Below the pieces are notes generated by a model that was not told where the DNA came from, ran no database searches, and saw nothing but the letters and a program-made list of their open reading frames with translations. This document shows positions 1-64,000 of a stretch of 64,000 nt of DNA, in pieces. This DNA is from Candidatus Poseidonia sp. Lineage in GTDB: Archaea > Thermoplasmatota > Poseidoniia > Poseidoniales > Poseidoniaceae. The stretch's first letter is position 1. Every line of letters starts with the position of its first letter. The DNA lies in assembly GCA_016778305.1 (NCBI GenBank), contig JADHPT010000001.1, positions 200,457 to 264,456 on the forward strand, read 5' to 3'. The translations under genes were made by a program, and so were the position numbers.

Positions 1-707
1 TCATACCCAAGACACTCGGTTCAGCATACTGGAAGCGACTGAGTACTCCAACAGCTTACGTGCTGACCCTCATGACCAAATCCTTGGTATTTCTTACAGT
101 GCCGATTCAAATGCTGAAATCGATTCTTCCTGAAGGGAGCCATTCGACCGTCACACGAGACGACTTGGCTGCTATGGCAGACCTTGGAGAACTCGACGGC
201 GCCCTTGAAACATCTGAAGAAACCGTCATTCACAATCTTTTGAAACTAAGAGAAATTCTGGTTGAGAATGAAATGACTCCTCGTGTGGTTGTTTCTTCCT
301 ACGATGTAAATTCTACGATCAAAGAGGTGCTTGATGAACACAACATTCTTCGGTTTTCAAGAATACCAGTTTTTGAGGAAAACATTGACAACGTGCACGG
401 CCTTGTACTGCGCTCAGAGATTCTCATGGCTGCAAGCCGAGATGAATGGGACAAAACACTGAACGAAATGATGAAGCCGATTATCACCATTCAGATGGGC
501 AAAACAATCGAGGATGCACTCGACCTCTTCTTGTCAAATAAGCAGCAATTCGCCCTTGTACAAGATGAATTTGGCGGCACCTCTGGCATCATCACGATGG
601 AAGACGTGATGGAAACGTTGCTCGGAAAGGAAATTGTCGACGAACTCGATGAAGTTGAAGACATGCGTGAACTTGCCCGTGTACAGGCATCTCAGGGAGA
701 GGAATAA
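1..707 (+). CDS. CNNM/CorC-type transporter with CBS pair, 3' part
   Basis: This is a partial gene that enters from the left edge; the reading frame is open from base 3, so the GTG at 60 in the ORF track is not the true start. The first visible residues (IPKTLG, then a hydrophobic segment ending in LTLMTKSLVFLTVPIQ) look like the end of the DUF21/CNNM membrane domain. A cytoplasmic CBS-domain pair follows: one around MTPRVVVSSYDVN and one around the FGGTSGIITMEDVMETLLG stretch, which is the typical CorC/HlyC ending. The C-terminal CorC_HlyC domain is absent, since the protein stops about 30 residues after the second CBS motif. The family is linked to divalent cation (Mg2+) efflux. Its stop codon abuts the stop of the convergent hydrolase gene with no spacer. 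Confidence 0.85.
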   Translation, partial: IPKTLGSAYWKRLSTPTAYVLTLMTKSLVFLTVPIQMLKSILPEGSHSTVTRDDLAAMADLGELDGALETSEETVIHNLLKLREILVENEMTPRVVVSSYDVNSTIKEVLDEHNILRFSRIPVFEENIDNVHGLVLRSEILMAASRDEWDKTLNEMMKPIITIQMGKTIEDALDLFLSNKQQFALVQDEFGGTSGIITMEDVMETLLGKEIVDELDEVEDMRELARVQASQGEE

Positions 708-1694
708 TCAAAATTCCTTCTCAATCCATTGCTGTATGACTGCGTCTCTACCAGGGTGTACTGCCTCTCCCGAGTGGGCAAGATCATCCATCAGTTTCGA
801 GGTGAGCATTGACGGGGAAGTAGCATTCATGACGCGTTGTAAACGCAGGTAATGTGCGGAACCTAGACGCTCGTCTGGGTCCGCTTGGATAAGGAGGGTC
901 GGTTCAGTATATTTCCCCCAATCAGGGCAATCGACGTCGGACAGGGAATTCAAGTTGGTTGTACCGATATTGAGGGCATTGAATTGCCTCATTGTTTTCC
1001 GTAGGACAAGAGGGCGTAGAATTGACGGGATGCGCAAAAGGTCGCACGTTTCATCAAAAATCCCAGTATATCCGGTCATGGGTGATTCTGCGATCCATCC
1101 GCTCAAAAGCGAGTGCATGGTCAATTCATGACGTCGCTTGCTCAAGCGCAGTGAAATAAAAGCACCCATGCTGTGTCCATAGACAAGCATGCGTGTACCG
1201 AAGAGGTTGGGGTGTGAAGAGTGTAACTGGTTGAGTGTATCAATGACCATTGTAGAACTTTGTTCAGCAGTCCACTTTGTAATCGATTGTGATTCTCCGT
1301 GACCTGGTAAATCGATCAAGATGACGTGGTAGCCATGTTCGATGAATAACTGAGCTCTTCCAATCATGCGTTGGGAACCCGATGTCCAACCATGGCAAAT
1401 GAACACCGTTGGAGAAGAAGTATCTTGCATAAAATGATGGGTCACCATAACATGATTGCTAACTTGATGTTTGACCTTCACCCAGTCAGGGTCATCAAGC
1501 GGTGGTTTCCGCTTCCTCGGAGCTCGGAAGCTCATTTGGGCAATGGTTTCAACATAAAACAGAAACATTGTACAGCAGAGAATAACGATTGATAATCCAG
1601 CATAGATCGTGAAGGCGAACCAAGTTGATGCGAGTCCAATAATTAGGACAATCAAGGGTAAAATATGATTGCGGCGGCGTAGGCTATCAAGCAT
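708..1694 (-). CDS. Membrane-anchored alpha/beta hydrolase
   Basis: A 328-residue protein with two N-terminal hydrophobic segments (about residues 11-50) followed by a soluble alpha/beta-hydrolase domain. HGWTSG near residue 101 fits the oxyanion-hole loop, DLPGHGES is a family hallmark, and GHSMG at 173-177 is the nucleophile elbow with Ser175. The acid is probably in QADPDE and the histidine in LAHSGEAVHPG near the C-terminus. Family members are esterases, lipases or acyltransferases; the substrate cannot be read from the sequence. It lies last in a run of minus-strand genes, 26 bases after the RDD-like gene. The ATG at 1694 is supported by the membrane anchor directly after it. Confidence 0.85.
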   Translation of the reverse strand: MLDSLRRRNHILPLIVLIIGLASTWFAFTIYAGLSIVILCCTMFLFYVETIAQMSFRAPRKRKPPLDDPDWVKVKHQVSNHVMVTHHFMQDTSSPTVFICHGWTSGSQRMIGRAQLFIEHGYHVILIDLPGHGESQSITKWTAEQSSTMVIDTLNQLHSSHPNLFGTRMLVYGHSMGAFISLRLSKRRHELTMHSLLSGWIAESPMTGYTGIFDETCDLLRIPSILRPLVLRKTMRQFNALNIGTTNLNSLSDVDCPDWGKYTEPTLLIQADPDERLGSAHYLRLQRVMNATSPSMLTSKLMDDLAHSGEAVHPGRDAVIQQWIEKEF

Positions 1695-1720
1695 GTATGC
1701 TGCCTCAAGGTAGCTGAAGA

Positions 1721-2560
1721 TTAGTCAGATTTTTCTGGTTTAGCATCTGCTGTTTCTTCAGAATCCTTGGTAACCTTTTGAGCTTCTTTCTTTGCCTTTC
1801 GTTCTTCAGTTCGCTTCATGAGTTGATCTCCAAAGTTCCCCATGTTCTCGAGGCGTGCCCAGACACCGGTTGCTTTCTCATCTTCCGACGGGACGTACTT
1901 GACGAGATAAGCTTTGAACATGAGGTCAAAGAGACCCTGCCCCATTTCACTACCGTTTCGTAGGAAGCGGTCGATGAACCAGATGATGACAAATATCGTA
2001 CCCAAGGAAAACAGAATGATGGCGTTCATGTTGTCTTCTTTATTTAGATCCGAGAATTGTATGGCGATAAATATGATGCCGATGAGTGCGGCAAGGCCCG
2101 TCGAATTCACCAGGATGCCATGAAGGAAGAAGGGATTTGATCCGTCTCCACGAACGAATTTTGTCCGGGATACGAATTGCCCCATGTTTCGACTGAATTT
2201 CATGGGTATGAAGACGATGTTGATGATGATGATTGCACCACTTATCGCAAAGAGAATCGTTGTGATAATCCCGGTATCACTTGCGGTAATGAAGATGGCT
2301 GCAAAGAGAACACCGAAATTGACAATGAAGTTAACCAACCATGAGATTCTTCGATTCATAGGTGAAGCGAGTTCGTAATCATCAGAGAGGCTTATTGGGC
2401 GGGCTTTTGCTGCTTTGGCAGGCTTGTCCTTTTTCGGTTTGGCTGCTTGCTTAGTCACAACCGCCTTAGCAACAGCTTTGGGTACTGTCTTTGCAACAGC
2501 TTTTTTCAGTTCTTTCTTTTCCCCACCAGAGGCTGCACCTGCTTTATCGAGTAGTCCCAT
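1721..2560 (-). CDS. RDD-like four-helix membrane protein with Lys/Ala-rich N-terminus
   Basis: About 279 residues. The first 55 residues are Ala/Lys/Pro-rich with repeated KAVAK-type units and are probably disordered and cytoplasmic. Four membrane segments follow (roughly 75-97, 100-121, 150-170 and 180-200), then a charged Lys/Glu-rich tail. The segment starting SPMNRRISWLVN and the later WFIDRFLRN and LFDLMFKAYLV pieces resemble the spaced Arg/Asp positions of RDD-family membrane proteins, but the match is loose. A GTG at 2569 overlaps the upstream stop as GTGA and could also be the start; the ATG at 2560 is used here. It is co-transcribed with the proline-rich gene before it. Function unknown. 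Confidence 0.75.
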   Translation of the reverse strand: MGLLDKAGAASGGEKKELKKAVAKTVPKAVAKAVVTKQAAKPKKDKPAKAAKARPISLSDDYELASPMNRRISWLVNFIVNFGVLFAAIFITASDTGIITTILFAISGAIIIINIVFIPMKFSRNMGQFVSRTKFVRGDGSNPFFLHGILVNSTGLAALIGIIFIAIQFSDLNKEDNMNAIILFSLGTIFVIIWFIDRFLRNGSEMGQGLFDLMFKAYLVKYVPSEDEKATGVWARLENMGNFGDQLMKRTEERKAKKEAQKVTKDSEETADAKPEKSD

Positions 2561-2565
2561 TTCAT

Positions 2566-3564
2566 TCACGCATCCTTGTATTGTTCACCGATTTGACGAT
2601 AAATATCAAAGTTAGAAGAGGAAACAAAGGCGTTGATTGAATCTTCGGACATATTGCCCAGTTGATCGTCAACCATGTTGTAAAAGAAACTCCTCGTATC
2701 ATTATCGGTAGTGCCTGGAGATTCAATGACCTGCCGATAAATTTCGAAGTCGTCACTTGCGACAAATGCATTGACAATGGATTCGGGGAGGTGCTCACCC
2801 AAAAGGTCGTCCACAATTGAAACAAATGAGATAAACATATCATCGTCGTTATCGGAGGATTCGGCGGTAATTGGAGCTGTGGGCGCTTCGGATGAATCCG
2901 CCCCTTGTTTCAACGCCTTTCGACGAGCCATGAGGGCCTGTAACGTCGGCTTGAGTTCAGCAATGGCTTCCTTATCACCAAGTGATTTCGCCTCTTGATA
3001 AAGAGGTTTCAAAGAACGAAGTTCATGTTCCACTTGTTCAAGTTCGCTCATCGTGTCATCAACGACATCCTCGTCAAGCAATTCAACCATCGGTGCATCG
3101 CGGATATCTGCGATTTTTTCCTCCATGGCTGCCTTACGCATCACGATTATTTCACGGTCAAGAGCATGGCCAAAACGGTCAGCATAACGATCGAGGAGGG
3201 AACCAGCTTCTTTGTTACTGATTCGGTCAATATGGCCGTAAATTTGTTGCAAGGGTTTTTCCGATCGCTTGGCCCACAAATCATTGTATCCTTTTTCCTC
3301 GGCGATGGATGACAATGTTGTTGCAGAATCATTCACTGGTTCCGGGATTGGTAATGGTGCGCTCGCTGGCTGTACTGGGAGTGGTTCGGGCACAGGAAGT
3401 GGTGCAGGAGGAAGTTGGCCCGCTGGGAGGGGTGGCAGAGGTGCAGCGCCTGGTGGCATTGGTAACGGGGCTGGTGCCCCAGGAGGCATCGGCAAATTAG
3501 GCATCGGCAATGTTGGCTCTTTGCCTTTGGATTTTTTCCCCTTGCGCAGACCCAATGGACTCAC
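2566..3564 (-). CDS. Proline-rich protein with a duplicated C-terminal module
   Basis: A 332-residue protein with no recognisable family. Residues 18-75 are a low-complexity Pro/Leu/Ala/Met linker. Residues 85-220 are charged and helical, with coiled-coil character around 170-215. Residues 244-280 and 291-327 are two copies of one module sharing the pattern VDDxLG, then SxNAFVxS, then IYRQ, separated by a short Asp/Thr spacer. The start is GTG. The stop overlaps a GTG of the RDD-like gene, so translational coupling is plausible. No signal peptide or membrane span is seen, so it is probably cytoplasmic, perhaps an adaptor. Base composition is like its neighbours apart from the proline tract. 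Confidence 0.75.
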   Translation of the reverse strand: MSPLGLRKGKKSKGKEPTLPMPNLPMPPGAPAPLPMPPGAAPLPPLPAGQLPPAPLPVPEPLPVQPASAPLPIPEPVNDSATTLSSIAEEKGYNDLWAKRSEKPLQQIYGHIDRISNKEAGSLLDRYADRFGHALDREIIVMRKAAMEEKIADIRDAPMVELLDEDVVDDTMSELEQVEHELRSLKPLYQEAKSLGDKEAIAELKPTLQALMARRKALKQGADSSEAPTAPITAESSDNDDDMFISFVSIVDDLLGEHLPESIVNAFVASDDFEIYRQVIESPGTTDNDTRSFFYNMVDDQLGNMSEDSINAFVSSSNFDIYRQIGEQYKDA

Positions 3565-3650
3565 CTCATGCTAAGGGAGCAGAAACCAGCCTTGAACCTT
3601 ACCGCATATCGGAACCAAATATCTGACATTCATTCACTCCAAATAGATAC

Positions 3651-4850
3651 TCAAATAATTTTCGCCCATCCCTTCAAAACGAGGAATACCGCGCCCGATT
3701 CATGAAGCCGAACTTTTTCTCCACTTGTGCTCTCGTAACGCCTTTTCCCAAATTGGGCAACCGCGTCATCGACCGTCCATTCCAGTTCATAGGCTTCGTC
3801 CATTCCTAGAACATATGCCTCCATCAGTGGGTCATAAGGATTGGACCCCTCTGGATCAAGGCGCGAGAGTGGAAATTCAGAAACTCGCATGCCGGATTTA
3901 CCATGCAGTGAAGTGGGCCAACGGATTTGACGTCGGACATCGATGGTTACGACCTCGTCTGTTTCACCAGCGGATCCAAGGACAACAGATGCATCTGCCT
4001 TCAACAAATTCAGGAACAAACTTTGGTAGTTCCCCAATACTTTGAACTTGCCTTCTTTCAAAGCATTAGCCCTTCGCTCATGATCAACAACCTCTGCCAA
4101 CTTGCGAATAGAAGCTGCGGACCTTTGGGATGTTGCACCCTCTCGATCTTGTAAAGATTGGAGCGCCTCAGTGAGCCTGCGAAGTTCACCCGTGCTCGAC
4201 TCATATCCGCGGTGAATTTCCTGAAGAGAACGAATCATGTCATCCATTCCATTGCGAATCCTTTCAGTCCAACCCTTTGCATCGGCATCATGATAGCGTG
4301 CAAGGCCCCCTTTGACATCGACACCCTCGCCACGGATATGTGAAACCAATTCTCTCCTGGCTTCAGAATCTAAGTGGAAATATTTAGGATCACGGTAATG
4401 AAGGTGAAAACCGCGGTGACCAGAGAACGTAATTTGCAGATAATCTTCTTTGAATCCGAATTCAGGCTCGAGGAAATCATTCCAAAGAGACCATGCTTGT
4501 TCGTGTATCACTTCAAGCATTCCAGGAAAATCACGGTCCGTAACTCCCGGAAGGTGATCCCCGTCCAAATCAAAAATAAGGTCAGCTCCTTGCCATAATT
4601 TATCATTCATTTTGAGTTCGTAGGGCCGTTTCCAATACGCTGTCGAATAGAAACACGAGTGCATGGCACGCTGAGATAAAAATTGCTGTACCTGGTTGAC
4701 ATCAGCAAATGATTTGTGCCGAAGGGGGGGTGCGCCGCCAAAGGGAATGAACATCCATTCTCGTGATTTAATTCGTGGGGGTGACCAAAGTGAAGATGAC
4801 CGGTAATATTGGCCAAAACGGTGTGCAAACTTCGCCCAGCCATCCGCCAT
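3651..4850 (-). CDS. priS: DNA primase small (catalytic) subunit PriS
   Basis: 399 residues, close to the usual length of archaeal/eukaryotic primase small subunits. The catalytic metal-binding pair sits in FDLDGDH (Asp94 and Asp96), and SGHRGFHLH about 50 residues later is the family's conserved nucleotide-binding motif. A late Asp/Arg-rich block (RRQIRWPTSLHGKSG) matches the conserved nucleotide-contacting region. With PriL, which is not in the window, it synthesises RNA/DNA primers at the fork. The gene follows a small zinc-finger gene on the same strand; start ATG at 4850. Clear assignment. Confidence 0.95.
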   Translation of the reverse strand: MADGWAKFAHRFGQYYRSSSLWSPPRIKSREWMFIPFGGAPPLRHKSFADVNQVQQFLSQRAMHSCFYSTAYWKRPYELKMNDKLWQGADLIFDLDGDHLPGVTDRDFPGMLEVIHEQAWSLWNDFLEPEFGFKEDYLQITFSGHRGFHLHYRDPKYFHLDSEARRELVSHIRGEGVDVKGGLARYHDADAKGWTERIRNGMDDMIRSLQEIHRGYESSTGELRRLTEALQSLQDREGATSQRSAASIRKLAEVVDHERRANALKEGKFKVLGNYQSLFLNLLKADASVVLGSAGETDEVVTIDVRRQIRWPTSLHGKSGMRVSEFPLSRLDPEGSNPYDPLMEAYVLGMDEAYELEWTVDDAVAQFGKRRYESTSGEKVRLHESGAVFLVLKGWAKII

Positions 4851-4901
4851 ATGCGTCCCCCAATCCTATCGAAAGGATGAGGGTTCTTGAACAAAGCCGT
4901 T

Positions 4902-5111
4902 TCAATCCTGCTTCATCCAGAAACGCTCGTCGGCATTTGAAACTTGGGTGACGGTGTCAGCTCCTGTGGCTTCAACATAGTGTTCCCAGCACATGTAGTG
5001 CTTGTTGACGACCATAGCATTCCCGAAGGTCAAACGAATTCCACAAGTGTGGCAACGCGGTCCAAGTTCTCCATTTGGAGCTTGAGCTAGTTGAACATGT
5101 TCGTGTGGCAT
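4902..5111 (-). CDS. Small zinc-binding protein (treble-clef-like)
   Basis: A protein of about 69 residues with a CHTCG pair followed, about 24 residues on, by CWEH, giving one four-ligand Cys/His zinc site. The ORF track extends to a TTG at 5135, but the ATG at 5111 has a GGAG about 8 bases upstream and is preferred. It sits between priS and the HEAT-repeat gene on the same strand. Possible roles include nucleic-acid or protein binding, but no named family is recognised. Confidence 0.6.
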   Translation of the reverse strand: MPHEHVQLAQAPNGELGPRCHTCGIRLTFGNAMVVNKHYMCWEHYVEATGADTVTQVSNADERFWMKQD

Positions 5112-5173
5112 TGGAGTCGCTCCATTTCCTTCCAAATCAACCTAGTCTTTGAACTTGAGGGGAGAGGCATTTA

Positions 5174-5656
5174 TCATTCTGTTGTTTGAAAGTCAGAACG
5201 CGCCACCCACTCAAGGAGGTCCAGTGCAACGATGCAGGATTCTGCAACTTCTGGTGCTGGGTTTTCTGTGTGCTTTTGGAGAATTGGTATGACGCTGCGG
5301 TCGCCAATTGCACCCATGGCCTCGGCAGCTTCGTGACGAACCATGACGTGTTCATCTTCGTCTTCGAGTCGTGCGATAAGCGTGGGGAGGGCGACGTTAT
5401 TTTGCATCTGTCCGAGCACATACGCAAGCTCGTGACGTAAGAGGGCACTGGAACTGGTGAAAGCCTCGCACAAGGCCAAGCAGGCCTCGTCGGATCGATG
5501 GTTGCGTAAAGCGAAGACTGACCTCATACGCTGAAACATAGGAGCGGTTTCATCGAACAAGGTTTTGGTCCATTCAGTCATCTCACCCTCCTGTTCAGGA
5601 GGTGCTGGGTCAACTGAACCGTACTGGCTCACTTGAGGGATGCGCTCATGTTTCAT
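5174..5656 (-). CDS. HEAT-repeat protein
   Basis: About 160 residues made of three or so HEAT/PBS-lyase-like helical repeats, visible as LRHELAYVLGQM, VRHEAAEAMGAIGD and VAESCIVALDLLEW, each with the Glu/Ala-x-x-Leu-Gly pattern. Similar repeats occur in deoxyhypusine hydroxylase and phycobilin lyases, but the protein is too short for the full two-lobed hydroxylase and lacks its paired HE metal motifs. It is probably a protein-binding scaffold. A GTG at 5665 overlaps the mqnD stop (GTGA); the ATG at 5656 is the other candidate. It is coupled to the menaquinone genes by position only. Confidence 0.8.
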   Translation of the reverse strand: MKHERIPQVSQYGSVDPAPPEQEGEMTEWTKTLFDETAPMFQRMRSVFALRNHRSDEACLALCEAFTSSSALLRHELAYVLGQMQNNVALPTLIARLEDEDEHVMVRHEAAEAMGAIGDRSVIPILQKHTENPAPEVAESCIVALDLLEWVARSDFQTTE

Positions 5657-5661
5657 CTCAA

Positions 5662-6549
5662 TCACGAATTGGGAGCGCCAATGAATTGCATGGCGTGGGT
5701 GTTGAACTCCTTCGAAATCAAACCTAAATCCTGTCCTTCTTTGATGAATTGGCGGATAGATGCTCTTCCTTCATCCTTGTAATCTATGGTACGGTCATTC
5801 ACATACATACCAACAAATTCACGATTCGTGTCGTCGTCAATACCCCTTCCCCATGCTTTGGCAAATTCAAGGGCTTCATCAGGAGATTTGATGGCGAATT
5901 CAATACTCATTTTGGTGTACATGGTAATGTCTTCCATAATTTTCTGACCGAGATCACGTCGAACAACATTGCCTCCAAGCGGCATGGGCCAATTATCGGT
6001 ACGACCATTCCACCACTTTCCGAGGTCGATGAGGACATCTAGATCGTGGTCCACGTAAGTGAGTTGCCCTTCGTGAATGATCAAACCGCTGACATAGGTT
6101 CCGTCCAGGATGCGGGGGATGATTTCGTCAAATGGTACGACGGCAACTTCTACGTCTCCCCAAGCCAGTCGTAGCCCGAGGTATGCGCTGGTTTTCATAC
6201 CCGGTACGGCGATGATGTTCGAACGTGCTTCCTCTTCTGTTACGCCAGCATGACAGACGACCATAGGACCGTATCCTTCACCCATTGAGGCGCCGCAATT
6301 CATCAGCGCATAGTGTTCGGCGATTTCTGGATACGCATGAATGGAGACTGCTGAAACTTCGAGATCTTGGTTCATTGCTCGATGGTTAAGAGTTTCGATA
6401 TCTTGCAATTCATGTACAAAATTGTAGCCGGGAGTTGGGAAAGCACCCGTGGTCATAGCGTGGAACATAAATGCGTCATCAGGGTCGGGGCTGTGGCCGA
6501 TGCGGACAATCATGTTGCCTTCTTCATCACGTGGTAATTTGTTGTCCAT
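5662..6549 (-). CDS. mqnD: 1,4-dihydroxy-6-naphthoate synthase MqnD
   Basis: 295 residues, a typical MqnD length. It opens with IGHSPDPDDAFMFHAM, the diagnostic start of this periplasmic-binding-protein-like enzyme. MGEGYGPMVV and HEGQLTY, which match conserved ligand-pocket segments, follow. MqnD converts cyclic dehypoxanthine futalosine to 1,4-dihydroxy-6-naphthoate in the futalosine route to menaquinone. It is third in the mqnE-mqnA-mqnD run, and its stop overlaps the start region of the HEAT gene. The ATG at 6549 directly precedes the conserved domain. Confidence 0.95.
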   Translation of the reverse strand: MDNKLPRDEEGNMIVRIGHSPDPDDAFMFHAMTTGAFPTPGYNFVHELQDIETLNHRAMNQDLEVSAVSIHAYPEIAEHYALMNCGASMGEGYGPMVVCHAGVTEEEARSNIIAVPGMKTSAYLGLRLAWGDVEVAVVPFDEIIPRILDGTYVSGLIIHEGQLTYVDHDLDVLIDLGKWWNGRTDNWPMPLGGNVVRRDLGQKIMEDITMYTKMSIEFAIKSPDEALEFAKAWGRGIDDDTNREFVGMYVNDRTIDYKDEGRASIRQFIKEGQDLGLISKEFNTHAMQFIGAPNS

Positions 6550-6613
6550 ATTTCCCCCACCGTCACGACCTTCAAGAATACACCGTTCGAAAATTTAAAC
6601 ATACCAAGAGAAA

Positions 6614-7411
6614 TCACCATGCAAAAAGAGGTTCGTGCGGTAATTTACAGGCTTTGGAAAGAAATGCGAACAAACCATCAAGATGGTGTTGATTGAGTCG
6701 GTTGAATACTTCACCGTAGTACTGGTCGAGACGTTCATGCGATAGGTCTGATTTTCTCATTGACCATTGGATAACATCATCCCTCTTTTGTGGAGTATGT
6801 TCAAACATTTCCAAGTTGTCAAGCAATGCTTGATGTGCTCGCTTCAATAATTCTACTGGCGTGTCTTTTCTTGCTACAAATACGCCAAAGATCATTGGAA
6901 GAGATTCTTGATTCATCCAAGCAAGGCCGAGGTCCATTTGGACCATTTCAGGGAATTCTTTGGCTGCTTCAAGGGCTCTATCTCCAATTAACAAGGCACC
7001 GTCAGCAAGGGCCATCATTGAATCGTAATCCGGTCCAGTAGGTATGTAATTCATCGATAGACCTTTTTCCGAGATCAAGTGTTTTAGTAAAGCAACGGAG
7101 GTCGCAGAATCGGACGGTAGTGCGATGGTCTTCATCGATGACAAAGGAACTGCACCAAAGAGCAACACGCTTCCTACCTCACCTTGGGACCCAATCCCAA
7201 TTTCTGGCAGGAGATATAGTTCATCGGAATGTTTTGCATAATCAGCTGCAGGTATGGGTGCGAGGATACAGTCTTTCCTCAAAACATGTCCAGTAAGCCA
7301 CGAAGGTGGTGCAGACAAAATGTTCCATTCTTTTGAGATATTGTGAAATAGAGGATCACAATTAATGAAGGCAACTCTCCCAATTGTCTTTGTCCACGTT
7401 GGTTGTTCCAT
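6614..7411 (-). CDS. mqnA: Chorismate dehydratase MqnA
   Basis: 265 residues related to MqnD (the same binding-protein fold). Recognisable segments are RVAFINCDPLF at the start (MqnA proteins have the similar pattern xxYLN-x-x-P), LAPIPAADYA, and IALPSDSATSVALLKHL in the middle. MqnA dehydrates chorismate to 3-enolpyruvyl-benzoate, the first step of the futalosine menaquinone route. It lies between mqnE (9-base gap upstream) and mqnD (64-base gap downstream) on the same strand, consistent with one operon. MqnA rather than MqnD is assigned because a clear MqnD follows and this protein lacks the SPDPDD signature. Confidence 0.92.
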   Translation of the reverse strand: MEQPTWTKTIGRVAFINCDPLFHNISKEWNILSAPPSWLTGHVLRKDCILAPIPAADYAKHSDELYLLPEIGIGSQGEVGSVLLFGAVPLSSMKTIALPSDSATSVALLKHLISEKGLSMNYIPTGPDYDSMMALADGALLIGDRALEAAKEFPEMVQMDLGLAWMNQESLPMIFGVFVARKDTPVELLKRAHQALLDNLEMFEHTPQKRDDVIQWSMRKSDLSHERLDQYYGEVFNRLNQHHLDGLFAFLSKACKLPHEPLFAW

Positions 7412-7420
7412 CGATTCACC

Positions 7421-8632
7421 TCACAGGGCCATTGGCAGTGACTTTCGTGCCGGCAGTGCAATCATTTCGAAGGTTTCGAATGATGTATAAGTTGTATTAC
7501 GTAAGACAGGACTGCAGCCTGCGTCTTCAATCAGGCGTGCTAATTTATTGCGATCGTGATCCAGGGGTGCAGTCGACCCTGCAAGGTGCATGATGGACTC
7601 TTTTTGAACAGTACCATCGATATCATCGGCTCCAAATTGGAGCGCTAGTTCTGCCACGTGATCGCCGATATTCATTCTGTAAGCCTTGATGTGGGGGATG
7701 TTGTCGAGCATGAGACGAGATATTGCGATGGTTCTCAAAATTTCTGCACCGGTTGATAATTGTGCTTCCGGAAGTCGAGTTGAGTCCGGTAAGAAAGGAT
7801 AGGGGACAAAGCATTGGAAGCCGCCCGTCATCGATTGGAGTTCACGCAACGAGATCATATGTTGAATCCGTTGTTTGTTCGACTCGATGGTTCCAAATAG
7901 CATCGTGCAATTTGATGGGAGCCCTACTTCGTGAGCTTCTTGATGTATTTGCAAATACTCGTCTGAACTCTCCTTGCCGTTACAAATAATGGCGCGAACA
8001 TCGTCATCGAGGATTTCTGCGCCACCACCGGGAAGGGATGTGAGTCCTGCATCTTTGAGCCTCTGAAGAACATCTTTCGTAGATAGAGAGGATTGTTGGG
8101 CAAGGTGCTTAATTTCCACAGCAGTGAGGGCTTTAATCGATACATGGGGGTAGCGTATCCGTGTTTCTTGGAACATGGCCTCGTAGTGCTCAATGGTCCA
8201 ATCGGGGTGCAATCCGCCTACTGAGTGGACTTCGTCGACAAAATCTGCGTATTTACCAAGATCATCAACATATTCTTGTATGGATAGTGCATATGCATCC
8301 TTTGCCTTTGGACCCCGGCGAAATGCACAAAACCGACAGGCGAGAACGCAAATATTGGTCTGATTCACGTGTACGTTGGAGTTGAAAAAAGCCAAGTTGT
8401 CGAAACGTGAGGTTCTTACTGCGTGGGCTAACTGACCTAATTCATGCATGTCACGGTGCTCATAAAGATGAAGACCATCAGCGAGATCAAGTGACTGCCT
8501 GTTGGCTAATTTTGAGGCAATGGGCCGTATAGCCTCAGACCATTGCTCCAGAGGGTGTATGAGGGACTGAAGGACTTCTGGCCAATCGGGTCGCTGTCCA
8601 GCGAGAACTGCTTGAGACGACCATCTCTCCAT
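7421..8632 (-). CDS. mqnE: Aminofutalosine synthase MqnE (radical SAM)
   Basis: 403 residues with a CX3CX2C iron-sulfur motif at Cys95, Cys99 and Cys102 (NICVLACRFCAF), followed by VGGLHPDW, IKALTAVEI and PGGGAEI, the MqnE/MqnC/CofH family blocks. The TAVEI block and the GGLHPD form fit MqnE better than the cyclase MqnC. MqnE joins 3-enolpyruvyl-benzoate to adenosine using S-adenosylmethionine, giving aminofutalosine. It is the first gene of the mqnE-A-D operon. The N-terminal 75 residues before the radical-SAM core are ordinary for the family. No mqnC is present in the window. Confidence 0.9.
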   Translation of the reverse strand: MERWSSQAVLAGQRPDWPEVLQSLIHPLEQWSEAIRPIASKLANRQSLDLADGLHLYEHRDMHELGQLAHAVRTSRFDNLAFFNSNVHVNQTNICVLACRFCAFRRGPKAKDAYALSIQEYVDDLGKYADFVDEVHSVGGLHPDWTIEHYEAMFQETRIRYPHVSIKALTAVEIKHLAQQSSLSTKDVLQRLKDAGLTSLPGGGAEILDDDVRAIICNGKESSDEYLQIHQEAHEVGLPSNCTMLFGTIESNKQRIQHMISLRELQSMTGGFQCFVPYPFLPDSTRLPEAQLSTGAEILRTIAISRLMLDNIPHIKAYRMNIGDHVAELALQFGADDIDGTVQKESIMHLAGSTAPLDHDRNKLARLIEDAGCSPVLRNTTYTSFETFEMIALPARKSLPMAL

Positions 8633-8677
8633 ATGCAGTCCTGTGTATTGGCATTCATGAAGATGTGCTTTTCATCA

Positions 8678-11566
8678 TCACCTTGTTTTCACGGCGAAGA
8701 ACTTTGATTTGACAATCATTTTTCTGAATTCCTCAATCGCAAAGACACCAGATGCAACAAGAACAATGATAGCCCAATCGTATGCCTGAAGTGTTGTTGT
8801 GGACAGAAGATTCCCTACCTCAATCCCGATGATAGGTATCGAAATGTCTGCTAGCTGGACAAAGAAGAGAAGCAGCGCGCCTGAGATGACAAGAGCCAAA
8901 TTGATGGCGCGATTGGAGAAAAGCCCTAATTCAAACACGCTTTGTTCATTTGAACGGCAATTCAGGACATTAAACAATTGGAAGACAATGAATACAGCAA
9001 ATGTCATGGTTTGTGCATGTTCAAAATGACCGTCTGCATACTGCTGCCAGTCATCGATTGCATTTTGATCTCCAGCGACACAGGCGGCTTGGTCAAAGGC
9101 CGTGGTTACTGTTTCGGTAGGCAAAAGGCCACATTCTGCGATACCTCCTCCTGCGAGGTAGAAGATAGCCAGCGTTCCGGTAACCATGACCGCACCGAGA
9201 TAGAATATTAGGGAAATGTCACCTCGATTGGGCAGACTTTCGTCAACTGGCCTTGGGGGACGTTCCATGACGTTCCCGTGTTCTTTTTCCACACCCAGTG
9301 CAACGGCAGGTGGTCCATCCATGAGAATGTTGATGACCAGTATTTGTGTTGCAGTAAGTGGTAAATTCCAACCAAAGAGAAAGGTCGAGATGATAATTAA
9401 TGCTACGGCTGCAACGTTGGTTGACACTTGGTAGCGAACGAAATTACGAATATTTTGGTAGATTTTCCGACCCTCTTCTACTGCATGAACGATGTTGGCA
9501 AAATTATCGTCTTGCAAGACCATGTCTGCAGCATCTTTGGCCACGTCAGTACCGGCGATGCCCATTGCAATCCCGATATTAGCTCCGGATAAGGCAGGTG
9601 CGTCATTGACGCCGTCTCCGGTCATTGCAACAATTTCCCCTTGTTCTTGGAGAGATGAAACGATGCGCATCTTCTGGTCGGGTGTTACGCGGGAGAAAAT
9701 TGAGGCACTCTTACTCGCTTCAAGTAAGGCCTCATCATCCATTTCATTCAATTTTTTACCGTCAATGGGCTTCACCGAGCCTGTGGTTATTCCTAATTCA
9801 CGACCAATGGCAGCTGCGGTCATGTGCTGGTCACCTGTTATCATTTTCACCTTGATACCCGCTCGCTGGCAGGTTTCAATAGCAGCCTTTACCTCGGGAC
9901 GAGGCGGATCCATAATACCCACCAAGCCAAGGAAAATAAGATCATTTTCAACGGTGCTTATATCTGTCAAATCTTCACCACTTCTTATTTTTCGAGCACA
10001 GAGCGCGATCACACGCATAGCCTGTGAACCCATTTCATTGTTCATTTTCTTGATCAACTTTTTGTCGGCATCTGTTAATTTAACGATGTTATTATCGACG
10101 ATTTTCAAGTTTGCTAACCGATTGAATCCGCCCGTACTGCCTTTTGAAAAGACCCACTGTTCCCCTTCGTATTCGTGCACTACACTCATTCTCTTGCGGA
10201 TTGCATCAAAGAAAAATTCGTTTAAGCGTGGATGGCGATGTGAGAATTTTTTGACGTCGCCATTAATTTTCCATCCAGCAACAGCAGACGCAGAATCGGT
10301 TGGGTCCCCAATCGCTTGCCATTGGCCTTCAGCCTTGTCGATGTTAGAATTGTGGCATAAGGACAAACAGGCTCCTATTAATCGGAAATTTAAATCGCTT
10401 TGGAGCAAACCTAATTCTTCATCGTTCATTTGTTGATCATTGCGGATTAATGCACCGTTTGGATTGAAACCTTCTCCAGAAAAACCAAAAGATTCTGTTA
10501 GTGTGTTAAGTTGCCTCACAGTCATTTGGTTTTTGGTGAGCGTTCCCGTCTTGTCAGAACATATAACTGTGGTTGAGCCCAATGTTTCGACCGCTTTCAT
10601 ACGACGGATAATGGCCTTATGGCGAGCCATGTTTCGCATACCTAGGGAGAGTGTAATGACGAGGATAATTGGTAATCCCTCGGGTACGATGGCAACAAAA
10701 ATTGCTATGGCTACAATAAATTGGTCGACTGCAACCTCACGCAAATCGACTCCTGGCGTACCGTAAGCAACGACCATTTTCAACGAAACTAAGAGGACTG
10801 CAACAATCAAAGCAATAAAACCGAGGAAGCGTCCAAGACTTTCTAATTTCAATTCAAGAGGGGTTTTAGGTGTTTGAGCGTCTGCAATGTTGCGAGCAAT
10901 GTTACCAAGTTCAGTTCCCATACCGGTACTGACAACGAGGCCGAGACCTCTACCAGAGGAGACGGTTGTACCCATATAAGCCATGTTCGTGCGGTCAGCA
11001 AGCAATGTATCGATGCCTAATTTTTCAATATTTTTTCCAACTGTAAGTGATTCACCTGTGAGAGCGGATTCATCGATTTTGCATTGCTGGGACCAAAGAA
11101 TTCGAACGTCTGCAGGAACATTCAATCCTCGCTCAAGCCGAACCACATCACCGGGAACAAGTTCGGATGTAGGAATTTCATTTTCATATTCGCCTCGAAG
11201 GACGACACAATTTGAGATTGACATCTCTTTGAGCGAGTCCATCGCTTGTTCTGCTTGACCTTCTTGCCAAAATCCAAAGAAGGCGTTGGCCGTTAATACG
11301 ATGAAGATGAAGATGGCATCGCCAGGCTGGTCAGGGTGAATGGCGAGCGCCACCAGTGCTGCCGCAATAAGGAGGTAATTGAGAGGATCGTTATACTGAG
11401 AGATAAATCGCATAAAGGCTGATGTTTTTTCTGCTTCTGCGAGTTTGTTGAAGCCAAATCGTTCTCGTCGAATGAGGACTTCATCGGATGAGATTCCTTC
11501 CATGCCACTATCTAAAGCCAAGAAACAATCATCTACGGTTAAATCATGCCAAGACTGTCCAACCAT
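8678..11566 (-). CDS. P-type cation-transporting ATPase (type II)
   Basis: About 962 residues with every P-type landmark: an N-terminal cation-ATPase domain, TGES in the actuator domain, PEGLP in membrane helix 4, the phosphorylated Asp in CSDKTGTL (about residue 338), KMITGDQ and TGDGVNDAPAL in the P domain, and a six-helix C-terminal membrane region. PEGLP plus the C-terminal helices place it with Ca2+- or Na+/K+-type (type IIA-like) pumps rather than heavy-metal pumps; the ion is not certain. ATG at 11566 has GGGTGA about 5 bases upstream and is preferred to the GTG at 11575. It is transcribed divergently from the OPT transporter. Confidence 0.93.
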   Translation of the reverse strand: MVGQSWHDLTVDDCFLALDSGMEGISSDEVLIRRERFGFNKLAEAEKTSAFMRFISQYNDPLNYLLIAAALVALAIHPDQPGDAIFIFIVLTANAFFGFWQEGQAEQAMDSLKEMSISNCVVLRGEYENEIPTSELVPGDVVRLERGLNVPADVRILWSQQCKIDESALTGESLTVGKNIEKLGIDTLLADRTNMAYMGTTVSSGRGLGLVVSTGMGTELGNIARNIADAQTPKTPLELKLESLGRFLGFIALIVAVLLVSLKMVVAYGTPGVDLREVAVDQFIVAIAIFVAIVPEGLPIILVITLSLGMRNMARHKAIIRRMKAVETLGSTTVICSDKTGTLTKNQMTVRQLNTLTESFGFSGEGFNPNGALIRNDQQMNDEELGLLQSDLNFRLIGACLSLCHNSNIDKAEGQWQAIGDPTDSASAVAGWKINGDVKKFSHRHPRLNEFFFDAIRKRMSVVHEYEGEQWVFSKGSTGGFNRLANLKIVDNNIVKLTDADKKLIKKMNNEMGSQAMRVIALCARKIRSGEDLTDISTVENDLIFLGLVGIMDPPRPEVKAAIETCQRAGIKVKMITGDQHMTAAAIGRELGITTGSVKPIDGKKLNEMDDEALLEASKSASIFSRVTPDQKMRIVSSLQEQGEIVAMTGDGVNDAPALSGANIGIAMGIAGTDVAKDAADMVLQDDNFANIVHAVEEGRKIYQNIRNFVRYQVSTNVAAVALIIISTFLFGWNLPLTATQILVINILMDGPPAVALGVEKEHGNVMERPPRPVDESLPNRGDISLIFYLGAVMVTGTLAIFYLAGGGIAECGLLPTETVTTAFDQAACVAGDQNAIDDWQQYADGHFEHAQTMTFAVFIVFQLFNVLNCRSNEQSVFELGLFSNRAINLALVISGALLLFFVQLADISIPIIGIEVGNLLSTTTLQAYDWAIIVLVASGVFAIEEFRKMIVKSKFFAVKTR

Positions 11567-11633
11567 CTTATTCACCCATGCGACATTTCGGAGGCATGCT
11601 CCAAAATGGCAATTGGTTCCAAGAATTAACTAC

Positions 11634-11643
11634 ATATTATATT
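11634..11643 (-). promoter_or_regulatory. Candidate TATA box of the P-type ATPase gene
   Basis: On the minus strand this AT-only stretch reads AATATAATAT, about 70 bases before the ATPase start, in the 205-base region between two divergent genes. Archaeal TATA boxes lie about 25 bases before the transcript start, which would give a 5' leader of some 40 bases. Sequence resemblance only. Confidence 0.3.
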
Positions 11644-11771
11644 GATGCCCAATATCCCAACAACAAAAAGTTCATTGTTCAACGAAGGAGAAAAAAAATG
11701 TCGAAATAGAATATGGGAATTTGATGTATTCCAATCGTAGAATAGAATTACTTCAATCAAGTGGAAAGAAC

Positions 11772-13817
11772 ATGAGCGAGCACGGTGAGCCATATATTCC
11801 AGCTCACGAATCGCCTCCGGAATTGACACTACGAGTGATTCTCGTTGGCATCGTCCTCGGCATTCTCATGACGGCCGCAAATGCGTACCTCGGTTTGTAT
11901 GCTGGCATGACTGTTTCAGCCAGTATACCTGCGGCTGTAATGTCAATGATTATCCTTAGATCATTGTTCAAAGATGTTTCAATCCTCGAGAACAATGCTG
12001 TTCAAACCATGGCATCAGCAGGTGAATCCCTGGCGGCAGGAGTCATTTTTACTGTGCCTGCGCTGCTCGTGATGAATCTTTGGACGAGTATACAATGGCT
12101 TGATACACTCATCATCGCTACGCTTGGAGGTCTGCTCGGGACCATGTTTACCATTGCCCTACGAAGACTGTTTATCGTTGAAGAAGCGCTCCCGTATCCT
12201 GAAGGTGTTGCTTGTAGAGAAGTCTTAGTGGCAGGAGAGGAAGGTGGGGACGGAGCATTAGCAATCTTGTATGCTTTGGCCATTGGGGGTATCTACGGTT
12301 TGATGGTCAAGGGATTCGAGATAACACATCACACCGTTGAAGGAGCTGCAACTTTTGTATCCACGCGCATTTATGCCGGCATGGATTTGTCAATTGCTCT
12401 TCTTTCCGTCGGTTTCATTGTTGGAATACGAATCGCTTCATTTATTTTCTTTGGAGGTGTTCTCGGATTTGGAATACTCGTTCCGATGTATGGACTCATT
12501 TATGGGTGGCCTGCTACCAATTCCCTCGTTGATGGATTCTACATCATTTGGTCATCTCAAATCCGATATGTGGGTGTGGGAGCAATGGTCGTTGGTGGAG
12601 TCTATACGCTCTGGTCAATGCGAAAGACGATTCTTACTGGACTTTCGAAGGCATTCGTCAAGAACGAAGATGGAGCAGAAGAATTGTTGCGTACAGAACA
12701 GGACATTCCGATGAATCATGTCTTTGCGGTATGTGGCGTCCTCGTCGTCCTAACCTTTTTCTTTTATTGGTGGGCTACTGAATCATTTATTCTAGCCCTC
12801 GCTGGTGCCCTCTTTTTGGCCTTTGTCGCATTCTTCTTTGCTGCTGTGGCAGGGTATATTGCAGGTGTCGTTGGTTCATCAAATTCTCCGGTCTCAGGAA
12901 TGACAATCGCAACGCTTCTGTTTACGGTTGGCTTGGTTTACATTGTTGGTGACCTCTTCCTAGGTATGGCGAAACAAGATCTCATGATGGCTACACTGCT
13001 CATTGCAGCGATTGTTGCCACGAGTGCAGCCATCGCCGGAGACGTCATGCAGGATTTGAAGACTGGTCACATGCTAGGGGCAACGCCCAAACGACAACAA
13101 GTCGCTGAGATTATCGGAGTGCTAACGGGTGCGGTTGTCATCGGGCCCGTACTTTCACTGTTGCATGATGCTTTCAGAATCTCACAAACTGCCTGTCAAT
13201 TGAATCCATTACCTGGCGACCCCACGTGTTCCAAAGCACTGTTCGCACCTCAAGCAGAATTGATTGGCGCCATTGTTCAAGGCGCATTTGGTGGAGATCT
13301 GAACATCCAAATGGTCGTCCTAGGTGCTGCTATCGCCGTTGCACTCATACGACTCAATATGCCAGTCATGAGTGTGGCCATTGGAATCTATCTCCCATTG
13401 GGTTTATCGGTTCCAATCATGACTGGAGGAGTTATCTCACACGTACTCCTACGCAGCGCCCATCTTCGAGTTGATGGAACCCTTCGAGAAGTACCGTCTG
13501 TACGAGCAGAGAAAGCGGCTAAAGAAGTTGAAAACCGAGGGGTTTTGATAGGAGCAGGATTCATTGCAGGAGAGTCGATCATGGGTGTCCTAATTGCAAT
13601 CCTCATCGTCGCTAAAATCGACCTCCCCGAGATCTTTAACGTTGTTACACTCAACAATTTCCTGTCTCTTGCCTTCTTTGGGTGGTTCATGGGCGTGTTC
13701 ATCTGGTTAGCCACACGGGCCTTACCAAAAGGTGGAAGTCTATTCGGCGATGCCGTTGTCATTGCAGCTGATTCGGTTGGAAAACTTCTCACTGCGTTAC
13801 AACCTAAAAAACGCTAA
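11772..13817 (+). CDS. OPT-family oligopeptide/metal-chelate transporter
   Basis: About 681 residues, almost entirely hydrophobic with roughly 14-16 membrane helices. The start, ELTLRVILVGIVLGILMTAANAYLG followed by GMTVSASIPAAV, is the classic opening of prokaryotic OPT transporters, and SGMTIATLL, GDVMQDLKTGHMLGATP and the late PVMSVAIGIYLP block are also characteristic. These carriers import oligopeptides or metal-chelator complexes with protons. The ORF track begins at 11721; ATG 11772, preceded by GGAAAG, fits the usual family N-terminus better. The gene stands alone, divergent from the P-type ATPase and followed by transketolase in the same direction. Confidence 0.9.
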   Translation: MSEHGEPYIPAHESPPELTLRVILVGIVLGILMTAANAYLGLYAGMTVSASIPAAVMSMIILRSLFKDVSILENNAVQTMASAGESLAAGVIFTVPALLVMNLWTSIQWLDTLIIATLGGLLGTMFTIALRRLFIVEEALPYPEGVACREVLVAGEEGGDGALAILYALAIGGIYGLMVKGFEITHHTVEGAATFVSTRIYAGMDLSIALLSVGFIVGIRIASFIFFGGVLGFGILVPMYGLIYGWPATNSLVDGFYIIWSSQIRYVGVGAMVVGGVYTLWSMRKTILTGLSKAFVKNEDGAEELLRTEQDIPMNHVFAVCGVLVVLTFFFYWWATESFILALAGALFLAFVAFFFAAVAGYIAGVVGSSNSPVSGMTIATLLFTVGLVYIVGDLFLGMAKQDLMMATLLIAAIVATSAAIAGDVMQDLKTGHMLGATPKRQQVAEIIGVLTGAVVIGPVLSLLHDAFRISQTACQLNPLPGDPTCSKALFAPQAELIGAIVQGAFGGDLNIQMVVLGAAIAVALIRLNMPVMSVAIGIYLPLGLSVPIMTGGVISHVLLRSAHLRVDGTLREVPSVRAEKAAKEVENRGVLIGAGFIAGESIMGVLIAILIVAKIDLPEIFNVVTLNNFLSLAFFGWFMGVFIWLATRALPKGGSLFGDAVVIAADSVGKLLTALQPKKR

Positions 13818-13895
13818 CTGCGCCACTTTCAATCATGATTGTGTGGCACAAGGATGAAAGGCCATCAACGCAGGCATAAAATTGCAGGTGATACC

Positions 13896-14720
13896 ATGGC
13901 AAGTGTGGAAGAACTCGAAGAAGTAGCACGACGATGCCGCGTACACATCGTCAACATGGTCCACAGGGCACAGGCAGGCCACCCAGGGGGTTCGCTTTCT
14001 GAAATTGATCTACTCGCTGCCCTCTACAAAACACAATTGCGTATTCGGCCTGATGAACCCAAGTGGGATGATCGGGACCGTTTCATTCTATCAAAAGGTC
14101 ATGCTTCACCAGGCATGTATGCCATTCTTGCTGAAATGGGTTTCATCACGGTAGAGGATCTGAAGTCTTACAGAGTATTGGGTGGTATTTGCCAAGGGCA
14201 CGTCGATATGAAGTGGTGTCCTGGCGTTGATTTTTCTGCTGGTTCCCTCGGCATGGGACTGTCCTTTGGAATGGGATCTGCTATCGCTGGTCGTTTGGAA
14301 AACAGCGACCGCCAAGTGTATGTCATGCTTGGTGATGGTGAGATCCAAGAAGGGAGTGTGTGGGAAGCTGCCATGGCTGCAGCACACCATGAATTGGGGA
14401 ACTTGAATGTGATTCTTGACCGAAACCGCATTCAAAACGATGACTTCTGCGAGACTCAGATGCGCATGTTTGACATCCCTGCTAAGTGGCGTTCTTTTGG
14501 ATGGAATGTGAAGGAAATTGACGGTCATGATATGAATGAAATTCTCGATGGTTTGAACTTCCTATCCACGAGTAACGAAGGACCATCGATTTTGATTGCC
14601 CACACCGTCAAAGGTAACGGTATTTCTTACATGGCAGACAATCCAGCCTTCCACGGAGCAGCACCGAATGATGAACAATACCGTCAGGCTATGATCGAAC
14701 TTGGTGAGGTGAACGCATGA
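13896..14720 (+). CDS. Transketolase, N-terminal (TPP-binding) subunit
   Basis: About 274 residues forming the first half of transketolase as a separate protein, the usual archaeal arrangement. AGHPGGSLSEID, DRFILSKGHASPGMYA and the thiamine-diphosphate motif GDGEIQEGSVWEA are clear. Together with the next gene it transfers two-carbon ketol units between sugar phosphates in the non-oxidative pentose pathway. MASVEELEEVARRCR fits the family start better than the upstream codon at 13839. Its stop overlaps the next start as ATGA. Confidence 0.93.
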   Translation: MASVEELEEVARRCRVHIVNMVHRAQAGHPGGSLSEIDLLAALYKTQLRIRPDEPKWDDRDRFILSKGHASPGMYAILAEMGFITVEDLKSYRVLGGICQGHVDMKWCPGVDFSAGSLGMGLSFGMGSAIAGRLENSDRQVYVMLGDGEIQEGSVWEAAMAAAHHELGNLNVILDRNRIQNDDFCETQMRMFDIPAKWRSFGWNVKEIDGHDMNEILDGLNFLSTSNEGPSILIAHTVKGNGISYMADNPAFHGAAPNDEQYRQAMIELGEVNA

Positions 14721-15655
14721 GTAAGATGGGTGCGACACGAGATGGATACGGCGAAGCATTGCTCCAACTGGCTTCGAACCCCAAAGTCGTCGTTCTTGAA
14801 GCAGATTTGGGTAAATCTACCAAATCGCTTCACTTTAGAAAGGCACATCCAGAACGCACTGTATCGTGCGGCATTGGGGAACAAAACATGCTCTTGGTCG
14901 GTGCAGGTTTAGCCGCTTCAGGCTTCATACCCTTCGCAAGCACCTTTGCTATTTTCACGGAACGTGCCTTTGAACAAATGAGAAACGGAGTCGCACGTCC
15001 AAATCTACCCGTTCACGTCTGTGGCAGCCACGGAGGAACTCATACTGGGACCGATGGTTCATCTGCCCAGTCCATTGAAGATTTAGCAATTTACAGAACA
15101 CTTCCAAATGTCATTGTGATGCACCCCAGTGATACCGTTTCAACACGAGAGTTGACCATACAACTTGCAGCTTCATCATCACCATCGTACACGAGAACCG
15201 CGCGCAATAAAACACCTGTTCTGTATGAAGGGCGGGAGGAAGAGATCAAAATTGGAAAAGGCATCAAACTACGTGAAGGTAGCGATGTTGCCATCATAGC
15301 CTGCGGCGTAATGGTTTCTCAATCACTCAAAGCCGCCGAAGCTCTCGAAGCAGAGGGCATCCGTGCGACGGTTGTAGACATGCACACGCTCAAACCACTG
15401 GATGCTGACTTGATTAACGAACTTGTTTCAACCTGTGGTGCATTGGTCACAGCTGAAGATCACAACATCATTGGTGGACTTGGTGGTGCCGTCGCAGAGC
15501 ATGTCGTTTCCAATACGTTCGCTCCTTTGGAACGAATTGGGGTTCATGACCGATTCGGAGAGTCGGGCCAGGCAGACGAGATGCTTGATGTGATGCGGAT
15601 TTCAACCCCCTACATCGTGGCTGCAGCCAAACGCGCCATAGCGCGTAAACCCTAG
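14717..15655 (+). CDS. Transketolase, C-terminal subunit
   Basis: 312 residues covering the pyrimidine-binding and C-terminal domains of transketolase. [10 protein letters not shown], the [20 protein letters not shown] block with the conserved catalytic Glu, and [16 protein letters not shown] are diagnostic, as is the late [17 protein letters not shown] segment. It completes the active site with the N-terminal subunit encoded immediately upstream, overlapping by four bases (ATGA). The transaldolase gene follows 59 bases later, so the three form a pentose phosphate operon. Confidence 0.93.
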
Positions 15656-15714
15656 AGAATCCTAACCATTGTGAGATGGGAGAGTTCATAGAATCCCTCG
15701 CAAGTCAAGGCAAC

Positions 15715-16374
15715 ATGGAGTTCTTCCTTGACACAGCCGACGTAGATGAAATTCGTGAAATTGCCGCCTGGGGCATTTTGGATGGTGTTACAACCAATCC
15801 ATCACTAATCAAAAAATCTGGACGGGATTTCAAACAGGTTGTTCGAGAAATTGCTGAAATTTGCGGAGGACCTATTTCTGCCGAAGTCACTGCCATGGAT
15901 ACTGCTGGCATGGTAGAGCAAGGGCTTGCCCTAAAGGCCGAACTCCCAGAGAATGTTATCATCAAGATTCCATGCACACCTGAAGGATTAGCGGCCACCA
16001 AAATCCTGACCGAAAAGGGAATTGACACCAACGTCACACTGATATTTTCGGCTTCGCAAGCACTGATGGCAGCCAAAGCAGGCGCCACCTATGTTTCACC
16101 CTTCATTGGTCGAATTGATGACACAGGGCATGATGGAATGGAATTGATTGCTGAAATTATGAATACATGGGATAATTATCATCTTGATACGAAAGTCCTT
16201 GCAGCCTCAATTCGCCATCCAACTCACGTTCTTCAATGCATACAACTCGGTGCTCATACAGCTACCATGCCAGCGAAGACCTTCCGTCAACTCATGACTC
16301 ATCCTTTAACCGATAAAGGTCTTGAAGGATTCATGAATGACTGGGCTGAAGTTGAAGCTGCTGGAAAAGCTTGA
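15715..16374 (+). CDS. Transaldolase / fructose-6-phosphate aldolase family
   Basis: 219 residues, the size of the compact decameric transaldolases and fructose-6-phosphate aldolases rather than the 310-residue classical form. [13 protein letters not shown] and [10 protein letters not shown] are the family opening; the Schiff-base lysine is Lys84 in [18 protein letters not shown]-like [13 protein letters not shown] follows. The ATG at 15715 begins exactly at the conserved MEFF, so the longer ORF start at 15676 is not used. It moves three-carbon units between sugar phosphates and, behind both transketolase subunits, fits non-oxidative ribose supply. Transaldolase and aldolase activity cannot be told apart by motif alone. 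Confidence 0.9.
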
Positions 16375-16473
16375 ACCACGATGTAGAAGAAATCGTTCCC
16401 AGTGGAACTTATCGAGCGACTACCTTCGAGCACGTCATACCGGTTTTCTCGACTTGAACACCGGTGTTCGCAA

Positions 16474-17499
16474 TCAACGTGAAGCGAGCGTGAGGTTCTT
16501 CCACATCTCTTCTGGTACTTCCATGGCCAAACGAAGGCCACCCATAGCACCGAGGCGAACTGGGTCGTCCACGACGTGAACGTTCACGTCCCCCATATCA
16601 CTGAGGCGGCGCTCGATGAGTGCACCAAGTCCCTTGATTGAGGAACCGCCACCAGCCAACACAATATTCTTGCGGAACTGATCGTGGAATTCCGGGTTGG
16701 ATCCGGCAATGAGTTTCTTGACATTCTCAACAATTGGGTCAACGATTGATTCACATGCACGCTGAATACAGTCGGTGATATCCAATGTCATGGCCTTACC
16801 TTCAATTGAAAAGTCAACCAGAACGGGTTCATCAGGTGCAGAAGTTGAGACAAAGGAATACTGTTCCTTCCATCGTCGAGCCATGTCTTTGGTGATTTGG
16901 GCTCCGTTGTACTTGCTCTGGATTTCTTGAATGAATTGGTTGTCAACATAATCTCCAGCGTATCCTGTGTGCATTTGGTCACCGGGTCCTGGGATGGTCC
17001 CGTAAACACGGCATAGGTCAGTTGTACCGGCACCGATGTCGATGACGAGCGTGTGATTGATCATATCAAGTGCATATGCAACAGCAAATGGCTCAGAGAT
17101 AATCATGGCTGAATTGACTGAACCTGCAGCAGCATCAAAGATAGCTGTCTTGTCGACGTGGCTTGCTTCAGCGGGTGCTCCAATAACAGCAACGACACGG
17201 TCATACTCCTCTGGGTCAGAGAGTCCGATGAGGTGTGTGATGAAGTGCGCGATGTACTCACGGTCTTCGGGCGTATCTTTGATGACACCAAGTTCGAGAG
17301 GTCGGTATAGATTGAGTGCCAACCGGTTTTTGAGTGCTTCATTACCGAACAAGACATCACGCTTGAGGAAATTTTTGGCGATGGCATCTTTGGGTGTACC
17401 AATGACAGTCAATTCCTCAACTTCGTGGCTATCTGAGGAAACCATTACCGAACGGAATGTTCCCAAGTCTATTCCAATATACAATACATCTTTTGCCAT
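16474..17499 (-). CDS. MamK/MreB-like actin-family ATPase
   Basis: 341 residues of the actin/Hsp70/MreB fold. Phosphate-1 loop IDLGT is at 10-14, phosphate-2 DIGAGTTD at 154-161 and the adenosine loop AGGGSSI at 282-288. Several stretches resemble bacterial magnetosome actin MamK more than MreB: GTPKDAI near residue 35, AVIGAPAEAS, GTIPGPGDQ after phosphate-2, and KEQYSFV. No membrane segment is present, so it is presumably a cytoplasmic filament protein. ATG at 17499 is chosen because a TATA box at about 17602 would put the transcript start downstream of the longer ORF start at 17592. It lies after the double zinc-ribbon gene on the same strand and converges with transaldolase. Confidence 0.85.
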   Translation of the reverse strand: MAKDVLYIGIDLGTFRSVMVSSDSHEVEELTVIGTPKDAIAKNFLKRDVLFGNEALKNRLALNLYRPLELGVIKDTPEDREYIAHFITHLIGLSDPEEYDRVVAVIGAPAEASHVDKTAIFDAAAGSVNSAMIISEPFAVAYALDMINHTLVIDIGAGTTDLCRVYGTIPGPGDQMHTGYAGDYVDNQFIQEIQSKYNGAQITKDMARRWKEQYSFVSTSAPDEPVLVDFSIEGKAMTLDITDCIQRACESIVDPIVENVKKLIAGSNPEFHDQFRKNIVLAGGGSSIKGLGALIERRLSDMGDVNVHVVDDPVRLGAMGGLRLAMEVPEEMWKNLTLASR

Positions 17500-17598
17500 A
17501 GGCTCACTGCTCTTCCCATATCGCTGGAGTTTATGAAGAGTACCCAGCCCAAGCATCATTGTACGAAATCCAATACGAGACGATTGACTCATTTCTCA

Positions 17599-17606
17599 GT
17601 ATATAG
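17599..17606 (-). promoter_or_regulatory. Candidate TATA box of the MamK-like gene
   Basis: On the minus strand this reads CTATATAC, a good archaeal TATA-like element inside the 135-base gap between the double zinc-ribbon gene and the actin-like gene. A transcript start about 25 bases downstream (near 17576) would leave a leader of about 75 bases before ATG 17499. It suggests the actin gene can be transcribed on its own. Confidence 0.4.
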
Positions 17607-17634
17607 AACAGGCTACTAAAAGATAATTTACAGA

Positions 17635-18651
17635 TCAGCACCATTCTTCACACTGGTGACAATACCATGCTGCATATTCTGTGTACAATTCTGCCATTGA
17701 TGAACAGGATGTACATTCCTTGAGAGTATCCGTACCGCAAATATCTATCACCATTTGCACGTGATATGCATCATCGATGTTCAATTGTTGGCGCATCGCC
17801 CATAGGAGTTGATCTTCGCTGGGTGAAATAATCCCATCTTCCAGAACCATTTCAACGACGTTTCGATAATCTTGAAGGGTAGAAAAATCCCTTGAATCCA
17901 GTACTACGCCGCCTTTTTCGGCTACGATATCCGTGCCACCAGGGTCATCAACAAAAATGACAAATGAAGCAGGTTTGAGCGTATCATCACGCAGTTCAAA
18001 TGAAATTCGAGCACCTTCCAGATTTGCGTAGACGAGTTTCGAAGATCGATTGATGACATTTGTGATTGAACGTGCCGTCATCTCAGCATTAGGGCCTCGT
18101 TTCCACCCGGTTGGACTGCGTTCATTATAAGCATAGAATTCAGTCCCAATGCCCGGATACTCAAGTCGAATTTCTTCTCCACCATCAAAGCCGTTTGAAA
18201 CAATTGTTATTGCTGCAACTTCCGTTGAGACGATGTTGTCTTCATCGTCAAAACTGATCATCAGGGGTTTTCGCTCTTCGGCAGCAGCGTTGTAATGCCC
18301 TTGCATACCGGTCATCCATTTATCTTCAAGGCGTTGCAGAGATTGCTCTTGCTCACTAGTGAGGTTCTTTTTCCCACCGAGAACATTGGCGAGTTCCCCG
18401 GATGCCATTTCTTCTTTGAATTGCTCAATCAATTCAGCATCTCTTCGATGCGTGGGTGGTTCTGGACGACGGCGTTGTTCAACATAATTTGGGTCCGCCC
18501 ATTCATGGTTGCATGAACCACATTGGAGGTAACCAGCCATGGTCGAATCTTGTGCATTTCCGCCACACCGAGGACAATCTCCTCCCTCAGTATAGCTGAG
18601 ATTCTCTTTGGCCGCATCCTTGCCCTTTCGTAGGCCACCAAAACCCGCCAT
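17635..18651 (-). CDS. Double zinc-ribbon protein with TerB-like helical segment
   Basis: 338 residues, not a named family. It begins with a charged segment and a zinc ribbon (CPRCGG, then CGSCNHEW about 18 residues on), and ends with a second four-cysteine ribbon (CTSC, then CHQC at the extreme C-terminus). Residues roughly 140-255 are beta-rich. A following helical stretch with VLEDGIISPSEDQLLWAM resembles the acidic D-G-x-I-x-x-x-E turn of TerB/tellurite-resistance-like domains. No membrane span or signal is seen. It lies 43 bases after the DUF35 fusion gene and 135 bases before the actin-like gene on one strand. Function unknown; an adaptor role is a guess. Confidence 0.75.
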   Translation of the reverse strand: MAGFGGLRKGKDAAKENLSYTEGGDCPRCGGNAQDSTMAGYLQCGSCNHEWADPNYVEQRRRPEPPTHRRDAELIEQFKEEMASGELANVLGGKKNLTSEQEQSLQRLEDKWMTGMQGHYNAAAEERKPLMISFDDEDNIVSTEVAAITIVSNGFDGGEEIRLEYPGIGTEFYAYNERSPTGWKRGPNAEMTARSITNVINRSSKLVYANLEGARISFELRDDTLKPASFVIFVDDPGGTDIVAEKGGVVLDSRDFSTLQDYRNVVEMVLEDGIISPSEDQLLWAMRQQLNIDDAYHVQMVIDICGTDTLKECTSCSSMAELYTEYAAWYCHQCEEWC

Positions 18652-18694
18652 GTTGATTACGTAGCCTTGACTTTCTATGAATCCTTTGCTCTAC

Positions 18695-19519
18695 TTAGAT
18701 GGCTCTCGCCTTCAAGCCGTAGCGGATGATGCCTTCTTGTGCATAGATCCTACGGACGACGAGTTCCATTTCCAATTCCATGGAGAGCACTGGTTCTTCG
18801 TCGTCCACAACCAAGAATACTCCCGATGGCCCATCCTTCAAGCGAAGCAACACAGTCGATATACCACCAAGTAACGGTGCACGTATGGAGAATTCTGAAG
18901 GTGCCCCCGCTGCAGAAAGGCGCGTCCAGGATTGAACACTTCCGATATGTACCAGGGGAGTATCTTCTGCGTTGGCACGTTCCTCACCGTCCATTTGACG
19001 CGGAGGCCAGGTCATGCCTCCGGGAACCTTTTGCCCTACCAAGCCAAGACGTGATGCTGCTGCTTCTTCATATTGTGCCACGGAAACATATGCTCCTTGG
19101 CTCACATTTGTGATTTGCATCTCTTCAACCCAAGCACCTTCGATTGCGGCGTAAAATTTAGAATTGACGGGAATGTCGACATCAAACTGGGGCAACGCTA
19201 CCTCTGTACCACGCTGCATCAAGACAACTGTAGCTTCATCACTGAGCAACAAATCCCATTCACAATTATCGAAGGTTGATTCGTCCGCAACCGTGATACT
19301 GGTAGATGAAATGAGTGTTTGCGTATCTATCCCTTCCGGCACGGTCACCATGGTGATCGATTGTTCACTGATACGGTGCTGAACTGCCGCCACTGCGAGT
19401 GTAGTAGCGTCGCTGTCTGCTCCAAAAACTCGCTCACCACGATGGGTGAAAGGTGATTGTACCAGTGTAAATGATGGTTCTGCGTGAAGAAGGTAACCCT
19501 TCCATATAAGCGAACTCAA
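18695..19519 (-). CDS. DUF35 OB-fold protein fused to an HMG-CoA-synthase-like remnant
   Basis: 274 residues. The last 80 or so, ending YGLKARAI, look like the OB-fold of DUF35 acyl-CoA-channelling proteins that partner archaeal thiolases. The first 60 residues (WKGYLLHAEPS, then GERVFGADSDATTLAVAAV) resemble the opening of archaeal HMG-CoA synthase and of synthase-DUF35 fusions. Most of the synthase, including the catalytic Cys region, is missing (fusions are usually near 480 residues), and the zinc-ribbon cysteines normally before the OB-fold are absent. TTG at 19519 overlaps the thiolase stop as TTGA, with GGGAGGG 7 bases upstream; the GTG/ATG-type start at 19552 in the ORF track would overlap thiolase by 37 bases. 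Confidence 0.7.
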   Translation of the reverse strand: MSSLIWKGYLLHAEPSFTLVQSPFTHRGERVFGADSDATTLAVAAVQHRISEQSITMVTVPEGIDTQTLISSTSITVADESTFDNCEWDLLLSDEATVVLMQRGTEVALPQFDVDIPVNSKFYAAIEGAWVEEMQITNVSQGAYVSVAQYEEAAASRLGLVGQKVPGGMTWPPRQMDGEERANAEDTPLVHIGSVQSWTRLSAAGAPSEFSIRAPLLGGISTVLLRLKDGPSGVFLVVDDEEPVLSMELEMELVVRRIYAQEGIIRYGLKARAI

Positions 19520-20688
19520 TTGCGGTCCCTCCCGAATACATGAACTGCACAAGTAGCGCCAGAACCTCCAACATTGTGAGTGAGGCCAATGGAAGCATCA
19601 CGTACTTGACGATTTGATTCAACTTCAGAACGAAGTTGTTTGAAGACCTCAACAACTTGTCCGGTTCCTGTCGAGCCAAGAGGATGTCCTTTGGACTTGA
19701 GGCCACCACTGGGGTTGATGGTTACTGAACCTTGGTTGAGAAGTCCCTCTTCGTTGCGTGCGAATTGACCTCCTGCACCGCGTTCCGCGAATCCTAAATC
19801 TTCTGTTGCCATGAGCTCTGCTATTGTAAAACAATCATGAACCTCTGCAAAGTCAACGTCGTTCGAAGTAATTCCTGCTTGATGGTATGCACGTTTTGAA
19901 GATGCTGCAGTTGCTCGTAATTGAGTTATTGAAGGCCTGTCGTGGAGTGCAAGATGATCAGAGGCAGCTCCAGAACCACGAACCCACACGGGAGAATCTG
20001 TAAATTCACGAACGACGTGATCAGCTGCTAGGATGACGCACGAGGCACCATCTGATGTTGGGCAACAATCGTAAAGCGTTAGAGGGTCGGCTACCATGAA
20101 GCCGTTTGAGGCCTTTTCGAATGAAACTTCTTTTTGGATGTGAGCTAATTTATTCATGGAACCGTGAAGATGGTTCTTAACACTGATATTCACTAAATCA
20201 TCATGCGTAGATCCGTATTCGTGAAAATGGCGTCTCGCCATGAGAGCATATGTGCCGGGAAATGTCAGACCGGCAAGCCGTTCCCATTCAGTATCCCCCG
20301 ATACACCAAGCCAGTAACGTTTTCGTTCAGGGGTTAAATCGTTCATCTTCTCGATGCCACCTGCAACCACGATGTCAGCCTCTCCGCTCTTGATGGCCAT
20401 CCAAGCATCTCGGAAGGCAAAGCCGGACGAAGCACACGCGTTTTCGACGCGACGTACTGGCACGCCATCCATCGCAGAGTGCTCTGTGAGTAATGCCGCA
20501 GTATTGCCAAGTTGAGCGCCGCCGAATGCAATGCTTCCAATGAAGGCTTCATCAACTTGAGAAGGGCTGAAATCTCCGTCAATGCTGCTGAAAGCACGCT
20601 CTGCCGCCTCAGCCCACATCCCTTTCAATCCGAGTGCGTGATTCCCGTACTTGGTTTGACCAGCACCAATGACGGCAACATCAACCAT
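19516..20688 (-). CDS. Archaeal thiolase (acetyl-CoA C-acetyltransferase / SCPx-type)
   Basis: About 390 residues. The active-site cysteine is in ENACASSGFAF, HDCFTIAE holds a conserved His/Cys pair, and NPSGGLKSKGHPLGSTGTGQ is the C-terminal catalytic block. The SCPx-type archaeal thiolases condense two acetyl-CoA into acetoacetyl-CoA in a complex with DUF35 and HMG-CoA synthase at the start of the mevalonate pathway; other family members act in fatty-acid degradation. A DUF35 gene immediately downstream supports the complex. MVDVAVIGAG at 20688 is the usual start; another ATG lies at 20694. It is divergent from kptA. Confidence 0.9.
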   Translation of the reverse strand: MVDVAVIGAGQTKYGNHALGLKGMWAEAAERAFSSIDGDFSPSQVDEAFIGSIAFGGAQLGNTAALLTEHSAMDGVPVRRVENACASSGFAFRDAWMAIKSGEADIVVAGGIEKMNDLTPERKRYWLGVSGDTEWERLAGLTFPGTYALMARRHFHEYGSTHDDLVNISVKNHLHGSMNKLAHIQKEVSFEKASNGFMVADPLTLYDCCPTSDGASCVILAADHVVREFTDSPVWVRGSGAASDHLALHDRPSITQLRATAASSKRAYHQAGITSNDVDFAEVHDCFTIAELMATEDLGFAERGAGGQFARNEEGLLNQGSVTINPSGGLKSKGHPLGSTGTGQVVEVFKQLRSEVESNRQVRDASIGLTHNVGGSGATCAVHVFGRDRN

Positions 20689-20806
20689 GAACATGCGATG
20701 GGGTGGAGGCATTTCATACACTCGCTTGTTTCAAGTGCAACCGTATGTGATTTCTTTGTTGTTTTAACCCGCAGGGTTCTTGAATAGGTTGCGCTCCCGT
20801 CGGATT

Positions 20807-21499
20807 ATGCTACGCCAATGCAGAAGCCACGGACATTTTTCCGGAACGAATTGCCCAGTCTGTAACGACGAGGGGAAATTCATCATGAGCGATCGAGAAG
20901 CAAATTCATTGGGGCGTATACTGGCCCTCGTTTTGCGACACGCACCCGAAAAATTTGGTGTTGATATGGATATCAACGGATGGGTAAACTCTCGTGAACT
21001 ATCAGAAGCGATCGCTAAGCAGCGTCGTCACTACCATTGGCTACGAGCATGGCATTTTGAGGCCATTGCAAACGCAGATGAGAAGGGACGTTACCAAGTG
21101 GAAAATGAAATGATGAGGGCCACCTATGGCCATTCAATCGAATTGGATTTGGACCTCCCAACCGATGATATTCCTGAAGCACTCTATTACCCCTGCGAAA
21201 CTGACCAAGTTGAAACGCTTCTCGAATTTGGAATTACTGCAGGTGACCGAAAGAACGTTCACCTGTCACGCTCCATTCGCAACGCTATGGATGCTGGACA
21301 TGTTCGTATTCACCGCCCCGCCATTCTTGAGGTGGATACCGCACGTGCTATCGCCGATGGCCAGACAATTTACAGGGCAGGTACAACTGTATTCCTCGCA
21401 GACGAAGTCCCCGGCGAATATCTCTACCAAGTCGAAGAGACTGATCCAATGATCGTTGAGACCGTTGAAGAATGGACTCGGCTCGAAGAAGAAGAGTGA
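20807..21499 (+). CDS. kptA: RNA 2'-phosphotransferase (Tpt1/KptA), archaeal form with zinc finger
   Basis: About 230 residues. ATG 20807 begins LRQCRSHGHFSGTNCPVC, the N-terminal Cys/His zinc finger typical of archaeal KptA and absent from most bacterial ones, so this start is preferred over 20780. The core follows: LGRILALVLRHAPEKFG, then NGWV, HLSRS and YRAG, supplying the conserved Arg-His-Arg-Arg set. The enzyme transfers a 2'-phosphate from RNA to NAD+, giving ADP-ribose cyclic phosphate. In archaea, where tRNA ligation leaves no such phosphate, its natural substrate is unclear. It is divergent from thiolase and converges with a small zinc-ribbon gene. Confidence 0.92.
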   Translation: MLRQCRSHGHFSGTNCPVCNDEGKFIMSDREANSLGRILALVLRHAPEKFGVDMDINGWVNSRELSEAIAKQRRHYHWLRAWHFEAIANADEKGRYQVENEMMRATYGHSIELDLDLPTDDIPEALYYPCETDQVETLLEFGITAGDRKNVHLSRSIRNAMDAGHVRIHRPAILEVDTARAIADGQTIYRAGTTVFLADEVPGEYLYQVEETDPMIVETVEEWTRLEEEE

Positions 21500-21502
21500 A
21501 TC

Positions 21503-21841
21503 TTAGGATTTTTGTGAGCCACAGGCTGGGCAGAAATCTAGATCTGCCTCCAATACTGCTTTGCACGTAGCGCAATGAACTTGACCGGTCATCAATGCTT
21601 CAACCTTTTTCGGTGCTGGAGCAGACGACTGCCCTAACTCGGATTCTACAAGACGGACAGGGTCAATTCCGTGTCGCTGTAATTCCTCATATCGATTTTT
21701 GTAGATAATCGCTTCTTGAAGCGCTGACTCAAGTTGCCACAACCGTTGCTCTCGTTCTTGTGAATCGGCGATGGTGCGTGCTTCTTCGACACAAACTTGC
21801 AAGTGACGCATGAATTCATCCATATTGGGTGACTCGGCCAT
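21503..21841 (-). CDS. Small coiled-coil zinc-ribbon protein
   Basis: 112 residues when started at the ATG at 21841; the longer ORF to 22078 would run into the kinase gene on the opposite strand and is rejected. The N-terminal half is helical and charged (VEEARTIADSQEREQRLWQLE). The C-terminus carries a zinc ribbon, CATC and CPACG, followed by a short basic tail. Such ribbons at the very C-terminus usually bind nucleic acid or protein partners; nothing more specific can be said. It converges on kptA with a 3-base gap and is divergent from the isopentenyl phosphate kinase gene. Confidence 0.7.
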   Translation of the reverse strand: MAESPNMDEFMRHLQVCVEEARTIADSQEREQRLWQLESALQEAIIYKNRYEELQRHGIDPVRLVESELGQSSAPAPKKVEALMTGQVHCATCKAVLEADLDFCPACGSQKS

Positions 21842-21931
21842 GCCCCACGCTCGTGTGCCTTGCCTCATCAATCCTTGCTCGCAGCAACCAAGCGTCGGTA
21901 TGCTCTTCAATTTGAGACCACTGGCCGTGAC

Positions 21932-22744
21932 ATGCGTGATCGTGTTGTTCTCAAATGGGGAGGTGGCCTCATCACCGAGAAAGACCGGTTGAAAACAGTC
22001 CGAACCGATGTTTTGGATCAACTTGCAGAACAATTGCATTCCTGTCTCAAAGAAGGCGTTGATGTGATTCTGGTCCATGGGGCAGGCTCATATGGCCATC
22101 TTAAAGCAAAGAAATACCAATTGGCAGAGGGATTTCTATCTGGGGTTGAATTTGAACCACTTACACAACATGAGGCAGTTACGGATGTTCGCAATGACAT
22201 GCTGGAACTCAATCAGCATGTTATGGAGTCACTGACTCGTCGAGATATTTCCGCCGTAGCACTTCCTCCGCACCAATGGGCACGAGGTACTGGCCCACAG
22301 TTTCAAGGAGATTTGAGCTTCTTTGAACAAGCCCCTAAGGGCATTGTCATGGTTACCTTCGGAGACGTCGTGGACTGTGACGGGGACAAAGAATTTGGAA
22401 TTCTCTCCGGAGATGACATTGTCAAACGCTTGGCTGCTGAAATCAAAGGTATCAAGCGACTTGTATTCGCCATGGGTGGTGTTGAAGGTGTTCTTGCATC
22501 ACCTCCCAGCGAGGATAATCCAACGCCTGAGTTGCTTTCGAGGCTCACAAAGGATGATGTCTTTGTGGGTGAGCATCAAAGTAATATGGACGTGACTGGG
22601 GGAATCGGGTTGAAGGTTAGACGGGGTTTTGAAACACTCGAAGCAGGTGTTGAAGTTTGGCTGGTAAGCGGTGAAGTCGGCATCAGAGTTCAAGAAGCAT
22701 GCATGGGCCTTCCCGTTGTTGGTACACAACTTCTGGAATCATGA
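21932..22744 (+). CDS. Isopentenyl phosphate kinase
   Basis: About 270 residues of the amino-acid-kinase fold. It opens VVLKWGGGLIT with the phosphate-binding Lys and glycines, then LVHGAGSYGH, whose His is the substrate-phosphate residue that marks isopentenyl phosphate kinases. FGDVVDCD and LSGDDIVKRLA are the nucleotide-site blocks, and DVTGGIGLKV is the late conserved segment. It phosphorylates isopentenyl phosphate to isopentenyl diphosphate, the last step of archaeal mevalonate routes. ATG 21932 directly precedes the domain; the ORF start at 21860 lacks support. The fused isomerase/prenyl synthase gene follows 54 bases later, consuming its product. Confidence 0.9.
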   Translation: MRDRVVLKWGGGLITEKDRLKTVRTDVLDQLAEQLHSCLKEGVDVILVHGAGSYGHLKAKKYQLAEGFLSGVEFEPLTQHEAVTDVRNDMLELNQHVMESLTRRDISAVALPPHQWARGTGPQFQGDLSFFEQAPKGIVMVTFGDVVDCDGDKEFGILSGDDIVKRLAAEIKGIKRLVFAMGGVEGVLASPPSEDNPTPELLSRLTKDDVFVGEHQSNMDVTGGIGLKVRRGFETLEAGVEVWLVSGEVGIRVQEACMGLPVVGTQLLES

Positions 22745-22798
22745 TTCATCGGAGAACTCTTCATGTAGCCTACGCGCTCACCCAAGTGTGGGAGCATT

Positions 22799-24550
22799 AT
22801 GTCGGGTTATAGGATTGAGGATGTTCCAAGCATTAACCTTGATGCTGGACAGGTTGAAATCCTCTCTGAACATGATGAACATCAAGCAGCGCTCATGGCT
22901 GAGGCTCTCATTCATGTTGATGAACAGGACAATGTCATCGGACCCGTCTCTAAAATTGACGCACACCAAGGAGCGGGTGTCTACCATCGAGCATTCAGTG
23001 TACTCTTATTCAATTCAGAGGGAAAACTGCTCCTCCAACAACGTTCAAGTGACAAAGTTACATTTCCAAATGTTTGGGCGAATTCCTGCTGCTCACACCC
23101 ACTTCATTCCGATGAGGAATTGAACGATGTAGACTACATTGGAACAAAGCGGGCTGCAATTCGTAAGCTTGAGCAGGAATTGGGAATTAATCCTTCATCA
23201 ATTGATATTGATGATTTTGTATTCATGACAAAAATGCGTTACTCCGCACGAATGAATCCGGAATGGATAGAGAGAGAACTCGACCACATCCTGATGCTAA
23301 CTGCTGATGTAGAATTGAAGCCAAATCCAAACGAAATCGCAGCGGTGCGCTGGGTTGATTTTGATGAGATGGAAGCCATGCTACTCGAAGAACGTGAACC
23401 TGATGAGGCAATTGCCCCGTGGTTTCGATGCATTGCTGCTCGCATCATGACCGAAGAATGGTGGACTCACCACCACGATCGCGACACACTTGTGAAGATG
23501 CGTGATGAAGACATTCATGACATGGGAGATGTAACACACATGCTACCAAATGCGGAAGGAGCCGACCTTTTGACATCGATCATGGAGGTCAAACCCTTGA
23601 TCGAACAACGAATTGAAAACAGTTTGCGTGCATCTCGTCATGAACGATTAGGCAATGCCATGATGCACCTCATTGAAGGTGGTGGAAAGCGTATGCGGGC
23701 AACACTCCCCTGGCTTGTTGCAAAAGCAGTCGGCGATTCCCATTCTGGGCTCCTCGACATTGGTGCTGCAATTGAAACCGTTCACAGTTTTACACTCGTG
23801 CATGACGATATCATGGACGATGATGAGATTCGTCGAGGACGGAATGCGGTCCATGTTGAATATGGAATGCCTACAGCCATCAATGCAGGTGATGCAATGC
23901 TCGCAATTGCCTTTGAACGATTGGTCATGGCTGAAAATCTTGAACCAGAAGATGTTGCACCTCTTGTCAATAGAATCGCTTGGATGGTTCGACGTGTGAG
24001 CGAAGGCCAACAAATGGATATTGAGTTTGAAGAACGCCTTGATGTTTCAGAAGAAAATTACATCGAAATGATTGAAGGTAAAACAGCGGTGATGTTTCAA
24101 ATCTGCTCTGAAATAGGTGCACGGCTATCTGGTGGAGGCCAAGAAACGATTGACCTCATGGCGCAGTGGGGCCTTGCATTGGGATTGTGTTTCCAACTGA
24201 TGGATGACCTCATTGACATCTTATCAGATTCAGAAACATTGGGAAAACCCGCTGGTTCCGACATCGCTCAAGGCAAACGCACGTTGATGGTAATTCACGC
24301 ACTTGATCAGCCCGATGGACCAGTAAAGGAGCGCTTGTTGAATGTTCTCGGCAAAGGGGAATCCGTAACCCCTGAGGGCCTCAAAGACGGTTTAGCAGCC
24401 CTTGAAGAATTAGGTTCGATTCAATATGCTCGCTCCAGAGCTGAATCCTATCATGCAAAGGCCCATGAATGCCTTGACATGTTAGGAGAAGGCCCAGCCC
24501 TCGTCGCTTTAAGAGAACTTACTGATTTCCAACTTGCTCGGATTCATTGA
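22799..24550 (+). CDS. Fusion: type 1 IPP isomerase + geranylgeranyl-type prenyl diphosphate synthase
   Basis: 583 residues with two complete enzymes. Residues 1 to about 235 are a Nudix-fold type 1 isopentenyl diphosphate isomerase: ANSCCSHPL holds the catalytic Cys98, EWIERELDH the metal-binding/catalytic Glu pair (158 and 160), and WWTHHH lies near its end. Residues about 250-583 are a trans-prenyl synthase: GGGKRMR at 295-301, first Asp-rich motif DDIMDD from 336, and second motif DDLID from 469. Together they would isomerise IPP to DMAPP and extend it to the C20 (or C15) chain for ether lipids. No stop or frameshift separates the halves. It follows isopentenyl phosphate kinase. Chain length is inferred only. 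Confidence 0.92.
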   Translation: MSGYRIEDVPSINLDAGQVEILSEHDEHQAALMAEALIHVDEQDNVIGPVSKIDAHQGAGVYHRAFSVLLFNSEGKLLLQQRSSDKVTFPNVWANSCCSHPLHSDEELNDVDYIGTKRAAIRKLEQELGINPSSIDIDDFVFMTKMRYSARMNPEWIERELDHILMLTADVELKPNPNEIAAVRWVDFDEMEAMLLEEREPDEAIAPWFRCIAARIMTEEWWTHHHDRDTLVKMRDEDIHDMGDVTHMLPNAEGADLLTSIMEVKPLIEQRIENSLRASRHERLGNAMMHLIEGGGKRMRATLPWLVAKAVGDSHSGLLDIGAAIETVHSFTLVHDDIMDDDEIRRGRNAVHVEYGMPTAINAGDAMLAIAFERLVMAENLEPEDVAPLVNRIAWMVRRVSEGQQMDIEFEERLDVSEENYIEMIEGKTAVMFQICSEIGARLSGGGQETIDLMAQWGLALGLCFQLMDDLIDILSDSETLGKPAGSDIAQGKRTLMVIHALDQPDGPVKERLLNVLGKGESVTPEGLKDGLAALEELGSIQYARSRAESYHAKAHECLDMLGEGPALVALRELTDFQLARIH

Positions 24551-25010
24551 GCATCCAAACCTTGTCACCGAGGAATATTTCTCCCCCTGTGTTGATGCGA
24601 GCATACCACCGCGTTTTCTGCGGCGCGATAACATGGCTCAGTGCTTTGTATCGGCCTTGTAAGAATGAATCCCGTATTGTTTTACAGGGAGGTGCATCGC
24701 TCGTTATTTCGAGAATGACACGCTGTCCGAAGGATAGAATTGAACCAACATTGAGTTGTTCAACATCCAACCCTTTGATGAGAATGTTTTCACCAGTAGA
24801 ACCCGGGTAGATCGGGTGGCCAGCATCTTGCAATTCCTGCATGACTTCCCATTGCATGAGGCATATAGCTCGCTGCGGACCACCATGATGTTTCAAATCA
24901 TTTTGTCGGTCGCCAATGCAACCGTCAACGGATGAAACCTGCAATGAATCAACAGGATGTTTCGGAACACCACCGTCAGGATTGACGTGTAAACCGATGA
25001 CTTGCGCCAT
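24519..25010 (-). CDS. MOSC-domain protein
   Basis: About 163 residues, a single MOSC (molybdenum cofactor sulfurase C-terminal) domain. IGDRQNDLKHHGG, GSTGENILIKGLD, LEITSDAPPCKTI with the conserved Cys, and GRYKA match the domain order of YiiM-like stand-alone proteins. Such proteins act on molybdenum cofactor or N-hydroxylated compounds; the substrate here is not known. ATG 25010 has GAGGT 6 bases upstream; it lies 9 bases beyond the EF-2 stop, so it is probably co-transcribed with EF-2. Its 3' end overlaps the convergent prenyl synthase gene by 32 bases. Confidence 0.88.
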   Translation of the reverse strand: MAQVIGLHVNPDGGVPKHPVDSLQVSSVDGCIGDRQNDLKHHGGPQRAICLMQWEVMQELQDAGHPIYPGSTGENILIKGLDVEQLNVGSILSFGQRVILEITSDAPPCKTIRDSFLQGRYKALSHVIAPQKTRWYARINTGGEIFLGDKVWMLNESEQVGNQ

Positions 25011-25019
25011 CAACAAACC

Positions 25020-27227
25020 TCAATCTGAGTAGTAGGATTCGGGGTTGGGCTCAGGCTTCAATCCCTTCCTTTGACGGATTTCTCCGACCACTTTGTTGAA
25101 CAATTGTGGGGGCAAAATCTCGAAACCAAGGTTCTCTGTATTCCAGACTGCTCGGCCTTGGGAGGCGGCACGGATATCGTTGGAGAATCCAAACGTTTCT
25201 GCGATTGGAATGACACCAACAACGGTCGTTACATTTCCTTCAGACGGCATGTCTTCGATAATTCCACGGCGGGTGGTAACTTCACGAGTTACTTGACCGA
25301 GCCAATCATTAGGCACCGAGATGAATGCCTTTTGCATAGGTTCTAGCAGAACAGTTCGTGCACGCATCATGGCCCCTTTGATACCGTTTCGAACGGCTGG
25401 GATGGTTTGAGCAGGTCCACGGTGAATGGCGTCTTCGTGCAGTTTTGCATCAACCAAACGGACATACATGCCTTGAACTGGTTCATCTGCGATCGGTCCT
25501 TTCACACAGACTTCGTTGAAGGCTTCAATGATCAATTCACGAGTCTCGTGAAGGTTTTGGATACCCTTGGTATCGTTTACCAGGACGTTGGATCCTTTGA
25601 TTGCGTAAATTTTCCTCATGGTGTCACGATCCATACCAAGTTCACCGAACTTGTTGCCGACTTCCTTGGCATCGTTGGAGCGAACAGGTCCATCTCCGAG
25701 GTCTCCAGAACGGAGAGCAGCAACAACTTCTTCCGGCAATGCTTCGATTTCAAACATGAATCGGTTGTGGCGGTTGGGTGACTTTCCTTCAAAGGAGTTC
25801 CCGCGATTGCTTCCTTCGATACCTTCGCGGTAGACGACAATAGGCGGACTTACCTTGACCTTGATATTCTGTTCTTCCTCGATACGGTAAACAGTGATCT
25901 CAAGGTGAAGTTCTCCCATACCTGCCAAGAGAGCTTCTCCAGTCTCTTGGTTGGTGGTCACCTGAAGGGATGCATCTGCTTTTGCAAGAGAGCGGAGAGC
26001 ATCGATGAACTTTGGTAGATCTTTCATGCTCTTAGGCTCAACTGCAACAGTGACGACCGGGTCAGAATAGTGGCGAATAGCCTCAAAGGGTGTGAAATCT
26101 TTGTTTCGAGAAAGCGTCACACCAGCAGCTGCGGAGCGAATTCCGGTGACTGCTGCGATGTTTCCAGCGACGACCTTTGGTACGGGGATCCTGTCACCTC
26201 CGACCATCATGGAAACTTGCTGTACACGCTCGGGCTTCGCTCCCCCGATTGCATATACTGATTCACCTTGGTTGATGGAGCCAGAATAAATACGGCCCAC
26301 AGCAACCTCACCAGCGTGTGGGTCCATCCAGATTTTGGTAATCATCATAGCGAGTTCTGAGTCAGGGTCACAGGACACCATGGCTTGTCCAATTTCAGAT
26401 TCGAGATCTCCGGTCCAAATATTGGGGATACGGTATGGTTGAGCTTCAACTGGACCTGGAAGTTTGGTAACCGCCATGTCAAGAAGAACTTCATGAACAG
26501 GTGCTTTGCTTGCTAATGTCTTTTGGTCTTCATTATTGCAGTATTCAAAAATTTCCTTGAATGAAATCTTTGATTTTGCCATGTAAGGGACGGTAATTCC
26601 CCAGTTGTGATAAGCTGAACCAAAGGCCACTGTACCATCATTGACAGATACTTGCCAAGCCTTCTTGAATTCTTCAGGTGCGAATTCTCGGATCAATTTG
26701 TTGACTTTCTTGATGGTTTCAGTAAACCGTGCCATCATATCATCAGGAGTAACTTGAAGTTCATTGATGAGGCGATCCACTTTGTTGATGAAAAGAACGG
26801 GCTTGACCTTCTCTTTGAGGGCTTGACGAACCACAGTTTCTGTTTGTGGCATCGGTCCTTCAACCGCACAAGCGAGGATGAAACATCCGTCAACTGCACG
26901 CATTGCACGCGTAACGTCGCCGCCAAAGTCAACGTGACCGGGAGTGTCAATGAGATTGATGAGATAATCTGTACCTCCGACACCGTGAACCATCGAAGCA
27001 GAGGCTGCGTTGATGGTGATTCCACGTGCTGATTCTTGTTCGTCGAAATCCAGCACGCGAGCAGATCCAGCCAACTCATTGGACATCATTCCCGCACCCG
27101 CAATGAGATTGTCGGAGAGCGTTGTCTTACCGTGGTCAATGTGAGCAGCGATACACAAATTGCGGATTTGTGGGAGCACGTGCATAACTTCTGTAGCTTT
27201 CTTGATATTCTCTTCTTTACGTCCCAT
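25020..27227 (-). CDS. fusA: Translation elongation factor 2 (EF-2)
   Basis: About 735 residues, the archaeal EF-2 length. The GTPase domain has AHIDHGKTTLSDNL (P-loop), DTPGHVDF and INKVDRL. Domain II through V follow in order. The C-terminal EDAIHRGPAQTIPAVR holds the histidine that is modified to diphthamide in archaea and eukaryotes; a diphthine-ammonia ligase gene lies elsewhere in this window. EF-2 moves tRNA and mRNA through the ribosome. MGRKEENIKKATEVM is the family start (ATG 27227). It follows rps12, rps7 and a DsrE-like gene and precedes the MOSC gene. Confidence 0.97.
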   Translation of the reverse strand: MGRKEENIKKATEVMHVLPQIRNLCIAAHIDHGKTTLSDNLIAGAGMMSNELAGSARVLDFDEQESARGITINAASASMVHGVGGTDYLINLIDTPGHVDFGGDVTRAMRAVDGCFILACAVEGPMPQTETVVRQALKEKVKPVLFINKVDRLINELQVTPDDMMARFTETIKKVNKLIREFAPEEFKKAWQVSVNDGTVAFGSAYHNWGITVPYMAKSKISFKEIFEYCNNEDQKTLASKAPVHEVLLDMAVTKLPGPVEAQPYRIPNIWTGDLESEIGQAMVSCDPDSELAMMITKIWMDPHAGEVAVGRIYSGSINQGESVYAIGGAKPERVQQVSMMVGGDRIPVPKVVAGNIAAVTGIRSAAAGVTLSRNKDFTPFEAIRHYSDPVVTVAVEPKSMKDLPKFIDALRSLAKADASLQVTTNQETGEALLAGMGELHLEITVYRIEEEQNIKVKVSPPIVVYREGIEGSNRGNSFEGKSPNRHNRFMFEIEALPEEVVAALRSGDLGDGPVRSNDAKEVGNKFGELGMDRDTMRKIYAIKGSNVLVNDTKGIQNLHETRELIIEAFNEVCVKGPIADEPVQGMYVRLVDAKLHEDAIHRGPAQTIPAVRNGIKGAMMRARTVLLEPMQKAFISVPNDWLGQVTREVTTRRGIIEDMPSEGNVTTVVGVIPIAETFGFSNDIRAASQGRAVWNTENLGFEILPPQLFNKVVGEIRQRKGLKPEPNPESYYSD

Positions 27228-27300
27228 GGATACCACCGTGTTCTCGTTGCTTTAAGCCACCGAAAAGGGGTTCTTAAGTGACTCGCAGGATAACGAACAT

Positions 27301-27690
27301 TCAGTACACGAGTTGGGAGTCAGAAGTGACCGTCAATTCAATGACTCCGGGGGGCCCACTCCACACAATGTTGTCGTCGGGAACAATGAGTGCATTATCC
27401 CCCTCTTCATATCCAAGAACAGCTTTGACAGATCCAAAGGAGCAGTAGAGTTTAGCTCCATCTAAAAGAGATTCCATAAAAGATCGGACCATTGGTACGT
27501 CTGATGCCATCTCCTTATCGAGGATGTCAATGAAATCCGATTCAAGCAAGCGCACACCTGCGGCTGCAAAGAATACGCTGACATCATGCCCCTCAGAAAC
27601 AGCACGCGCTGCACAGGCCAATCCAACAATTGATTTCATGTGGTCGATAGAGGGATCGGAAACAAAGTTCACAAAAACATGCTTGGGCAT
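27301..27690 (-). CDS. DsrE/DsrF-like protein
   Basis: About 129 residues when started at ATG 27690, which has GAGGTTGG upstream. The pattern HVFVNFVSDP, then ACAARAVSEGHDVSVFFAAAGV, a strand-helix-strand with an alternating hydrophobic core, fits the DsrE/DsrF/DrsH-like fold used in sulfur relay and peroxiredoxin-like proteins. The cysteine of sulfur-relay DsrE is not obvious at the usual place. A C-terminal extension has VWSGPPG. It sits between rps7 and EF-2, inside the otherwise conserved ribosomal string. Function is not known. Confidence 0.7.
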   Translation of the reverse strand: MPKHVFVNFVSDPSIDHMKSIVGLACAARAVSEGHDVSVFFAAAGVRLLESDFIDILDKEMASDVPMVRSFMESLLDGAKLYCSFGSVKAVLGYEEGDNALIVPDDNIVWSGPPGVIELTVTSDSQLVY

Positions 27691-27792
27691 GGTTTCCAAC
27701 CGAGGTTGGAGGATAATGAACGTTTGGAATATGGGTAACAAGGCACCCAAGAAATATCGAACATCTACTGTGGCCGCTAAGGCCCGAGAAAA

Positions 27793-28404
27793 TCAACGAG
27801 CAGATGCTGCGATTCGCTCAAGTTCTTCCTTTTTACCAACGGCGTATGAAGTAACGTCGCCATCGCTGGCTTTGGTTAATTCGTTGATGATACAATTCTT
27901 GAGTGTTCGCTTGGATTTGTGTGTTCCTTGCTGCGCTCCTTTGGCAAGGTTAGCAAGAGCGACGTCCAGCCTACGTGAAGGGGAGGAGTCAACTGCCTTA
28001 GGTTGTGACACTGCACCAAATTTGATACGAGTGATTTCCTCCATAGGCGCTGCATTGCAAAGTGCATTCACGAAAATTTGAAGCGGGTTTTCGCCAGATC
28101 GCTCGGCAATTTCGTCCAATGCTCCTTCGAAGGCTTTCATGGCGCCCATTTTCTTACCGGTATATGACCCGGTTCGCATGAGTTTGTTGATGTAGCGTTC
28201 TACAACAGATAGTTTGGCTTTACCAAACCAGGCATTGGCGTGACGTCCTCCAGTGTGGGGAACGCCAACGGTTGTGAGATTGATGTAAGGTGCAAGACCT
28301 GGGTCTTTGCAGGTCACTTCGGAAGCATCCCACTTACCAAAGACATTGGTTCCTATACCTGCAATAGGTTTGACTTCAGGAGCATCGGTTTCTGCATCAC
28401 TCAT
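27793..28404 (-). CDS. rps7: 30S ribosomal protein S7 (uS7)
   Basis: About 203 residues. An acidic N-terminal extension (SDAETDAPE) precedes the archaeal uS7 body: VERYINKLMRTGSYTGKK, NPLQIFVNALCNAAPMEEITRI and the C-terminal CIINELTKAS. uS7 organises the 3' domain of 16S rRNA near the decoding site. GAGGTG ends 6 bases before ATG 28404; two more ATG codons lie directly upstream, and the ORF start at 28458 overlaps rps12. It follows rps12 with a 10-base gap. Confidence 0.95.
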   Translation of the reverse strand: MSDAETDAPEVKPIAGIGTNVFGKWDASEVTCKDPGLAPYINLTTVGVPHTGGRHANAWFGKAKLSVVERYINKLMRTGSYTGKKMGAMKAFEGALDEIAERSGENPLQIFVNALCNAAPMEEITRIKFGAVSQPKAVDSSPSRRLDVALANLAKGAQQGTHKSKRTLKNCIINELTKASDGDVTSYAVGKKEELERIAASAR

Positions 28405-28414
28405 CATCATCACC

Positions 28415-28843
28415 TCAGCGGACTGGCTTCTCCTTGCGTCCTCGGACCATTTCGTCAAGGGACACGCCGTTGACTTGAATTACTTTGTAACGGACTCCGG
28501 GGATGTCACCGTATGAACGACCCATGCGTCCACCGATACCTTCGACCATGACTTCGTCGTGTTCGTCGATAAAGTTGATAGCACCATCACCAGGGGCGAA
28601 AGCCGTCAATTTATTTCCATTCTTAATCAAGGAAATCTTCACAGCCTTGCGAATTCCTGAGTTAGGTTGCTTGGCTTCGATACCGACTTTTTCGATAACG
28701 ATACCCTTTGCTTGGGTTGATCCAGCCAATGGATCATGCTTGGCGCGGCTCTTGAGCATGCGCTTCTTGTATCGACGGTCAGACCATCGGAATTTTTGGC
28801 GGTCCTTTGCCATCTTTGCACCTGCGAAGAGTCCTCTACCCAT
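28415..28843 (-). CDS. rps12: 30S ribosomal protein S12 (uS12)
   Basis: 142 residues, first gene of the str-like operon. [10 protein letters not shown] opens the archaeal/eukaryotic uS12; [19 protein letters not shown] and [18 protein letters not shown] are invariant blocks. uS12 contacts the decoding centre and controls accuracy. Several ATG codons occur in a row (ATGATGATGATGGG); the one at 28843 starts the conserved protein and follows AGGTG. A TATA box lies about 45 bases upstream at 28884-28890. The gene is divergent from ubiD. Confidence 0.97.
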
Positions 28844-28883
28844 CATCATCACCTATTGAAGCATTTTGCCGACTTGCCGCCCC

Positions 28884-28890
28884 TATTTAA
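28884..28890 (-). promoter_or_regulatory. Candidate TATA box of the rps12-rps7-EF-2 operon
   Basis: Minus strand TTAAATA, 41-47 bases before the rps12 ATG, within the 160-base region between rps12 and the divergent ubiD gene. A transcript start about 25 bases on (near 28861) would give a leader of about 18 bases holding the AGGTGATG ribosome-binding sequence. The spacing fits archaeal promoters. Confidence 0.5.
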
Positions 28891-29003
28891 TCAAATCCCT
28901 CTCGGCGCTCTCATCCATGCCTCTGTGTATTGGTTTTCAACCGCCTATAATCCCCGCACACGAAGTGAACAACATTCAAGCAACGCCTCCTCGTGGAAGC
29001 GTC

Positions 29004-30275
29004 ATGGCCTTTCGTGACCACCTTGCCGCTGCCACCGTAGAAAAGAGCGAAATTAGCCTTATTCATGAGATGCTTGAGCATTCTCAATCCTCCAACCATG
29101 CCATGACAGTTTTTGAAAACATCACGGAATGTCCGGGCCACAGATCAGCCGTGAACATGCTTACACGCGACCGTCTTTGTGCAGCAATCGGTATAGAGCC
29201 AGAAGCATATATTGACACGCTTGGATGGGCGATGACAAACCCAAGCACCCCCATCCTCGTAGATACGAAAGATGCCCCATGCATGGAAAATATTGCCGCA
29301 GATGTCGATTTGAATTTGATCCCGATACCTCATCACTGGCCGGCCGATCGAGGTCGCTATTCTTCAGCGAGCATCATCATCGCGCAGGACAATGGTATTC
29401 GAAATGTATCCTTCCATCGACAATTCTTACGAGATAAGAATCACCTTGTTGTCCGCCTCGTCCCCCGGCATCTTCGCACCATGGTCATGAACGCTCGCAG
29501 CGAAGGAAGAGAAGTTTCAGTAGCGGTTGTAAACGCCCCTGACCCAGTTGTATTGTTGGCTGCTGCAATGTCCTTCAGCGAGAACATCGACGAACTCACG
29601 ATTGCTGCTGCCCTTCATGAAAAACTCTACGGAACCCCCCTTCATTTGGTTGAACTTCCAAACGGCGTTCAAATCCCTGCAGATGCAGAATACGCCTGGT
29701 GGGGCCGTATCACCCTTGAAGACGATGACGAGGGACCATATGTTGACATCACGGGGACTGTTGATGATGTCCGACAAGAACCAGTTATCGAGATTGACGG
29801 GCTCACGCACAGAGACAACCCCATTTTCCACGCGCTCATTCCCGGTGAGGCTGAGCACAAGACCCTCATGGGCCTTCCCCGAGCACCAACCATCAAGGCA
29901 GCTGTTAATGAGGTTGTCAACTGTATCGACGTCCACATGACCGAAGGCGGATGTGGTTGGCTTGGAGCAGTTTTGAAAATTAAAAAGGAAAATCACGATG
30001 ATGGAATGAAAGCCATTGAAGCTGCATTTGCAGGCCATAAAAGCATGAAAATCGTCACCGTCGTTGATGAAGACATTGACATCACCGACCCTGTACGTGT
30101 TGAATGGGCCATGATGACCCGCTGGCAACCAGACAAAGACACGATTATTCTAAGCAATCAACGAGGAAGTTCATTGGACCCTTCACGTTATGAGGACGGC
30201 AAGACCTCCAAGATCGGTTTTGATGCAACCATTGACTTTGGCGTTGAGCGCGAAGGATTCATGTCCGTACAATAG
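29004..30275 (+). CDS. UbiD-family prenylated-FMN decarboxylase
   Basis: About 423 residues. FRDHLAA, IPIPHHWPADRGRY, ADAEYAWWGRI, HRDNPIFHALIPGEAEHK and the later CGWLGAVLKIKK segment belong to UbiD decarboxylases. ATG 29004 begins the conserved MAFRDHL; the longer ORF start is rejected. Two roles are plausible: trans-anhydromevalonate-5-phosphate decarboxylase of the archaeal mevalonate pathway, which would feed the isopentenyl phosphate kinase encoded at 21932, or the late decarboxylase of futalosine menaquinone synthesis, since mqnE/A/D are present. Motifs alone do not decide. It is divergent from rps12 and followed 10 bases later by a TPR-like gene. Confidence 0.9.
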   Translation: MAFRDHLAAATVEKSEISLIHEMLEHSQSSNHAMTVFENITECPGHRSAVNMLTRDRLCAAIGIEPEAYIDTLGWAMTNPSTPILVDTKDAPCMENIAADVDLNLIPIPHHWPADRGRYSSASIIIAQDNGIRNVSFHRQFLRDKNHLVVRLVPRHLRTMVMNARSEGREVSVAVVNAPDPVVLLAAAMSFSENIDELTIAAALHEKLYGTPLHLVELPNGVQIPADAEYAWWGRITLEDDDEGPYVDITGTVDDVRQEPVIEIDGLTHRDNPIFHALIPGEAEHKTLMGLPRAPTIKAAVNEVVNCIDVHMTEGGCGWLGAVLKIKKENHDDGMKAIEAAFAGHKSMKIVTVVDEDIDITDPVRVEWAMMTRWQPDKDTIILSNQRGSSLDPSRYEDGKTSKIGFDATIDFGVEREGFMSVQ

Positions 30276-30285
30276 GGGTGCAATC

Positions 30286-31308
30286 ATGGTCGAAAGTCAA
30301 GACCTTTTGCAACACCCGAGGAGAAATTTAGGCAATCGATATCGTTCAACTGCTCAAAAATTCGCCAACCTCGCCAAAAAAGACCCTGCGAGGGCAAACG
30401 AAAACCTCGCGTGGGCAGAACAGAATGCACGACAGGCTATTTTACATGATTTTACCGACGAACGCAACTGGCGATGTTTAGCCGATCTCAAAGTTTTGAA
30501 TCGGGACGGAGATGGCCTCCATGCTGTGCTTGAAGATGTATTTTCTATCCTCGGTAGAGATCCTGAACATCTTGACCAATTGAGAGGAATTGATTTTCTA
30601 GCAGTGGGTCAAGAATTGCTTGAGGCTGCCTTCGCCAAAGATCCACTTGACCCTGATAATTGGTGGGCCTTGATGACCTCGGCAGAAACTGAAGATGATT
30701 CGAGCAACACGTTCACCCTCGCATCTTTTGCGGCCCGATGTCGCCGCCTCAATTTTTCAGACCAACGTGCAAACATCGTATTTGGTCGCCGTATTGAGCG
30801 CATCCGAGTTTCAGGGGATGAAGACCTTTTTATCGATCTAGCACGACAATTGCTAGCTCACAGACCTTTGAATCATGAATTGTGGATGGAAATGGGGAGA
30901 CTCCATGAACGACGCAATGAAATTGATGATGCATGGTCGTGTTACGACCACGTTCAACAGTTGCGACCTCATCTTACAGTTCGGGACCAATTTCTCGACC
31001 GTTTGAAACGAGGAATGGATGGAGAAGAACAACTGCCTTGGTCAGGTCCAAGTATCGAGCATCGTGATGCTTTTTTGAAAAATATGGAATCACTCACAGA
31101 GCGCATTTCAACCCAGCAAGATATCGACACTTCTGCTGTCACAGAGGATCATGACGCAGAACACGTTCATCCGGATGAAGTTCGCCTCAAATCACTGATA
31201 GAGCAAGACGATTATCAAGAGGCTTTCTTCCTTGCTCGCCGCTTATTGGCAAATGGAGAAGAATGGGCGCACCCGTGGTTGGACCAAATCAAACAAAAAA
31301 TGAGTTGA
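30286..31308 (+). CDS. TPR-like helical repeat protein
   Basis: 340 residues, mostly helical, with tandem TPR-like units: FANLAKKDPARANENLAWAEQNARQA near the start, DPLDPDNWWALMTSAE in the middle, LNHELWMEMGRLHERRNEIDDAW and a final DDYQEAFFLARRLLANG. No signal or membrane span. ATG 30286 has GGGGTG 5 bases upstream, so it is preferred to the ORF start at 30190 inside ubiD. TPR proteins are usually scaffolds; the partner is unknown. It is probably co-transcribed with ubiD and the Nudix gene. Confidence 0.8.
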   Translation: MVESQDLLQHPRRNLGNRYRSTAQKFANLAKKDPARANENLAWAEQNARQAILHDFTDERNWRCLADLKVLNRDGDGLHAVLEDVFSILGRDPEHLDQLRGIDFLAVGQELLEAAFAKDPLDPDNWWALMTSAETEDDSSNTFTLASFAARCRRLNFSDQRANIVFGRRIERIRVSGDEDLFIDLARQLLAHRPLNHELWMEMGRLHERRNEIDDAWSCYDHVQQLRPHLTVRDQFLDRLKRGMDGEEQLPWSGPSIEHRDAFLKNMESLTERISTQQDIDTSAVTEDHDAEHVHPDEVRLKSLIEQDDYQEAFFLARRLLANGEEWAHPWLDQIKQKMS

Positions 31309-31312
31309 TCCT

Positions 31313-31717
31313 TTGTCCGCAAATCTACCTGTTTTTGTCTTGGGCTGGATAACGGTTGCAGGAGAAGCGCCAACCCTGATGGGAGAAGGTGGCAGAGTCC
31401 TCTTTGTTCGTCATCCCCAACGTGGTTGGGAAATCCCTGGAGGTCACCTCGAAGAAGGCGAAACTCCTGAAAATGCTCTGGCACGAGAGTTATTTGAAGA
31501 GACTGGACTCAAAGGAAGGCTTCAGCGCTGGAATACTGAATATTATCCCAAAGGATGGGTTGGCCACGTCATTGTAGATTCCACGGAACAAGAATTCTGG
31601 CAGGCGGATGATGACAAGGTCTCGCAGGTGCGATGGTGGTCAACAACGCCTCCTGTCATTCAATGGACCAAAGAGGAATTTGAAGACTTGTCCGACTGGT
31701 TCTCAAAGCCGATTTGA
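31313..31717 (+). CDS. Nudix hydrolase
   Basis: 134 residues with a complete Nudix box, GGHLEEGETPENALARELFEETGL (G-x5-E-x7-REUxEExGU). These enzymes cleave nucleoside diphosphates linked to another group; the substrate cannot be read from the motif. It starts at TTG 31313, four bases after the TPR-like stop. The two C-terminal tryptophan-rich segments (VRWWST and LSDWFSK) complete the fold. Its 3' end overlaps the convergent helical-repeat gene by 15 bases. Confidence 0.88.
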   Translation: MSANLPVFVLGWITVAGEAPTLMGEGGRVLFVRHPQRGWEIPGGHLEEGETPENALARELFEETGLKGRLQRWNTEYYPKGWVGHVIVDSTEQEFWQADDDKVSQVRWWSTTPPVIQWTKEEFEDLSDWFSKPI

Positions 31718-32782
31718 ATCGAGTACTGTTAACGTTGCCAACCGCTTTCCCCACAGCGTTGTAGTCGCTTCATCATCAGCACATGCTTGAGCTACAGCAG
31801 CCAACATGGGATCGTCAACCTCATCGGGAGAAGCCATCAGGTCAGCGAACACTTCCATTCGCCCCATACGGTGAGCAAGCGTAAGCATGGCTCGAACCGC
31901 TGGGCGATCGGGACCCGAATATCCAGGCTCAAGATGTTCGATACACCAATTGAAAACGCCGGACAGGTCATCTGGATGGACCGAAAGGGATGGACGGTCT
32001 TCGTCGACACCAACTGGGGAAGCCTCCTCAACCTGAACGTGCATGAATGTGGCATTCATATCCTGATGCTCATAACTCAGGTCCAAAAAGAGGGACCCTG
32101 CTTCAATGGCCATTTGAGACTGCCCAGCCATGATGGCGTGTTTATGCGCATTCCAAGCGTGACGTCCAGCATCAAAATCATGTCCAATAGCATGGCGTAT
32201 ACGACTTGCGCCGAGCCTTGAAATCGCCACTGTTTCATGCGCATGGCCAGCCTTGCGAGAGATGTCCCCATAGACTTGCAAAGCCATCAACGCCTCACCT
32301 TGGGCGAGATGGTAGGCGGCCTTGTTAAGCAACGATAGATCGTGGTCCCGGCTTGCTTTCGCCACAGATTTCAAGCGTGTTTCAGCCCATGTCAAATCCT
32401 GCTCGGCGCCTTCAGAATCCCCCGCTTCATAGCGAACTAAACCTCGCTCCATGCGCAATCGTCCTTCGAGAGCGAGGTCGCGAGTTTCGGGATGGGTTAC
32501 CACTTCAAGAGCGGTTTCAATTGCTTCAGAAAGATGGGTATCACCCAACCAACGACGACGAACAAGTGACATGACTGCCATCTCACCAGGTGTTAGAAAT
32601 CCTTCAATGACTTCCAAAAGTTCAGGCGCATCGAGAAAAAGAGCTGCCTCTGCCAACGTGAGCCAAGACGGCCATCCCGATTCTTCCTTCCAGTCACTGA
32701 GAACATCTGCAGACACGGGCCCCTCTTCTCGCCATTTTGAAATCAATCGGCCGGGTCCTTCGGGTGTTTCAATTACAGTCAT
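31703..32782 (-). CDS. Helical-repeat (TPR-like) protein at the end of the exosome operon
   Basis: About 359 residues, helical throughout, with TPR-like spacing in AGDSEGAEQDLTWAETRL, NKAAYHLAQGEALMALQVYGDI and RHAWNAHKHAIMAGQSQMA. No membrane or signal segment. ATG 32782 (MTVIETPEGPG) is preferred over 32818, which lies inside the upstream DHH gene. It follows the DHH phosphoesterase by 4 bases and so looks like the last gene of the long proteasome/exosome operon, although no such member is usual there. Family not recognised. Confidence 0.75.
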   Translation of the reverse strand: MTVIETPEGPGRLISKWREEGPVSADVLSDWKEESGWPSWLTLAEAALFLDAPELLEVIEGFLTPGEMAVMSLVRRRWLGDTHLSEAIETALEVVTHPETRDLALEGRLRMERGLVRYEAGDSEGAEQDLTWAETRLKSVAKASRDHDLSLLNKAAYHLAQGEALMALQVYGDISRKAGHAHETVAISRLGASRIRHAIGHDFDAGRHAWNAHKHAIMAGQSQMAIEAGSLFLDLSYEHQDMNATFMHVQVEEASPVGVDEDRPSLSVHPDDLSGVFNWCIEHLEPGYSGPDRPAVRAMLTLAHRMGRMEVFADLMASPDEVDDPMLAAVAQACADDEATTTLWGKRLATLTVLDSNRL

Positions 32783-32786
32783 CGGT

Positions 32787-33779
32787 TCACTTCCCTCGTT
32801 CAATTCGAGCAACAGCATCTATGAATGCGGATTCAGCTGCTACCGGATCGGCTTGACCAGACCATCCTGCGGCTCCATCATGCCCCCCACCCTTGCCGCC
32901 GAGCGATTCAGAAAGACCTTCCATGATACTTCCAAGATGCAAGCCAGCGAGAACACTGGACCTCGATGCACGAACGGTGAGACGAGTTTCTCCGTGTCGA
33001 TGACGGGTAACGACAACGGCATCAGCCCCAATACCCGACAGCAATGAGGCGACTCTCCCTTCGAGCGTACCTGCGGTCGAACGCAATACACGCCATGGGC
33101 CAGCTTCAGTAAGTTCAGTACGTTGCAACCCTCTCAACATAGCACCTTGGTCACTGGGGGATGGTCGTTCATCTTCCATTGATTCAATGAAGGACTGGTA
33201 GTCAATGCCCCCGTTTTCAAGAAGCGATGCTGCGATTTCAAACGAACCTGCATTGGCATGTCGGAATCGCCCGGTATCTGTGACTAATCCTGCGAGGAGG
33301 AACTCACATACTGGACCTGTCATTTGCTTATTTGCGTGGTTGAGCATGTACCTGGCAACCATTTCGGTTGTTGAACGTACATCCCACTTCAATGAGAAAT
33401 CGCCTTCCTGTAACTTCCAATCATCGGTTGCATGGTGGTCGAGGATACATTTGGGTACGTTGGGCAAGTCAAGACCTGTTTGGTCGGCTGCTGCTGCATC
33501 AACGATAACTAGTGCACTGATGCTGGATGGCCATTGTTCTCTGCCCGACTTCAACAGGCGAAAAGGAGCGTGGTGAGACTCAACAAGACGTCGCGCAACG
33601 CGACCGAGATGGACGCCACATGCCATGAAGTTGGGATGGATGGATGAAAGTGCGATTGCTGAACCAACGGTATCCATATCACCATTTTTCCCAGTAATGA
33701 CCGCAACGGGTCCACGGGCGGTTGCCTCACATAGCCAATGATGCAACGATTCTAAATCGTCGTTATGCAGTTGTTTCAT
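32787..33779 (-). CDS. DHH/DHHA1 phosphoesterase (NrnA/RecJ-like)
   Basis: 330 residues. GKNGDMDTVGSA is motif I with its Asp pair, LVIVDAAA motif II, and LDHHATDD the DHH signature (motif III). The C-terminal DHHA1 domain ends with LGGKGGGHDGAAGWSG, which binds substrate. Relatives degrade short oligonucleotides, PAP or cyclic dinucleotide products. In archaea a DHH gene often lies next to pcc1 and prefoldin beta, as here. Its ATG overlaps the prefoldin stop as ATGA. The exact substrate is unknown. Confidence 0.9.
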   Translation of the reverse strand: MKQLHNDDLESLHHWLCEATARGPVAVITGKNGDMDTVGSAIALSSIHPNFMACGVHLGRVARRLVESHHAPFRLLKSGREQWPSSISALVIVDAAAADQTGLDLPNVPKCILDHHATDDWKLQEGDFSLKWDVRSTTEMVARYMLNHANKQMTGPVCEFLLAGLVTDTGRFRHANAGSFEIAASLLENGGIDYQSFIESMEDERPSPSDQGAMLRGLQRTELTEAGPWRVLRSTAGTLEGRVASLLSGIGADAVVVTRHRHGETRLTVRASRSSVLAGLHLGSIMEGLSESLGGKGGGHDGAAGWSGQADPVAAESAFIDAVARIERGK

Positions 33780-34093
33780 TCCTGTGCACCCTGAAGTGAA
33801 GATTTGAGCTCGTCATAGGTTTGGACCAATTGCTTTTCACGTTCAGCGAAACGCTCGAGATGAACACGCAGTGCTGCAAGTGTTTCGGTCAGTTCAACAA
33901 CGAGTGCATCACGGTCACTTACCTCGATCAGTACACCGCCAAGTTGACGATGAAGTGAGAGGTCAGCTGGCTGATTTTTTACAGCCTCAACCGTCCCCTC
34001 AAGTTCTTGGACTTGAGCACGAACGCTGCTCACTTGTTGGCGCGCGGCCTGCACTTCAGCAACGACCATTTGGAGTTGTTCGAGATGTTCCAT
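33776..34093 (-). CDS. pfdB: Prefoldin beta subunit
   Basis: About 105 residues: two long coiled-coil helices (EQLQMVVAEVQAARQQVSSVRAQVQELEGTVEAV and LVVELTETLAALRVHLERFAEREKQLVQTYDELK) joined by a short beta hairpin around LSLHRQLGGVLIEVSD, the prefoldin beta layout. Prefoldin captures unfolded proteins for the chaperonin. Position between pcc1 and the DHH gene is the conserved archaeal order. A TTG at 34105 could start it; ATG 34093 is used. Confidence 0.88.
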   Translation of the reverse strand: MEHLEQLQMVVAEVQAARQQVSSVRAQVQELEGTVEAVKNQPADLSLHRQLGGVLIEVSDRDALVVELTETLAALRVHLERFAEREKQLVQTYDELKSSLQGAQE

Positions 34094-34126
34094 TTGCTCA
34101 CTCAATTGAAGCGGTGAGGTTGTGGT

Positions 34127-34351
34127 TCAAGAATGCTTGCCGAATACTTTCAGGACGGAATCTGTGGCGATCAAACCGCGCATGCGTGTATTCCACATGG
34201 CTCTCATGTCTTTGGCATGTATTTCTTCAAGGTTAATTTGAAACTGATTATCTCCGGTCCAATGCGTTTCACAATCGGTGGCTAAGCATGCTGCGAGCGC
34301 CTTGGTATCGGTTTCGATCTCCGAGGAAATCTCCAAGGAAAGGCGCCACAT
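34127..34351 (-). CDS. pcc1: KEOPS complex subunit Pcc1
   Basis: About 74 residues. The sequence is divergent but shows the Pcc1 pattern: an acidic/hydrophobic opening strand (LSLEISSEIETDTKALAACL), a middle strand QFQINLEEIHAKDMRAMWNTRMRGL (similar to the A-x-D-x-x-x-L-R-A-x-x-N family block) and a short end. Pcc1 dimerises and holds the KEOPS complex that makes the t6A base on tRNAs. The call rests as much on gene order (L43e, pcc1, prefoldin beta) as on sequence. GTG at 34360 is an alternative start. Confidence 0.75.
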   Translation of the reverse strand: MWRLSLEISSEIETDTKALAACLATDCETHWTGDNQFQINLEEIHAKDMRAMWNTRMRGLIATDSVLKVFGKHS

Positions 34352-34372
34352 GTGCGTCACACTGGTGTCGAT

Positions 34373-34735
34373 TCACTCTTCTTCGCTAGAAGTTCGTGCA
34401 TCAGCCAATTCCCGTTCGTAATTCATGGCAGCTTGCTGTGCAATGAATGCCATGTCAGCGGTGGTTGCTCCATCAACTGAACGACGTAGAATTCGATTGT
34501 TTGCGTCTGAGGCACGGGTGAAGGGTTCCCAAGCGCCGCCAGCGAATGTGTGATCACATTTCTTACAGGTCCAAATGCCAACGGATTGGCGTTCGACCTT
34601 TTGATATTGACACACGGGGCATGTGTACTTGCGGGAGCGCTTGGCCATAGCCGAGCCTGCATTGCGTCGTACTGACACACCGTAGCGTGCACCGAATCGT
34701 GCTGTTGCACCTGCTTTCTGGGTTCGCTTTGCCAA
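34373..34735 (-). CDS. rpl37ae: 50S ribosomal protein L43e (L37Ae)
   Basis: 120 residues. RFGARYGVSVRRN and the zinc ribbon (CPVCQYQKVERQSVGIWTC, then CKKC) are the L37Ae signature, with FAGGAWEP after it. A C-terminal tail of about 35 residues beyond the usual end is Ala/Glu-rich. The start is TTG at 34735, immediately after the rrp42 TGA and 6-7 bases after GAGGAGG; no ATG in frame is better placed. It is embedded in the exosome operon between rrp42 and pcc1. Confidence 0.93.
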   Translation of the reverse strand: MAKRTQKAGATARFGARYGVSVRRNAGSAMAKRSRKYTCPVCQYQKVERQSVGIWTCKKCDHTFAGGAWEPFTRASDANNRILRRSVDGATTADMAFIAQQAAMNYERELADARTSSEEE

Positions 34736-35521
34736 TCAGTTCTCCTCCTCTTTTGCAACGATCTTTCGTAGTTCAACACAGCGCGTTTGTGCCACTTCGA
34801 ATATCTCGGCAAACTCGGCGGGGGTGAACACTCCTCTTAGTCCCTTCTGTAGAGAGTGGAGATGTCCTTCATCACCAAGTGTAATGTGAATGCGCTCGTC
34901 ACCACCGAGTTCTTCCTGCTCTGAAGCATCGAGAACAAAGCGGCCTCCAACCCTGGTAAAAGATGCCATGATTGGCGTTCCCTTGATCTGGAGTTTGTGA
35001 TCGTCACCGACATCAAAACGCTCAGCGGGAACGATTGCAGTACGCAAAGCAGCAATAGCGGCGAGCCCGCATGCATCGAAGATGTTGCCACGGTCTGAAA
35101 GAACGTGAATGTCAATCATGACACCCCAAACCTTCTCGCCAGGAACAATGCAGAGGCTTTCCATGTCAATGCAGCCTGATTCACGGATTCCACGGTCGAC
35201 AACACGGCCCAGTTCAATGGATTGAGGAGAAGGAGGGCCCGGTTCATACTTCCGACCTGCAACAGGACGAAGTTCAGCTCCGCACATGAGAGAGCCTTGA
35301 GTTGGGCGGTCTGGCCACGGTGTGCGCAATTCAAATTTGACACCAGCGTAGACAACAGTTCCGCCCATGACGACCTTTGCAGATCCTTCGGCATTGTAGA
35401 GACAGTTGGTTTCAAGCGTGAATTCACGACCTTCCCAACGACCACGTCCATCAAGGCGTGCATCGTCTTCAGCAAGACGAGCGAGTTCTTGGCGCAAAAG
35501 CGTAGGGACGAGTTCGACCAT
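34736..35521 (-). CDS. rrp42: Exosome core subunit Rrp42
   Basis: About 261 residues of the RNase PH fold. RLDGRGRWEGREFTLETN and GSAKVVMGGTVVYAGVKFEL open it; PERFDVGD-like AERFDVGDDHKLQIKGTPI is in the second half. Rrp42 forms the hexameric ring with Rrp41 and is catalytically inactive itself but needed for RNA binding. ATG at 35521 or 35524 overlaps the rrp41 stop. The order rrp4-rrp41-rrp42 is the classic archaeal one. Confidence 0.95.
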   Translation of the reverse strand: MVELVPTLLRQELARLAEDDARLDGRGRWEGREFTLETNCLYNAEGSAKVVMGGTVVYAGVKFELRTPWPDRPTQGSLMCGAELRPVAGRKYEPGPPSPQSIELGRVVDRGIRESGCIDMESLCIVPGEKVWGVMIDIHVLSDRGNIFDACGLAAIAALRTAIVPAERFDVGDDHKLQIKGTPIMASFTRVGGRFVLDASEQEELGGDERIHITLGDEGHLHSLQKGLRGVFTPAEFAEIFEVAQTRCVELRKIVAKEEEN

Positions 35522-36249
35522 CAAGCCTCACCTCCGTCATAGCGTCGGCGAAGAGCATCGACCATGATTTCATGGATTTCCTTAGCCGCTTTGAAATTGT
35601 ATTCCATTGCGAGGTTGTATTCCTCAAGAGAAAGGTCGCCATCCATCTGTAGGAACGCGATTTCGCCAGTGTTGGGCAGAATACCAACGGGTAGGTCGGC
35701 CTGCCCGTAGTTGTCTTCAGCCTTGTCAAGGTCGAGAACGACTGTGTCCTCGATTTTTCCAGAGGCTACACCAACGATCATGTCACGCATGGGGATGCCA
35801 GCGTCCGCAAGAGCAACCGATGCAGCAGTAATTCCGACACAACGAGTACCGGCTTCGGCAGCAAGGATTTCAATTTCCACACGAATCTTGGAGCGGGGGT
35901 AGCGTTCTACGAGAACAACTGATTCCAATGCCTCGGCAGTCACCTTTGAAATTTCACGAGAGCGACGGTTGAATCCAGGACGGATTCTGTCGGAGGTTGA
36001 GAAAGGTGCCATGTTGTATCGAACGTCGATAACCGCTCGGTCTTGGCGTTGAATCTTACGTGGGTGTGCTTCCATCGGACCGTACACGGCAGCGACTGCA
36101 ACGTTCAGCCCGTGAGTTACCATGGCTGATCCTTCTGCAGCAGGCAAAATACCTGCCTCAATTGTCACTGGACGTATTTCATCCAATTTGCGACCGTCAA
36201 GTCGACTTCCGTCGTCGTTTAGTAATTGTACATCTCCATATCCACCCAT
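35521..36249 (-). CDS. rrp41: Exosome catalytic subunit Rrp41
   Basis: About 242 residues of the RNase PH family. SRLDGRKLDEIRPV, AAVYGPMEAHPR, RYNMAPFS and DLDKAEDNYGQADLPVGI are present; the last holds the conserved catalytic/metal Asp residues of archaeal Rrp41. It degrades RNA 3'-5' with phosphate, and can add A-rich tails. Two ATG codons lie side by side at 36252 and 36249; both overlap the rrp4 end. It is fourth in the superoperon and coupled to rrp42 by overlap. Confidence 0.96.
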   Translation of the reverse strand: MGGYGDVQLLNDDGSRLDGRKLDEIRPVTIEAGILPAAEGSAMVTHGLNVAVAAVYGPMEAHPRKIQRQDRAVIDVRYNMAPFSTSDRIRPGFNRRSREISKVTAEALESVVLVERYPRSKIRVEIEILAAEAGTRCVGITAASVALADAGIPMRDMIVGVASGKIEDTVVLDLDKAEDNYGQADLPVGILPNTGEIAFLQMDGDLSLEEYNLAMEYNFKAAKEIHEIMVDALRRRYDGGEA

Positions 36250-36938
36250 CAAGCATCACCTTTTGTTGTCTGTTCCATTTCTGAAAGAATTGTTTCGAAT
36301 GCTTTGCTGTGGCCATATTCAGCGACCATTTGCAGGGCCATTCGAGCCCAAGCGATGCCGTCTGCATCACCATCGATCCAAACACGGCCGTTTTCTCCGA
36401 CCATAATTCGGCAATCACATGCCTCTCGCATGCGTTGTAAGAGTGCGTTATTGTCCCCGCGTACCCGATCGATGTGTTGTACGGGGATGCTCTCGACCGT
36501 TCCTTGGTTCAAGCGTCGTAGACCGACACCTTTCATCGTCAACACGACGTTGTGGCATTCGTCCACTTCTTGGACACGAGCCAAAACAACATTGCCAACA
36601 TCCATGTGTTGGCGTGCTGCTCCAAACTCAACTTTCCACGGAGCGAGGGACATAGGGAGGAGGCCTTGGAAGGCACCGTTGATATTCATGAACCATAGGT
36701 TGTTACGAACTTCAGCCACAGTAGCGACAACAAGGTCTCCCGAGCGTGGCATGTATGCGGCATTGATTGGGTCAATGGATACGGTATTGTTTTGTTCTCG
36801 CAACCAACCTAGTTGGGTTGCAATCATTGATTCTTCAGCGGTAACAATTCCGCTTCCTGCTCGCTTCCCGGCGGATGGTCCGATGACCATACCCGGGGTC
36901 ACGAGGCGCTGCTCGGCGCCGGTCTGACCTTGGGACAT
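36249..36938 (-). CDS. rrp4: Exosome RNA-binding cap subunit Rrp4
   Basis: About 229 residues. An N-terminal domain (RLVTPGMVIG), an S1 domain with GDLVVATVAEVRNNLWFMNING and a C-terminal KH-like domain with RIMVGENGRVWIDG match Rrp4. It caps the Rrp41/Rrp42 ring and binds RNA substrates. ATG 36938 has GGAGAG upstream and starts MSQGQTG; the ORF start at 37031 would overlap the SBDS gene. It lies 64 bases downstream of the SBDS stop. Confidence 0.95.
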   Translation of the reverse strand: MSQGQTGAEQRLVTPGMVIGPSAGKRAGSGIVTAEESMIATQLGWLREQNNTVSIDPINAAYMPRSGDLVVATVAEVRNNLWFMNINGAFQGLLPMSLAPWKVEFGAARQHMDVGNVVLARVQEVDECHNVVLTMKGVGLRRLNQGTVESIPVQHIDRVRGDNNALLQRMREACDCRIMVGENGRVWIDGDADGIAWARMALQMVAEYGHSKAFETILSEMEQTTKGDA

Positions 36939-37002
36939 TCTTTTCTCTCCAAACCCGCCGAGCCGCCGACCCATGATAAAGGCCACCCTAAGGGGCACAC
37001 GT

Positions 37003-37695
37003 TCAACTGTTGAGTTCTTTGACTTCAGCATCTGAACTACGACGCATCACTTGACCAATCAATTCAGCCTTCATCCCAGCAGGGCATTCGATGACACAAG
37101 CCCAGGACCCGTCTTCAAGCCAGCCTTCTTTTTGTTGATAGGCGAGGAGCTCTCGGTGAACGCTACCGTATGCAGAGCCGGGCACTTTGAAGGCAAGACG
37201 AACGGTTTCGAAAGAGAGCGGAATCAAGGGCTTCAATTTAGCAATCGCATCCTTCACCTGCTCCTCGAGCCGTTTGAATGGATCTACCGAATAACGTGAT
37301 TCATCCAATGCTAATTCCAACCGAGTCTTCGGGTGCGGCGATTTGGTTTTCGGGTCAACTGCTTGGGAGTGAATGTGGTGGATGATTTTCTGACGCATTT
37401 GCTCCACCATATGCTTGCGTTGAGCCGTTGTAAGTTGTATGGACCCCTTTGCGAGGATGGTTTGAGTGATGACGGTGATGTCTTGTGTACCAAAGACACG
37501 CTCAATGGCATCCTCAGTGGGGCGTTCACCGTCCCGTGCATCGTGAAATACTTCGTCAATAGCGAGAAAATCATCAATTTCTACCGATGTAGAATCTTCC
37601 TTGAACGCCTCAACGAGGGCTGGATCGACGAGGACTTCGTAGCGTTTGCCACCTTTCTCAAGTCGTGCAAGAACTGAATCGTCTAAACTAACCAT
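37003..37695 (-). CDS. SBDS/Sdo1 ribosome maturation protein
   Basis: About 230 residues, the archaeal SBDS length. RLEKGGKRYEVLVDP, then DDFLAIDEVFHDARDGERP and the Q-rich helical stretch TTAQRKHMVEQMRQKIIHHIHSQAVDP are the SBDS N- and middle domains; the C-terminal domain is ferredoxin-like. SBDS helps mature the 60S/50S subunit and is always near the exosome genes in archaea. ATG 37695 (MVSLDD) is used rather than 37707. Confidence 0.95.
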   Translation of the reverse strand: MVSLDDSVLARLEKGGKRYEVLVDPALVEAFKEDSTSVEIDDFLAIDEVFHDARDGERPTEDAIERVFGTQDITVITQTILAKGSIQLTTAQRKHMVEQMRQKIIHHIHSQAVDPKTKSPHPKTRLELALDESRYSVDPFKRLEEQVKDAIAKLKPLIPLSFETVRLAFKVPGSAYGSVHRELLAYQQKEGWLEDGSWACVIECPAGMKAELIGQVMRRSSDAEVKELNS

Positions 37696-37742
37696 GGAAC
37701 CCCTCACTGTGACATGAGAGGTAGCGTGTATGAACCTAACCC

Positions 37743-38465
37743 TCAGTCTTCAAGGGGCTTGAGGCGGTCAATTTGCTTGTTGACTTCGCCCCGGTCGAGA
37801 ACACGGTATCCGTTTGAATCAACAACAGTGACTTCAACTGCGTCACGGTTCAATTCAGCATCGTTGGCTGAACGAAGCGCCTCGAGGCCAAGTTTCATGG
37901 CTGCATTGAGCGTCATGTTTTCCTTCCAGTTATCTTCAAAGAATTCGATAACTGTATTGCGTCCACTGCCGATAGCACCGGCATGGTAGGATTGGTATGC
38001 GCCTGACGGGTCGGTTTCGTAGAGGTGAATACCGTTGTCATCAACGCCACCAATAAGCAAGGCTGTTCCGAAGGGTCGTGAACCACCGTACTGGGTGAAG
38101 GATTGCTTGAAATCGCACATTTTCTTGACCAGGACATCGACAGGAACCGTAGCACCGTAGGTAATACGGTTTACCTGTGCTTCGACACGAGCACGGGCGA
38201 CAAGTTGACGCGCATCAGCAACAAGGCCAGATGTGGCAATTCCTACATGATCGTCAACCTTGAACATTTTTTCAATGGATTCCGGGATGATCAAACGACT
38301 GATGATGCGCTTGTCACAAACAAGAACAACTCCATCCTTGAATTTCAAACCGGCTGTAGTGGTGCCCCGCTTGACTGATTCGCGTGCATATTCCACCTGG
38401 AACAATCGTCCATCTGGGCTAAATGTTGTAATTCCGTGGTCGTATCCTCTTCCGCTTGGTTGCAT
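37743..38465 (-). CDS. psmA: Proteasome alpha subunit PsmA
   Basis: 240 residues. YDHGITTFSPDGRLFQVEYARESVKRG is the alpha-subunit signature, including the N-terminal gate region; HVGIATSGLVADARQLV and GAIGSGRNTVIEFFE follow. Alpha rings gate the 20S proteasome and bind the AAA regulator. It is the first gene of the superoperon, 47 bases before SBDS. A TATA-like CATAAAG about 35 bases upstream is weak. The C-terminus lacks an obvious extension. Divergent from the diphthamide ligase gene. Confidence 0.96.
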   Translation of the reverse strand: MQPSGRGYDHGITTFSPDGRLFQVEYARESVKRGTTTAGLKFKDGVVLVCDKRIISRLIIPESIEKMFKVDDHVGIATSGLVADARQLVARARVEAQVNRITYGATVPVDVLVKKMCDFKQSFTQYGGSRPFGTALLIGGVDDNGIHLYETDPSGAYQSYHAGAIGSGRNTVIEFFEDNWKENMTLNAAMKLGLEALRSANDAELNRDAVEVTVVDSNGYRVLDRGEVNKQIDRLKPLED

Positions 38466-38498
38466 TGTATAACCTCATTTCCTTCGTTCGGGTGACAC

Positions 38499-38505
38499 TT
38501 TATGA
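38499..38505 (-). promoter_or_regulatory. Weak TATA-like element before psmA
   Basis: Minus strand TCATAAA, 34-40 bases before the psmA ATG in the 149-base divergent region to the diphthamide ligase gene. Position fits an archaeal promoter with a leader of about 10 bases, but the match to a TATA box is modest. Confidence 0.25.
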
Positions 38506-38614
38506 GCATGAGGGTCAATCGGGATGATGCCCTCCCCAACACACGAAACTCCCCGTCTCGTATGAACCCTTTCTTGACAACACGGTCTTGAAGGAGGAAT
38601 GACCAGGGGTGAAC

Positions 38615-39262
38615 ATGCGAGTTGCAGTACTCTCCTCAGGGGGAAAAGATTCAGCTGCAGCATGGTGGTGGGCCCAATGCCGAGGCTGGACTGTAGTCGC
38701 ACTTGTTACCGTCCGGATAGAAGGTGACGATTCACCAATGTTCCAGATACCAAGTACGCATGTCGTTGAACAACAAGCCGAACTCGCAGAGATTCCTTGG
38801 ATTTCTGTTTCAACATCAGGAGAAACGCCCCAGGACGTTGACGATTTAGCAAAAGCACTCGCCTCTTTAGACGTCGATGGTTTCGTTTCAGGCGCCTTGC
38901 GTTCCGATTATCAAAAATCAAGGTTAGAACGAATGGCTGAATCCTTGAACCTCATCAGTTGGACCCCTCTATGGCATCAAAACGGCTACTCGCACCTGCG
39001 AGACATGGTGCAACATGGATTCAAAATCATGCTCACTGGAATCAGCGCAGAAGGTTTGGATGAGAAGTGGCTCGGCCACACACTCACGGTTGACTCCGTA
39101 GAAGAACTCAATCGGCTCGCTCAGCGGTACAGGTTTAACGTAGAAGGTGAAGGTGGAGAATACGAAACGCTTGTTCTATCGGGGCCTCACCATGATGGGG
39201 AGATCGTCGTCGAGGCAACTTCTCACTGGGACGGTGTGCGTGGAATGTTAACCATTCATTGA
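38615..39262 (+). CDS. Diphthine-ammonia ligase (Dph6-type)
   Basis: About 215 residues of the adenine-nucleotide alpha-hydrolase type. SSGGKDSAAAWWW is the PP-loop, FVSGALRSDYQKSRLE and GFKIMLTGISAEGLDEKWLG are diagnostic of diphthine-ammonia ligase, and NVEGEGGEYETLVL is the conserved late motif. It amidates diphthine on EF-2 to give diphthamide, and the EF-2 target His is encoded in this window. GTG 38609 and ATG 38615 both follow GGGGTGA-type sequence; ATG is used. It converges with purB, overlapping by 7 bases. Confidence 0.93.
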   Translation: MRVAVLSSGGKDSAAAWWWAQCRGWTVVALVTVRIEGDDSPMFQIPSTHVVEQQAELAEIPWISVSTSGETPQDVDDLAKALASLDVDGFVSGALRSDYQKSRLERMAESLNLISWTPLWHQNGYSHLRDMVQHGFKIMLTGISAEGLDEKWLGHTLTVDSVEELNRLAQRYRFNVEGEGGEYETLVLSGPHHDGEIVVEATSHWDGVRGMLTIH

Positions 39263-40605
39263 ATCGCTGCACGTGCGAGTGCAACGGCTTCATCGACCAA
39301 TTCTCCGGCCACACCGACGTGATTCAAAGGATTGAACATCGCTTCCAATTCATCAGCGGTAAAGGCTGCTGCGATTTCAGGTGTGCGACTGCAGACATCA
39401 ATGAGTTCCTCCTTCTTGTCAACAGCCTCAAAAGATGCTGCCCTGAGCACTTCATGAGCTTCGTCGCGTGGCATACCATGGTCAACAAGTTCAATCATTA
39501 CCTTCTCGGCCATGACCAAACCTCGTTGAGAAGCGATGTTCTCAAGACATCGATCGGCATCAACCCACATATTCTTGAGAACATCTCGCGTCTTCGCCAT
39601 GACGTCTTCACACAGAGCAGATGCGTGGGAAAGCGTGAAGCGTTCACTGCTCGAGTTCGCAAGGTCACGCTCATGCCAAAGAAGAGCATTTTCGTACGTT
39701 GGAATAATGAAGGCCCGAACAATTCGTGCGAGACCGGATGCATTTTCCGATTTGATTGGGTTCTTCTTGTGAGCCATGGTGGACGAGCCCACTTGTTTCT
39801 CAATATCGAATCCTTCACCCGCTTCAGCAAGTTCTGAACGCTGTAGGTTTCGGATTTCTTGAAGGATTTTCTCACAAGATGTAGCAACATTCGCCAGCCA
39901 GGACACGTACTCAACATATCGGTCACGACCGACAACTTGTGTTGTTGCAAGGGGAACTCCCAATTCGAGATGGGTCAAAATTAATCGCTGCAACTCCCTT
40001 GCATGCTCGCCTTGTGCTGCACCTGTACCAACTGCGCCAAGGAACTTACCGACAGCGATTCGAGGAGATGCCTCATCGAGACGGACCAATTGACGACGGA
40101 GTTCATCCAACCACACGGCAGCCTTCAAGCCAAAGGTGATGGGGACTGCGGCTTGACCATGCGTACGACCCAACATAACCGTGTCACGCTCACGCTCTGC
40201 CACTACGGCACATATCTCGATCAAGCCGCACAATTGTTCCCGCAGGAGAACCATGCTGTCCCGCAATTGGAGGGCAACTGCAGTGTCAACAATGTCATTT
40301 GAAGTTGCCCCGAGGTGAATGCACCATCCGGCCTCTCCCGCTGCTTCTGCCATTGCTTTGGTTAGAGCCATGATATCGTGCCGGGTTTCTGCTTCAATTT
40401 CTGAGACACGTTCCTTTGTGACAGATGTGGGATTTGATATGGCCTTTACTGCATTATAATCTTCTTCAGTTACACGACCTAATTGCCAATGAGCCCATAT
40501 GAGGGCACGTTCAACCTCGAGTTGGCGTTCATGCCGTCCCAATTCGGACCAAATGTGTTTGAAATCTTGAGAACCATATCGGTAATCCAACGGACAGAAT
40601 GCCAT
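39256..40605 (-). CDS. purB: Adenylosuccinate lyase PurB
   Basis: 449 residues of the fumarase/aspartase superfamily. The signature GSSTMAHKKNPIKSE holds the catalytic Ser loop; LGATSNDIVDTA and LGRTHGQAAVPITFG hold the conserved His residues. It cleaves SAICAR and adenylosuccinate in purine synthesis. The start PLDYRYGSQ fits archaeal/bacterial PurB, ATG 40605. It stands between a membrane protein gene and the diphthamide ligase; no other purine gene is nearby. Confidence 0.95.
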   Translation of the reverse strand: MAFCPLDYRYGSQDFKHIWSELGRHERQLEVERALIWAHWQLGRVTEEDYNAVKAISNPTSVTKERVSEIEAETRHDIMALTKAMAEAAGEAGWCIHLGATSNDIVDTAVALQLRDSMVLLREQLCGLIEICAVVAERERDTVMLGRTHGQAAVPITFGLKAAVWLDELRRQLVRLDEASPRIAVGKFLGAVGTGAAQGEHARELQRLILTHLELGVPLATTQVVGRDRYVEYVSWLANVATSCEKILQEIRNLQRSELAEAGEGFDIEKQVGSSTMAHKKNPIKSENASGLARIVRAFIIPTYENALLWHERDLANSSSERFTLSHASALCEDVMAKTRDVLKNMWVDADRCLENIASQRGLVMAEKVMIELVDHGMPRDEAHEVLRAASFEAVDKKEELIDVCSRTPEIAAAFTADELEAMFNPLNHVGVAGELVDEAVALARAAIQ

Positions 40606-40658
40606 AGATCAAGGCAGAAGCCTCGCTTCATCAACCTTACCTTCCATTCCTTTGAAAT

Positions 40659-41108
40659 TTAAGCCGCAGGAGGACCCTTACCGTCCTCAGTTTCCACCTT
40701 GCTCATGACCGTACGAATGAGAACGAACGCCAATACTGAGGATACAATAAATGAGAATCCGACCCAAGAAGACAGGTCATACCACATCAAAGCAACACCG
40801 ACAAGGGACGCATAGGCAACCAGTTGACAAAGCCCAGAGGCTAAATCCAATTTACGGATGCGCTCTTGAGGAAGTGATTTCTCATGCTCCAAAAGGAACG
40901 TGTAAATCAGAAAATAAATGGCTTGGAAAGGAAGAGCAACTGCAATAATTGAAAGAGCAAGTTCTCGAATCAACTTCGGATTTTTATCCTGCTCAATCCC
41001 CTGAAACAACATAATCGCCGTATTTGTACCGAGCAGGGCCGCCATGATGGTCCAGCGCTTATCCTGTGAAGATGTGCGACTTTCGACATTCACAGATTCT
41101 TCGCTCAT
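40659..41108 (-). CDS. Small four-helix membrane protein
   Basis: 149 residues with a short Ser/Glu-rich N-terminus and four predicted membrane segments, near WTIMAALLGTNTAIMLF, LSIIAVALPFQAIYFLIYTFLL, LCQLVAYASLVGVALMWY and VGFSFIVSSVLAFVLIRTVM, then a charged tail. No family is recognised. ATG 41108 follows GATTCC rather than a strong ribosome-binding site. It lies 53 bases before purB on the same strand. Confidence 0.65.
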   Translation of the reverse strand: MSEESVNVESRTSSQDKRWTIMAALLGTNTAIMLFQGIEQDKNPKLIRELALSIIAVALPFQAIYFLIYTFLLEHEKSLPQERIRKLDLASGLCQLVAYASLVGVALMWYDLSSWVGFSFIVSSVLAFVLIRTVMSKVETEDGKGPPAA

Positions 41109-41201
41109 GGAATCTTGCTAAGAAAGAAGGGGTTTGATACTTGCCGTAGCGAACGAGCGAAGAATACGAATTCAGAAGGAAACTGGATTCTGCGTTATGC
41201 A

Positions 41202-41414
41202 TCAATTACCGAACAGTCGAATGACCGTTCCCGTGATAGCAGCCACGATGAGCAACAAAACCATCATGGCAACAGGACCGTACTGGTTTTTGTCTTCAAG
41301 CGCAGTACCGAAGAAGCCGTCACGCGTGATTGCCTCTGCGAAACTGCCTGCTTCCTCAAACTCTGGGAGGGGGCGACGAGGAATTCTTTCTCCGTCTCGA
41401 AGTTCACCGGCCAT
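41202..41414 (-). CDS. Small single-span membrane protein
   Basis: 70 residues: a polar N-terminus (ELRDGERIPRRPLPEFEEAG) and one C-terminal hydrophobic span (GPVAMMVLLLIVAAITGTVIRLFG), i.e. a tail-anchored layout. It resembles small translocon-type proteins in shape but not in sequence. It is independent of the ORFs on the other strand and has an ordinary composition, yet short ORFs can be spurious. Confidence 0.5.
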   Translation of the reverse strand: MAGELRDGERIPRRPLPEFEEAGSFAEAITRDGFFGTALEDKNQYGPVAMMVLLLIVAAITGTVIRLFGN

Positions 41415-41502
41415 GAGGATGGCAGGGGGACAGAGGTCATAGCATTTTTGAAGTCACTGTTCAAACAAAACACTCATTCACCTCTGCCGATGTTCACCAA
41501 TT

Positions 41503-42093
41503 ATGGGAAGACTGGAAATGGACCTCAAAGGCCGCCATATCCACCTGGCGGTAGAAGGCAGTACGGGTGGCACCACGATCGGCCTCCACTTTGCCGCTGA
41601 TACGATTGCAAGCGGCCAACGTGTCTTGTGGGCGTCCACGGAAATGCCAAACCCTTCGAGGTTTTCACAATTATTTGAACACCTTTCACTCGTTGAGTCT
41701 TCGCGCTTTCATGCCATGAATTTTGGTGGAAGATTTGACAGAGCCATCGATGCGCTTCTCGAAGCTGCGACATCCTTGCCGAGCGTTGGTTTGGTTGTTC
41801 TTGACGATTGGTGTGAGGCATCGGGACGTATTCCCAAAAACAGCCTTGATCAAATTTCACGATTCGGAAAGGAGGCTCCGTCACATATTTGCATCCTTTT
41901 AATCTCAAAAGGAAGCATTGATGCAAGCGGCAACACTGACGAACCCATCATAGCAAGGGCATCAGAACAAATGGACAAAAACGGATACGAAATTTGGCGC
42001 TTGTGGAGGGCGAAAGAGGGCCCACATCGAACGCTTGATTGCGCAGGAAAGATTCATCATCTCAAACTTGATGATTCAGGCATCAAGGTCTGA
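41503..42093 (+). CDS. RecA/RadB-fold protein with degenerate Walker A
   Basis: 196 residues. VEGSTGGTTIGLHFAADTIASGQRVLWASTE has the layout of the RecA/KaiC P-loop region (strand, loop, helix, strand) but the loop GSTGGTTI lacks the lysine of GxxGxGKT. The Walker B region LVVLDDW (Asp101, Asp102) is kept. A RadB- or RAD51-paralog-like fold is inferred. It may no longer hydrolyse ATP. ATG 41503 or 41518 could start it. It is divergent from the 70-residue membrane protein and converges with another small membrane protein gene. Confidence 0.7.
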   Translation: MGRLEMDLKGRHIHLAVEGSTGGTTIGLHFAADTIASGQRVLWASTEMPNPSRFSQLFEHLSLVESSRFHAMNFGGRFDRAIDALLEAATSLPSVGLVVLDDWCEASGRIPKNSLDQISRFGKEAPSHICILLISKGSIDASGNTDEPIIARASEQMDKNGYEIWRLWRAKEGPHRTLDCAGKIHHLKLDDSGIKV

Positions 42094-42333
42094 ATCTTCA
42101 TCTTCACCGAGAAGTTTTGCCATTTCATCAAGTGCATCATCATCGGGTTCATCAAATTGTTGTGGATTTCTTGCACCACCCTCCAGAGTATCTTCACCTG
42201 CGATTTTTGGAGCGGAATCATTGAGCATCGTCGTCCGGTTTTTCATGGCTCGTTGAGAGATAAACCAGACCATCAAGGCCAGTGTGAGCGCTGCGAGAAG
42301 ATAAGAGATGTTTTTGGTCGTTTCCGGCTCCAT
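42076..42333 (-). CDS. Small single-span membrane protein with acidic tail
   Basis: 85 residues from ATG 42333. One membrane span near the N-terminus (NISYLLAALTLALMVWFISQRAM) and a 50-residue Asp/Glu-rich cytoplasmic tail. Its 3' end overlaps the RecA-like gene by 18 bases. It follows the tiaS gene (stop at 42391) by 57 bases on the same strand. No family recognised; the ORF start at 42387 lacks support because it runs close to the tiaS stop. Confidence 0.6.
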   Translation of the reverse strand: MEPETTKNISYLLAALTLALMVWFISQRAMKNRTTMLNDSAPKIAGEDTLEGGARNPQQFDEPDDDALDEMAKLLGEDEDSDLDA

Positions 42334-42390
42334 AAATCTGGTATGTTCAATTTTGCTTTTGATAGTTTTCACCAACGAATGGCACAAACC

Positions 42391-43587
42391 TCACTTTTCG
42401 CCAACCCAATCTAACGGTCGTGCAAGGTGGCGACGCGCATCAGTTGATGGTTCAACCCATCCTTCAAAGGGAGGAAGAGCGACGATATCAATCCAACCAT
42501 CTTCAAAACGGCGTCGGCATGAAGGGCAGCGAAGACCTTGGTTGGTGCCCATCGATTTCAATCGTTGCCCACAATCCTCACAAAGTGGTCGTTGCTTTTG
42601 ACGTGGTCCGTATGAAGTGACCTTCATTTGTTCAATGTGGAGAACGCCGTGTTGGTCGATCAAACCGCGTACTTGGAATCTGTCACCTGGAATCAACCAA
42701 CGAGCCAACTTATTCAACGGGCCACCCTCGTAAAATGCAACCATCGGCCCTATATCGGTATCAAGCCGGGCATGCTTTCGTTGTGGGTGCACCTCAAGAG
42801 CGAGAAGTTCCGCCTCAACGGGCGTTCCAAGATGGTCACCAGATGCTTGATTGGTGAGAAATACACGAAGGGATTGAATCTCTTCAGTACCGTCACTGCC
42901 AACGAGGAGACTCGCAGCTTTTCGAGCACCGTCAGATGTCCTTGCACGTACACCAAAGAGAACCGGTGACTGTCCCCGCGGTGCAATCAGACTCGTGCCC
43001 TTCCGAGGATCACGTGAAAATATGATTTCTGGCCATGCATCAATTTCATGAATCATACCTTCATCAATCATTCTCGGAAGCAAATAATTCTGAGGTTTCC
43101 GCCACGCAATGGCCTCATATGTTATTCTATCAGAGGGCCAAGAAATGGCGGCAATAGCCCCAATTTGACCACGCCCACCCCATGACCTTGTTGCAACGGG
43201 CGCTTCTTCAAGCGTGACTTCTTCACGAACCGCCTTCCGATAATATCCTTCATCAGGTTTGGTGGAAAACCAAACCATGCCAGGCGAAGAAGTCACTTGG
43301 ACACGCGAGGACATCGTAGAAGGCGAGACAAAACCACCAAGTGGTTCAATCACCGAGGACCAGTAGGCATCAAGAATAGGAATCAACGTAGATTCATCCT
43401 CGCACCTGAGTTCAACAGCGAGCGCTGCATTACCACGCGTCCTGTTCTCTGCAAAAGGCCACAATCGAACCAAACGAGGCTGACCCACTTCAACCCAAGA
43501 TGGAAGTGACTGAAGGAGTGAATCAAAGACTTGCGTCGTGCAACCCCCACCCAAATAGTCGGTATCGTCAAGTCCCAGCCAGCCCAT
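42391..43587 (-). CDS. tiaS: tRNA(Ile2) 2-agmatinylcytidine synthetase TiaS
   Basis: 398 residues. GLDDTDYLGGGCTT is the TiaS opening (conserved DDTD), RLVRLWPFAENRTRGNAAL and WGGRGQIGAIAAISW match the kinase-like domain, and an OB-fold with RWLIPGDRFQVRGLID is followed by a C-terminal zinc ribbon (CEDCG, then CPSC). TiaS attaches agmatine to C34 of tRNA-Ile2 so that it reads AUA; the route is archaeal. ATG 43587 starts exactly at MGWLGLDDTD. Not in an obvious operon with the HAD gene, which lies 9 bases upstream. Confidence 0.93.
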   Translation of the reverse strand: MGWLGLDDTDYLGGGCTTQVFDSLLQSLPSWVEVGQPRLVRLWPFAENRTRGNAALAVELRCEDESTLIPILDAYWSSVIEPLGGFVSPSTMSSRVQVTSSPGMVWFSTKPDEGYYRKAVREEVTLEEAPVATRSWGGRGQIGAIAAISWPSDRITYEAIAWRKPQNYLLPRMIDEGMIHEIDAWPEIIFSRDPRKGTSLIAPRGQSPVLFGVRARTSDGARKAASLLVGSDGTEEIQSLRVFLTNQASGDHLGTPVEAELLALEVHPQRKHARLDTDIGPMVAFYEGGPLNKLARWLIPGDRFQVRGLIDQHGVLHIEQMKVTSYGPRQKQRPLCEDCGQRLKSMGTNQGLRCPSCRRRFEDGWIDIVALPPFEGWVEPSTDARRHLARPLDWVGEK

Positions 43588-43596
43588 AGATCTCCC

Positions 43597-44256
43597 TCAG
43601 GGTTGGAATCGATCACCGATATCTGATTCATCTAAGATTCGTTCAACGGCATCAGTAAGTCCTCGGTATTGATTGACACGAAATAAACGAAGACCTTGTG
43701 ACCATCCCGCTCCCATGTCTGAACGTCGATCGCCAACCATGGCGTCAAGTGGATGGGCAGCCACTGGTTTTTCCCCCCACCAATCAACGTCGAAATGTGG
43801 AATTTCATGAATGTGGCTACCGTGCTCCAAAGAAGGAGTAGCGGTATCGCGCAAGAGACTTCGACCAAGAAGCAACATGCCCGGCATGGGTTTTCGACAC
43901 TGACAGCCATCCTCATATTTGTGCGGACACGTAATGATAAGGTCGATACTTGCGTCTGGATCGTTGAATTTCAGGGCGTCGAGAAGAGTTGTATGAATCT
44001 CTGTAAGACGATGATGGTCCCATTTGCCTCGTGAGATTGCTGACTGGTTGGTCACCACACAAATCAGGTAACCAGCTCGGCGTAGTGCGCCGACACCTAC
44101 AGCTGCACCTGGAAGCAATTCAAGCTCCTCAGGACTGTTAACGTATCCTTGCCGACCAAGGTTAAGGACACCATCTCTATCAAGGAAAACCAAAGGGTGA
44201 GCATCCACATCTTGAGGCAATGCATGGGTAGACCACTGAACGTAGGCACCCCGCAT
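43597..44256 (-). CDS. HAD phosphatase of the GmhB / histidinol-phosphatase type
   Basis: About 219 residues. FLDRDGVLN is HAD motif I; VVTNQSAISRG holds motif II; CPHKYEDGCQCRKP is the zinc-binding loop of GmhB-type phosphatases; MVGDRRSDMGAG is motif IV. GmhB removes the 7- or 1-phosphate of heptose bisphosphates, and related enzymes act on histidinol phosphate. Here the substrate is open. ATG 44256 is favoured over 44307, but this is unsure. It is divergent from the archaeosortase, so a glycan link is possible. Confidence 0.82.
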   Translation of the reverse strand: MRGAYVQWSTHALPQDVDAHPLVFLDRDGVLNLGRQGYVNSPEELELLPGAAVGVGALRRAGYLICVVTNQSAISRGKWDHHRLTEIHTTLLDALKFNDPDASIDLIITCPHKYEDGCQCRKPMPGMLLLGRSLLRDTATPSLEHGSHIHEIPHFDVDWWGEKPVAAHPLDAMVGDRRSDMGAGWSQGLRLFRVNQYRGLTDAVERILDESDIGDRFQP

Positions 44257-44342
44257 GGTCTTGGGAGACCACGGCCACACATGGCCTTTGCCAATGTTTG
44301 GAGACATTCATAGGAAAGCAGGGGCTGGAGTGGCATGTGCTG

Positions 44343-45245
44343 ATGGAGTCGACGACCGGGACGCTGATCGGCGCGATCGGCATGGGTCTCCTTGCTTTAT
44401 CCTGGTTGGCAAGAAAGCGACCAACCCTTCGAGTTGCCCAAATCGGATGGGTCTGTGTAGGTCTTTACTTTTTCAATCAATCATGGGTATATTTGGGTCA
44501 TGATGATATCATTTTAACCGTCATGTGTGCACTCACGCTACCGCTCTCGGTGGCGATGGCGTGGTGGGAAGACAAGGCGACTGAACAACAAAAAAGCGCT
44601 ATACTGTGGGCGAGAGGGACGGTTGCATTCGCAGGTGGACCCTATCTTCTGATCGCATACGTCCCTTATCTCAGCGTTTTTGCGATTTGGTTTGTAGCAA
44701 CCCAATCGGCGTGGTTCCTTGGATTTTCAACGGGACAAGAAATTGAGGTCGGCACGACTTGGGTCAATGCCAACTCGGGACGGGTTTCATGGGAGAACTG
44801 GGACGGTAATCGATGGTTTTCAACTGATTTTACAGGGGAATATGCCTTCCAATCCGAACTCATGCTCGCCGACGGGACGATGATTGGAATTAATTTCGTC
44901 TTAGCCTGCACGGCACTTCAATCAATGGTCCTTTTCATCGGGGCAATTTCAGTCTTGGACTTGCCGTGGAAAAAACGTCTTCGAGCATTGCTTCTTGTGC
45001 TACCACTTATTCATGCTCTCAATGTGTTCAGAAATGCTGGCCTCATTTGGATGCACATGACGTATACACGATGGGATTTGTGGGGATTGAGCGTTTTTGA
45101 GTTCGGCCACACCTACATCGCTCGCTTTGTGAGTTTATTCGCCATGTTCCTCATAGCACTCATCATGTTTGAAATTCTTCCGAGCATGCATCGTAATATT
45201 ATGAGTCTGAGTGAACCTGTCTTTGGGAAGAAACAGCGGGCATAG
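44343..45245 (+). CDS. Archaeosortase / exosortase-family transpeptidase
   Basis: About 300 residues with 8 or so membrane helices. LACTALQSMVLFIG places a candidate catalytic cysteine at about residue 189, and LNVFRNAG puts an arginine 41 residues later (about Arg230), the exosortase Cys/Arg layout; EFGHTYIAR supplies the third polar region. Archaeosortases cut C-terminal PGF-type signals and replace them with a lipid anchor. No PGF-CTERM protein is seen in the window. Starts TTG 44298, GTG 44337 and ATG 44343 are all possible. The extracytoplasmic loop (NANSGRVSWENWDGN) is long. Confidence 0.82.
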   Translation: MESTTGTLIGAIGMGLLALSWLARKRPTLRVAQIGWVCVGLYFFNQSWVYLGHDDIILTVMCALTLPLSVAMAWWEDKATEQQKSAILWARGTVAFAGGPYLLIAYVPYLSVFAIWFVATQSAWFLGFSTGQEIEVGTTWVNANSGRVSWENWDGNRWFSTDFTGEYAFQSELMLADGTMIGINFVLACTALQSMVLFIGAISVLDLPWKKRLRALLLVLPLIHALNVFRNAGLIWMHMTYTRWDLWGLSVFEFGHTYIARFVSLFAMFLIALIMFEILPSMHRNIMSLSEPVFGKKQRA

Positions 45246-45313
45246 GACTCTCAATTCCAAGCCATTCAGTCCAGAGGATCTTTCAACCCTCAATGCATGA
45301 AGAATTGAGTTAT

Positions 45314-45997
45314 TCAAAGCGATGAGAAAGCATTAGGTTGGTATGTCCAACGCAACGAACCCTCGGGAAGAACTGCATAATGAGCCTTAATTCTAGGTTC
45401 ATTGGCGACACGATTGTGATACTCAACCAATTGAGGATAATCTGCTAAGATCGATTTGTGGATACCATCAAAATTTCCAGAGAACAGCCCAAAGACATGC
45501 GTGAAGACTTTGAGATCTGCGATATTCATGGTCGGTGTGCTTGCAATCCATCCTGTTGAGGATTCAGAAATTTTTTCCTGAAGCAGTGTTAGACTCTTTG
45601 TGCCTTTTGCGTCAGCCTCGAACAAGGCTTCACGCACGCGTGTTCGCTCCTCTTTATCATCAATTGAAAATGTCCCGTCAAGAATACCTGAATGTGGCCC
45701 GATGCCGTCAAGGAACTCATTGACCTTAGCCGCATGATAAGGATTGGCTGGAATCAAATCACACATATTGCCCAGGTACCGCAAAATGGCAATGGATTCA
45801 GCGAGAGGGCCATCAGGTGTCTGGAGAAGAGGCACCATGCCCCAAGGCAAGGTTCCGTCGTTTTTCATCTCAGCAAACATCGTTCCGTCAATGGCTATGT
45901 CTTCCCAGTCAAGATTGGCGAGCGTAAGTGCAACTCGTGAGGCTTCTGCAAGGCCCGGTATGGGCCAATAATAGAGTTGATAGGGTTTTGATGTCAT
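45314..45997 (-). CDS. Glutathione S-transferase-like protein
   Basis: About 227 residues with the two-domain GST layout. The N-terminal thioredoxin-like part opens YQLYYWPIPGLAEASRVALTLANLDWED with a Tyr at the catalytic position; MVPLLQTPDGPLAESIAILRYL is the cis-Pro/Glu-Ser glutathione-binding segment. The helical C-terminal domain contains NIADLKVFTHVF, the usual Asp N-cap motif. The look is eukaryote-like (sigma/mu-type). Archaea generally lack glutathione, so the substrate is doubtful. ATG 45997 is used. It is divergent from the flavin oxidoreductase gene. Confidence 0.88.
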   Translation of the reverse strand: MTSKPYQLYYWPIPGLAEASRVALTLANLDWEDIAIDGTMFAEMKNDGTLPWGMVPLLQTPDGPLAESIAILRYLGNMCDLIPANPYHAAKVNEFLDGIGPHSGILDGTFSIDDKEERTRVREALFEADAKGTKSLTLLQEKISESSTGWIASTPTMNIADLKVFTHVFGLFSGNFDGIHKSILADYPQLVEYHNRVANEPRIKAHYAVLPEGSLRWTYQPNAFSSL

Positions 45998-46043
45998 GAT
46001 TCTTCCTCGTACTTCCCAGCAGAGGTTCCTATTCAATCATTGT

Positions 46044-46072
46044 GGAGGTGCGCCATGATAGCATGAACCTCC
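46044..46072. repeat. Interrupted palindrome between GST and OYE genes
   Basis: GGAGGT and ACCTCC arms flank an inner CATG/CATG pair around a 4-base ATAG loop, with an unpaired GCGC on one side. It lies in the 209-base divergent region between the GST and flavin-oxidoreductase genes. It could be an operator or an RNA hairpin in one leader. Role unknown. Confidence 0.4.
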
Positions 46073-46206
46073 TGAGTCTCAAAATCATGTCAGGAACATG
46101 AAGGTCTTCGCTCGATGCTAGCCCACATATTCAGACTCAACGACTGCAATGGCTTGTGAGTTCTCGGCTTGGAAAGAATGATGCCAGCGTTCTTCGTGGC
46201 TCTACC

Positions 46207-47298
46207 ATGCACCCCGCCCTGGCACCGTTTACCTTTCCTCGCGGTTCCCGAACGGTCAAAAATAGATGTGTTCTTGCTGCGATGACCAATAAACAGAGTC
46301 ACGACGATGGACGCCTATCGGATGAAGAAATTCGGTGGCTCACCATGCGAGCAGAAGGTGGCTTTGGTATTGTCACGACGGCGGCGGCAAACGTAAGCGA
46401 ACAGGGGAAAGGATGGGATGGTGAGTTTGGAGTTTGGTCCGACCATCACCTCCCCGGCCTCACTCAATTGGCTGCTCAAATCACGAAGTACGAGAGCATT
46501 GGTTTGGTGCAATTATTCCATGGTGGGATGAGAGCGCCTGAGTCCATTACGGGGGTTCAGCCTGTTTCTGCGAGTGAAAACGGGGGACGGGGGATGAATG
46601 GTACTGTAAGTCGTGCCTTGCGCGGTAAAGAAATTGAAGCCATCATCCTTGATTTCGGGATGGCAGCTGCTCGGTGTGAACGTGCTGGCTTCCAAGGAGT
46701 TGAGTTGCATGGAGCACACGGCTACCTTATCGCCCAATTTCTCGGTGCGAAAACCAATCGCAGAACTGACAAGTGGGGTGGAAGTCTCAGCAATCGATGG
46801 CGCTTTCTTCAATCCATCATTCGCACGGTGCGTGAACACACGAGTGATGATTTCCTTGTGGGTCTACGCCTTTCACCCGTCCTTACTTCGGCAGGTTTTG
46901 AAATTCATGATGCTTTAGAAACCGTTGAGATGTGTACCAAAACGGAACTTGATTTCATCCATGTCTCCTGTTGGGATATTGATGAAAGTGTTGAACATGA
47001 GGGCCATGTAAGGACCTACACTGAATGGTTTGAGCATGTTCTTGACGGGCGAATGCCTCTGGTTAGCACCGGCATGATATGGAATGCTGATGACGCTCAA
47101 AAAGCAATTGATCAGGGAACTGATTTTGTCGGTGTCGGCCGTGTTGGAATTGCCCATCCCAATTGGCCGGATTATCTCGAGCGTGGTTCAATTGAACCGG
47201 TAAGACCTCCGTTTTCACCGGATCATCTCACTCGCGCAGGATTGAGTCCAACATTCATCAAATACATGCGAGCTTGGGACGGTTTCGTAACTGAGTAA
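46207..47298 (+). CDS. NADH:flavin oxidoreductase (Old Yellow Enzyme family)
   Basis: About 363 residues, a single flavin-binding TIM barrel. HGAHGYLIAQFL with His168 and His171 is the substrate-binding block; NKQSHDDGRLSDEEIRW near the start and FVGVGRVGIAHPNWP at the FMN phosphate site are typical. It lacks the iron-sulfur and NAD domains of the longer 2,4-dienoyl-CoA reductases. It reduces activated double bonds; the substrate is unknown. ATG 46207 is preferred to 46156. It ends 3 bases before the convergent tRNA gene. Confidence 0.9.
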   Translation: MHPALAPFTFPRGSRTVKNRCVLAAMTNKQSHDDGRLSDEEIRWLTMRAEGGFGIVTTAAANVSEQGKGWDGEFGVWSDHHLPGLTQLAAQITKYESIGLVQLFHGGMRAPESITGVQPVSASENGGRGMNGTVSRALRGKEIEAIILDFGMAAARCERAGFQGVELHGAHGYLIAQFLGAKTNRRTDKWGGSLSNRWRFLQSIIRTVREHTSDDFLVGLRLSPVLTSAGFEIHDALETVEMCTKTELDFIHVSCWDIDESVEHEGHVRTYTEWFEHVLDGRMPLVSTGMIWNADDAQKAIDQGTDFVGVGRVGIAHPNWPDYLERGSIEPVRPPFSPDHLTRAGLSPTFIKYMRAWDGFVTE

Positions 47299-47301
47299 CA
47301 A

Positions 47302-47373
47302 CGCCCTTGCCGCGATTCGAACGCGGGTTCCTGGCTCCGGAGGCCGGGGTGATATCCACTACACTACAAGGGC
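47302..47373 (-). tRNA. tRNA-Arg (anticodon CCG)
   Basis: The minus strand folds as a cloverleaf: acceptor GCCCTTG/CAAGGGC, a three-pair D-stem, anticodon loop CTCCGGA with CCG at 34-36, and T-arm CCGCG-TTCGAAT-CGCGG, then G73. CCA is not encoded and no intron is seen. The anticodon stem has one C-A mismatch (28-42), so the structure is slightly imperfect. CCG reads the arginine codon CGG. Confidence 0.92.
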
Positions 47374-47409
47374 AGTCTTGCCACGGTGTAGAGAGTATGG
47401 AGTTTTTGC

Positions 47410-50400
47410 TCAGATTTTCGGGGACCAGGGGTCCATTGGGTCGTCACGGGTCCATAGATTGCCACTACCCGAGGGATGTTCGATTGTTTCTACACCATCA
47501 AGGATCATGCCCATGAGGTCTGTATCGGGTGCGTCCATGATCGGTTGAAGGGCAATGTTTGTTGGTGCTGGTTCAGGCAACTCGTAGGATAATTGCTGGG
47601 GATTGCTTTGAGAAGAAGGTGCTTGCTCTGAAATCATAGGCTTGCTTTCATCAAACATCGTGTTTGCTTGTTCAAATCGTGCTTCATCATCCCATTCCTT
47701 CATATCCACTGCTTCGGGTTGGTTTGAACGCATGAAGGCGAATAAGAGGCCGGCAAGGAGGATAAAGACCAAACCTGCAGAGGCATAGAGAATATCATTT
47801 GAAACACTCGCAACGATGTCAGCGTTATCCCCTACACCGTCACCATCAGTATCCTTGGATTCGTCTGGATTGTCCGGGAAGGCGTCTTTTTCATCTGGTA
47901 CACCGTCTCCATCACCGTCAAATGCGTCAAATGTCGTCTCACAAAGGACCAGAAGCAATTCAAGTTCTTCCTCATCAATATCTTCGTCGCCGTTTGCATT
48001 GATGGCTTCAAAATCATAGGAATTAGCCCATTGATGCCCCTCAAGGGATTGGATTGTCACACGTTCTCTTCCTTGAGAAAAGGCATCAAAAACATGCACT
48101 AATTCGGGTTGGCAAGAACATCGGTGTTGTAGATATTCACGGTACTCAATGACTTCATCACCGTTCAGATCCATTTTGTTTCGGTCGTCAGATGATGCAT
48201 CAATATTGTTGATTTCAGAACCTTCTAACAGACCCGTGGCATCAAGGTCGAGTTTGGTGAACATATTTTTCGCATCTTCGGAACAACCGACGACTTCAGT
48301 TGGTTCAACCGGTTCAACTGGCTCGATTGGGAAATCTGTTTCAACCCATCGCGCTACCAAACCGAACTCTTCAGCGTCGCTAACACCACGTATCGTGATA
48401 TCCATTCGGCCGTTCATTGGAAGTTCAAGGGTGACCACGTGATTGGTCCCTGACATTCCTCCCTTAATGGTGACGTCAGAGGTATCGGTATCAACTCCTG
48501 CACCTGGGCCAGGCCGGCCTCCACCCGTGAAAATAACCTCATATTGAACACCATCAATAAGGATCTGAATATCTCCTGAACCCCCATAGGTTTCCACTTG
48601 GAAGTACTCTCCTGGTTCAGCAAGCATGGAATAAAACTCAATGGAACCGTCTTTTCCAACGCTGATGCCATCAAGTGGTTCATCGTTGAAGAGTTCAATG
48701 GGGATTCCATCGTAATCCCAAACATAGCGGTCAGCAAATTCAGCGACGATGTTGACGCCAGTGAATGCGGAATCGGTGGTGAGTAAGATGTACCACCAGC
48801 CAGGCGTAGGGTCATTGAACGCAATTCGATCTTCAGCACCCTCTGATGTCGAATGGTGTTCGTAGGTAGATTTGGTAGGTGCTTGATCCAACCTCATGAA
48901 AAGTGCAGCTTCACCTGCTCCATCAGAGAGGTCAATAATGAGGCGTTCGGTATCTTGAGGGACATTCACTTTGAAGTATTGTGAAAGACCCTTGTAGCCG
49001 CTGATCAAGCCATATTCAACACCTGGAGTAAGCGTAATTGCATCATCAGGCTCGACGTTATCTGGAGGGTAAACAAAGTCTGCGACGATGGTAAACTCAC
49101 GAGCGTTGCGGAATGAATATGCGGTGATATAATAGAGGCCGGGTTCGACATCAAAGAGGTGAACTTCTTCGTTATTTCCTTGATTGGTTGACCAGGCTTC
49201 AAGGATGGGAGTTTGCTCTTTGCCATCTTCATCAAACTCTACCGGTTCTTCATTTCCCCACCATCCTGTTGGAGTAGGTGGACTGTAGTAGGAAATCCCG
49301 ATGTCAATATTGCCCATGCCTCCATAGGTTCTGACACGCAAATCTGCAAGAGGTTCTGTAACGTTGACATAGTAATAATTCGCACCAATATCTCCATTGC
49401 CGCTAAAGACCTCTTGATTGGTGACAGGGATACTCTCCATGAGTTCGGTCATGTCGTCAAGGGTCGGTGGAGGGTCGGCAATATCCGCATCTAATTCGAT
49501 AATCAAGTCAGTGACATCCGTGTCCAGAACCATCGTGAACCACATGGTGCCTTCATCGGGCCATGACCATTGATTGAAAATAAAACCAAATTGGGCTTCC
49601 ACAACGGAGTCGTGATTCCACTCGTCAGGAATTTCTTGGGATTGGCTGTAGAGTGTGTAAGCAGTCATTGATTCAAAATCATCAAACTTGATCGAATAAG
49701 AAGACCATGATAGCGTACGTGTATATTCTTCGATTTCAGTGAAAAAGAGCAGCGTATCGCCAGCAGATGCCTCGTCGAGGTCATAGGAATCACCAATGAA
49801 TAACTCAACGGCTTGAGCGACAATACTCCCGTCGGGCATAACCCAATCTGCGCCTTCAATGAAACCTTCTCGGGTGCCGCTATCGAATTCATCGGTAGTG
49901 AGGTCTCCTTCGCCTTCCGAAAAGCTCCAGTGTGAAATTAAGTCCCAAGTATCAACAGGCGTAGAATCGGATTTAATCGAAATTGAGATATTGTCCATCA
50001 AGCCTTCAAAATAATTGCATTCACAACCCGCCCCCATGCGTGCGAGATAGAGTTCATCACAATCTTCTCCCGATGTAAAGCAGTCGTTTGAACCGAAATC
50101 ACCGACCGGAATCGTTGCTTTGTCAGCACCAAAGGTACCAGCAGATTCTCCGTTGATGAAAAATTCCCCACCAACACCACGCTCAAGGCGAACTTCAACG
50201 TGAGACCAAGTTTCAACATCAACGGACATGTTGGCATTCGGGTGTTTGGAAAGACTGTATTCTGATGCATAGGCAAGAGTACCCTCGTTGAGGTACATGC
50301 CCCAACCGTAATCACCTTTCATCATGATGAATTGAATGTTTTCATCGTGATATGGAAAAACCCAGGCCTCAAGTGAAAGATGAGTGGCATTTGTCACATT

Positions 50401-50976
50401 CAGGTGTTCATCATGGCCGCTCACAACATGGTCACCATCCCCATTGAAGCGGAGAGAATAGTCGGCGCCAGGCCCGATTTCTACGATTCCATAAACTGGG
50501 AAATATTGAGGGTCATTCTCCAAATCATTCCATGTCCCGGGCATGATGTTACCCATATTGGTACTCGCGATGTGAACATAATCTTCATCCCCACCAGCAG
50601 AAGGTTGTGCTTCGCCCCAGTTACGATAGAGGAAGGGTGTCCCGTCATGCCAGCGGTAATCGCCTTCTCCAGCAAGGTCTGACAAACCGGTCCAAAGGTG
50701 ACGGGATTGGTTGTCCCATGATGCAAAGGTGTCAAAGAGCCACGTGTTTTCTGTTTCATCATCAACAGTGGTCAAAAATCCATCAAGCGATCGAGCGTAG
50801 GAAGCAGAATCTTCCCACGATGCTGCAGAGAGCAGATGATACGTGTTGTTATTTTCAGGATTAACGGCGGTGTGAAGCACCTCGATGCTATCGGTTGCTT
50901 GAGATTGAGCAGACCCAAGCATGGGTGTTGCGAGGCTCAAAAGGAAAATGAAAACGATGCAAAGTGACTTCTTCAT
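47410..50976 (-). CDS. Large secreted/anchored surface protein: C-lectin, LamG, PPC and EF-hand domains
   Basis: About 1188 residues. Signal peptide MKKSLCIVFIFLLSLATPMLGSAQ at ATG 50976; C-type lectin-like domain (about 45-170; WTGLSD, WNDLEND); a concanavalin/LamG domain (about 175-360); then several PPC-like beta sandwiches (YYYVNVTEPLADLRVRTYGG, SQYFKVNVPQDTERL). Near the end are EF-hand/thrombospondin-type calcium loops (DLDATGLLEGSE, DGDGDGVPDEKDAFPDN, DTDGDGVGDNADI), one membrane helix (LYASAGLVFILLAGLLFAFM) and an 80-residue cytoplasmic tail. It is likely a Ca2+-dependent surface adhesin or glycan binder. The anchor is a normal helix, not a sortase signal. It lies between the tRNA and the Lhr gene. 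Confidence 0.9.
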   Translation of the reverse strand: MKKSLCIVFIFLLSLATPMLGSAQSQATDSIEVLHTAVNPENNNTYHLLSAASWEDSASYARSLDGFLTTVDDETENTWLFDTFASWDNQSRHLWTGLSDLAGEGDYRWHDGTPFLYRNWGEAQPSAGGDEDYVHIASTNMGNIMPGTWNDLENDPQYFPVYGIVEIGPGADYSLRFNGDGDHVVSGHDEHLNVTNATHLSLEAWVFPYHDENIQFIMMKGDYGWGMYLNEGTLAYASEYSLSKHPNANMSVDVETWSHVEVRLERGVGGEFFINGESAGTFGADKATIPVGDFGSNDCFTSGEDCDELYLARMGAGCECNYFEGLMDNISISIKSDSTPVDTWDLISHWSFSEGEGDLTTDEFDSGTREGFIEGADWVMPDGSIVAQAVELFIGDSYDLDEASAGDTLLFFTEIEEYTRTLSWSSYSIKFDDFESMTAYTLYSQSQEIPDEWNHDSVVEAQFGFIFNQWSWPDEGTMWFTMVLDTDVTDLIIELDADIADPPPTLDDMTELMESIPVTNQEVFSGNGDIGANYYYVNVTEPLADLRVRTYGGMGNIDIGISYYSPPTPTGWWGNEEPVEFDEDGKEQTPILEAWSTNQGNNEEVHLFDVEPGLYYITAYSFRNAREFTIVADFVYPPDNVEPDDAITLTPGVEYGLISGYKGLSQYFKVNVPQDTERLIIDLSDGAGEAALFMRLDQAPTKSTYEHHSTSEGAEDRIAFNDPTPGWWYILLTTDSAFTGVNIVAEFADRYVWDYDGIPIELFNDEPLDGISVGKDGSIEFYSMLAEPGEYFQVETYGGSGDIQILIDGVQYEVIFTGGGRPGPGAGVDTDTSDVTIKGGMSGTNHVVTLELPMNGRMDITIRGVSDAEEFGLVARWVETDFPIEPVEPVEPTEVVGCSEDAKNMFTKLDLDATGLLEGSEINNIDASSDDRNKMDLNGDEVIEYREYLQHRCSCQPELVHVFDAFSQGRERVTIQSLEGHQWANSYDFEAINANGDEDIDEEELELLLVLCETTFDAFDGDGDGVPDEKDAFPDNPDESKDTDGDGVGDNADIVASVSNDILYASAGLVFILLAGLLFAFMRSNQPEAVDMKEWDDEARFEQANTMFDESKPMISEQAPSSQSNPQQLSYELPEPAPTNIALQPIMDAPDTDLMGMILDGVETIEHPSGSGNLWTRDDPMDPWSPKI

Positions 50977-51004
50977 GGTGGTGACACATCTACGGTCCCT
51001 TATC

Positions 51005-51028
51005 AAAAAATTGGTTCAACGATTGAAC
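51005..51028 (-). terminator. Candidate terminator after the Lhr-like gene
   Basis: On the minus strand GTTCAA-TCG-TTGAAC is a perfect 6-pair hairpin with a 3-base loop, followed 4 bases later by TTTTTT. It lies 20 bases past the stop of the Lhr-like gene and before the surface-protein start. Archaeal termination needs mainly the T-run, so the hairpin may be incidental or an operator for the next gene. Confidence 0.4.
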
Positions 51029-51048
51029 AAAAAGCGAGGATTCACCGC

Positions 51049-54000
51049 TTATTGTAACTTTTTCCCACCAATGCGAAGATCCGTCTGAAGTGGCATTTGG
51101 TGTTCCCAGGCAAATTCTTTCACAATACGCCATGCTTTCTCAGATCCTTCATAATCCTTGACATCGATGATCTTATTTCGAGTGTTGGCTTTGAAAGCTG
51201 CAACTGGCTCTGCATTGCGGAAGACAAGGTACGCCGAACCAAAACCAAATCGTTCCTTCATAATATCAGCAAAATAAGGAGCGATTGGATCCGATGGTGG
51301 AAGGACGAAATCTCGTATCGAAGGGATGTTACGGGCTTCCTCAAGCAATTCTTTTCTCCCCCAGCAAACCTGGTGGAAATCCTCGATTAAGAAACCCTTG
51401 ACCAGTGTTTCATCTTCTTCAAATGAGTTGAGGACGACTTTCAATTCTTCAGGTTTGAATGAGGGCCCCGATAATTGAGTCAATTGTCGAAGAGTGATCA
51501 CGGGATATTGCTCTACGAGTTTGCGAATAAATTCCTTTCGTAATTCTGCCCTGTCCACGTTTTCAGGGACGAAGACACTTCGGAATCCACCACGGTAATC
51601 TTGGACGATGTGGCCCGATCGTATCAAAGGTTGAATCAATTTTCTAAACTCAGACTGGGAAAGTGCGTGTCGTTCTTTGAAAAGATTCGGATCGGAGTGA
51701 CCGCTGAAAAATTCGACAATGTCCCACAATTCTTCGTCCGCTGCTTGATTTCGTATCGCCAGTATTTCTTGGAAGTGTTCGTAAGAAGCCCAAACTTGGT
51801 GCCCTCGTAAATTGACACCTTGGTGAAGACGATTGGCACTCGCCATACTTTTGAGGTCTACACGATAGAGTTCACAGCGCCCTCGCAAAGCAAAGTCATC
51901 ACGAATTTCTGTGACTTTCTTCAGGGCTTGGAGTTCGTTTTCATGCCGTGTTGACTGATGCAAATGATGGCGGTGGAACAGAGCACGTTCGGCTATTTCC
52001 CGGGGTTGTGGGTCGACGACTGCCCCACGAATCATTCGCTCTCCAGTCACTTTGAATCCAATACCCCCCAGAGCACTTCTCGTAGCATCATCAATGTCAC
52101 TTATTGGCTCACTGTTGAAATTCGAAAGCACTGCCACGTCAACCAGTTGCGCAGCGTGGTTATTCAGGAGGACATCAAAGGCCTTACAGAACTCATCTAA
52201 ATAGGCGGTTGGAACGTGTAAATCTTTGATTTCAAGATAATCATTAACTTTGAACATCAAAACCTTTCCAATGGGATCAACACCCTTGAAGATCGGGAGA
52301 TACCAACCACGATCAAGGACACTGCGAACTTCCCAAATAAAGCGAGATACATAGGGATCTGACTGTGTTAGGATTCGTACACTGCGATCCTCTCTGCGAG
52401 GGCGTTGTAACAACTCAACTTCATCTGGAGCACAGAAGAAGGCCTCGGGTTCTGGAACCAGAGCCATCACACGAGCAATACGCTTGTCTCGTTCAAGGTT
52501 CATGAGGGCAATCGTCAATTCTTCAAAACTACGAGAGACATAGAATCTCAAGGTACTAGCACGGACTGGACCCATACGGCGTATGACTTCTTCTAGAGCG
52601 TCTTCAAAGGACATTGGAGGATATACATCGTGAACCCGATGGAAAAGTGAAAGTCGCCGACGGCGGCCTGCTACCTCCTCAAATTGTTTCACGACCAGCA
52701 TTTGACGCTCAAGATTACTCAAGGCATTTTTGAGATCGCGCTGCAGTGCTTTGTGTTCATCGCCCTTAGGATAACTCGCCATAATCTCTTGGCGTGTGAC
52801 GTTTTCACCGGGTGGTATTTTCGTGAGGATTTCCTCTTCCATTGGACCGATCCAAGCTTCAGGTTTCAATCCGAGAAGCATGGAAATATTGCGCCGTGTC
52901 GTGTAGCCGATACGGTTGTGCAACAAGCGACCCATGATCACATCTGAATCGAGTTGAACGTCTTTCCAGTCACTGAATTTGAATTCATGAACCCTGTACA
53001 GCAATTCCTGCTGCTTTTGGAACAATACGTGCTCGTTGAATGCCGTAAAACTATCATCATAATGCTTGAAGGATTTTTCAAGCACCATATTCTGTATCCA
53101 ACGGTATTCTACAACTTCTTCTTCTCCACCTGTTAATTGGTGTTCATCTATTTTGAGAATGTATTCGGCCTCATCAGTCTGTAAATAAAATCCAACAGAA
53201 ACAACGTTACGGGATTCAAGATTCAGCAGCGCACGCTCAATCAATAATTGCGGGAAAGGCAAGCGTTCAACCATTTCATCGGCCGTTTTGGGACCTTCGG
53301 AACCAAGCATTTCAATGATCTTTACTCGAAGTGCTTCTTGCGGATCGCCCAATTCGTGTTCCTTCCATTCAGTGGGCTTGGTGCCATCGAAGCTAACGGC
53401 GACCTTGAAACTCAACCCTCGAGTATGAAGTTCAAGCAAATTTTCAACATCCTTACCACCGTTGACTGCTAAACAACCGAGCGTTCCGTGTATCTCTGCC
53501 ATGTAAGGCGTAAACCATTTTCCGTCCAATTCTTCCTGACCTGTTCCTTCTACCTTGGTTATTTCACCGGATTGAGCCAATTCCTCAACCCAAGAACGAA
53601 TCGTTTCAAGTGGGACATTGTTGAGTTTTTCTTTGTAGAGAGGATTGTTGAATTCACGATCCAAGCCTCCACCATGGCTCATGAGTCGATAGAGGCCTTT
53701 GGCATTGGTGGGAACCGGTGCTTTGTCGAGATAGAAAGCATTGAGTTGCTCCTGTGAGAGTTCGGTTGCAAGAGAACGAGTTCCAAGGAGACGTTGTAAA
53801 ATGGCTGGATCGATATCCTTGACCAAAAATGCCCGCGTCTTCATGGACATCAGATCTTCAAATGCCGACATAAACAAGGACATGCCGAGCCTTGATGGAA
53901 CGACCACTTTCGTATGAACGATGCGGGCATCGCCTGAGGCACATGCCGATAGGAAATGTTCGAGCCCAATGAGGTCTATGTCACCGAACATAATTTCATT

Positions 54001-56331
54001 CTTGGCTTCTCTCATCAACAAACTGTCATCAGTCGTGCGGTGCTTTTGTAACAATGCTTCAGCACGCTGTTGAAATTGTTGAGGGCTGATTTCTTCTGCT
54101 CCCATTCGTTTTGGAATGATCAGTGAGCGCCCTGCAACTTCTCGGAATCGTTTTGAAAAAATCTGAGTATTGATGATGTAGCGTTCAATGACTTCAAGAT
54201 GATTATTATCACGAAACGCCCGATACATTTCACCAGGGTCAACTTCTTGTGAAGTTTTGAGAAGCAAACCGTTTTCGTCATATGACATTTCAATAACGGC
54301 TATGCCATTGGCTTCAGCGAGTCCCGCCATGAAATATCCCAAAGCAGTGTTGAAGCCACGCCCACGGCATGTTGTGATCATGTAGGTGGGATAGGCACCC
54401 GTAATGACCTGTTCAACAAGAATCCGGTGACGGTCAGGGACTTGGAAGGAGTCAATTGAGTGTTCTTCAAGGTGCCTGGCGATGGCATTTGCCACCTCCT
54501 TTGAAAGACCGTAAGCTTCACTCAACAATATTCGTGGATCCTGTTCCTTCCGAAGTGCAACGATGCAGTGTCCGATGAGATCCAAGAGAGCTTCTGAGAG
54601 TTCACGACTTCGGGAGCGGGCTTCACCCGACCATGAAGGAATGGTTGGTCGGTGGCCAGTGACCGCCGTCACGTTCACTCGTGTTCCTTGGATATTGGTT
54701 ACACGGTAGGTCGATCCACCCAACATAATCACATCGCCTGTTCGTAAATTTGAGACGAATGAACCCGATAACTTACCGAGGATGGAGCCTTCTGCATTAA
54801 AGACAAGATAGGAATTATCAGGAGCGATGGTTCCAATGTTGGTGTAATAGATCATCCTTGAATAGCCACGCTTTCCGTAGATGTTTTCTTCCCAGTCAAT
54901 CCATACGCGACGCTCGTCTTCAAGCATGTCAAGGACCTCGATGAAATCATCGTATGCGAAATTTCTGTACGACCATGAATTGACAATGATCTCATAGGCC
55001 TCATCAATATCTAACTGATTGATGATCACCAGTCCGATCATAAATTGAGCGACGACGTCAAGACAATTTTGAGGGAAATCAAGACGATCCATATCACCGG
55101 TTTGGATGGCAGCCTGAAGAGCGGCGAGCTCAATCAAATCATCGACGCTGGTGGGCAAGAAACGCGCACGTGGTATCCCTCCAACATGGTGACCTGCACG
55201 TCCGATACGTTGGAGAGCAGTAGCGATATCACCTGGGCTACCTACTTGCAGAACCAAATCGACTGAACCGATGTCAATACCCATTTCAAGGGAAGATGAT
55301 GTGACCACTGCGCGAAGGTGACCGTACTTCAATTTCTTTTCAACGTCCAGTCGTATGTTCTTGTCCATTGAACCATGATGGCCCGCAACGAGGTCGCCAA
55401 GGAAGGGCCGTAATTTTTGAACGATGGTTTCTGTCATTTTCCTCGTATTAGCAAAGACCAAAGTGGTCGTGTGAGCGCTGATAAGGTCTGCAATAGCTTC
55501 GATGTTGTATTCCAACACCTTGAGTACGGGTAAGTCGCTAAATTTAGGATGGGTGATCAAGATATCCAGATCCAATTCTCTTGAACCTGAGACCTTGGCG
55601 ATGCAAACTTCTGTTGCCTGACCCCTTGCTTCTCGATCGTCACTGCTCACCAAATATTCAGCAACGGTTTCAAGCGGTTCCATTGTGGCGGAAATCCCAA
55701 TTCGTTGAACCGGGATTTTGAGCAAGGAATCCAAAAGTGAGAGTGTCAGGGAAAGATGTACGCCACGCTTTGTAGAGACCATTGAATGCAATTCGTCAAG
55801 GATCATGAATTCAACTTCGCTCACGATGGGTTGGAATCGAGGTGAAGTGATGGCGATGGCCAAACTTTCGGGCGTTGTTATGAGAATGTGCGGAGGCTTC
55901 CCCAGCATCTTTTGACGGTCCGATTGGGAGGTATCACCTGTTCGCAGGCCTACTCGGATTTCTTGTGCCCTGTCTGGAAGATAATTCTCCTTTATTTCAT
56001 TGAGAGGCCCGATCAAATTTCGTTGGATGTCATTGGCGAGGGCTTTGATGGGCGAAATGTAAATTGCATGAACTTTTTTCTCCAATTTATTGTCGAGAGA
56101 AAGTCGAACAAGATTATCGATGACCGTAAGAAATGCGGTGAGAGTTTTTCCTGAACCAGTTGGTGAACATAAGAGTAAATGTCGTTGATCCATAATGGCA
56201 GGTATCGCTAATTTCTGGGGTCGTGTGAAATCAGGGAATTTGTCTCGAAACCATGCCCTTACTGGAGGGCAGAGCCGTTCATACAAGGCCTCTGAATCGA
56301 GAGGATTATCCAAATACACAATCTCGGGCAT
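51049..56331 (-). CDS. lhr: Lhr-type DEAD/DEAH helicase, 1760 residues
   Basis: An Lhr-family superfamily-2 helicase. CSPTGSGKT (about 55-63) is Walker A, LDELHSM the Walker B/DEAH-like motif, ISATMEPLE motif III, and ALQRIGRAGHHVGG motif VI. Winged-helix and the Lhr-specific middle domains follow, then an extra 800-residue C-terminal part of winged-helix-like segments. Archaeal Lhr proteins are often about 900 residues; the length here is nearer the bacterial long form. It likely remodels replication forks or recombination intermediates. ATG 56331 begins MPEIVYLDNPLD. The ferredoxin gene precedes it by 72 bases. Confidence 0.93.
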   Translation of the reverse strand: MPEIVYLDNPLDSEALYERLCPPVRAWFRDKFPDFTRPQKLAIPAIMDQRHLLLCSPTGSGKTLTAFLTVIDNLVRLSLDNKLEKKVHAIYISPIKALANDIQRNLIGPLNEIKENYLPDRAQEIRVGLRTGDTSQSDRQKMLGKPPHILITTPESLAIAITSPRFQPIVSEVEFMILDELHSMVSTKRGVHLSLTLSLLDSLLKIPVQRIGISATMEPLETVAEYLVSSDDREARGQATEVCIAKVSGSRELDLDILITHPKFSDLPVLKVLEYNIEAIADLISAHTTTLVFANTRKMTETIVQKLRPFLGDLVAGHHGSMDKNIRLDVEKKLKYGHLRAVVTSSSLEMGIDIGSVDLVLQVGSPGDIATALQRIGRAGHHVGGIPRARFLPTSVDDLIELAALQAAIQTGDMDRLDFPQNCLDVVAQFMIGLVIINQLDIDEAYEIIVNSWSYRNFAYDDFIEVLDMLEDERRVWIDWEENIYGKRGYSRMIYYTNIGTIAPDNSYLVFNAEGSILGKLSGSFVSNLRTGDVIMLGGSTYRVTNIQGTRVNVTAVTGHRPTIPSWSGEARSRSRELSEALLDLIGHCIVALRKEQDPRILLSEAYGLSKEVANAIARHLEEHSIDSFQVPDRHRILVEQVITGAYPTYMITTCRGRGFNTALGYFMAGLAEANGIAVIEMSYDENGLLLKTSQEVDPGEMYRAFRDNNHLEVIERYIINTQIFSKRFREVAGRSLIIPKRMGAEEISPQQFQQRAEALLQKHRTTDDSLLMREAKNEIMFGDIDLIGLEHFLSACASGDARIVHTKVVVPSRLGMSLFMSAFEDLMSMKTRAFLVKDIDPAILQRLLGTRSLATELSQEQLNAFYLDKAPVPTNAKGLYRLMSHGGGLDREFNNPLYKEKLNNVPLETIRSWVEELAQSGEITKVEGTGQEELDGKWFTPYMAEIHGTLGCLAVNGGKDVENLLELHTRGLSFKVAVSFDGTKPTEWKEHELGDPQEALRVKIIEMLGSEGPKTADEMVERLPFPQLLIERALLNLESRNVVSVGFYLQTDEAEYILKIDEHQLTGGEEEVVEYRWIQNMVLEKSFKHYDDSFTAFNEHVLFQKQQELLYRVHEFKFSDWKDVQLDSDVIMGRLLHNRIGYTTRRNISMLLGLKPEAWIGPMEEEILTKIPPGENVTRQEIMASYPKGDEHKALQRDLKNALSNLERQMLVVKQFEEVAGRRRRLSLFHRVHDVYPPMSFEDALEEVIRRMGPVRASTLRFYVSRSFEELTIALMNLERDKRIARVMALVPEPEAFFCAPDEVELLQRPRREDRSVRILTQSDPYVSRFIWEVRSVLDRGWYLPIFKGVDPIGKVLMFKVNDYLEIKDLHVPTAYLDEFCKAFDVLLNNHAAQLVDVAVLSNFNSEPISDIDDATRSALGGIGFKVTGERMIRGAVVDPQPREIAERALFHRHHLHQSTRHENELQALKKVTEIRDDFALRGRCELYRVDLKSMASANRLHQGVNLRGHQVWASYEHFQEILAIRNQAADEELWDIVEFFSGHSDPNLFKERHALSQSEFRKLIQPLIRSGHIVQDYRGGFRSVFVPENVDRAELRKEFIRKLVEQYPVITLRQLTQLSGPSFKPEELKVVLNSFEEDETLVKGFLIEDFHQVCWGRKELLEEARNIPSIRDFVLPPSDPIAPYFADIMKERFGFGSAYLVFRNAEPVAAFKANTRNKIIDVKDYEGSEKAWRIVKEFAWEHQMPLQTDLRIGGKKLQ

Positions 56332-56403
56332 TTGTTCTTCCCACCTTATGGGTGTGGAGCGTGGCCTTGGAGTAATAAAATGTTGTGATGTATTGGTCTA
56401 GCT

Positions 56404-56718
56404 TTAAGCCCAGCGAGTTGCTCGTTTTCTCCAACGTTTTACAACCTCTGTTTCCTCTTGGGCAGATGGATTGAGAAGTGGGGATTCCAGTGAAATGGGT
56501 GGGACTCCAACCTCATGAAGCGCATCTGTTGGACACGATCCAATGCACGATAGGCAACCTACACAATTTTGTTCCACAACGATAACCGGTCGTTTCGGAT
56601 GCGTGCGCCCTGAAGGGTTGACAGCGAGTGGGAGAAGGGCCTCAAAGGGGCAGTGGTAGATACAGAGGTCACATCCAGTGCAATCTTCTTCAATGATTGC
56701 GACCATTGACTGACCCAT
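56404..56718 (-). CDS. 2[4Fe-4S] ferredoxin
   Basis: About 104 residues with two CX2CX2CX3C cluster motifs: CTGCDLCIYHCP and CVGCLSCIGSCP. It carries electrons between redox enzymes. ATG 56718 (MGQSMVAIIEED) is preferred; the ORF start at 56835 would overlap the divergent glyS start. A basic C-terminal tail (KRWRKRATRWA) follows. It is probably co-transcribed with the Lhr-like helicase gene, although no functional link is known. Confidence 0.88.
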   Translation of the reverse strand: MGQSMVAIIEEDCTGCDLCIYHCPFEALLPLAVNPSGRTHPKRPVIVVEQNCVGCLSCIGSCPTDALHEVGVPPISLESPLLNPSAQEETEVVKRWRKRATRWA

Positions 56719-56833
56719 GGTAAAACCAAGGGGGGTCTGGATATAACCATGTGTATGCAAGATTCGCAGATTATGCCAAGGTCGGAGGAGAAGTTCATAG
56801 GGAGGCCTCAATACCGAGCAGACGGGACAAAGC

Positions 56834-58516
56834 ATGAGTCAAGATAAGGAAGGCCGTCTTGAGCGTTTGAGTGGTATGCTCAAGCGCCGTGGATTCCTTC
56901 TTCCCGCATTTGAGATTCATGGTGGTGCTAAAGGCTTGTATGATTTTGGACCTGTCGGAGGTCGTATGCGATCTCGAATCAATCAAGTCTGGCTTGACCA
57001 CTGGCTCAAACTCGGAAACATTGTTGAAATTTCATCGCCTACGGTAACTCCCTATGCAGTTCTCGAAGCAAGCGGCCATGTTGGTGAATTTTCCGATTTT
57101 ATGACCCAATGCCTCGCTTGCGGAGAAGCCAGTCGTGCCGATACGCTCCTTGAGGACCATCACCCCAACCCTGACGCACTGAAACAATCTCAACTGCAAG
57201 ATTTACTCGTTGAGGTCAACCCATCCTGCCCTGCCTGTGAAGCACATGAATGGAGCAAGGTCACTGCTCAGAATTTAATGTTCAATACCACGATTGGAGC
57301 AGGAGATTCTGGCCGACCTGGTTTCCTCAGACCCGAAACTGCACAAGGCATGTTTACTTCCTTCAACGCTCTTTATCGGCACTTCAGAGAACGACTTCCT
57401 TTTGGTGCCGTCCAACTCGGCAAGGGTTATCGAAATGAAATTGCACCACGCCAAGGCATGATACGTCTCCGTGAATTCAATATGGCTGAACTGGAATATT
57501 TCATCAACCCACACACGCCACCTCAAGCGGACTTGACATCTTGGGATCATCAACCTATGATGCTTATCCCAGACAATTCTTCACCGGCGTCATTGACCTT
57601 AGGCGATGCCACAAAACAGGGCATCATACGCCATCCAACCATCGCACAATTCATCGGCATCACGCACGATTTCCTCTCCCACATCGGTATTGACACCGCA
57701 CGGATTCGTTTCCGTCAACACGAAAGTGATGAAATGGCACATTACGCCATGGATTGTTGGGATGCAGAAATCGAAGGAAGTTACGGATGGATTGAATGTG
57801 TTGGTATCGCTCATCGTGGCTGCTACGACCTCGAAAGCCACGAGAATGCGACCGGAAAAACTCTGAGAGCCCGCCGTGAATTCGACGAACCCCGAATCAC
57901 GACGGTTGACGCATGGACGATCAACGGGGCAACAGCCGGACCCGCCTTCAAGGCACAAGCAGGTTTGGTAAAACAAGCTGTCGAAGCACTACCAAAAGAG
58001 ACCTCATTTCCATGTGTGGTCGCTCTTGAAGATGGTACATCTGTAGAAGTGAGCGACGAACACGTCAAGCCCAATCAAAAGACGATCAAGGAAACTGGAG
58101 AATGGTACATTCCCCACGTCATTGAACCTGCATTCGGAATTGACCGAATCATTTGGCACGTACTCGACCACGCCTATCAAGAAGTAAACAAGAACGATGA
58201 GACCTATACCCGCATGGAGCTTTCTCCAACGATTGCACCCGTTGATTTCGCCGTGTTCCCGCTCTTTGAAAAAGACGGCATGGAACAACAGGCATGGGAC
58301 TTGCACCAACAATTATGTCAAACACGCGGAATCGTATCAATGTACGATGGAAGCGGTTCTATTGGGCGACGTTACGCAAGGGCTGACGAAATAGGCGTTC
58401 CAAAATGCATTACGATTGACCATCAGACCCTTGAAGATGGAACCGTCACATTGCGAGACAGAGATACTACCGAGCAGACCCGAGTGAGCATCGATTCAAT
58501 TCTGCAAATATCTTGA
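56834..58516 (+). CDS. glyS: Glycyl-tRNA synthetase, archaeal/eukaryotic alpha2 type
   Basis: 560 residues of a class II synthetase. The N-terminal YDFGPVGGRMRSRIN and LRPETAQGMFTSFNAL are signature segments; YRNEIAPRQGMIRLREFNMAE is motif 2; EPAFGIDRI is motif 3. An insertion carries two Cys pairs (CLACGE and CPAC), probably one zinc. The C-terminal anticodon-binding domain ends with SIGRRYARADEIGVP and a nearby IDHQTLEDGTVTLRDR. ATG 56834 is used. It is divergent from the ferredoxin gene. Confidence 0.96.
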   Translation: MSQDKEGRLERLSGMLKRRGFLLPAFEIHGGAKGLYDFGPVGGRMRSRINQVWLDHWLKLGNIVEISSPTVTPYAVLEASGHVGEFSDFMTQCLACGEASRADTLLEDHHPNPDALKQSQLQDLLVEVNPSCPACEAHEWSKVTAQNLMFNTTIGAGDSGRPGFLRPETAQGMFTSFNALYRHFRERLPFGAVQLGKGYRNEIAPRQGMIRLREFNMAELEYFINPHTPPQADLTSWDHQPMMLIPDNSSPASLTLGDATKQGIIRHPTIAQFIGITHDFLSHIGIDTARIRFRQHESDEMAHYAMDCWDAEIEGSYGWIECVGIAHRGCYDLESHENATGKTLRARREFDEPRITTVDAWTINGATAGPAFKAQAGLVKQAVEALPKETSFPCVVALEDGTSVEVSDEHVKPNQKTIKETGEWYIPHVIEPAFGIDRIIWHVLDHAYQEVNKNDETYTRMELSPTIAPVDFAVFPLFEKDGMEQQAWDLHQQLCQTRGIVSMYDGSGSIGRRYARADEIGVPKCITIDHQTLEDGTVTLRDRDTTEQTRVSIDSILQIS

Positions 58517-58627
58517 TTTCTGATGCAGATTCAATCGAATGCACACTAAACGTGGCCTTTGGATTCGCTTAGGGAGAAGGCCAATGCTTTGTGAAGGTTG
58601 AAGAACCCTCCTCAATACCTATTCCTC

Positions 58628-60196
58628 ATGCGTCAAGCGAGCGATTGGACCGAACGTCATCGTCCTCGCAGTGAGCAAATGCTGGAAGGCAACGAGGTGC
58701 AGCGACGGAAAATTCGCGCATGGCTCGATGAATGGCAAAACGGTGCACCAAAGAAGAGAGGATTGTTGTTGATCGGCCCACCGGGTGTTGGAAAGACAAC
58801 CGTTGCCCGAGCTGTCGCCGAGGACATGGGGTGGAACGTCATCGAACTCAATGCAAGCGATGAAAGAAATGCTGCAGCTATACGCAAAGCAGCAACAAGT
58901 GGAGCAACCCATCGTTCTCTCTTTCACGATCCGAACGCACCTCCATCCCGTACGCTCATCCTCCTCGATGAAGTTGACCATCTTTCTGGAGGATTGCGAG
59001 AAGTGAGCCAAGCCCGTATTGAAAAAGCCATGTCGACCACCGAACAACAGGATGGAAACGTTGCTCTAAGGGGCGATTCAGGTGGAAAGGCTGAGTTGCT
59101 GAACCTCTTATCCCAAACCAAACAACCAGTCATTCTCGCCTGCAACGAAGAAATGGGCCTGTGGGGTAGAAATTCTTCATGGCGTTCAACACGTGACCGA
59201 TTTGGGAAGTACATTATCAAAATCAATTTTGTAAGGGCCAATTCGGAGGCACTTCGGCGTATCGCACGACGGGTTCTTCGGGAGGAAGGAATTGAGTTTG
59301 AAGACAGCGCCATTGATGCCCTTTCTAAAACTAACCACGGCGATTTACGAGCGCTTGTTCGTGATTTGCAAGTCATGACAACCGGGCTCAGCGATAACAT
59401 GTTGACGAGCCAATTGGTTCATCAATACGCTGAGGCAAGTCAACGCGACGTTTCCGTCGAGATTTTTCCTGGACTCGATAACCTCTATAGAACCAGAGGT
59501 TCGGAGGAAGCCGTCAAACTGACGAGGACCATTGACAAAGATCCTTCTGATTTTTTGAATTGGGTTCATTGGAATAATGCATCTTTGTTTACGGATACTC
59601 AAAGCATTCGTAAAGGATCGACGACAATGGTCCAAGCAGATAAGATGCTCATGGGACGCTACCTCAATACTGCTCATCGTTCGACCTATTGGACCCAACA
59701 CCTTACCAGCCTCTCTGCATCGGTTGCAAATCGCGTACCTTTGCAGGGAAGAATCTACCCCTCATATCCACATTTCCTCAGGCGCTCTGCCCCAAAAGGC
59801 AGACCCAGTATCGTGGAGAAACTCGCTGCATTTTCTGGAACCAATAAAGCTGTGACACGGGAGGATTTTCTTCTCCCTCTCATGCTGTTAACTCAGGAGG
59901 ATTCAACGCTCGGAGACCCGACGAATTTTGATCTATCGTTGATGCTCGGTTTGACTGCTGAGGAACATGCATCTCTGGCAGGTTTGGCCATGAGCCGACG
60001 TTCCACAAAAGATCTAATCAAAGCCTACAATGATCGGGTTAAAGAAGAAGAGGAAAGGGTGGCTTTCGCCATTGCATCACAACCAATTCCTGCAACTCCC
60101 TTGACTAAGATAGAGGAAGTTCCAATGCAAGACGAGATCAGGACACATGATGAACAAGACGACGGACCTGCTCCAGGTCAGGCTACCTTATTCTGA
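58628..60196 (+). CDS. rfcL: Replication factor C large subunit
   Basis: About 522 residues of the AAA+ clamp loader. IGPPGVGKTTVAR is Walker A, LILLDEVDHL Walker B, followed by sensor 1 and the RFC-specific collar domain. The extreme C-terminus is GQATLF, a PCNA-interacting (PIP-like) box as in other archaeal RfcL. With RfcS it loads the sliding clamp. The start is ATG 58628 (MRQASDWTERHRP); ORF start 58598 lacks the conserved opening. Its end overlaps the convergent trkH gene by 19 bases. Confidence 0.95.
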   Translation: MRQASDWTERHRPRSEQMLEGNEVQRRKIRAWLDEWQNGAPKKRGLLLIGPPGVGKTTVARAVAEDMGWNVIELNASDERNAAAIRKAATSGATHRSLFHDPNAPPSRTLILLDEVDHLSGGLREVSQARIEKAMSTTEQQDGNVALRGDSGGKAELLNLLSQTKQPVILACNEEMGLWGRNSSWRSTRDRFGKYIIKINFVRANSEALRRIARRVLREEGIEFEDSAIDALSKTNHGDLRALVRDLQVMTTGLSDNMLTSQLVHQYAEASQRDVSVEIFPGLDNLYRTRGSEEAVKLTRTIDKDPSDFLNWVHWNNASLFTDTQSIRKGSTTMVQADKMLMGRYLNTAHRSTYWTQHLTSLSASVANRVPLQGRIYPSYPHFLRRSAPKGRPSIVEKLAAFSGTNKAVTREDFLLPLMLLTQEDSTLGDPTNFDLSLMLGLTAEEHASLAGLAMSRRSTKDLIKAYNDRVKEEEERVAFAIASQPIPATPLTKIEEVPMQDEIRTHDEQDDGPAPGQATLF

Positions 60197-61818
60197 GATT
60201 TGTCTTCTTCACGGTCAGCGAGGATTCGTTTCACCATGGCCATTGCTTGGAGTTCTCCATCGGGTTTTTCCTCTTTGCGCCAACTGTGTGGGTGAAGTAC
60301 AATGATAGCTGTCAGTAATTCAAGACGGCCGAACCACATCAATATCGAAGTGATAATTAAAGCACCTGAATCCATGCTGGCCCATGTTTGACTTGGCCCA
60401 TAGGAATCCAGCGCTGGACCTGTATTTCCAAGACTTGCAGCCACCACAGAAATGATCGTTTCAAAGGACTCATCTGGCATGAAAAGAGCGAGCAATATTA
60501 CTGAAACCGCAAAAAGTGCAACCCAGATGAAGAGCATGCCAACAATGAGACCGACTTGCTTCTGTTCAACGACTTCACCGTTCATACGAATCATCTGCAC
60601 CTTTCTGGGTTGAGCTATGCGGGATAATTCGCGGAAGGCTATCTTCAGTGCGAGTCGAATTCGCATGAGCTTCAATCCACCACTTGTTGAGCCAGCACAT
60701 GCACCTACAATCATCAAAATCAAGAGAACGAGGCGCGCAAGGACTGGCCATGAACCATAATCTGTTGACGAATATCCGGTGCTGGTTCCAATGGAGAGCA
60801 CGGTAAACAGTGTATGTCGTAAGGACGCTCCTGCAGCATAATTGGTGATGAGAAGGGTGGTTGTGATGATGGCTACAGCGATACCAATATACCAGAGGTA
60901 CGTTCGGAATTCTTCATCTCTGAAGGCTTGTTTGATATTGCCAGACCCAGCAAGCCAAATCAGTGTGAAATTCACTCCAGCAAGGAACATGAAGACGATG
61001 ATGATCATGTCAATGGTGGCCGAATTATAGAATCCAATACTCCCATCACGTGTAGAGAACCCGCCTGATGGCATCGTTGTAAGAGCGTGGTTCACTGAGT
61101 CAAAAAAGGACATGCCGCCAATGAATTTCAAACACAACAATTCAATTACGGTGAGCAAAAAATAGAGACTCCACAAGACAATCGCAGTTTCACGTAGCTT
61201 CGGACGAAGCCTTGAGAGGGACGGACCGGTTAATTCTGCTCGAGCGAGGGCCATTCCACCTCCCATGATTCGAGAGAGGACCAGCATCCCAAGCATAACC
61301 ACACCCATACCACCCAGCCACTGGGTCAATGAGCGCCACAAGAGCAGTCCTCGTGGTTGTGCATTGATGCAATCTGCGGTTGTACCGGGAATACAGTTCG
61401 GACTCATATTATGAGCAATCACTGTGGCCCCCGAGGTCGTAAATCCCGACATCGACTCAAACCAGGAGTTAGCAAAACCTCTCGCGATGTCTGCAAGCCC
61501 TGCCCCATCGGTCATGGGTCCAACAAAGACACCACCGAGCCAGTATGGAATGGAGCCAATAAGAACGGTGATGGGCCAGACAAGACCGACACCCACGAAG
61601 GCTTCGAGGTCTCGCAGTCGCTCGGAAGAGTCGGTCCGTGTGAAAAATCCTAGTAAAGCAGAACCAAGGCCTCCGCTGATCAAAACGGCTGGCAAAAAAG
61701 CCGTCGCAGCCAATTCCCATCCGTCCAAGACGAGGGTCAGCAAACCGCACACGATGAGCGGCACCATCAAGGCGATGAGGGTCCAGCCCAGTATGAGGTT
61801 CAGCACATCGTAGCGCAT
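60178..61818 (-). CDS. trkH: Trk potassium uptake protein, membrane subunit TrkH
   Basis: About 546 residues with 8 or more membrane helices in the four-repeat K+ channel layout. SGFTTSGATV is the first selectivity-filter loop; TMPSGGFSTRDGSIG, SIGTSTGYSSTDYG and SLGNTGPALDSYGP are the later ones. It imports K+ driven by the gradient and gated by TrkA. ATG 61818 (MRYDVLNL) lies 3 bases after the trkA stop; the longer ORF to 61977 runs inside trkA and is rejected. Confidence 0.93.
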   Translation of the reverse strand: MRYDVLNLILGWTLIALMVPLIVCGLLTLVLDGWELAATAFLPAVLISGGLGSALLGFFTRTDSSERLRDLEAFVGVGLVWPITVLIGSIPYWLGGVFVGPMTDGAGLADIARGFANSWFESMSGFTTSGATVIAHNMSPNCIPGTTADCINAQPRGLLLWRSLTQWLGGMGVVMLGMLVLSRIMGGGMALARAELTGPSLSRLRPKLRETAIVLWSLYFLLTVIELLCLKFIGGMSFFDSVNHALTTMPSGGFSTRDGSIGFYNSATIDMIIIVFMFLAGVNFTLIWLAGSGNIKQAFRDEEFRTYLWYIGIAVAIITTTLLITNYAAGASLRHTLFTVLSIGTSTGYSSTDYGSWPVLARLVLLILMIVGACAGSTSGGLKLMRIRLALKIAFRELSRIAQPRKVQMIRMNGEVVEQKQVGLIVGMLFIWVALFAVSVILLALFMPDESFETIISVVAASLGNTGPALDSYGPSQTWASMDSGALIITSILMWFGRLELLTAIIVLHPHSWRKEEKPDGELQAMAMVKRILADREEDKSQNKVA

Positions 61819-61820
61819 GA

Positions 61821-63233
61821 TTACACCTTGAAACGCTTCTGAATGTCCAGGACACGGTCTCTGTGGCAAAACATCACAACATGATCCTTTTCGAGGAGGA
61901 GTTCGCTCGCTTTGGGCTGCATTGATTCCCATTCTCCAGCAAGATTGATACGCTTCACAAAGGCAAGGGTCATCCAATCGGGGAACTGAGCTTCCGCAAT
62001 GGATTTACCAGCGAATTTTGCCTTTTCGGTCACTTCCAAAGTTAGTCCGACAACATCTGGTATCGCAGAAAGCAGCGCATAGTGTCCCGAAACTTTCTCA
62101 TGAATATACGTCAACATGTTATCGACTGCAACCCTGCGACGGTCGACAGCGAATGAGATCCCCATTCTTTGTGTTACTTTTACCAAGTCTGCATCGTACA
62201 AGAGTAAACCAGTGTGCGTGACGCCGAGGTCACTCGCCAAAAGAACCGCAGCAATGTTGGCGTGATCGTTTTCAAGGGAACTCAGAGCGACATCAAATTG
62301 CTCAATGGAAATTTCTTCAAGAACTGACTTGTCTAAGTGGTCACCGTGAATCACTTCGAGATTGGGGTGACCTCCAAGTTTCGATCCCGCAAGTTGGTTT
62401 GCGAGGTGCAATTCTCCTTCAATAACCGTCACTTTTGCGTCATGATTAAGCCAATCTTCAGCCATCTTCGTCCCGATAGGAGTTGCCCCGATGATCGCAA
62501 CACGAGGTTCTTCGGGGAAGTAAGTCACCTCGTGACCAAAGGTGAGCAATGCTGGATTAAAGTTATCCAGTCCTACAACAGCAACGGCAATTCTATCACC
62601 TTTCTCAAGTTTGGTCTCGTCATTTGGTACAAAGCTACGCTGACCTGTTCGCTTGACAGCGACAATATTTGGAAACCCATGAACAAAATCTTCTTTCAAA
62701 TCACCGAGTTTACGAGACGTGATGTTGTGGGCTGAATCACCAACGTTCAACTCAATCACATAGGCTTCATCATCAAAGGGAATCACTTCCTCGATGTCAG
62801 TCGAGCGAAGTCCTGCGTTCAAGCGTGTAATGGCGCCTCTCAGAGGATTGACGATGTGGTCGACGTTGGCCCATTCTTTGAGATGACCTTGGCGGTATTC
62901 ATTCACGAAGGACGCATTGCCAAGGCGACAAACACTGATGAGAGGATTTTGTTCATCCTCTGTACCATGAGCGTGCTCGGCGATGGAGCAGGCGATCAGG
63001 TTTGATTCGTCAGAAGGTGTGGCTGCAACAAAGACACTAGCGCTTTCGATCCCTGCCTCAAGAAGCGTTTCACGAGACGTAATGTTTCCGTGCAACACCA
63101 GACCATCAAGAGCCTGTGCGTTGGACACGGCACGTGAATCTTGGTCAATGATGACGACGTCATACTTTTCGCGAGAGAGGGCTCGTGCAAGGGCATATCC
63201 AACCCGTCCTGCTCCACCAATGATAATTCTCAT
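61821..63233 (-). CDS. trkA: Trk potassium uptake regulator TrkA
   Basis: 470 residues in the TrkA-N/TrkA-C, TrkA-N/TrkA-C arrangement. GGAGRVGYALARALSREKYDVVIIDQD is the first NAD-binding (GxGxxG) site, and VAIIGATPIGTKMAEDW the second. It forms the ring that gates TrkH according to nucleotide. ATG 63233 begins with the strand MRIIIGGAG. It lies 8 bases after the transglutaminase-like stop and 3 bases before trkH, so the three genes appear to be one operon. Confidence 0.94.
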   Translation of the reverse strand: MRIIIGGAGRVGYALARALSREKYDVVIIDQDSRAVSNAQALDGLVLHGNITSRETLLEAGIESASVFVAATPSDESNLIACSIAEHAHGTEDEQNPLISVCRLGNASFVNEYRQGHLKEWANVDHIVNPLRGAITRLNAGLRSTDIEEVIPFDDEAYVIELNVGDSAHNITSRKLGDLKEDFVHGFPNIVAVKRTGQRSFVPNDETKLEKGDRIAVAVVGLDNFNPALLTFGHEVTYFPEEPRVAIIGATPIGTKMAEDWLNHDAKVTVIEGELHLANQLAGSKLGGHPNLEVIHGDHLDKSVLEEISIEQFDVALSSLENDHANIAAVLLASDLGVTHTGLLLYDADLVKVTQRMGISFAVDRRRVAVDNMLTYIHEKVSGHYALLSAIPDVVGLTLEVTEKAKFAGKSIAEAQFPDWMTLAFVKRINLAGEWESMQPKASELLLEKDHVVMFCHRDRVLDIQKRFKV

Positions 63234-63241
63234 AATCCCAC

Positions 63242-64000
63242 CTAATCGAGTGACTCCACATATTTCTTGACTTGGTAGGAGCCGCCTGAGAGGTCCAAAT
63301 CCCCGACGGTCTCAAAGCTACGAACACGTTCGATTTGGCCAAGAGTTGAAACTGGATGGTAATAATCGTAAAGGAGGTTGCCTGATGCATCAGCATTTTC
63401 AATCCAATCGACATAAGCGGTAGGGGTAGAAAGGAGCCACTTGTTATTGACAACGTCAACTTGGGCTTCAACGAAACACGTTTGCAGGATAATGTTTCGC
63501 GCTTCACACCATGAATCCTTCATTGGAAGTTGGAAATATCCCCAAGCGTGTGCCTCCCAACCGTCATTGGAGAAGTAGGGGTCACCTAGAATTCCAAAGG
63601 TGTACCAGCCAGGAATTCCTCGAGTTCGCAAGAGGCTAAAGAAAGCATTCGTTTGATCGTCACAATCTCCGAGTTGGCCTGCCAGGCACTCGGGGCCAGA
63701 TCGAGAAGTAACGGGTGCATCACGGTCGTATACGACATTGAGGTGGAGATAGTCAAAGGCAGCGCGAGAGAATGCATAGACGTTGTTCGACTTGCCTTCA
63801 GGAAGGCTTGTAGCGATGAGGTCGGCAGTACTCATAACAATTCCATCCTGGCCGTTAATGGCCCAATAGGGATTTGATTGTGAACCACGGTTGTACCATT
63901 CTGAGCCTCCAAATTCTGCTTGACGCACGCCATTCCCTCTGGATGCTAGGTCTTCAAAGGTTCCAGAATTTTCAACATTGACTCCCGTTGACTTCCCAGG
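63242..64000 (-). CDS. Transglutaminase-like protein, 3' part
   Basis: A partial gene running off the right edge; the frame stays open to base 64000, so the GTG at 63928 in the track is internal. The catalytic set is visible: GDCDDQTNAFFSLLRTRGIP with Cys, EAHAWGYFQLP with His, and an Asp in the later STPTAYVDW region. Such domains act as peptidases or cross-linking enzymes and are often exported. The N-terminus, and any signal peptide, lies outside. A link to K+ uptake through trkA and trkH downstream is not expected from family knowledge. Confidence 0.82.
   Translation of the reverse strand, partial: PGKSTGVNVENSGTFEDLASRGNGVRQAEFGGSEWYNRGSQSNPYWAINGQDGIVMSTADLIATSLPEGKSNNVYAFSRAAFDYLHLNVVYDRDAPVTSRSGPECLAGQLGDCDDQTNAFFSLLRTRGIPGWYTFGILGDPYFSNDGWEAHAWGYFQLPMKDSWCEARNIILQTCFVEAQVDVVNNKWLLSTPTAYVDWIENADASGNLLYDYYHPVSTLGQIERVRSFETVGDLDLSGGSYQVKKYVESLD

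Follow-up and report, generated by a model that had tools for sequence, protein, structure and literature searches.

The gene at positions 16474 to 17499 (minus strand) of the window, i.e. the whole 64,000-nucleotide stretch of archaeal DNA that was analysed, encodes a real MamK-type actin, as shown by its sequence and predicted fold. This protein (MamK-A) is one of two ancient paralogues, A and B, that are each accompanied by fixed operon partners, and both operons were lost once, on one branch of f2, the Poseidoniales family other than that of the window (f1). The second paralogue, the order-wide occurrence, the fixed operon partners and the joint loss are new. In magnetotactic bacteria, MamK is the filament that lines up magnetic particles; no such particles are known from the Marine Group II archaea, to which the window probably belongs. 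The following features of the window were considered:

16474–17499, minus strand: MamK-A, 341-residue MamK-type actin, paralogue A
17530–17537, minus strand: TATA-like element TTCATAAA (consensus about TTSATAWR), 38 nt ahead of the MamK-A ATG
17601–17609, minus strand: TTCTATATA, the box named earlier (at about 17600), a weaker promoter candidate
17635–18651, minus strand: F3, uncharacterised 338-residue protein with CxxC zinc-ribbon-like motifs at its N- and C-terminus, directly upstream of MamK-A
18695–19552, minus strand: F25, 285 residues, context outside the core unit, without a Pfam match and found only in loci with the F27 thiolase
19516–20721, minus strand: thiolase-type gene (Pfam thiolase domains), left-hand context marker of the A locus

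The translated open reading frame contains all the motifs quoted in the sequence-only reading of this DNA (GTPKD, AVIGAPAEAS, DIGAGTTD, GTIPGPGDQ, KEQYSFV and AGGGSSI), and the conserved motif positions G9, D11, G13-T14, E136, D154 and G156-D161 are intact. The start at 17499 is right, because most of the orthologues examined are ORFs of 341 to 345 residues that begin at the same position; an in-frame upstream ATG at 17592 was rejected as the start, since it is not conserved among orthologues. Among the NCBIfam models, MamK (NF040964) was the best actin model by a wide margin (368.6 bits, E = 2.7e-110), followed by BeeR (216 bits), MreB (96), salactin (63) and DnaK (15). The curated cut-off of NF040964 (400 bits) lies above the score of MamK-A, and no match exceeded it across the 194 Poseidoniales genomes. 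Scores were likewise below the cut-offs of the NCBI mreB model (85.6 versus 365.75 bits), the BeeR equivalog (216 versus 530), the NCBI salactin model (63 versus 400) and Pfam Volactin (33.5 versus 35); the broad Pfam models MreB_Mbl (97 bits) and salactin (54.9 versus a cut-off of 27.1) do match the protein, and the ParM model gives 13 bits.

The solved structures closest to MamK-A are the MamK chains 5ljw (E = 4e-76), 5jyg and 5ljv, followed by BeeR (8r2n) and then by MreB. Structure prediction, which the sequence-only reading had proposed as a check, gave an AlphaFold2 model (pLDDT 90.2, pTM 0.87) whose fold is closest to MamK: the top three Foldseek matches were MamK (5ljv, the best match, and 5ljw), with BeeR next and MreB lower (TM-score of 0.88-0.92 and 39% identity to 5ljv). 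Phylogenies, proposed for the same purpose, were inferred from 38 to 66 bacterial MamK-like proteins together with MreB, BeeR being included in the first tree and DnaK left out. The MamK-type set (with BeeR in the first tree) was separated from MreB by a long branch (100/100). The assignment to the MamK type rather than to MreB or DnaK is thus upheld by profile scores, Foldseek and, for MreB, the tree, and the firm grouping with MreB or DnaK that the sequence-only reading had named as refuting it did not appear. The A proteins form a clade (100/99); the B proteins form one in the quick tree (97), with weak values in the careful tree (55/36). MamK-A thus grouped as anticipated with MamK-type proteins, but the archaeal A and B proteins fall outside the sampled bacterial clade that includes the SG225.bin14 protein, MamK of AMB-1 and others (100/99), in a bacterial set made of the 80 loci nearest to SG225, so that the sampling is biased, which bears on the root and on the direction of transfer.

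The presence of a MamK-like actin in an archaeon, as originally put forward, is therefore confirmed, but not as a lone gene. The genome of the window (1.9 Mb, 33 contigs) encodes a second MamK-type paralogue, B, which is 48% identical to MamK-A (L002, contig G000:C13), and the 39 copies examined form two sets, A with 75-100% and B with 45-48% identity to the window gene. MamK-A is 75-100% identical over 18 orthologous loci from the two families, and the duplication that produced A and B predates the split of f1 and f2. For each family 97 genomes were sampled (194 in total), and MamK-type genes were found in all 97 f1 genomes and in 21 of the 97 f2 genomes (genera g5, g7, g9 and g21), the clades with MamK being those with larger genomes. 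Two f1 genomes (G002 and G083) lack F3 and have only a B-type MamK match. The absence of MamK from three g5 genomes is likely due to assembly gaps, since flanking markers are missing or at a contig edge (G026 lacks the F5 marker and has F7 at a contig edge, G084 lacks both markers, and G143 lacks F7). Published genome sizes of the two Poseidoniales families are about 1.9 and 1.4 Mb (PMC6864105), and f1 is inferred to correspond to MGIIa of Marine Group II/Poseidoniales. In the rest of the phylum sample, a clear MamK-type member was found in one genome only (G269, Thermoplasmata archaeon SG225.bin14).

The scan of related genomes for conserved neighbours, also proposed with the initial description, identified partners at both sites. 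F3 directly precedes MamK-A in 18 of 18 A loci, both genes being on the minus strand in the window. Pfam gave only weak matches for this protein (zinc ribbon, TerB), and its AlphaFold2 model (pLDDT 72) had no meaningful match in Foldseek. The thiolase occurs at its A-locus position in loci both with and without MamK-A. Further along the window, a gene for an RNA 2'-phosphotransferase (20780–21499, plus strand; Tpt1/KptA family, PF01885) keeps its position in the A loci of the order, and a 583-residue fusion of a NUDIX domain (likely isopentenyl-diphosphate isomerase) with a polyprenyl synthetase (22799–24550, plus strand) has a protein of similar length at the same position in most of the loci examined.

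A TATA-like box at about 17600 had been taken to suggest independent expression of MamK-A. Judged by eye, each of the 18 A genes has a TTSATAWR-like element some 35-50 nt ahead of its start, so that MamK-A may be served by a promoter of its own besides lying downstream of F3; the conserved element is nevertheless the one at about 17535 (17530–17537), and the box at 17601–17609 has a CTATAG-like counterpart in only part of f1. In part of this family a near-palindromic sequence, TTCTATAGA, lies just after the F3 stop codon, and it corresponds to TTCTATATA in the window.

At the B loci, the gene order is F2 > MamK-B > F1, with F1 present in 21 of 21 loci and F2 in 20 of 21 (the exception being a contig edge); F2 looks split in L101. 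F2 has a Peptidase_S8 domain (Pfam), and inspection of its sequence points to a signal peptide and a single transmembrane segment at the C-terminus; it is thus a predicted exported, membrane-anchored subtilase, whose link to MamK-B may be no more than a common promoter. The coiled-coil protein F1, of about 420 residues, has no Pfam match; in an alignment of 14 F1 sequences from the two families, mean column identity is 92-93% for residues 241-300.

The partners follow the actins in their distribution. In f2, F3 was found in 20 of the 21 genomes with a MamK-type gene versus none of the 76 without, and full-length F1 in 17 of 21 versus 1 of 76. At the A site of eight MamK-negative genomes the order is F5 - thiolase - (F11) - F12, i.e. 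F3 and MamK-A are both gone and the order is otherwise intact. At the B site of many MamK-negative genomes F14 and F7 still flank an N-terminal stump of F1 (141-183 residues), F2, MamK-B and the F1 core being absent. Such stumps were recorded in L207, L209, L210, L212-L218, L243, L244 and L247, and their persistence in genomes without MamK-B suggests a MamK-independent role of the F1 N-terminus. In a tree of eight flanking proteins, the eight MamK-negative genomes form one clade (100/100) nested in f2; both operons were lost once, on this branch. Since this is one event, the co-occurrence counts are not independent evidence of function; the joint loss of the two operons in itself suggests a joint function.

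MamK-A resembles the MamK of magnetotactic bacteria (5ljv, 5ljw, 5jyg) in predicted fold and nucleotide-binding motifs, at about 39% identity, but scores below the MamK cut-off, branches outside the bacterial clade and has no recognised magnetosome genes nearby; the archaeal system moreover consists of two paralogues with unrelated partners (F3, F1 and F2). MamK-like actins are also common among bacteria without known magnetotaxis (Nitrospirota, Desulfobulbaceae, Acidobacteriota, Planctomycetota), and MamK likeness therefore does not imply magnetosomes. These bacterial proteins are about 40-46% identical to MamK-A and are often coupled to a gene for a membrane-anchored envelope hydrolase. About 30 of 65 bacterial MamK-like genes directly follow a membrane-anchored gene of cluster C1 (loci L117-L192; the one member tested is an Amidase_3 N-acetylmuramoyl-L-alanine amidase), and in several Nitrospirota loci a response-regulator-SPOR protein (one tested) is encoded downstream of the MamK-like gene. 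MamK-like actins thus appear repeatedly beside membrane-anchored envelope hydrolases, which by analogy may parallel the archaeal subtilase F2. The bacterial loci differ in that the hydrolase is a peptidoglycan amidase instead of a subtilase and the actins form a separate clade, and no homologues of F1 or F3 were seen in the bacterial MamK-like neighbourhoods examined.

BeeR of Verrucomicrobiota (8r2n), a MamK-related actin from non-magnetotactic cells, is the second-closest model and fold to MamK-A (31% identity), which lacks the 30-50-residue N-terminal extension of BeeR (PMC11929497). The haloarchaeal actins salactin, reported as closest to MamK (PMC10746226), and Volactin share an archaeal origin with MamK-A, which is nevertheless under the NCBI salactin and Pfam Volactin cut-offs. 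The MamK-like protein of SG225.bin14 (L102/L113/L115) is also archaeal, its contig carrying a Kae1/TsaD-type gene (PF00814) of archaeal appearance, and is 45% identical to MamK-A; it differs in scoring above the MamK cut-off (435 bits) and in being the only match found in its genome. Directly after it lies a 618-residue coiled-coil ORF (L113:9423-11279, plus strand), which was rejected as an F1 homologue by profile comparison. Three IMG/VR contigs catalogued as viral (L195, L196 and L197) encode MamK-like actins that are 40-46% identical to the SG225 protein.

From these sequences and models, A and B are tentatively interpreted as ancient MamK-type, ATP-driven filament actins of an envelope-linked positioning cytoskeleton that would also comprise F3, F1 and F2 in this marine archaeal order, a reading to which we give a little less than an even chance. 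MamK-A and MamK-B would likely polymerise with ATP, as expected from their family and from the intact nucleotide motifs. Operon structure and co-loss suggest that the zinc-ribbon protein F3 may be a dedicated adaptor or regulator of MamK-A, and that the coiled-coil protein F1 may bind MamK-B filaments through its near-invariant core. The F1-filament assembly would be tied to the membrane zone that holds the F2 subtilase, and the system could hold in place the machinery for surface processing or for other envelope tasks in a small, coccoid cell, which is the least certain step. An envelope task is thus proposed instead of magnetosomes, archaella or an FtsZ ring, and for this role the bacterial amidase context may serve as an analogy only. 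Small coccoid cells are reported for both subgroups (PMC6864105), and the lack of a visible effect on cell shape counts against this reading.

Other functions were weighed against the same data. A cytokinesis or separation factor acting beside FtsZ, as might also hold for the bacterial relatives encoded beside septal amidases and SPOR proteins, would agree with that bacterial context and with the membrane-anchored surface protease of operon B, but is judged unlikely, no division gene being recognised in either operon and FtsZ-family genes occurring in 193 of 194 genomes, whether MamK is present or not. MamK is therefore neither a substitute for FtsZ nor its constant companion, and replacement of FtsZ was rejected. 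It is rather improbable that the filaments position an intracellular body (vesicle, storage granule or other compartment) as a direct MamK analogue: neither locus has a recognised compartment or magnetosome gene nearby and no such body was found described for these archaea in the literature searched, although the sequence is of MamK type, the MamK clades are those with larger genomes, and the distribution, if the clades correspond, resembles the one published for the degradation of algal oligosaccharides, in MGIIa and basal MGIIb (PMC6336850).

Polar organisers position archaella in other archaea, and filaments placing archaellar motors would fit the occurrence of archaellin (PF01917) in almost all f1 and some f2 genomes, every f1 genus having both archaellin and MamK, as well as the broadly similar published distribution of the archaellum (PMC6336850, PMC6461757). 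The association in f2 is real but weak (archaellin in 14 of 21 genomes with MamK versus 20 of 76 without) and is broken by g4 and g20, which have archaellin without MamK (17 of 19 genomes), and by g7, which has MamK without archaellin (4 of 4 genomes in the PF01917 search), so that this link is largely refuted and such a function very improbable. Actins of unknown role often prove to be segregation filaments, and MamK-like genes are carried by the three IMG/VR contigs; a ParM-like actin that segregates the DNA of a mobile element is nevertheless extremely unlikely, given the very low ParM score and the fixed chromosomal positions that the A loci and almost all B loci hold between conserved housekeeping genes across the order. 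That MamK-A is a true magnetosome MamK gained by gene transfer and still used in magnetotaxis is hardly credible and, as far as sequence allows, refuted: family resemblance alone speaks for it, against the sub-threshold score and a position outside the clade with the magnetotactic sequences. Gene order and selective Pfam scans recognised no magnetosome genes within about 8 kb of either locus, which extends to both sites the original remark that nothing around the gene suggests magnetosomes, and with the wrong tree branch led to the rejection of a magnetosome function.

A broader form of the envelope-linked cytoskeleton, which is possible but rather doubtful, would be a two-component MamK-type system specific to this archaeal order, in which A and B might co-assemble or divide labour, served by an adaptor peculiar to the order (F3) and by an ultraconserved coiled-coil binder (F1) that is tied to a surface protease of the membrane. 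Because the archaeal proteins branch off outside the bacterial MamK radiation as sampled, envelope organising by MamK-type filaments would in this two-component reading be older than the recruitment of one bacterial branch to magnetosomes.

If these organisms belong to Marine Group II, as is probable, they rank with the most abundant archaea in surface ocean water, for which no cytoskeletal actin was found reported in the literature searched. A conserved MamK-type pair with exclusive partners, together with a clade that lost all of them, allows direct tests of how MamK arose and of what MamK-like filaments do outside magnetotaxis. Concrete candidates for proteins that bind actin in an archaeal cytoskeleton are F3 and the core of F1.
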